Virus record (IMG/VR): IMGVR_UViG_3300001827_000102
Location: 1-22,030 of that record
Direction: 5' to 3' (one strand)
Length of the DNA stretch: 22,030 nucleotides
DNA from: a virus
The position numbers were made by a program, and so were the translations under genes. The notes below the pieces were generated by a model. It was given only the letters and a program-made list of their open reading frames with translations, made no database searches and had not been told where the DNA came from. Position 1 is the stretch's first letter. Every line of letters begins with the position of its first letter. This document shows, piece by piece, positions 1 to 22,030 of this stretch.

Positions 1-1348
1 CTGCCATGTCTGCCACCATCTGATGCAGATCAACATCGCCCTTGTGGTACTCCTCAACAATCGTATCGACCATCGGGTTGCGCATACTATCAGGCATGGA
101 CGCAGCAAAATGCACCAAGAGTCTCGGTTCTTGGCTTGCATAGTCAAACGATCCCCACTTCTCCCCCTCTTCAGGAATGAACAGGCCGCGTATTGCAGCC
201 TTGATCTCCGGATCTCGGGCAGGGATTTGCTGGAGGTTGGGGTTTGAAGATGAAAACCGCCCTGTCACAGTGCCGCCATCATCGGATCGAAGCTGGTGAA
301 ACTCGCAGTGGATGCGGCCCTTATACTCGTGGCGCAGGATGCTTTCGACAAACGTACTACTAGCCTTGTCCAGTTCCCGCAGCCGTACCAGTTGCTGGCA
401 CATCTCGTGTGGATGCGCGTTCAAATACTGCTTGGTGAAAGATGGAGCGCCGTTCTCTGTCTTAGGATAGCTCAAGTTCAACGCCTCAAACATCTTTTGC
501 ACTGAGGCAGCAGCCCATGGCTGAATGTCTACGCCTGTTTTGCGCTTGATCTCTGCGTGTACCAGCTTGGCATTCTTTTTCAAATCCCCCTGCACCCGTG
601 CAGCTTTATCCAAATCCACGCGGACCCCCTGTTTCCGCATGTCCAGCATCATCGGAATCAGACTGGTTTCAAGATCAAAGATGTGCGTGAGATCCTGCTT
701 GTTGATCTCGATCTGGAGATACTCCCACAACTTCAACGTCATCAACGCATCTTGCTCCGCGTATGCCCCCACAAACTTGGGAGGCAAGCGCCACATATCC
801 GCCTTGGGATCGATACCCCAGTCTTTTGCCGCAGCGCGAAGCATCTTTTCGTCTTTGCGCATGTCAATATAGTCACGGCCCAGATTGTTGAGGCTGTACG
901 AAAACCTGTTCTCGTCAACCAAAGGCGCAGCAACCATGGTGTCGATAATACGTCCCTGAACATCAACACCTTCAGCGTGTAGCCACCCCGCATCATACGT
1001 GGCGTTGTGCATAATCTTTGGAATATCCGGTGTAGCCATCTGCTTCTTGAGCCAACGCATGGTCATGTCCGGATCAAGATTATGTCCGTTCTCATGCCGG
1101 ATAGGGAAGTACCCTTGGTAGTCCCCCGCTGCCACCGCTATACCAACAACGTATCCATCATTCCTTGCCCAACCGGGACCAAGCGTTTGAATGTTTGGAT
1201 CCCGCGTTTCCAAGTCAATCGCTATGCTTTTGTATTGCGTCAGATCCGGATACTCAGAGGGAATATTCCAATCTGGATCGAGACTCTCTCCCAGTTCTAT
1301 CCGCGCCATGAAGTCAATGGTTCGTGCGTCTTTTCTATCCCTCGCCAT
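1..1348 (-). CDS. Family A DNA polymerase with 3'-5' exonuclease domain (3' end cut by window edge)
   Basis: This is the replicative DNA polymerase of the phage, of the DNA polymerase I family. From the ATG at 1346-1348 the frame stays open to the window edge, about 449 residues. The proofreading domain comes first: Exo I in AIDLETRDP, Exo II in HNATYDAGWL and Exo III in YAEQDALMTLKLW. The polymerase domain starts with TGRFSSSNPNLQQIP (motif 1), followed by FDYASQEPRLLVHFA. The latter is motif A, with the catalytic Asp and the Glu of the usual DYSQIELR replaced by DYASQEPR. Motifs B and C lie beyond the edge. GGAAG stands four bases before the ATG. The first 14 bases overlap the end of the upstream gene, so it is translated from the replication operon. 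The order exonuclease then polymerase is normal, and I see no domain inserted in the visible part. Confidence 0.95.
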   Translation of the reverse strand, partial: MARDRKDARTIDFMARIELGESLDPDWNIPSEYPDLTQYKSIAIDLETRDPNIQTLGPGWARNDGYVVGIAVAAGDYQGYFPIRHENGHNLDPDMTMRWLKKQMATPDIPKIMHNATYDAGWLHAEGVDVQGRIIDTMVAAPLVDENRFSYSLNNLGRDYIDMRKDEKMLRAAAKDWGIDPKADMWRLPPKFVGAYAEQDALMTLKLWEYLQIEINKQDLTHIFDLETSLIPMMLDMRKQGVRVDLDKAARVQGDLKKNAKLVHAEIKRKTGVDIQPWAAASVQKMFEALNLSYPKTENGAPSFTKQYLNAHPHEMCQQLVRLRELDKASSTFVESILRHEYKGRIHCEFHQLRSDDGGTVTGRFSSSNPNLQQIPARDPEIKAAIRGLFIPEEGEKWGSFDYASQEPRLLVHFAASMPDSMRNPMVDTIVEEYHKGDVDLHQMVADMA

Positions 1349-1526
1349 CGTGCTTCCTATACTTGTTTACAAACGCTGCCTTGTTCGCTTCAATCTGCTG
1401 CCATCGAACGTGCGCAGAAAGATCCGCCAGTATATGCACAAACTGACTAGGCTCCAACCGTGCAACCCTTTCGCCATCTTCATAGATGTGAAGCCCATCA
1501 TCTTTTACGTCCCACAAATACCTCAT
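1335..1526 (-). CDS. Small hypothetical protein, 63 aa
   Basis: I do not recognise this protein. It begins MRYLWDVKDDGLHIYEDGERVARLEP, which looks like two short beta strands around an acidic turn, and continues with a helix rich in Gln, Glu and Lys (VRWQQIEANKAAFVNKYRK). It has no Cys, signal peptide or membrane segment. Its ATG overlaps the stop of the upstream zinc-ribbon gene as ATGA, with GAGG just ahead. Its own end overlaps the polymerase start by 14 bases. It is therefore translationally coupled on both sides, which supports a real gene and suggests a minor replication accessory role, but that is inference from position alone. Confidence 0.7.
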   Translation of the reverse strand: MRYLWDVKDDGLHIYEDGERVARLEPSQFVHILADLSAHVRWQQIEANKAAFVNKYRKHDGEG

Positions 1527-1681
1527 GCGCCCTCGTCCTCATCTGTTGGTTCCTTATAGAAAACTAAAACAAAGCTTTCACATTTGGAGCACGACAGGTT
1601 GGTCACCATGTCATACTCTTGATCGTCACAGTCCTCGTCGCCACCCCAGATCAATTCCGCTTTGCAGTGCCAACACTTCAT
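1523..1681 (-). CDS. Small CxxC zinc-ribbon-like phage protein, 52 aa
   Basis: The protein starts MKCWHCKAELIWGGDEDCDD and has a second Cys pair in NLSCSKCESFVLVFY. The two CxxC pairs about 30 residues apart suit a single zinc ribbon. The opening CWHC-x-AELIWGGD is a pattern I recall from small conserved proteins of many marine phages, where the function is unknown. I chose the ATG at 1681 rather than the longer frame to 1711. GGAGGAGA lies directly upstream of it, and ATGA overlaps the stop of the preceding DUF6378-like gene. The tail is acidic (PTDEDEGA). It belongs to the leftward replication operon. Confidence 0.8.
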   Translation of the reverse strand: MKCWHCKAELIWGGDEDCDDQEYDMVTNLSCSKCESFVLVFYKEPTDEDEGA

Positions 1682-1929
1682 TTTTCTCCTCCAAGCGCAG
1701 CGTACCCACAAATATCAATCCAACCGTCCATGTGATTAGATTTCATCAAACGAGAACACTTCATCAGGATCATACAAACTGCAACCTGTTCTCTGGTAAT
1801 CTTCGTACCAAGAAACACAGTCCACAAGTTCGCTATGTCCTCAAAGTTCTGTTTGGCATCACCATAATCTTTGGCCCTGTCACCATTGATTAGCGTCTCA
1901 GCCTGCCGGAGTATCTCTTCACGCTTCAT
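1678..1929 (-). CDS. DUF6378-like phage protein, 83 aa
   Basis: The sequence runs MKREEILRQAETLINGDRAKDYGDAK, then NFEDIANLWTVFLGTKITREQVAVCMILMKCSRL, and ends WIDICGYAALGGEK. The elements GDR-x-x-DYGD, a central amphipathic helix pair and a C-terminal D-x-x-GYAALGGE match the DUF6378 family as I remember it, a common all-helical phage family of about 80-100 residues. Its biochemical role is not established. The helical make-up resembles small MazG-like folds, but I see no clear E-x-x-E/E-x-x-D metal site, so I do not call it a nucleotide hydrolase. Start and stop both overlap neighbours by ATGA, so it is part of the coupled replication operon. Confidence 0.8.
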   Translation of the reverse strand: MKREEILRQAETLINGDRAKDYGDAKQNFEDIANLWTVFLGTKITREQVAVCMILMKCSRLMKSNHMDGWIDICGYAALGGEK

Positions 1930-2249
1930 TTGTATAACTTACTTTCCCACTGGCATACTTTATCGATGTGCGTGTGCCGTGTTGTTGGAGTAACCATCCC
2001 TATCTTTTCAACCCACCCAAGGTTTCGCAGAGAAGCCATCATAGCTCCCCACACATTGTGATGGTGCGGGTCGGGCATCCCTTGAGCCCTACAATAGGCG
2101 CAGATCTGACCGCCTTCCACGATCCTGTGTCCCCTTAAATATCGTGCCGCGTGTTCATAATACTGTTTTTTCCACTCGTCATCCGCGTTCACAAACACTC
2201 GTTCAATCTCGTCCTCGATAAAGTCGAAGCGGCTTTGCTCAGAAGTCAT
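1926..2249 (-). CDS. Conserved phage protein, probable winged-helix type, 107 aa
   Basis: The N-terminal half is charged and helical (FDFIEDEIERVFVNADDEWKKQ). The middle has ICAYCRAQGMPDPHHHNVWGAMMASLRNLGWVEKIG and the end has PTTRHTHIDKVCQWES. The pattern P-H-HHNVWGA-x-x-x-x-L-x-x-LGW, then a turn, then T-x-H-x-H-x-x-V-x-x-W, is one I have seen in small proteins of phage replication modules. It fits a winged helix in which a helix is followed by a beta hairpin. The function is unknown. A DNA-binding role beside the helicase is inference. The start forms ATGA with the helicase stop, and the end forms ATGA with the DUF6378-like gene. Confidence 0.75.
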   Translation of the reverse strand: MTSEQSRFDFIEDEIERVFVNADDEWKKQYYEHAARYLRGHRIVEGGQICAYCRAQGMPDPHHHNVWGAMMASLRNLGWVEKIGMVTPTTRHTHIDKVCQWESKLYK

Positions 2250-3772
2250 ATGCTATACCTATACTTGCTATCTGTATCGATAAGACACAGCTTGTTTCTT
2301 GCTCTTGTCACCCCAACATACATTGCTCGATGCTCGTCGTCGGGATGGTCGGTGTTGACACACGCCCATGTACTTTCCAAGGACACTGCGCAATTGTCAT
2401 CTTCCCCACCTTTCATCCCATGAAAGGTGGAAACCTTGATCCGAGGCTCCGCTAGAATGTCCTCTCCTCGCCGCTCAATAGCCCTAACATAATTTTTGGT
2501 GTCCTTGCCCATCCGAGCAACGTCATACGCCTCACGCTCCAGCGGAGCGATCATGCCGTACTCCCCTACCAATGTATCGTATGTTAACATCGCCTCTGGA
2601 CTTGCAGCATCAAGCAGCTTTCTCGATCCACGCTTCACAACCGCAGCGTCCCCCATCTTAGGAACGTTATCATACAAGTGTAAAACCTGCGGATACGTTA
2701 AGGCATCTCCGCGCTGAAGCTGCCGCCATGACACAACAACCTCTGCCATGTCACGATTGATGCTGGACTTGCCCTTCTTGGAATACAGATACCCATCCGC
2801 CCGTAGTTGTTCCGCCCATGAGTGCATCTTGCGGTTTGTTCTCGCCATCAAGGTCCACGATCCTTCGGTCAAATCCAACTCGTGCTCGTTCATCAAAAAA
2901 TCAACCCGACCATCCCGTTCTGTGGGATCAAACTGCTTTTCTCTCCGGTTCGATATTCGACGCACGATGTCTTGCGATAGCTTGTGAACGCTTCTGGGCA
3001 TACGATAGCTTTGGTTTAGCACCCGATAGTTTGGTGACGCACCCAAGAAACGGTTTACATCTACTCCGGTCCACCTGTGAATCGCCTGATCATCATCCCC
3101 TGCGATAACCACACGATCCGCATGTTCCGCAATCTTGCGTACCATCTCCCACTGTAACGGCGTCAAGTCCTGCGCTTCGTCCACGATAAACAAGTCTAAG
3201 TGTGGCGCATCAACCTGCGCAATGTACTGTTCAATCTGATCGACAAAATCCAACTTGTGCATGTTAAGTTTGTAGTTCTGAATGGCTGCGCTTACGCGCT
3301 CCAACTGCGCGAAGTTCAAACTGTGGTCCCTCGTAAGATTGTACTCCATCTCAAGTGAGATCTGCCGATGCCGCGCCCTCATCACAAGCTGCGCATACCT
3401 ATCCCCTTGCTCCGTTCCGGGCGGTATCGTCATCCCATCATCCAGAGACAGGGCACTCGTGCCTGTAAACCTCATGCCAAGATCCATACCCAACACGGCC
3501 CAGTCTTCCATTGACATCATGTCATCACGGTTCAGCCCTAAACCACGAAAGCCCCACGAGTTTAGCGTCCGGAAAAACGGCAACTCTTTTGATGTTAAGT
3601 TAAACTTGGCACAGGCTCGATCCACCGCTTCACCCACCGCCTTGCGCGTGAACGAACAATACCCTATGCGGCTCGGATGCGTGCCTCTGGAAAGCTCATC
3701 CTCCACCTCTTGGATCAACGTATATGTCTTTCCACAACCCGGAGGTCCAAAGATCAACGTCGAGTTATCCAT
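2246..3772 (-). CDS. UvrD/PcrA-like superfamily 1 DNA helicase, 508 aa
   Basis: This is a DNA-dependent ATPase and helicase, expected to unwind DNA in replication or recombination. Motifs appear in SF1 order: Walker A GPPGCGKT at residues 9-16, motif Ia near GYCSFTRKAV (37-46), motif II VDEAQD (197-202), motif III VIAGDDDQAIHRWTG (222-236), motif IV NQSYRMP (253-259), motif V VSTFHGMKGGEDDN (447-460) and motif VI YVGVTRARNKL (485-495). At 508 residues it is shorter than bacterial UvrD (about 720), as phage members often are. The shortening appears to fall in the inserted 1B and 2B subdomains. It overlaps the HTH gene upstream by eight bases and the next gene by ATGA, in the leftward replication operon. 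Confidence 0.95.
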   Translation of the reverse strand: MDNSTLIFGPPGCGKTYTLIQEVEDELSRGTHPSRIGYCSFTRKAVGEAVDRACAKFNLTSKELPFFRTLNSWGFRGLGLNRDDMMSMEDWAVLGMDLGMRFTGTSALSLDDGMTIPPGTEQGDRYAQLVMRARHRQISLEMEYNLTRDHSLNFAQLERVSAAIQNYKLNMHKLDFVDQIEQYIAQVDAPHLDLFIVDEAQDLTPLQWEMVRKIAEHADRVVIAGDDDQAIHRWTGVDVNRFLGASPNYRVLNQSYRMPRSVHKLSQDIVRRISNRREKQFDPTERDGRVDFLMNEHELDLTEGSWTLMARTNRKMHSWAEQLRADGYLYSKKGKSSINRDMAEVVVSWRQLQRGDALTYPQVLHLYDNVPKMGDAAVVKRGSRKLLDAASPEAMLTYDTLVGEYGMIAPLEREAYDVARMGKDTKNYVRAIERRGEDILAEPRIKVSTFHGMKGGEDDNCAVSLESTWACVNTDHPDDEHRAMYVGVTRARNKLCLIDTDSKYRYSI

Positions 3773-3971
3773 CGCGTCCTACCTTTGCTGAGAGCCATGC
3801 AACCACTTCAGCCTCACTCCATCTAGCCGTGGACTTCTTCTTGTCACCCAGCTTGTAGGGCGCAGGGAAATCCCCCGCTTGTGTCCACTTGTAAATCGCC
3901 GACACTGAAACATTCAGCATCTTCGCAACCTCTCCGACTTTAAGCAGCTTTATGTCAGAAGGGGATATCAT
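3765..3971 (-). CDS. AlpA/MerR-type helix-turn-helix DNA-binding protein, 68 aa
   Basis: The core is LKVGEVAKMLNVSVSAIYKWTQAGDFPAPYKLGDKKKSTARWSEAEVVAWLSAKV. This is the small excisionase-like winged HTH: helix-turn-helix at about residues 12-30, a wing with basic KKKSTARW, and a final helix starting W-x-x-x-EVVAWL. Relatives include AlpA regulators and phage excisionases. No integrase is visible in the window, so a regulator or replication accessory protein fits better than an excisionase. The ATG lies inside the last codons of the primase gene, with AGGAG seven bases upstream. The end overlaps the helicase start by eight bases. Confidence 0.85.
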   Translation of the reverse strand: MISPSDIKLLKVGEVAKMLNVSVSAIYKWTQAGDFPAPYKLGDKKKSTARWSEAEVVAWLSAKVGRDG

Positions 3972-5481
3972 AATCTGGCTCCTTTAACTCCGGTAACGAA
4001 TCATCAAACGCAGGAACCCACCACACTCGTATCGTGCTCCGCTTCCCATTGTCCCTGCGTATGCTTTGGTGTCCGTAACATTCCTCATTGTCATTCATCT
4101 GTTTGATCTGATCTTGTACCTGTGCCCGAGTAAACGTGGTAAACCCACGGTTCTTCAGATACTCCATCAAACCCTCAATCTTAAACTTGGTAAGCCCGTC
4201 CTCGGTCCACGGCTTGCCAAGATCCAACTCCTCTGGCGACATCGCCTTGATGCGGCTGGTGCAGAACGCTTTCAAATGTTCTCTAAAGCGCCCCGAATAT
4301 GTCAGTTCCTCCGGCACATCGATCTTCGTCGCCGTGCTCATCATACCATTGACCATCTGCTGCCAGTCTGCGGCCTTTGGCGTCGGAGGCATCATGTCCG
4401 CTTGCTCCATGCAAGCGCGTTGCCACAACGACGGATGCTGTAGCTGGTCGCCAGCTAAAACCACACGCTTCCCGTTCACATCCATGAAGTACAGACGAGG
4501 CTCAGACAACATAATCGTAAGCCCACCAATGCGCGGCTTGTCCGGTGCTTCGTTGCCCACACCATACGGGCGCGTCTTGCAGATCTGCTTGTTACAGAAG
4601 TCCTTGAGCGGACATTGCTCACACTGGTAGTAATAATCTTTTCTGTCCAACGACTTCTGTAACTGGACGATCTCACTAGAAGGGAGAGGCGGCTCACAAA
4701 GCATACGATTGTACTCCTCGTGGTGCTCTCTCCAGTTGTCAGGCCACTTGTTCCGGCAGTACACCCCCACGTTAAACATGAAAATGTTTCTGTACTCCGT
4801 TATCGGCCCCTGCGCAGCCATCGTTTCAAGACAAAACGGACCATCTGTAAAATGCTTGCGCTCCCCACCAAACGTCAACGACGTTAGCGTAGACATAGCA
4901 ACTCGCCCCTTGTCTATCGCCTTGAGAAAATCATCCAGCGACATAGCCTTGCCCTTCCGGTCAAAACAATATCGCATCGTTTCATCCGCCCTGAAGTACG
5001 GCAGATTAATGAAGTTCCCAAGATCCCCCTCCTCTTCGCGGATGGTATCCTGCTTTGGAAAAATCTCGCATCCGGAATACCCCATAGCCGAAGCCATCTC
5101 ATCCAAGATCTCCCGTACCATGGACGCTGGCTCCCAGTCTTTAAGGAACAAATACAAATGTGCACCCCCCGACTTCGACCTGCAATGAAACAGAGGGAGG
5201 TTCAAATCTTTAATCTTCTTGCTTAACGAAGCATGATCCAAATCATACTTGTCAATGTCCAGCGCACCAAACATACATACGTTACCGGACTTGATAGGGA
5301 TCGATCCTATGCCCTGCGTTCCGTCGATATGTTGCTGCATAATTTCTTCTGTCAGCGGTTCTCGGATTACAAAAGACTTGGCTTCCGTCTTTCCATTGCG
5401 CCCCACACGCCCGACCTGTGTTCGACCATGCCCTTTTTGTGACCCTTGAAACGCTGCCAGCATTTGCTTTGCTGCTGACAT
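3955..5481 (-). CDS. AEP-superfamily DNA primase, 508 aa, with SSB-like C-terminal tail
   Basis: The protein resembles archaeo-eukaryotic-type primases of phages and mobile elements, which make the primer for DNA synthesis. The metal-binding DxD is in FGALDIDKYDLD (D75, D77), the SxH motif is in SKSGGAHLYLFLKD (H108), and the conserved LGNFINLPYF follows at 154-163. About 130 residues further on, a Cys cluster (YQCEQCPLKDFCNKQICKTRPYG) could bind zinc or an iron-sulphur cluster. No Walker A is present, so helicase activity must come from a separate protein. TAGGAG precedes the ATG. The last residues are DYDIPF, nearly the C-terminal tail of bacterial SSB. That stretch overlaps the start of the downstream HTH gene. 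Confidence 0.9.
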   Translation of the reverse strand: MSAAKQMLAAFQGSQKGHGRTQVGRVGRNGKTEAKSFVIREPLTEEIMQQHIDGTQGIGSIPIKSGNVCMFGALDIDKYDLDHASLSKKIKDLNLPLFHCRSKSGGAHLYLFLKDWEPASMVREILDEMASAMGYSGCEIFPKQDTIREEEGDLGNFINLPYFRADETMRYCFDRKGKAMSLDDFLKAIDKGRVAMSTLTSLTFGGERKHFTDGPFCLETMAAQGPITEYRNIFMFNVGVYCRNKWPDNWREHHEEYNRMLCEPPLPSSEIVQLQKSLDRKDYYYQCEQCPLKDFCNKQICKTRPYGVGNEAPDKPRIGGLTIMLSEPRLYFMDVNGKRVVLAGDQLQHPSLWQRACMEQADMMPPTPKAADWQQMVNGMMSTATKIDVPEELTYSGRFREHLKAFCTSRIKAMSPEELDLGKPWTEDGLTKFKIEGLMEYLKNRGFTTFTRAQVQDQIKQMNDNEECYGHQSIRRDNGKRSTIRVWWVPAFDDSLPELKEPDYDIPF

Positions 5482-5490
5482 GTGTAACTC

Positions 5491-5558
5491 CTAAAAGGTG
5501 GGGGTGGTGTCGGACGCGGCCCGGACTCGGTCACACAAAACTCCACCCCCAAGCTGCA
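5491..5558 (-). promoter_or_regulatory. Intergenic hairpin between SSB-like gene and primase gene
   Basis: This is the only sizeable gap (77 bases) in the leftward replication operon. It carries a 9-bp exact inverted repeat, 5499-5507 with 5543-5551 (TGGGGGTGG with CCACCCCCA), enclosing a 35-base GC-rich loop. Inside, GTGT at 5507-5510 can pair with ACAC at 5533-5536. Read leftward, the stem is followed by TTTT and then the primase ribosome site. It could be a leaky terminator or an RNA processing or stability element that sets primase level below that of the SSB-like protein. The inverted repeat is directly visible; the role is inference. Confidence 0.45.
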
Positions 5559-6350
5559 TCAGAACGGGATTTCGTCTTTCTGGGTCGGTCCAGAAGAGGA
5601 GCCCGATGGGTCTTCCGCTACAGCTTTAACGTCTCCCGCTTGCACGGAATCACGAAACGCCTTTGCCTCCATGAGAATGTCACGAGACTGAACCAGCCCA
5701 ACCTTCTCAATCATGTAGTTGTTCCACGTACCTTGGTCATTACTTTCCTCGGTAGTGCTCAACTTCCATATGGTGCCAAAGACCGGAGGCGTAGCCATGC
5801 TGCCATCCGGACGTTTGATCTTTTGCATTGCAATCTGCGTCTTCCATCGCCGACTGACTTTCAACTGAGTTGACTTCATATCCACGACGATAGGCTGGAA
5901 TGAGCCATCCTCGTCAAGCAGTAAGCAATAATGCTGGTCTGACTTCACCAGTTCATTGCCATTGGATAACAGTTCCTTCGACCCCACTCGCGTTGTCTGT
6001 GTGATAGCAGGATCGTCAGGCGACAGTTCACCATGGAACCCACCGCCTTGGTCACGAGGCGTAAACTCCAGATACTTGGTGGTCTGATAGCATGGGATAA
6101 CCTGCACACCTTCCTCGCCATCCCAATGCTGCATGGTGACGTTGTTGAACATGTCGCCTTGCTCCGCACCTTCGATGTACTCAGGCTTTTTCTTGTTGAG
6201 TTGCGGCGACAACGCTTGCAACACACGCAGGAACGGGATCTGCATCTCACTACTGTCGAAGGACGCACCCTCTCCAGCCATGCCCAGTAAATCGTCCAAC
6301 ACATCTGTTGAAACGCTTGTGTTCTTTTTCTTTGCTACTGCCGTACCCAT
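5559..6350 (-). CDS. Probable phage single-stranded-DNA-binding-type protein, 263 aa
   Basis: The body is a single domain of mixed strands: QMQIPFLRVLQALSPQLNKKKPEYIEGAEQGDMFNNVT near the N terminus, VQVIPCYQTTKYLEFTPRDQGGGF in the middle, and FGTIWKLSTTEESNDQGTWNN later. A low-complexity SGSSSG linker leads to a final acidic DEIPF. A flexible linker ending in an acidic IPF tail is the layout of single-stranded-DNA-binding proteins, whose tail recruits partners. The globular part does not look like a bacterial SSB OB fold that I can recognise, so the call rests on tail, length and position next to primase. The ATG at 6350 shares TGATG with the upstream stop, and GGAGG lies about seven bases upstream. 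Confidence 0.65.
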   Translation of the reverse strand: MGTAVAKKKNTSVSTDVLDDLLGMAGEGASFDSSEMQIPFLRVLQALSPQLNKKKPEYIEGAEQGDMFNNVTMQHWDGEEGVQVIPCYQTTKYLEFTPRDQGGGFHGELSPDDPAITQTTRVGSKELLSNGNELVKSDQHYCLLLDEDGSFQPIVVDMKSTQLKVSRRWKTQIAMQKIKRPDGSMATPPVFGTIWKLSTTEESNDQGTWNNYMIEKVGLVQSRDILMEAKAFRDSVQAGDVKAVAEDPSGSSSGPTQKDEIPF

Positions 6351-6907
6351 CACGCTTTCCTCCGTATCTCTGCTGCGTTTGCAATGAATGCCCCGAACAT
6401 GTCGAGGTCAATCGGCTTCCCGTCCGTCACTTGCTCTTTGATAAATGCCTTGAGAGTGGACGGATGCACATAAGTCTTGGCCTTGGGATCGAGCCCCTCG
6501 GCTTCCAAGCGTCCCATCAGATCTCCCGCAAGATTGTCTTGCCCCTTACCAAATGAAACTGTGACATCGTTCTTGATGATGTCATCGTGACCATGTTCAC
6601 GCAACCACGCATGAGCCTCGTCCTTACGTGCCACAGGAATAGATGCATGAACCATCATCTTCCTTTGAACCGTAAGACCCTCAACATCTACACGCTCCAA
6701 GCCCATCTCATCCATCAGGGATGGGATGTTTTCAACAGAGAGCTTGTGCTTCTCTTGCTTCAAAGCTTTCAAGTGATTTTCCGCATCCTCGATCTGCGAT
6801 TCCACATACCGAAGCTGTTTAACCAAGGTGCTGAGATTTTTGCCAGCTTCTGTTCCGACTGTCTGCAACGCACTGGCCTCGTCATAGAAGTCCTCAAAAA
6901 TTTCCAT
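6350..6907 (-). CDS. Coiled-coil phage protein of unknown function, 185 aa; first gene of the leftward replication operon
   Basis: I do not recognise a named family. Residues about 10-70 are strongly helical and rich in Glu, Lys, Leu and Gln (LVKQLRYVESQIEDAENHLK), typical of a coiled coil. Then comes a compact region with LERVDVEGLTVQRKMMVHASIP, followed by an AHAWLREHGHDDIIKNDVTVSFGKG segment and a C-terminal helical domain. Similar coiled-coil proteins often lie just ahead of SSB-like genes in phage replication modules. The ATG at 6907 is preferred over the TTG just upstream because GAGGAG lies about nine bases away. It is the promoter-proximal gene of the operon. Confidence 0.75.
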   Translation of the reverse strand: MEIFEDFYDEASALQTVGTEAGKNLSTLVKQLRYVESQIEDAENHLKALKQEKHKLSVENIPSLMDEMGLERVDVEGLTVQRKMMVHASIPVARKDEAHAWLREHGHDDIIKNDVTVSFGKGQDNLAGDLMGRLEAEGLDPKAKTYVHPSTLKAFIKEQVTDGKPIDLDMFGAFIANAAEIRRKA

Positions 6908-6988
6908 CAAAAGTTTCTCCTCTTCAGGTTAAAGATGGTTGATACATGTGTATCGATTACATATATATACGCATTATGGAGGAATACA
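6908..6988. promoter_or_regulatory. Divergent promoter region between replication operon and SNF2 operon
   Basis: Rightward, TTGATA (6939-6944) and TATATA (6962-6967) are separated by 17 bases, a good sigma-70-type promoter ending just before the GGAGG of the SNF2-like gene. Leftward, TTGTAT on the minus strand is followed after 16 bases by TATATA in the same AT stretch, so the two promoters would share their -10 region. Between the rightward -35 and -10 lies an interrupted inverted repeat, GATACA-TG-TGTATC (6941-6954), a candidate operator. Promoter strength and use are not shown by sequence alone. Confidence 0.6.
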
Positions 6989-8455
6989 ATGGCGAATGAT
7001 AACTTTTTTAAAATAAAACCATTCAAGCATCAGAAGGATGCATTGGATATCGGATACGCTCGGCCCGAGTTCGGGTACTTTATGGAGATGGGCACAGGCA
7101 AATCCAAAGTTTTGATCGACAACCTCGGTCTTCTATACCTCGAAGGTAAGATCAACTTTGCCCTGATCATCGCACCCAAAGGCGTGTACCGTAACTGGGT
7201 TGAGAAAGAAATACCGGAACACATGTCAGATCAAGTTCCGCATCGTGTCATCAGGTGGGTGGCTGCGCCCAACAAAACACAAACAGATGAAATGCGGTCA
7301 GTCAAAAACAAGTTCGATGGACTGACAATATTTGTGATGAATGTCGAGAGCTTCTCCACGCTCAAAGGACAAAAGGCAGGAGCATGGCTGGCTGGTGCGT
7401 TTGGGCTAAATGGAATGATCGCCATCGACGAATCGACCACAATCAAGAACCATAAAGCCAAACGCACAAAGAGCCTTATCAAAATAGCGCAGGGGTTCAA
7501 GTACAAAAGGCTGCTAACCGGATCTCCTGTGACAAAAAGTCCGATGGATATCTTTGCACAGTTCGAGTTCCTCCGCCAAGGACTGCTTGGTGTCGAAAGC
7601 TTCTACGCTTTCCAAGGCCGATACGCCGTGATGAACAAGGTTAAGATGGGACGCACCGCCTTTAACCAAATCGTCGGCTTCCGAAACCTCGACGACTTGA
7701 CCCAAAGGACAGACCCACACACGTTCCGCGTGTTAAAAAAAGATTGTCTCGACCTACCCGAGAAACTGTACACCTCCCGGGTCGTTAGTCTGACCCCGGA
7801 CCAGCATACGATGTACAGGCAGATCAAAGAACATGCTATGGTTGTGCTGAACGACATGGACCTCGTCTCCGCACCCATGGTCATCACACAACTCCTGCGC
7901 TTGCAGCAAGTTCTGTGCGGTCACCTCAAAACAGACGATGGAGATACCATCACATTCCCCTCTAAAAGGATCGACGCGCTGCTCGAAATCCTCGAAGAGC
8001 ATGACGGCAAAGCCATCATCTGGTCACGGTTTAGACATGACATCAAACACATCATGCAAACCCTCGAAACCCAGTTCGGAGAAGGATGCGCAGCCGCATA
8101 TTACGGCGACACCTCCGACAATGTGAGACAGTCCATCGTGAAAACATTCCAAGAACCTCGGTCCAAACTCCGCTTCTTCGTCGGCAATCCTGCAACAGCA
8201 GGATATGGCATCACATTGACGGAAGCATCCCTTGTGGTGTATTACGCTAATGACTTTAATCTCGAAACGCGCATCCAATCAGAGGATCGAGCGCACAGGA
8301 TTGGACAAAAGAACAACGTGACTTACGTCGATCTAATCTCCGAAGGCACTATCGATGAGAAAATCGTCAAAGCCCTCCGCGCAAAGATCGATATCGGTGC
8401 AAAGGTTCTTGGAGAGGAGGCTAGAGAATGGCTGACTTTGACGCCACCAAAGTAA
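6989..8455 (+). CDS. SNF2-like superfamily 2 helicase/translocase, 488 aa
   Basis: This is an ATP-driven DNA translocase of the SNF2/RapA type. Motif I is FMEMGTGKSKVLI (31-43), a relative of Walker A with GTGKS. Motif Ia is IIAPKGVYRNWVEKE (60-74), motif II is MIAIDEST (143-150), a DEST variant of DExH, and motif III is LLTGSPVTKSP (175-185). The second RecA domain has AIIWSRFRHDIKHI (342-355), FFVGNPATAGYGITLTEAS (396-414) and motif VI RIQSEDRAHRIGQ (428-440). These are the standard SNF2 landmarks without accessory domains. I chose the ATG at 6989, with GGAGG seven bases upstream. The longer open frame upstream crosses the promoter. Phage relatives sit in replication modules and may act in fork remodelling or origin opening. 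Confidence 0.93.
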   Translation: MANDNFFKIKPFKHQKDALDIGYARPEFGYFMEMGTGKSKVLIDNLGLLYLEGKINFALIIAPKGVYRNWVEKEIPEHMSDQVPHRVIRWVAAPNKTQTDEMRSVKNKFDGLTIFVMNVESFSTLKGQKAGAWLAGAFGLNGMIAIDESTTIKNHKAKRTKSLIKIAQGFKYKRLLTGSPVTKSPMDIFAQFEFLRQGLLGVESFYAFQGRYAVMNKVKMGRTAFNQIVGFRNLDDLTQRTDPHTFRVLKKDCLDLPEKLYTSRVVSLTPDQHTMYRQIKEHAMVVLNDMDLVSAPMVITQLLRLQQVLCGHLKTDDGDTITFPSKRIDALLEILEEHDGKAIIWSRFRHDIKHIMQTLETQFGEGCAAAYYGDTSDNVRQSIVKTFQEPRSKLRFFVGNPATAGYGITLTEASLVVYYANDFNLETRIQSEDRAHRIGQKNNVTYVDLISEGTIDEKIVKALRAKIDIGAKVLGEEAREWLTLTPPK

Positions 8456-8667
8456 CAGAACACATCGTGGACCGACGCAAAGGACTGCGAACCAGAGATA
8501 CCGCAGCCGCAGAGATAGCCAAAGAAACAGGGCTATCCCTCGATGTCGCTAAAGCCCTGACCGATGGATGGTCAGGCAAAACCATAGGACAAATCCGAGG
8601 CTGGACCTACGAAAACGAAGGTTCCCGAAAAAATCGCGAGCAACGCCTTGGAAAAACTTCTATGTGA
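8428..8667 (+). CDS. Small hypothetical protein, 79 aa
   Basis: I do not recognise this protein. It is charged and helical: FDATKVTEHIVDRRKGLRTRDTAAAEIAKETGLSLDVAKALTDGWSGKTIGQIRGWTYE. The middle (AAAEIAKETGLSLDVAKALTDGW) could form a small helix-turn-helix, and the C-terminal end is basic. The start overlaps the SNF2-like gene by 28 bases and has GAGGAGG about eight bases upstream, a stronger ribosome site than most here. The overlap suggests translational coupling with the translocase, so an accessory or DNA-binding partner is plausible but unproven. Confidence 0.75.
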   Translation: MADFDATKVTEHIVDRRKGLRTRDTAAAEIAKETGLSLDVAKALTDGWSGKTIGQIRGWTYENEGSRKNREQRLGKTSM

Positions 8668-8755
8668 TATATAATGAAACGTGAGAGAATACACTGCCTG
8701 TCACGCAAGTGGGAGAAGACGTTGCGCAAAAGGCAAAAGGTAAAGGAGAAAACCC

Positions 8756-8917
8756 GTGCTAGAAGAAACACAAACCGTGAAGTGGAAGACTATCGCAATT
8801 CTTCCCGAAGATCATGAACGACTCCGACAACTGTCGGAACGCGAGCATCGACCCCTGTCAAGACAACTCTCGTACATGATCCAAAAAGAGATTGAAAAGG
8901 AAAAGGAGGCATGTTAG
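8756..8917 (+). CDS. Ribbon-helix-helix (Arc/MetJ-like) DNA-binding protein, 53 aa
   Basis: The frame starts with GTG at 8756, with AGGAG about seven bases upstream, and reads MLEETQTVKWKTIAILPEDH and then ERLRQLSEREHRPLSRQLSY, ending in a Lys/Glu-rich helix. A beta strand with alternating side chains (VKWKTIAI), then a Pro-Glu turn into helix 1, then R-P-L-S-R-Q-L into helix 2, is the standard ribbon-helix-helix repressor layout. Such proteins bind DNA as dimers with the strand in the major groove. As the last gene of the SNF2 operon it could repress the upstream divergent promoters. The stop codon lies inside a hairpin. The short basic frame overlapping it from 8674 is less convincing. Confidence 0.75.
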   Translation: MLEETQTVKWKTIAILPEDHERLRQLSEREHRPLSRQLSYMIQKEIEKEKEAC

Positions 8918-8925
8918 CCTCCTTT
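8902..8925 (+). terminator. Hairpin overlapping the stop codon of the ribbon-helix-helix gene
   Basis: An exact 9-bp stem, AAAGGAGGC with GCCTCCTTT, encloses a six-base loop ATGTTA that contains most of the stop codon. The U tract is only three bases long, so termination would be weak; the hairpin may protect the 3' end. It shares its AAAGGAG arm with the stronger terminator 70 bases further on. Confidence 0.55.
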
Positions 8926-8970
8926 ATGATGTAGAGCCTACGCCTGTGGCCCTACTGCCTCAATAAACTA

Positions 8971-8999
8971 AAAAGGAGCCTTGCGGCTCCTTTCTTTTT
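8971..8999. terminator. Bidirectional rho-independent terminator
   Basis: A perfect stem AAAGGAGCC with GGCTCCTTT closes a TTGC loop (8981-8984). Read rightward it is followed by TTTCTTTTT and would end the SNF2 operon. Read leftward it is followed by TTTTTA and lies directly after the stop codon at 8998 of the leftward small-gene cluster. It therefore insulates two converging operons. Confidence 0.9.
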
Positions 9000-9480
9000 A
9001 CTTAAACGCATCAATACTCTTCGAGTACAAATTAAACGATGCCTTCTTGTTGTAACTACCGTACACCTGCGCCTTAACCACAGACCCTACAGCCCACAAA
9101 CCCTCACACTCCTGCAAAATATCCTGATGACCAACATCCATGCCCAACGCATCCTTGATGTCGTTCACCGACCATTGAACATCCGGATCCTCCTCCAAAA
9201 CATCCAAAACCTGCTGGCGTAACGACCGCTGCACAGGATCCGGCTTCACCACCGCAACCTCACCACCGTCCAATAACGTAAAACGAACAATGCGCCACGG
9301 CGTCCGATCCTTGTGGTTCCAGTTGTTCGGTATCATCATCGCCTCCAAATGATCCCCAACATGCAACTCATTAGCAAGCTGCGGAGGAATAAAAACTTGC
9401 TCCCCGCTCCCCGTTACACCAAACGCAGAACCACTCGGTATCTGCCCCGTTACAACCACTTCCTGTGTCTCAATGTGCAT
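8998..9480 (-). CDS. Cold-shock-like OB-fold plus winged-helix protein, about 160 aa
   Basis: The N-terminal part, EVVVTGQIPSGSAFGVTGSG followed by EQVFIPPQLANELHVGDHLEA, has the pattern of a cold-shock/S1-like OB fold: G-x-I, a glycine-rich turn with F-G-V, then VFIP, then GD. A DPVQRSLRQQVLDVLEEDPDVQWSVNDIKDALG segment follows, typical of a winged helix that binds nucleic acid. The C-terminal 40 residues form strands (AVGSVVKAQVYGSYNKKASFNLYS). I use the ATG at 9480 because the domain begins there. Starts at 9510 and 9540 are also possible and would add 10 or 20 basic residues. Likely role: RNA or single-stranded DNA binding, inferred. It is the last gene of the 12442-8998 cluster. Confidence 0.7.
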   Translation of the reverse strand: MHIETQEVVVTGQIPSGSAFGVTGSGEQVFIPPQLANELHVGDHLEAMMIPNNWNHKDRTPWRIVRFTLLDGGEVAVVKPDPVQRSLRQQVLDVLEEDPDVQWSVNDIKDALGMDVGHQDILQECEGLWAVGSVVKAQVYGSYNKKASFNLYSKSIDAFK

Positions 9481-9700
9481 AGGTCTTATTCCGTCTCTCG
9501 ATTTTCTCATGAAGTTCCAACCCTCTTTCTCTCGCGTCATCTAAAAACAACAACAAATCCTCATCCTCAACAAGACCAACAGCCACCGCCGTAAACCTCA
9601 TCAAAACTCCGTATACACAGATCACAGGATCGTGCCCCTCTAGCTGCCACTTCTTCAACAAATCATTTATGTCCTTCGTCATTTCCTCCGTGGAAATCAT
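9470..9700 (-). CDS. Small hypothetical protein, 76 aa
   Basis: I do not recognise it. It opens with a helical, charged stretch (MTKDINDLLKKWQLEG), then a hydrophobic segment (VICVYGVLMRFTAVAVGLV) that could be a strand-helix core rather than a membrane helix, then an acidic helix (DEDLLLFLDDARERGLELHEK). The ATG at 9700 forms ATGA with the stop of the upstream gene and has GAGGAAGG upstream. An alternative start at 9682 is preceded by GGAGG at short spacing. Its end overlaps the OB-fold gene whichever start that uses. Confidence 0.65.
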   Translation of the reverse strand: MISTEEMTKDINDLLKKWQLEGHDPVICVYGVLMRFTAVAVGLVEDEDLLLFLDDARERGLELHEKIERRNKTYAH

Positions 9701-9888
9701 ATACGCCTTCCTCTCTTCCTCAGTTTCGATACAAATTGCTCAAGCTCCTCCCTCGCATACCAAAGCTCCCGCTTAACATTAGGACGCGCATCCGCCCTAA
9801 ATTCCTCGTCAATTAACTCATCAACCTTGCGTCTCAGCCATCTAAGCTCCGCCTCCTCAAACGCCGATAAGTTAAAATCTTGGCTCAT
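9697..9888 (-). CDS. Small helical hypothetical protein, 63 aa
   Basis: The sequence is almost wholly helical and charged: FNLSAFEEAELRWLRRKVDELIDEEFRADARPNVKRELWYAREELEQFVSKLRKRG. The heptad-like spacing of Leu and Trp suggests a short coiled coil or helical hairpin. It has a basic C-terminal tip (KLRKRGRRI). GGGAGG lies eight bases before the ATG, and the first 17 bases overlap the preceding gene. Function unknown. Confidence 0.65.
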   Translation of the reverse strand: MSQDFNLSAFEEAELRWLRRKVDELIDEEFRADARPNVKRELWYAREELEQFVSKLRKRGRRI

Positions 9889-10066
9889 AAATTACACCCT
9901 CCCTCGCTAATCGCTCGTAATACTCCAACTCTCGGCGCTTGAATCCCGCATCCCGACCCTCCCACTCGTCATCAGAAACCTCACGCCGCAGCCGAGAAAC
10001 CTCGGCTGCAACACTAATTAAATAAGGATCACCGCTAAACTCCTCCTGATCCCTGCCGTTATACAT
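9872..10066 (-). CDS. Small hypothetical protein, 64 aa
   Basis: This protein starts at the ATG at 10066 (MYNGRDQEEFSGDPYLISVAAEV), with AGGGGG a few bases upstream. The longer frame to 10216 crosses the 30-aa membrane peptide gene and lacks a ribosome site. It is charged and helical, with repeated Arg-Arg-Glu steps (SRLRREVSDDEWEGRD and FKRRELEYYERLAREG), resembling the neighbouring 63-aa protein in style but without clear sequence identity. Function unknown. Confidence 0.65.
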   Translation of the reverse strand: MYNGRDQEEFSGDPYLISVAAEVSRLRREVSDDEWEGRDAGFKRRELEYYERLAREGVIYEPRF

Positions 10067-10074
10067 ATAACCCC

Positions 10075-10167
10075 CTATAAGATACCCAAACTCACCAAAA
10101 ACACACTCACCGCAGCAAGGAACACAACCAACCAAAAAATAGTCCAGTCTTCCCAGTCCGGCCTCAT
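10075..10167 (-). CDS. 30-aa single-pass membrane peptide
   Basis: The frame encodes MRPDWEDWTIFWLVVFLAAV followed by SVFLVSLGIL, then TAG. Residues 8-29 are an uninterrupted hydrophobic helix long enough to cross a membrane, after a short acidic N terminus. The ATG at 10167 overlaps the upstream stop as ATGA, which argues for translation, and its stop lies eight bases before the next ATG. Small membrane peptides of phages can act in lysis, superinfection exclusion or membrane targeting; nothing here decides between these. The coding call rests on coupling and the clear membrane helix. Confidence 0.55.
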   Translation of the reverse strand: MRPDWEDWTIFWLVVFLAAVSVFLVSLGIL

Positions 10168-10373
10168 GGGTTCTTCCTTGGTCGCCCTCGCTTGCGCTTA
10201 ACAGGAACCTCAACAAATTCCTCCGGCGTAGCCCTCTTAATCCGAGTGTTCACCCCAATGTTGTGGTTCATCTCCGATAAAAAATCCAAAACACCACCCT
10301 TCAAATCCTTAGACTTCCAAATTTCGTCCAAACGATCCGCCACGTAAAACATACAAATCCTGTCGTCTATCAT
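10164..10373 (-). CDS. Small protein with C-terminal AT-hook, 69 aa
   Basis: The first 55 residues are an unrecognised helical domain (MIDDRICMFYVADRLDEIWK, then GGVLDFLSEMNHNIGVNT). The end, VPVKRKRGRPRKNP, contains the AT-hook core RGRP flanked by Lys and Arg, a motif that binds the minor groove of AT-rich DNA. The ATG at 10373 is chosen over the GTG just upstream because it has GGAG at eight bases and overlaps the upstream stop as ATGA. A nucleoid- or promoter-binding role is a reasonable inference. Confidence 0.7.
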   Translation of the reverse strand: MIDDRICMFYVADRLDEIWKSKDLKGGVLDFLSEMNHNIGVNTRIKRATPEEFVEVPVKRKRGRPRKNP

Positions 10374-10636
10374 AATGCACACTCCTCACATTGCTTTGCA
10401 TCTTGACCCATGTTCTTAGTCACCAACATCCCACAATCACACAACTGCTCCACCTCACCATCACCACCGCACGTCTCACAAACCTCTCGAACCTCCTCCA
10501 AATATCCAATGTCCCGAGAAAAACTCTGAGGCCGGATAATCTCAAAGTAACTGTAACCCTCACCGTCACAATCCACACAACGAACCATCAGCGGCGCTTC
10601 TTGCAACTCCATTAACATCGCTTTCATCTTACCCAT
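10370..10636 (-). CDS. DnaJ-type zinc-finger protein, 88 aa
   Basis: Three Cys pairs are visible: CVDCDGEGY, CETCGGDGE, and LCDCG followed by a final CEEC. The CxxCxGxG repeats are the signature of the DnaJ central zinc domain, and the second half adds another potential zinc site. There is no J domain, so this is not a co-chaperone of the full type. Stand-alone DnaJ-like zinc modules occur in many phages, possibly for protein or DNA binding. The ATG at 10636 shares TGATG with the upstream stop, with GAGG about eight bases upstream. Confidence 0.75.
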   Translation of the reverse strand: MGKMKAMLMELQEAPLMVRCVDCDGEGYSYFEIIRPQSFSRDIGYLEEVREVCETCGGDGEVEQLCDCGMLVTKNMGQDAKQCEECAL

Positions 10637-10959
10637 CAATCCATCCTCGTAACTAAATGCGGCTTACCCTCACCATCAGGGATCGCAACAATCCCATATG
10701 GAAATTGATACAAAACACCCAACGGCGTCTCCATCGACAAAATATGAGGCAAATCATCATCCTCAGGATAACAATATACACCATCCTTAACCGTGCCACC
10801 CATCGGACGCAGATCCCCAAACCCATATCGCTCCGCAAGATGATCGATCAAACTGCCATCCTCAAACTCCGCAACCCAGTAAGGAATAAACCCTCCCCAC
10901 TGAACCAAAAACTCCTTGTCATATTGAGGCCATGCCTCCACGTTTACCCTAATCTCCAT
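10636..10959 (-). CDS. Hypothetical protein, 107 aa
   Basis: I do not recognise a family. The sequence is strand-rich: MEIRVNVEAWPQYDKEFLVQWGGFIPYWVAEFEDGS, then YGFGDLRPMGGTVKDGVYCYPEDDDLPHILSMETPLGVLYQFPYGIVAIPDGEG. It has many aromatic residues and looks like a small soluble beta domain. The ATG at 10959 has GGGAGG about seven bases upstream; the frame extends five codons further but without a better start. Its first 11 bases overlap the 35-aa frame upstream, and its stop overlaps the zinc-finger gene. Confidence 0.65.
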   Translation of the reverse strand: MEIRVNVEAWPQYDKEFLVQWGGFIPYWVAEFEDGSLIDHLAERYGFGDLRPMGGTVKDGVYCYPEDDDLPHILSMETPLGVLYQFPYGIVAIPDGEGKPHLVTRMD

Positions 10960-11056
10960 CACGCAACCTCCCAAAAACCTTCAGAAATACCTCGTCCAGT
11001 ATCCGCTCCAACTCCTTATCCGTTAGCGTAGACCAACGGTTCTCAAACCTAAACAT
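10949..11056 (-). CDS. Possible 35-aa peptide
   Basis: The frame encodes MFRFENRWSTLTDKELERIL and then DEVFLKVFGRLRDGD. It fills the gap between two neighbours, overlapping the upstream stop by eight bases and the downstream start by 11, as expected in this cluster. GGAGG lies about nine bases before the ATG. The peptide would be one amphipathic helix. It is short enough to be chance, so confidence is limited. Confidence 0.45.
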   Translation of the reverse strand: MFRFENRWSTLTDKELERILDEVFLKVFGRLRDGD

Positions 11057-11234
11057 CCTCTAATACCTCCAAATCACAATTAACCTCCCACTCACTCGCA
11101 AACTCAACAAACTCACCGCCGTCAACATTGGACCTGATCCAACGCACCCAACGCTCCTCCGGAATGCCAGAAGGAACCTCCCCCTCCCACTCCAAAAATG
11201 TGTACATAGTCGCAGTCGCCCGAACCATAACCAT
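11049..11234 (-). CDS. Small acidic hypothetical protein, 61 aa
   Basis: The protein reads MVMVRATATMYTFLEWEGEV, then PSGIPEERWVRWIRSNVDGG, then an acidic end (EFVEFASEWEVNCDLEVLEDV). The ATG at 11234 shares TGATG with the upstream stop and has GGAGGAGG just upstream. The arrangement of strand, helix (PEERWVRWIR) and acidic strands suggests a compact alpha/beta fold. Function unknown. Confidence 0.65.
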   Translation of the reverse strand: MVMVRATATMYTFLEWEGEVPSGIPEERWVRWIRSNVDGGEFVEFASEWEVNCDLEVLEDV

Positions 11235-11728
11235 CAATCCTCCTCCACAACAAAATAATCAGCCTCACCAACACAACGCTCCGTAACCTTGCAAGTGGCC
11301 TCCCAGTCATCGTCAACCTGCCACTCCTCCATTACACCATCACGCCACGTCCCAACAAAATGACCACCCTCGTCAAAATACTCCGCCTCAACACATATCC
11401 CCAACTCCATCAAACGATGCCAAATCGCATAAGGAGGCGACCACGCAGTCCAACACGTAAATTCAAACCAATGCTCGTCACCACCAAAATAAGAAGACAA
11501 CTCAGTGCCCTCCCCCCAACTCGTCGCAATAATCTCCGGTGAACAGATGTCCCACTTCGTATCCCAGTGCTCGACGCACCAACCATACCAACCATCACCC
11601 GCCATCAACTCCAATGGCATCGGAATAACAGCGTCACAAAAACGCCTGTTCGGTACCTCGTTATGTAAACGCATCACTATACGTGAATCCCCCGTCAATC
11701 TTACCCTCTGATATGCATGATTAGGCAT
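11234..11728 (-). CDS. YubB/Api92-like (DUF1281-type) ferredoxin-fold protein, 164 aa
   Basis: It begins MPNHAYQRVRLTGDSRIV, continues with FCDAVIPMPLEL and WYGWCVEHWDTKWDICSPEI, and has FEFTCWTAWSPPYAIWHRLME and YFDEGGHFVGTW. The sequence M-x-N-x-x-x-N/R-x-x-x-x-TG, then W-x-x-x-WGTKWD, then F-x-TAWSPP, then Y-x-E-x-G-x-x-F-x-G, is the pattern I recall for the Api92/YubB-like family of phages and plasmids. Its role is unknown. I use the ATG at 11728, where the family pattern begins and the start overlaps the upstream gene. The C-terminal 35 residues are acidic. Confidence 0.75.
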   Translation of the reverse strand: MPNHAYQRVRLTGDSRIVMRLHNEVPNRRFCDAVIPMPLELMAGDGWYGWCVEHWDTKWDICSPEIIATSWGEGTELSSYFGGDEHWFEFTCWTAWSPPYAIWHRLMELGICVEAEYFDEGGHFVGTWRDGVMEEWQVDDDWEATCKVTERCVGEADYFVVEED

Positions 11729-11975
11729 CTTCCAACTCCTCCTCATAATGCTCCGCAAGCTCGTGATAATCGATCTCACCCAACGCGCAGTTTAACATGT
11801 CCTGAACAAAATGAGACAAAGGTGCAGTCAATACCTCCGCAATGTGCTCGTCCACAAAATGCTCTATAAAATCCGCAGTGATACTCTCACCCTCCTCACG
11901 ATACATATCAAATGCATCACCATACCACAGGTTCACGAGCCACGTTTCTTTGTTCTTCCACCCATTATAAGCCAT
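11721..11975 (-). CDS. DUF7249-like acidic protein, 84 aa
   Basis: The opening YNGWKNKETWLVNLWYGDAF is characteristic of a small phage and plasmid family that I know as DUF7249. The rest is helical (ITADFIEHFVDEHIAEVLTA) with a GEIDYHELAEHYEEELEDA end. By hand count there are 21 Asp or Glu against three Lys or Arg, so it is very acidic. Such charge is found in DNA mimics but also in ordinary acidic proteins; nothing here proves mimicry. The ATG shares TGATG with the stop of the 53-aa gene upstream. Confidence 0.8.
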   Translation of the reverse strand: MAYNGWKNKETWLVNLWYGDAFDMYREEGESITADFIEHFVDEHIAEVLTAPLSHFVQDMLNCALGEIDYHELAEHYEEELEDA

Positions 11976-12136
11976 CAGTCCTCCTCCCCTCTGTGATGTA
12001 CAGAAATACGGTCATGGTCATGATAAACCACAACATAAAAATTCTCGTTCATAGCAGTGTAAATTGTGCACGGCCCCCAGTCACAATCATGCGACCGTTC
12101 AGAAAGCGCATGATAATGCCCCTCATCAATCTCCAT
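11975..12136 (-). CDS. Acidic, histidine-rich hypothetical protein, 53 aa
   Basis: The frame encodes MEIDEGHYHALSERSHDCDW, then GPCTIYTAMNENFYVVVYHD, and ends HDRISVHHRGEED. It has eight His and two Cys in 53 residues, which could bind metal, plus a hydrophobic strand (FYVVVYH). The ATG at 12136 lies four bases past the upstream stop and its end forms TGATG with the DUF7249-like gene, consistent with the packing of this cluster. Function unknown. Confidence 0.65.
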   Translation of the reverse strand: MEIDEGHYHALSERSHDCDWGPCTIYTAMNENFYVVVYHDHDRISVHHRGEED

Positions 12137-12139
12137 CAA

Positions 12140-12442
12140 TCAACCCTCCATAGTGTGCGCAAGTGTCACCATCGCGCTCGTCGTCGGATTGCCGTTGCCA
12201 ACAATAAAAGTGTACTCCAAAACATCACACGCCAAAACACCCAGATATGTGGCGTCATGCCATTTCGTGAAATGGGGCTCATCTGTGCAGTCTACGGGCT
12301 CAGACGTGCCGTGCTCCTTGAGCATGTATTCGCAAAAATCATGAAACGGCTTTTCATCCTCATACCCATCAAAGGAAGAGGTGTCATCATAGAACAGGGC
12401 CGTTGCCCAAAACGCTGGTAAAGTATAGGTCACAGTTTCCAT
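12140..12442 (-). CDS. DUF6926-like protein, 100 aa; first gene of the small-gene cluster
   Basis: It starts METVTYTLPAFWATALFYDDTSSFDGYEDEKPFHDFCEYM and ends with a strand-rich part (TYLGVLACDVLEYTFIVGNG). The opening T-Y-T-LPAFWA-x-A-L followed by an acidic D-x-x-x-x-x-D/E-D-E region matches the DUF6926 pattern of phage and plasmid proteins as I remember it; function unknown. GAGGAAA lies just before the ATG. It is the promoter-proximal gene of the leftward cluster 12442-8998, behind the promoter at 12474-12501. Confidence 0.75.
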   Translation of the reverse strand: METVTYTLPAFWATALFYDDTSSFDGYEDEKPFHDFCEYMLKEHGTSEPVDCTDEPHFTKWHDATYLGVLACDVLEYTFIVGNGNPTTSAMVTLAHTMEG

Positions 12443-12473
12443 ATTTTCCTCATTAATTAGTTATGTAAAAACT

Positions 12474-12501
12474 TATATAGGATATGTAAGTCACTATTCA
12501 A
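12474..12501 (-). promoter_or_regulatory. Sigma-70-type promoter for the leftward small-gene cluster
   Basis: Read on the minus strand, TTGAAT (12501-12496) and TATATA (12479-12474) are separated by 16 bases, about 35 bases before the start codon at 12442. This is the best leftward promoter match in the region. Confidence 0.6.
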
Positions 12502-12508
12502 CCCCCCG

Positions 12509-12752
12509 TATACACTTTTTTACCCCCCCCCCTCTCGTTTTTTTTTTTTGAAAAACGTGTTTTTAGTGTAAACAGTGTAAACACATGGTTTTTTTTGTGA
12601 AAAAACAATATGTTATCAGCGTTTGTTAAGTGTAAACATCGCGTAAACGGTTTACACTTTGCTGTAAACACCCCCTGAGTTGACGTCCACGCGAGCGGTT
12701 TTGAAAAAAGAAAATTGAAAAAAAGGGTAAGGGGGGGTAAAAAACTGTATAT
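12509..12752. repeat. 21-bp inverted repeat flanking the phased repeats
   Basis: 12509-12529 (TATACA, one base, six T, A, seven C) matches the reverse complement of 12732-12752 with about one mismatch; 12516-12529 against 12731-12744 is exact over 14 bases. Each copy reads outward as G7-T-A6-N-TGTATA, so both divergent operons would see the same element near their promoters. Confidence 0.75.
12565..12670. repeat. GTGTAAACA repeats with helical phasing
   Basis: Exact AGTGTAAACA stands at 12565-12574, 12574-12583 and 12629-12638. Variants are CGCGTAAACG (12640-12649) and GCTGTAAACA (12661-12670), and an inverted copy GTTTACACT is at 12650-12658. Starts at 12629, 12640, 12650 and 12661 are 10 or 11 bases apart, about one helical turn. 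This is typical of iterons or of an operator for a cooperatively binding protein. Confidence 0.8.
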
Positions 12753-12777
12753 AACAGGTTAGTTAAACGGCAGGAAA

Positions 12778-13302
12778 ATGGCAGAGAAGCAGCAAAAATT
12801 GACTAATCGGCAGATGACTTTCGCTCGTCATGTTGTTGAGGGAATTTATAGCAATGCTGAATGTGCGCGCAAAGCAGGGTATTCACCTGAACTTGCGCAT
12901 CAACGTGCAGCGCGATTGTTGAACGGGAGAGACTATCCGCTGGTCCCAGAATACATAAAGGAATTGCGCGAGGAGAGAGAGCGGAGGTACGGCGTCACCA
13001 CTATAGGGCAGCTACAACGGCTCCACCAGCTATCTAAGGGCGCGGAGGATGCAGGACAGTTTTCCGCTGCGATAAACGCAGAGAAAATCCGCTCCGCTTT
13101 GGGTGGGCTGACTGTTGATCGACGTGAGAACATTAACCAGATTGATCAGCTATCCCGTGATGAAATTGTGGCTCGTCTCTCTGACCTGCAAAAGAAATAC
13201 CCACAAGCCTTTACCCTTGAGGGAAACTACAAGGATATAACACCAAATGAGCAGGGGACCGGAGGCGAATCTTTGGCAATTAGTCAGGAAAAATCTTCCT
13301 AA
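12778..13302 (+). CDS. Terminase small subunit, 174 aa
   Basis: This protein recognises the packaging site and feeds the genome to the large subunit. The N-terminal part, KLTNRQMTFARHVVEGIYSNAECARKAGYSPELAHQRAARLLNG, is the helix-turn-helix of the Terminase_2 family, with the usual L-T-x-x-Q-x-x-F-A-x-x-x-V-x-G and A-x-x-AGYS. A long helix follows (YIKELREERERRYGVTTIGQLQRLHQLSKGAEDAGQFSAAINAEKIRS), then LSRDEIVARLSDLQKKYP. The length suits the family. AGGAAA precedes the ATG. Its end overlaps the nuclease gene by 56 bases. The large subunit lies about 8.5 kb downstream rather than next door. Confidence 0.88.
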   Translation: MAEKQQKLTNRQMTFARHVVEGIYSNAECARKAGYSPELAHQRAARLLNGRDYPLVPEYIKELREERERRYGVTTIGQLQRLHQLSKGAEDAGQFSAAINAEKIRSALGGLTVDRRENINQIDQLSRDEIVARLSDLQKKYPQAFTLEGNYKDITPNEQGTGGESLAISQEKSS

Positions 13303-13702
13303 AAAGTGTTTTGCTACCCGTATTGAGAACAAGCACGGCGGGGGTGTCCCCGATGTCCATGCCGTTTGGGACGGCATATCCTTTTGGATGGAGCTAAAAA
13401 CGCTAAAAGGCAACAAACCAAATTTGTCGCCTCATCAGATTGCGTGGAATATGGCGTATTGGGCTCGAGGAGGATCAAATTTCTTCTTAGTAAAGTGCCT
13501 CTCTACCAAGAAGCTATATTTGTTTACGGGGGAAAAAGGTCCGGATTTGCATGATCGGGGGGTATCGGGGACCGATGGGCAGTGTTTCGATGACCTTGCG
13601 TCTCTTTTCGAAGCCTTGCGTCTCTTGTGCCGCCGTGTTTCCGAGCCTTGCGGCTCTGCGGCGGCGGGTTCCAGCCCCGGGGCTACCGGGGATGGGACAT
13701 AG
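13247..13702 (+). CDS. VRR-NUC/PD-(D/E)XK nuclease, 151 aa
   Basis: The active-site pattern is clear: E27 in RIENKHGG, D36 in GGGVPDVHAV, E49 and K51 in FWMELKTLKG, and Q64 in LSPHQIAWNMAYWARGG. This is the VRR-NUC arrangement of the PD-(D/E)XK fold, used for Holliday junctions, branched DNA or packaging-related cuts. The fold appears complete by about residue 95 (KLYLFTGEKG). The last 50 residues are low in predicted structure, and their DNA is a chain of hairpins with a 13-base direct repeat, so the protein tail may be a by-product of an RNA element. The ATG at 13247 overlaps terminase small subunit by 56 bases and has no strong ribosome site. Confidence 0.82.
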   Translation: MSRGPEANLWQLVRKNLPKKCFATRIENKHGGGVPDVHAVWDGISFWMELKTLKGNKPNLSPHQIAWNMAYWARGGSNFFLVKCLSTKKLYLFTGEKGPDLHDRGVSGTDGQCFDDLASLFEALRLLCRRVSEPCGSAAAGSSPGATGDGT

Positions 13703-13773
13703 AATAAAGCGTCCGAGGAACGAGGACACATTTCTAAGCGCGTCTTCAACGCGCAAGTGACCGCGACTAGCGG
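13594..13773 (+). other. Chain of five hairpins at the 3' end of the nuclease gene
   Basis: In order: 13629-13634 with 13660-13665 (GCCGCC/GGCGGC), enclosing GAGCC-TTGC-GGCTC (13643-13656); CCCCGG/CCGGGG (13675-13691); GTCC/GGAC (13711-13727); GCGCGT/ACGCGC (13738-13754); and CCGC/GCGG (13761-13773). A direct repeat CCTTGCGTCTCTT precedes them at 13594 and 13614. The hairpins cross the stop codon at 13702. They could be a terminator and 3'-stabilising element or a separate small RNA. Confidence 0.55.
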
Positions 13774-13794
13774 CACACCTTTTTCTGCTGAAGT

Positions 13795-13822
13795 AAAAAA
13801 GGGAGCCGAAGCCCCCTTTCTC
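13795..13822 (-). terminator. Rho-independent terminator with cUUCGg loop for the 15513-13823 cluster
   Basis: Read leftward: GGGGGC, loop TTCG, GCTCCC, then six T. The stem has one G-U pair and is closed by C-G around UUCG, a very stable tetraloop. It begins directly after the stop codon of the 49-aa gene at 13823. On the + strand the stem has an A/C mismatch, so leftward use is favoured. Confidence 0.88.
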
Positions 13823-13972
13823 TTACTTACTTGGCATCAGGATTTCCTTCAGTTCGCCAACACTCAGCCCTAGCATACCCGCGTATGTTGAGAGCAAGAG
13901 GTTGGGGTTGTTGTCGTAGAACTCGCGGATCTGATCGTCATCCCAAGTGTCCATGTTCGCCTCAGTGTCCAT
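13823..13972 (-). CDS. Small phage protein, 49 aa, with duplicated start region
   Basis: It encodes MDTEANMDTWDDDQIREFYD, then NNPNLLLSTYAGMLGLSVGE, ending LKEILMPSK. The pattern D-x-x-I-R-x-FY-x-NNPNL, then L-A-G-x-x-G-x-x-VGELK-x-IL, is that of a small HTH-like protein common in phages; function unknown. AGGAGG lies five bases before the ATG at 13972. An 18-base tandem duplication repeats GAGG, spacer, ATG and the next codons, so 13954 is an equally good start giving 43 residues. It is last in the cluster, and the terminator follows its stop. Confidence 0.75.
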   Translation of the reverse strand: MDTEANMDTWDDDQIREFYDNNPNLLLSTYAGMLGLSVGELKEILMPSK

Positions 13973-14126
13973 GTTCGCCTCCTTCGTTTGCGATTTTGCA
14001 AGCGAGGTTCCATGTCAGCATTGCGAACAGTGTTGCAACGCTGCGCTCATCGCCGCTGAGTGATTGCAGCCGATCCTCTAGGTCGGTCCAGCTGCTTGGT
14101 GTGTCGAAGAGAGTAATTGGTTTCAT
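13962..14126 (-). CDS. Small hypothetical protein, 54 aa
   Basis: The frame encodes MKPITLFDTPSSWTDLEDRL, then QSLSGDERSVATLFAMLTWN, ending LACKIANEGGEHGH. It is helical with a hydrophobic centre (VATLFAMLTWNLACKI) that is amphipathic rather than clearly membrane-spanning. The start overlaps the upstream stop as ATGA and the end overlaps the next gene by 11 bases, consistent with a coupled gene. Function unknown. Confidence 0.65.
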   Translation of the reverse strand: MKPITLFDTPSSWTDLEDRLQSLSGDERSVATLFAMLTWNLACKIANEGGEHGH

Positions 14127-14449
14127 TTGAGATATTCCTCCAGTTGGATGATGTCACGATCTCCGATCTCCATTGCGCCGCCTTCGGGGTTGATGAGGTA
14201 CTGAGCGTGGTTGCGTTGTGATATGCCCCAGCGCAGATACCCAAAGACCTTGAGTATGCCGTTGATCCGTTCTCGTGTTGTGACGGTAGGCCAGCCTGCC
14301 ATTGTGATGCAGAGATGTCCGTCTTCGTCCCGATAGGCGATACGATTTCCGTGTAGCCAGACGGTTTGCCCATCGGTGCTGGTGCGGGCAGCCTGTGCGG
14401 GCCGCCCTTCCAGAAACGCTTTAGCTATCTTGTACGTTTCTTTTCTCAT
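14123..14449 (-). CDS. Conserved small phage protein, 108 aa
   Basis: It reads MRKETYKIAKAFLEGRPAQA, then ARTSTDGQTVWLHGNRIAYRDEDGHLCITMAGWPTVTTRERINGIL and QLEEYLK at the end. The elements A-x-AFL-x-G-x-x-x-x-x-x-N/R-T-x-T-D-G, W-LHGN-IA and AGWPT-TTR-R-N-x-x-L recur in a family of small phage proteins that I recall; the function is not known to me. The ATG at 14449 overlaps the upstream stop as ATGA, with AGGA five bases away. I prefer it to the longer frame to 14476. Confidence 0.75.
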   Translation of the reverse strand: MRKETYKIAKAFLEGRPAQAARTSTDGQTVWLHGNRIAYRDEDGHLCITMAGWPTVTTRERINGILKVFGYLRWGISQRNHAQYLINPEGGAMEIGDRDIIQLEEYLK

Positions 14450-14754
14450 CTGCTTCCTTTCACTTTGAGTTCCCATTCGACGTCGGTGAGGACATCGCTG
14501 ATGAAGTCCCTATCGACGTGGTCGTCTATCATCCCGAAGATTTCGTATGAGTAGTCGCTGATATCGAAGTGACCGTAATCATTGAGCGAGAAGGTGTTGC
14601 TCATCCAGAGTTCGATCTGCTCGTACAGATAGTCATCGGTGAAGCCGTCATTGCTGACGATCCCTGCGATGTGCTCGTTGAACTTCTCGTGTTTGATCAG
14701 GCCATCGACGATAGCGTTGATGAAAGCGTCTACTGCGTTTGAGGTGTCAGTCAT
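14446..14754 (-). CDS. Acidic helical hypothetical protein, 102 aa
   Basis: The sequence is MTDTSNAVDAFINAIVDGLI, KHEKFNEHIAGIVSNDGFTDD, YLYEQIELWMSNTFSLNDYG, then FDISDYSYEIFGMIDDHVDR. By hand count it has about 22 Asp or Glu and six Lys or Arg. Several Asp-Tyr and Asp-Asp steps and short helices suggest a compact acidic domain; mimicry of DNA is possible but untested. I use the ATG at 14754, which overlaps the upstream stop as ATGA with AGGAG seven bases away. The open frame upstream lacks a ribosome site. Confidence 0.65.
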   Translation of the reverse strand: MTDTSNAVDAFINAIVDGLIKHEKFNEHIAGIVSNDGFTDDYLYEQIELWMSNTFSLNDYGHFDISDYSYEIFGMIDDHVDRDFISDVLTDVEWELKVKGSR

Positions 14755-15059
14755 TCCCATTCTCCTGTTGATATGGTGGGCCAAATGTTTGTGGTGGGTT
14801 TGCAACGTTGGAAGTTGCGGATGCGTGACCAGTTGCCGTGGTCGTGCTCTGAGCACTTGGGTGAGAAGCCCATAATACTGTCGTGGTAGCCGATGAAGAG
14901 TCCGGCATCGCAGTCTTCCTCGAGGTAGAAGAAGCCTCCGTTCTTGTAGCTGAACTCTGAGAGGTCATTTTCGGACAGGCCAAGCTCGGCAAGGTCGTCT
15001 CGATGAACTTCGAGCCAGCCGTGACCTGCATCGTGGATGAATCGGTAGTGTTTGCGCAT
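14751..15059 (-). CDS. Conserved small phage/plasmid protein, 102 aa
   Basis: The N terminus MRKHYRFIHDAGHGWLEVHRDDLAELG, then LSEFSYKNGGFFYLEEDCDAG, follows a pattern (H-x-x-x-x-DAGHGWLEV, SYxxG, YLEEDCDA) that I recall from small proteins on phages and conjugative elements. A second part, IGYHDSIMGFSPKCSEHDHGNWSRIRNFQR, has Cys and His that might bind metal. Function unknown. The ATG at 15059 has GGAGG six bases upstream. The end overlaps the next gene as ATGA. Confidence 0.75.
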   Translation of the reverse strand: MRKHYRFIHDAGHGWLEVHRDDLAELGLSENDLSEFSYKNGGFFYLEEDCDAGLFIGYHDSIMGFSPKCSEHDHGNWSRIRNFQRCKPTTNIWPTISTGEWE

Positions 15060-15108
15060 GTGCGCCTCCTGTTGTTGTGCGAGGAGCCGGAGCCCCTCGC
15101 GGTTGAAA

Positions 15109-15513
15109 TTACTTGCGATGTGTGATCGCGTTGTTTGCAAGCTTCTCCATGATCGCTACGAGCGGGTTCACGAAGTCGGCATCGATGTTGAGCTCTTCTG
15201 CGATACGCGCAGCTTCTTCCATCTTGCGAACAAGTTGGTGTTGCTTGAGCGTGTCGCCTGTTGGAAGGTTTTGAATATACTCTTGGATGCCTTCCAGCAT
15301 ATGCTCGATGCTGTTGTGGAGGTTGTACTCGCCGTCGAAGTAGAAGCTCCAGTACTCGCTCACGCTATCTTCGAAAGGCAGGCCGCGATGGTATAGTTTG
15401 CACCGCAGTCTATCGTCGAAAATTTCCGCTTCGAAACATGTCCAGTCGTACTCGAGTCGGTTGAGCAGGTTGTTGATGAGTTGGATTTCGGTTGCGAATA
15501 GTTTGATATCCAT
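15109..15513 (-). CDS. Hypothetical protein, 134 aa; first gene of the second leftward cluster
   Basis: I do not recognise a family. It opens MDIKLFATEIQLINNLLNRLEYDWTCFEAEIFDDRLRCKLYHRG, where a helix is followed by two strands, then has YWSFYFDGEYNLHNSIEHMLEGIQEYIQNLPTGDTLK and a long C-terminal helical part (LVRKMEEAARIAEELNIDADFVNPLVAIMEKLANN). The first half resembles a small alpha/beta domain, the second a helical hairpin. AGGAG lies about eight bases before the ATG. No promoter is clear immediately upstream, so it may depend on a leftward promoter further away or within the structured region. Confidence 0.7.
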   Translation of the reverse strand: MDIKLFATEIQLINNLLNRLEYDWTCFEAEIFDDRLRCKLYHRGLPFEDSVSEYWSFYFDGEYNLHNSIEHMLEGIQEYIQNLPTGDTLKQHQLVRKMEEAARIAEELNIDADFVNPLVAIMEKLANNAITHRK

Positions 15514-15834
15514 TGTGAGATCTCCTTAAAAATGGATGAACACACGCACGACAGAATTACCGTGCGCCGTGCCCCCTCTTTTGCCGGGGCAGGAGCATAG
15601 GGTAAAGGGTCAGCCCCGACACTCGTTCTTAGCATGTACGATCTCGACAGGGCTGACTCGTCCAAAAAAATCCTGCACCAAACGCAACGTCCGAGGGTTC
15701 TGATGCAGCGTAAACTTGAGACAAGATCTGGAGCGGAAAGATCTGCTGGGGCCTCAAGGTTACGCAGCGTCAGGTTCATCGGATGTAGCGTATCTATGGG
15801 CGGAGAACGAAATTCTAGGTCGGGTCGATTTTTC

Positions 15835-15862
15835 AACTAAAAAGAGAGCGAAGCACCACTGA
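15835..15862 (+). repeat. RNA loop module, copy A
   Basis: 28 bases starting AACTAA, A-rich, then GCGAAGCAC. It forms the loop of an 11-bp exact stem (15825-15835 with 15860-15870). It matches copy B at 16278-16305 in 23 of 28 positions, with no gaps. Confidence 0.8.
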
Positions 15863-16156
15863 AAAATCGAGAGGTCGTTCTTCTTGGGATCTATTTTTTT
15901 GTGACCCTTTACGCTGTGCTTCTGAACAGGCTAAGAGCTGGGCTCGAGCCGCACGGTACTTCTGTTGTGTGTGTGTTGGTGCTGGTTGCCCGAACAGATA
16001 CCCGCGTCATCGGCGCAGATGGTGACTTGGCAGATATAAGCGTTTGCGCGTCCAGCGCAAACTCAATCATGTTGGGATGGAATGGCGCGGCATCTGTTCG
16101 GAATAGTCAACCAGCACACCTTAGACTTATCAGTCCTGTGGCAGTAGAAAGTTAAG

Positions 16157-16244
16157 GTGACTGCCTCGATCCTGATTTATCATCGTGCCGCCCTGCCGAC
16201 ATAGGCCAAGGCATGATAAATCAGGATCGTTAGCAGGCAGGCAC
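16157..16244 (+). repeat. Long near-perfect hairpin in the structured region
   Basis: An exact 17-bp stem (16167-16183 with 16213-16229) is extended outward by CTGCCT with AGGCAG across a five-base bulge and by GTG with CAC across an A/G mismatch. The 29-base loop includes TGCC and GGC, which could add inner pairs. Confidence 0.85.
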
Positions 16245-16277
16245 AAAAGAAATGTTCTGCTGTCATCTGGACTCTTA

Positions 16278-16305
16278 AACTAATAAAAGCGCGAAGCACA
16301 ATTGA
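16278..16305 (+). repeat. RNA loop module, copy B
   Basis: The second copy of the AACTAA...GCGAAGCAC module. Here the closing helix is CTTAA (16274-16278) with TTGAG (16302-16306), including a U-G pair, different in sequence from the closing stem of copy A. Confidence 0.75.
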
Positions 16306-16567
16306 GCGTGATCAACCGGACGCACCCGGTTGTCCGGATTGTCAAGGAACGAGTTCCTTGACTCGACTGTCGGTTCGAAAACCGACCACGGTCTGAAGGA
16401 CCGTTTAGGGTTACTGTGGACAATCGTGTCTGAGATCTTGATCCTCTTGCACCCCCCATCCCCCCTGTTTGGGCGGCGTGGGGTGTCTGACGTCTGTGTA
16501 ATGTTAGTTTTGTAAATTCATTGCAGAATAATTTCATTGGGACTCCTAGCCCCCTCAAAAAATTTCG

Positions 16568-16596
16568 GGTATATTTTCATTCGGGTTTTGTGTAAA
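16568..16596 (-). promoter_or_regulatory. Possible leftward promoter overlapping a GTGTAAAC site
   Basis: On the minus strand, TTTACA (16596-16591) and TATACC (16573-16568) are 17 bases apart. The -35 lies inside GTTTACAC, the reverse complement of the GTGTAAAC core repeated at 12565-12670. It would transcribe the structured region and the 15513-13823 cluster leftward. The same site could instead control the rightward virion operon that starts at 16622. Confidence 0.4.
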
Positions 16597-16621
16597 CTGC
16601 CCTAAACTTTTGGAGTTTTTT

Positions 16622-17725
16622 ATGCCTGACAGCACTGACGATCTTCTGAGACAACTTAGAGAGAAGGCTTTTAAGGAAGAGTTAGATTTCCAACGGAAGC
16701 TGCATCCGGAAGCGGATAAGGACATGCAGGAGCGCCGGGCGCGTAATCGGGTTTTTCGGCATCCTCGTGGTGGGGGTGGCGGGATTTATGATTTGTCGCA
16801 GCAGGCTTCTGGGATGCGGTTGCCGCCTAAGAAGAAGTTATCTGGGGGTGGAATTGTTTCGTATTTTGAGAATGGTGGTCAGGCGAAAGGTGTGAGTCTT
16901 TTTGATCTTTTGCGTCCTGAGGTAATGAGGGAGGAGGAACGTAAGAGAGACATTGAGATTAACGAGGAGCGGATTGCGAGGAACGCGGCTCGGGAATATG
17001 AGGTAATGAAGCAGGGTTTGGACAACACGAAGGCGGATATGTTGGCTCGTGCGTATGCTGAGGCGGAGGATGAGTATTTGGTTGGGATGACGCCTACGAA
17101 TCCGAATCCGTTTTTTGAGATGGCTGTATCTGGTGGGCGTCACAGGGGGATGTTTGGCAGTTATCCGACTCGTCCGGTTGAGACGATTCGAACGACGGGG
17201 AGGGATGGTAAGCCTGTGGAGATTAATTATGCTGGTTATAGGCACAGAGGTGGTAAGCCTTTTTTGGCGAATTATGTTCCTAATTATAAGGAACGGGGAT
17301 ATGACTCTCGTGAGTTAGGTCTCCGCCCAACTTTGGAGGGTGCGAACATATCTTCTCCTATTGATTATGGGGATCTTTATCAGCAGCGTCTTCGCCCTGT
17401 TTTTACGGATCCTTATTTGGCTACGCCTGAGATTTTGGCGCATGAGGCTGCTCATATTGGGGAGATGGAGTTTATACGTGAGAATATGGATGTATTTCGT
17501 CCTTTGATGGAGGAGCGGGGGAGTGGGGCGTATGACACGGCGGAATTTTTGGTAGAGTTATTTGAGCCTCCGGAGGCGGATGAGAAGTTTACGGATTCGT
17601 CTGTGACGGATGCGGAGCGGATTGCGGCACAGGCGTATTTTAGGACGGGTGAGTTAGACACTGAGGTTCTTGGTCCTGCGTTAAGTGCTTTACTTGTACG
17701 TTTACGTGGTGCTGTGAGGAAGTAG
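16622..17725 (+). CDS. Virion-type protein with HExxH zincin motif, 367 aa
   Basis: The protein has a charged N-terminal helix (residues 1-45), a glycine-rich stretch with GGGIVSYFENGG (75-86), a long Glu/Arg helix (100-150), then a domain with TPEILAHEAAHIGEMEFI. H274-E275-A276-A277-H278 is a textbook HExxH zinc-binding site in a helix, so a metallopeptidase-like fold is likely. A third ligand may be one of the Glu residues after TAEFLVELFEPPEA. FENGG-type glycine motifs recur in long proteins of marine phage structural regions. It could process or degrade protein during assembly or entry, which is inference. The ATG at 16622 has GGAG about six bases upstream. It is the first gene of the rightward virion operon. 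Confidence 0.7.
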   Translation: MPDSTDDLLRQLREKAFKEELDFQRKLHPEADKDMQERRARNRVFRHPRGGGGGIYDLSQQASGMRLPPKKKLSGGGIVSYFENGGQAKGVSLFDLLRPEVMREEERKRDIEINEERIARNAAREYEVMKQGLDNTKADMLARAYAEAEDEYLVGMTPTNPNPFFEMAVSGGRHRGMFGSYPTRPVETIRTTGRDGKPVEINYAGYRHRGGKPFLANYVPNYKERGYDSRELGLRPTLEGANISSPIDYGDLYQQRLRPVFTDPYLATPEILAHEAAHIGEMEFIRENMDVFRPLMEERGSGAYDTAEFLVELFEPPEADEKFTDSSVTDAERIAAQAYFRTGELDTEVLGPALSALLVRLRGAVRK

Positions 17726-17729
17726 TTAG

Positions 17730-20450
17730 ATGGTGGAGCGTAGTCCGTTTTTCTTTGGTTCTTTGGATCGGTCGTCTGGGTCTTCTAGTCCGTACACGGG
17801 TTATTTGCCGAGTGGTATTGAGTATTACATTCCGTTAGGTTTGCGGCGTCCGATTTTGGAAGCGGGGCGTATGGGTTATGAGGCATTGGACAATATTATT
17901 GGTTTTGACGATGATCGTGTGACGGCTGGGGAGGAGTTGGGTCGTGCTTTGCGGGAGGATCCTCTTGGTGTTGGTGAGGCGGTTGCGGGTGGTATATATG
18001 GTGCTGTGAAGGATCCGATAGGGACGGGTCGTGCTGCTATTGAGGACATTGGTGGTTCGTTTAGTCGGATACAGGACATGCCTGATCCGAGGTATGCGAC
18101 TCGTGAGGAGATGGGTCAGGGTACGGCGGATTTATTTGCGACGGCTCCGTTTTTGTCTGGGCCTGTTGTGGCTGGTCGGTTGGGGTTACGGGGTCTTGGG
18201 TCTGTTTTACCGGGGGAGGATGTTGTTACTTCGGTTCGGGAGAATCCGTTAGCGGCGCTTGCGGATCGTATGACGGAGGAGACTACGGCTTTAGGTGTTG
18301 GGATGCTTCAGGATGATGGGATGCTTCGTGTTCCTGTTACTCGGGGTGGTGAGCCTGCGTATATTGGATTTGATCCTTTGACCTATCGCGGTCCGACTGG
18401 GGCTCAGTTTTTTGGTTCTGACACGGTTTTGCGTGCTAGTTTAGACGAGTTTGCGGAGATTCTTGATTCTGTACGTTTTGGGGACATAGGAACTGAGGAT
18501 CTGGAAGGAGCGTTACGTAATACTTTTTTTGATCGGGGTTTGGGCGATGACATGTTTAGCGAGTTTCCCCGGGTTGACCAGCAGGTTCCTAATGAGCTTC
18601 GCCAATTTTCGCCGGACATTCTTCGTGCGTTATTTCAGCAGCGAGTGAATCCGAGGCCTGATGAGCTTGCTGCGTTTGATCGTGCTATGGCTGGTGCGCG
18701 TTTGGATATACGGGATGCGGATGATCAGATTGCAAATCAACTGCAATTATTTATGGAAGAGAGCCCGGACCGTGTGGAGTTACGTGCGTTGCTTGCGGAT
18801 CGTCTTGTGGACGATCCGACTCGTGATCCGACGAATCCGTGGCGCGATGTTTTAGATGCGGAAGACATGCGAGAGCAGGTGGATGCTGAGTTTGCAGCGG
18901 AGCAGGCTCGCATTGTTGACATACTGGAGACTTTGGACAATCCGGATTTACTTGGTTACACGGACGAGGAGGTTGCGCGATTTTTGGAGGAGTTTCGCCC
19001 TCCAGTAGCTGACTTTGATGAGTTTCCGGACGACGACATAGACATGTCGGTATATTCGCAGGGGCCATTTAACCAGTATCAGTATGATTTAACTGAGACG
19101 TATTTGTCGGATAGTTTGGGTCCTGCGCAGACGGCGTTGGCGGGTCAAACGAAGTTTAATTCTGTTGAGGAGTTGCTTTCGGCGTTGAAGTCGAAGAGGG
19201 CGAAGCCAGCGGAGCTTGCGTTACGCGGGATTACTCCGCAGGGTTTGGGTGCTTTTGTTGATGCGGATGGCAAGATTGATCTTACGGATGCGCGGGTTGA
19301 GGCGTTATTGGCGAAGAATCCGGTTAAGGTTCATGTAAAGACGGGTACGGATGCTGCGTATGAGAGGAATTTTACGTCGGGTGGTCAGTCGTATTCGGAG
19401 ACGATTTTAACGTTAGAGAATCCTAACTTGCGGTCTGGGGCGGATGGTTTAGAGGGGTCGATGGCTCATTTTGGCTCGGTTCAGGATGGTGGTCCGTCTA
19501 TTGTTCATTTTCGCACTGCGGAGTTTCCGGTGGAGGGGGGTGGTACTTCGTTTCATTTGGGGGAGATTCAATCGGATGTTGCGCAGACATTGCGGCAGAT
19601 GAAAAAACGACGTGCGGTGCAACAGGATCTGCTGGATATTGAGGATACGGATGAGCGGTTACAATTTATTGTAGACAATTATAGGAGCTTTCCGGGGGGC
19701 GATTTTGTTGAGTTTGAAGTTGACTCTCTTGAACAATACTTGGATTTGCCTAAAGAGCAACGAGAGGCGTTAATTCAGGGGGGTCTTAATTCTGACGACA
19801 GGTTATGGGACTCGGTTGATATGGAGGACTATCAACCGGAAGGATATTTGCGTGGGGACGATATTTCGGATCCTGTTGAGAGGGCGCGTGAGGTACAACA
19901 GCGGCTTGAAAGGAATAAACGAGATTCGTTTTATTTAAAGAAGGAAACTTTTGAGAACGTGATGGGCGTTTTAGATGCGCTTTCGGATCTTGAAAGTTCG
20001 GGTCCGATACCTAAGACGAATGTAGAGAAGGCGGGTTTGCAGGGTTTGTACACGACGGAGAAGACTACGGATTTGGCGATTAAGTCTGCGTTTGATCAAA
20101 TAATGGCGAATCCTAGAGTGACGCATTTTACTTTGGGCACGGGTCGGATGGCGCATGACATGACGGGTGGCCCGTTAGCGGGTCAGCAAGCGTTTTACGA
20201 TGGGATTGTACCGAAGCAGGTTAACAAGGTTTTAGAGCAATTGGAGAAGACCAGTGGTTTAGACATGCCGCGACTTGATTTTGTTACCATTCGTGGGGAT
20301 GCTGGGGAATACAAGGTTCCGGCGTTTGAGATTACAGACAACTTTCGCAATGCTATACGGGAGTATGGTTTACCGATGTTTAGAAAGGGTGGTAGGGTTG
20401 TGGTACCGAGTTTTCTGGGCCTTGGTTCTTTAGGAAGGGAGTATTTGTGA
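17730..20450 (+). CDS. Large virion-type protein with EIQSD...FYD polyvalent module, 906 aa
   Basis: Residues 1-200 are rich in Gly, Ala, Leu and amphipathic helices (VGEAVAGGIYGAVKDPIG, PVVAGRLGLRGLGSVLPG), typical of internal or ejected virion proteins. The middle is charged and acidic. From about residue 540 comes a fold with THFTL-like strands: FHLGEIQSDVAQTLRQ (E612-D616), then GTGRMAHDMTGG, QAFYDGIVPKQVNK (F822-D824) and VPAFEITDNFRNAIREYGLPMFRKGGR. The spacing of EIQSD...FYD-x-x-x-PK-x-x-NK...G-x-P-x-F matches a module in phage polyvalent proteins, whose activity is not established as far as I know. It starts five bases after the previous stop, lacks a strong ribosome site, and overlaps the next gene. 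Confidence 0.75.
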   Translation: MVERSPFFFGSLDRSSGSSSPYTGYLPSGIEYYIPLGLRRPILEAGRMGYEALDNIIGFDDDRVTAGEELGRALREDPLGVGEAVAGGIYGAVKDPIGTGRAAIEDIGGSFSRIQDMPDPRYATREEMGQGTADLFATAPFLSGPVVAGRLGLRGLGSVLPGEDVVTSVRENPLAALADRMTEETTALGVGMLQDDGMLRVPVTRGGEPAYIGFDPLTYRGPTGAQFFGSDTVLRASLDEFAEILDSVRFGDIGTEDLEGALRNTFFDRGLGDDMFSEFPRVDQQVPNELRQFSPDILRALFQQRVNPRPDELAAFDRAMAGARLDIRDADDQIANQLQLFMEESPDRVELRALLADRLVDDPTRDPTNPWRDVLDAEDMREQVDAEFAAEQARIVDILETLDNPDLLGYTDEEVARFLEEFRPPVADFDEFPDDDIDMSVYSQGPFNQYQYDLTETYLSDSLGPAQTALAGQTKFNSVEELLSALKSKRAKPAELALRGITPQGLGAFVDADGKIDLTDARVEALLAKNPVKVHVKTGTDAAYERNFTSGGQSYSETILTLENPNLRSGADGLEGSMAHFGSVQDGGPSIVHFRTAEFPVEGGGTSFHLGEIQSDVAQTLRQMKKRRAVQQDLLDIEDTDERLQFIVDNYRSFPGGDFVEFEVDSLEQYLDLPKEQREALIQGGLNSDDRLWDSVDMEDYQPEGYLRGDDISDPVERAREVQQRLERNKRDSFYLKKETFENVMGVLDALSDLESSGPIPKTNVEKAGLQGLYTTEKTTDLAIKSAFDQIMANPRVTHFTLGTGRMAHDMTGGPLAGQQAFYDGIVPKQVNKVLEQLEKTSGLDMPRLDFVTIRGDAGEYKVPAFEITDNFRNAIREYGLPMFRKGGRVVVPSFLGLGSLGREYL

Positions 20451-20971
20451 TGAGGGGTAGTCCGTATGCTGCGCAGATGCGCCCTGAGATTGACGCGGGG
20501 GAGTATATAGTTACGAAGCGCGGGACGTTTTTGACGTCTGGTTTAAGCCGGGATCAGATTTTGTATAACTTAGAGAATTACGGGATTGGTTCTGACGAGA
20601 TTGTGTTCACTGGTTCTGCGGCGGAGGCTCGTTTGCGGGGTGCGAAGCCGTCTTTGCCTGTTAGTACGGAGCCGACGACGGCGGGTGAGGATCTGTTATC
20701 GGATAGTTTGTTTGAGTCTGTTGAGGTTGCTTCTGATCCGGAGGGTGTTTCGGATGCGGCGATGGTTGATTTTTTGAAGAAGCAGTCTGAGGAGAAGAAG
20801 GTTTCTGACAGGCGGGATCGTGGTTATCGGTCCTTGGCTATGGCTTATGATATGTTAACGCAGGAGCCGGAGCCTATGCAACTTCGGGAATATAGTTTAT
20901 ACAGGAATGTGAGGGCTCCTGATCCGTTAAGTCGGTTTGGGATTGGTTCGTTAGCGAAAGGGTTTACGTGA
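20450..20971 (+). CDS. Hypothetical virion-operon protein, 173 aa
   Basis: It starts MRGSPYAAQMRPEIDAGEYI and has VTKRGTFLTSGLSRDQILYNLENYGIG, which looks like a small folded domain, then a Thr/Ser/Glu-rich linker (residues about 65-100), a helix (AAMVDFLKKQSEEKKVSDRRDRGYRSLAMAYDML), and the end SRFGIGSLAKGFT. The last residues resemble the GLGSLGREYL end of the preceding 906-aa protein. The ATG at 20450 shares TGATG with the upstream stop and has GGGAG upstream. Function unknown; the operon suggests a minor virion or assembly protein. Confidence 0.7.
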   Translation: MRGSPYAAQMRPEIDAGEYIVTKRGTFLTSGLSRDQILYNLENYGIGSDEIVFTGSAAEARLRGAKPSLPVSTEPTTAGEDLLSDSLFESVEVASDPEGVSDAAMVDFLKKQSEEKKVSDRRDRGYRSLAMAYDMLTQEPEPMQLREYSLYRNVRAPDPLSRFGIGSLAKGFT

Positions 20972-21831
20972 TGGCTGGCAAAGACTACGGCATGACTAAA
21001 AAGGACATTCAGGCTGCGAGTGGCATGGCTAAAGCGTCTGGCGTAAAGAATGTTGGCGGGATACCGAGGGATGCTTCTGGGAAGTATGTGGGACCATTTA
21101 GTAGTGCGTATGAGCATTCGGAGGCATTATCTGGCGCGATGGGTAATGCGGCGGCTGCAACGGCAGCGCAAGCAACACATAGTGCGGGGCTTCGAGAAAA
21201 GGGGATAAGAGACACTTCTCGATTTGGAACGAACGCAGGTATTCTTGCGATGATAGGCGTGGACAAGCCACAATACGCAAGACCTGAAGACAATCCGCTG
21301 TATGCTTATAAGCCTGCTTCTGTTTTGGCGCGAGAGGCGCAAAATGAGTTTTTACGTAAGCAACAAGGTCTTTCTGGTTTAAGGCCGGGGGGTATTTTTG
21401 CGATGTTACCTCAGATTGCTCGTGCCTTTGGGGATGTTCCGGGCAACATTGGCAGGGCAATAAAGCTTCAGTTAACGGGTGGGGACCCGGAAAAGTTAAA
21501 GGAAGCAGGTTTTACTGAGCGTGATTATGAGGCGTTTAAGGCGGGGGCAAAGCAACGTGCTCTTGAGGACAGGTTTAATGAAATGATCAGGGATACTGGG
21601 GGCTCGGGTCGTGCTCAACTGATGGAGACAGTCGAGGATTCAGAGGCTGAGGATTCAGAGTCGGAGGAGACGGATTTTTATCCGGATGATTTATTAGTTG
21701 CGAAGGCTTTAGATCCTGCTGCTTTAACGCCATATACGCAACCCTTACCGACGCTTGGTGTTCCTGTGACTGCATTGTTGCCGGGGAATATTTTTTCTGA
21801 GTCTGACCCATACTATAACTATTATACCTGA
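20971..21831 (+). CDS. Hypothetical virion-operon protein, 286 aa
   Basis: The N-terminal third is Ala/Gly-rich and helical (LSGAMGNAAAATAAQATHSAGL), then LREKGIRDTSRFGTNAGILAMIGVDKP, a helix FLRKQQGLSGLRPGGIFAMLPQIARAFGDVPGNIGRAIKLQL, a KLKEAGFTERDYEAFKAGAKQR segment, an acidic linker EDSEAEDSESEE (a 15-base DNA repeat) and a hydrophobic end PYTQPLPTLGVPVTALLPGN. The composition suits an internal or scaffold-like virion protein. The ATG shares TGATG with the upstream stop. I do not recognise a family. Confidence 0.65.
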   Translation: MAGKDYGMTKKDIQAASGMAKASGVKNVGGIPRDASGKYVGPFSSAYEHSEALSGAMGNAAAATAAQATHSAGLREKGIRDTSRFGTNAGILAMIGVDKPQYARPEDNPLYAYKPASVLAREAQNEFLRKQQGLSGLRPGGIFAMLPQIARAFGDVPGNIGRAIKLQLTGGDPEKLKEAGFTERDYEAFKAGAKQRALEDRFNEMIRDTGGSGRAQLMETVEDSEAEDSESEETDFYPDDLLVAKALDPAALTPYTQPLPTLGVPVTALLPGNIFSESDPYYNYYT

Positions 21832-21833
21832 TC

Positions 21834-22030
21834 ATGAACCTACAAACGCTTCCGGAAGAAGCTTTAAAAGAGATACTGGCACTTACGGAAGCTAAGAAGC
21901 GGTTAGATTTACGTGAAAACGCGCAAGAAAGGTTTATGTCTTTTGCGCATCATGTGTATGAGAATTTTATTGAGGGTCGTCATCATAGGATTATTGCGGA
22001 AAAGCTGGAAAAGGTGGCGCGGGGTGAGAT
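21834..22030 (+). CDS. Terminase large subunit, N-terminal part (cut by window edge)
   Basis: Only 65 residues are visible: MNLQTLPEEALKEILALTEA, then FMSFAHHVYENFIEGRHHRIIAEKLEKVARGE. The pattern F-x-x-F-x-x-x-x-Y-x-x-FI-x-G-x-HH-x-x-IA-x-x-LE-x-VA-x-GE is the known lead-in to the ATPase domain of phage terminase large subunits, which continue with R-x-I-I-N-x-PPR-x-x-K(S/T). The Walker motifs and nuclease domain are beyond the window. The ATG follows the preceding stop by two bases without a clear ribosome site, so coupling is likely. It pairs with the small subunit at 12778. Confidence 0.82.
   Translation, partial: MNLQTLPEEALKEILALTEAKKRLDLRENAQERFMSFAHHVYENFIEGRHHRIIAEKLEKVARGE

Follow-up and report, generated by a model that had tools for sequence, protein, structure and literature searches.

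Very few giant structured RNAs of bacteria and phages are known to us. Two of them, GOLLD and ROOL, are cages made of RNA alone whose use is unknown: GOLLD is a homo-14-mer that lies near tRNAs, sometimes with a tRNA in its linker, and its expression rises during lysis; ROOL is a homo-octamer. Phage cis-acting antitermination RNAs, for instance the put sites of HK022, are likewise structured and precede phage genes of their own strand; they are far smaller and are found inside the transcript they control. GOLLD is encoded by phages and prophages, exceeds 800 nt in many members, is ornate, has separate 5' and 3' domains of unequal conservation, and its function is unknown (PMC12286853). ROOL is a large ornate RNA of phages and prophages with no known protein partner and is dispensable in a host strain (PMC12286853, PMC5643018).

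The DNA analysed here, referred to as the window, is the whole 22,030-base virus record IMGVR_UViG_3300001827_000102; L-numbers such as L013 are labels for the other sequences with which it was compared. The phage genes in the window encode a family A DNA polymerase, UvrD-like and SNF2 helicases, a TOTE-type primase domain and a terminase small subunit. The SAR11 phages HTVC027P and HTVC023P are among the nearest named phages, with terminase small subunits just 31–41% identical to that of the window. Between two divergent genes lies an RNA that belongs to a previously uncatalogued family not in Rfam, and both its existence and its family are well supported.

An earlier interpretation made without database searches (the sequence-only reading) had likened the RNA to GOLLD and ROOL in size and context, had cautioned that homology was not shown and that the class might be new, and had proposed an Rfam covariance search. 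When this was run, the models for GOLLD, ROOL, HEARO, OLE and group I and II introns gave no match to the window at gathering score, and those for GOLLD and ROOL gave none at E≤10 on 15400–16700 or at E≤1 in six relatives. Rfam 15 as a whole gave nothing at E≤1 on the region; sub-threshold mir-4436 (E 1.7) was dismissed as noise. The caution was well placed, no membership of an Rfam family having been found. No tRNA was present in the window or in 19 of 20 related contigs, and the twentieth (L136) proved to be unrelated. BLASTN against named phages gave no match for the RNA itself, and no description of it was found in the open-access literature, pelagiphage papers included; subscription papers and most preprints were outside the scope of that search.

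Judged by these models, the RNA is neither an intron nor a GOLLD, ROOL, OLE or HEARO RNA. In size, complexity and phage origin no known RNAs come closer to it than GOLLD and ROOL, and the new RNA may work like them, although membership is not shown. It shares with GOLLD a phage origin, size, ornate structure and a two-domain layout with unequal conservation, but has no covariance-model match, no tRNA island and a fixed divergent intergenic site. Like ROOL it is large, ornate, phage-borne, without a known protein partner and dispensable, but it is larger, has neither a covariance-model match nor nearby tRNAs, and arranges its helices differently. HEARO and OLE are comparable as large ornate bacterial RNAs, but again there was no covariance-model match and no HNH or Oap-type gene was recognised beside the new RNA. 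Compared with the put sites, also structured RNAs on the same strand upstream of phage genes, the new RNA is much larger, the operon promoter is downstream of it and relatives manage without it.

Folding and anatomy of the RNA

It was confirmed that 15539–16411 on the plus strand is non-coding and folded far beyond chance. The folding energy of 15514–16500 (+) was −441 kcal/mol (z −13.4) and that of the core, 15528–16416 (+), was −404.8 kcal/mol (z −15.3), against z values of +2.0 to −3.5 for 18 stretches of 890 nt from the window's own coding sequence. The minus strand was structured too, less strongly (z −9.0). The open reading frames in the region are all short (68 and 84 aa on the plus strand, 92 aa on the minus strand and a TTG-started extension of the neighbouring gene) and none is conserved among relatives except where the DNA itself is near-identical. 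This bears out the earlier claim that no credible gene lies in 15514–16621; a conserved reading frame across the region, which would have refuted the RNA, was looked for in the relatives and none was found.

The MFE model has 20 helices of at least 6 bp (Table 1). P1 closes the 5' domain; the 3' domain is made up of arms and terminates in three hairpins. The sequence-only reading had counted at least eighteen helices covering most of the sequence, and every long-range helix that it named (the P5 arm, the 3' domain arm and the long arm of Table 1) was recovered along with its three consecutive 3' hairpins. Its extent of 15541–16410 is in close agreement with the 15539 to ~16411 found here. The largest helix, the long-range P1 that closes the 5' half, was absent from its list.

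Table 1. Positions in the window of the RNA, its structural elements and the adjoining features
Feature	Position	Strand	Basis
Giant structured ncRNA (extent of the core; real 5' and 3' termini unknown)	15539–16411	+	z −15.3, covariation, strand preference
P1 5' strand, 34-bp long-range helix closing the 5' domain	15539–15574	+	MFE; swap test, 23 RNAs
P1 3' strand, GU-rich, terminal GTTGTGTGTGTGTT	15940–15977	+	MFE; swap test
P2 5' strand, partner 15906–15924	15590–15608	+	MFE; swap comparison
P2 3' strand, partner 15590–15608	15906–15924	+	MFE; swap comparison
Hairpin GUCAGCCC/GGGCUGAC, large loop	15609–15657	+	MFE only
Helix strand, partner 15895–15905	15660–15669	+	MFE only
P5 arm, 27-bp helix 15682–15712/15761–15791 with internal loop	15682–15791	+	MFE; swap comparison
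Arm 15802–15810/15875–15883, bearing hairpin 15825–15835/15860–15870 and loop motif copy 1	15802–15883	+	MFE
Loop motif copy 1, ACUAAnAAnnGNGCGAAGCAC	15837–15856	+	Motif count; also in relatives
Loop motif copy 2, CTAATAAAAGCGCGAAGCAC	16280–16299	+	
3' domain arm, stacked helices 15979–15989/16106–16117 and 15990–15999/16092–16101	15979–16117	+	MFE; relatives
Inside the 3' domain arm: inner helix 16002–16025/16063–16090, hairpin 16042–16062	within 15979–16117	+	
Helix strand closing the 3' domain, partner 16403–16411	16118–16126	+	MFE only
Long arm, 16157–16166/16235–16244 and 16167–16182/16214–16229	16157–16244	+	MFE; L249
Candidate pseudoknot, GCGU 16306–16309 with loop ACGC 16320–16323 of hairpin 16310–16334	16306–16323	+	
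Three-hairpin 3' array: 16341–16362, T-loop-like 16369–16386, 16388–16404	16338–16404	+	Model R1, covariation
Conserved element, GGGTTACT to promoter, 102–105 nt	16408–16509	+	Also in phages without the RNA
Putative sigma-70-like promoter of rightward operon, TTAGTT-17-AATAAT	16504–16532	+	Conserved in relatives
Upstream divergent gene, MDIxL family, 134 aa, unknown function	15109–15513	−	No Pfam/PHROGs match
Downstream gene, 367 aa, unknown function	16622–17725	+	

In the window, the loop of the middle hairpin of the 3' array, UUCGAAA, is T-loop-like, and the core of the P5 arm, GTAAACTTGAG...CCTCAAGGTTACG, is common to the window and the L052-type RNAs. The loop motif, with the consensus ACUAA-A-rich-GNGCGAAGCWC, has two copies in the window where none is expected and is also present in L013, L048, L138, L249 and L146, several members having one or two copies. 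The idea that the motif is protein-coding was rejected because inspection of the sequences found the preceding reading frames to be inconsistent between members. A phage contig of 51 kb that seems to be unrelated also has the motif (AAAAGAGCGAAGCACGATTGA), in a short gap between genes (L011:14000–14060); this may be chance or a shared RNA motif.

Compensatory changes and strand

P1 is found in the same place in 23 RNAs despite very different sequences. The mean duplex energy was −43.9 kcal/mol with a strand's own partner and −29.1 kcal/mol with swapped partners, a difference that no permutation out of 100,000 equalled. In the 3' array, 97.3% of pairs were standard and 9 pairs and 30 cells had changed on both sides (pair counts from 18 sequences with the window left out); none of 500 shuffles reached the observed values and shifting the register destroyed the signal. 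Covariance model R1, built without the window, matched the array at 70.5 bits (E 1.1e-16), this being its sole match in the window. R1 gave no match in six records searched, which is uninformative.

For six more of the window's helices, counterparts that differ in sequence exist in L242, L249, L146 or RNAs further removed. When seven helices including P1 were considered, own partners were better than swapped ones in 22 of 23 comparisons, though the helix strands were taken from predicted folds and this biases the result towards own pairing. For P2, own partners were the better ones in the window, L242, L249 and L146. The outer helices of the 3' domain arm have equivalents of different sequence in L249 and L242. 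Own pairing in the candidate pseudoknot reached 55 against 34.8 expected (p 2e-4, 17 RNAs); some members do not form it.

In each of the 23 RNAs P1 was more stable on the plus strand (mean −43.9 versus −34.0 on the minus strand) and the MFE of the whole RNA was lower on the plus strand in 18 of 19. The preference arises because G-U pairs fail on the opposite strand or in DNA, and it argues for a plus-strand RNA in the same sense as the rightward operon. A lack of covariation in homologues would have told against the earlier proposal of a giant structured non-coding RNA in a phage; instead covariation was found in P1 and the 3' array, and the compensatory changes, the independent covariance-model match and the strand preference all support that proposal.

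An optional cassette at one fixed site

An identical copy of the RNA is present in IMGVR_UViG_3300001846_000313. The diverged relatives L013 and L041/L048, whose syntenic terminase small subunits are ~75% identical to that of the window, were reached via the loop motif, and further relatives came from searches with the terminase small subunit, both neighbouring genes and two RNA patterns. Pattern matches L006–L042, except L013, L021 and L041, were discarded as mostly chance matches in coding sequence. The distance from the leftward gene to the conserved GGGGTTACT-to-promoter element is 691–1131 nt in about 31 distinct upstream sequences, whereas in about 18 relatives the same gap is just 119–187 nt, that is, without the RNA; a few wrong automatic gene calls, e.g. 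L145, L146 and L243, are excluded from these counts. The window, with its RNA between the leftward gene and this element, meets the site criterion of the family. From GGGGTTACT to the promoter the element measures a nearly constant 102–105 nt in phages that carry the giant RNA and in those lacking it alike, and it has a C-rich core. Given that gaps are either long or short and that the promoter spacing is the same in both groups, the RNA constitutes an optional cassette whose site in related phages is fixed. As it is absent from sister phages, the late genes do not need it. The putative rightward promoter in relatives is TTGGTT-17-TATAAT; a consensus scan for sigma-70 promoters missed the corresponding element in the window and found no promoter for the RNA itself above chance.

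Structure is conserved across the family. The fold z was −4.3 to −15.3 for 19 RNAs including the window and −7.6 to −19.4 for four further RNAs with a different 5' domain (L246, L248, L251 and L252), giving a range of −4.3 to −19.4 across the 22 relatives. L246, at ~56 kb, is the longest contig among the RNA-carrying relatives. The arms are mosaic: L173 and L172 have the 3' part in common with L137 but not the 5' arms, and the long arm of the window is near-identical in L242 and wholly replaced by different sequence in L249. A second type of structured RNA (~0.78–0.92 kb), without the GU-rich P1 strand, was seen at the same site in L154, L166, L264/L265, L246, L248, L251 and L252. In L085 (4070–4135) the apparent 5' end of another giant RNA comes after an MDIxL-type gene that lies at the end of the contig.

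The gene adjoining the RNA is of the MDIxL (134–157 aa) or MAKxxY (83–98 aa) family, alternating between phages, and where Pfam and PHROGs were searched neither family had a significant match. Because the two families alternate and MAKxxY homologues occur also in phages without the RNA, the adjacent gene as an obligatory partner of the RNA is not supported. AlphaFold predicts for the MDIxL protein (pLDDT 80.8) an alpha-beta3-alpha arrangement with a superficial likeness to the dsRNA-binding domain; Foldseek with the predicted structure gave no significant match (best PDB E 0.09). One reading frame in L147 matches both families, which suggests a recombination joint.

Many relatives (L245, L054, L152, L154 and others) have a three-way-junction-like module, GATCGAAGCCCGWAGGG-hairpin-TTCACGAGAGC, after the 3' array; the window is without it and it has no Rfam match. 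The same module, with compensatory stem changes, was seen in non-coding gaps of microviruses at L267:1501–1553 (Microviridae MH572438) and L268:1501–1564 (Gokushovirus KT264808). These matches were not accepted as homologues of the RNA, since they concern a module missing from the window.

Possible roles of the RNA

Our reading is that a real family RNA of ~0.9 kb, carried as an optional cassette, acts in trans as an RNA or RNP scaffold, and we put the probability of this at roughly 0.6. The RNA would be transcribed during infection, an inference made without transcript data and without a confident promoter for the RNA. Its action in trans, as a large RNA or RNP scaffold, would broadly follow that of GOLLD and ROOL, there being no evidence of a target or a multimer; any multimerisation is also inferred. 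The rapid exchange of arms at a fixed site and the dispensability of the RNA suggest that its role is perhaps host takeover or counter-defence, both function and target being inferred. A more far-reaching idea, held only tentatively, is that the RNA represents a wholly new class among giant phage RNAs, a machine of recombining modules whose arms are swapped between phages like anti-defence cassettes and which exerts takeover or counter-defence control by RNA alone; such a machine would probably be a multimer or a large RNP.

A cis role is likewise compatible with the site, immediately before the rightward promoter. The RNA could form the beginning of the rightward transcript and control the structural operon, for example by antitermination or by a translation or transcription switch, and in all members it is indeed on the strand of the rightward promoter and ~100 nt upstream of it. 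However, the ~18 phages in which element, promoter and position are the same but the RNA is missing make such a leader unlikely: an essential cis role is disfavoured because these sister phages keep the operon promoter. The operon transcripts need not include the RNA either, because the promoter lies downstream of it, and free exchange of arms is unusual for a cis switch. If the minus strand were the functional one, the region would serve the leftward early operon as a 5' leader of ~1 kb. That strand is also structured and the 5' end of P1 lies directly before the ribosome-binding site of the leftward gene, but the weaker P1 in every RNA compared and the poorer MFE in all but one render this improbable.

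The fixed position between divergent transcription units, the inverted repeats and the GC skew, which goes from ~0.03–0.11 to >0.3 from 16500 onward, could belong to a DNA element such as an origin, a packaging site or a cruciform hot spot. We give this very little credence, as the plus-strand bias is due to G-U pairs, which are mismatches in DNA, and the pseudoknot and loop motifs suggest RNA; nor can it be an essential origin or packaging site, because many relatives are without the region. It is scarcely credible that the RNA is a divergent member of GOLLD or ROOL missed by the Rfam models: size, ornate structure, phage origin and mosaic domains would suit one, but there was no match at the thresholds given above and there are no tRNAs nearby.

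What is new is an apparently unrelated giant RNA family in relatives of marine SAR11 phages, and it bears on whether cages of RNA are in general use among phages. The ~31 natural variants, the sister phages without the RNA and the arms exchanged among phages are material for comparing structure, through what all variants keep, and function, through phages with and without the RNA.

Matches to known RNAs were seen elsewhere in the sequences compared. A related phage contig has a near-match to the alphaproteobacterial suhB/mmgR sRNA (L077:3871–3966, 38.3 bits against a cut-off of 41, E 1.7e-4), which is possibly a hint of the host. Pelagibacter phage HTVC027P has a match to the Flavobacterium-1 RNA, RF02976, in a divergent intergenic region (L266:6897–7017, 90.2 bits, E 6e-18).
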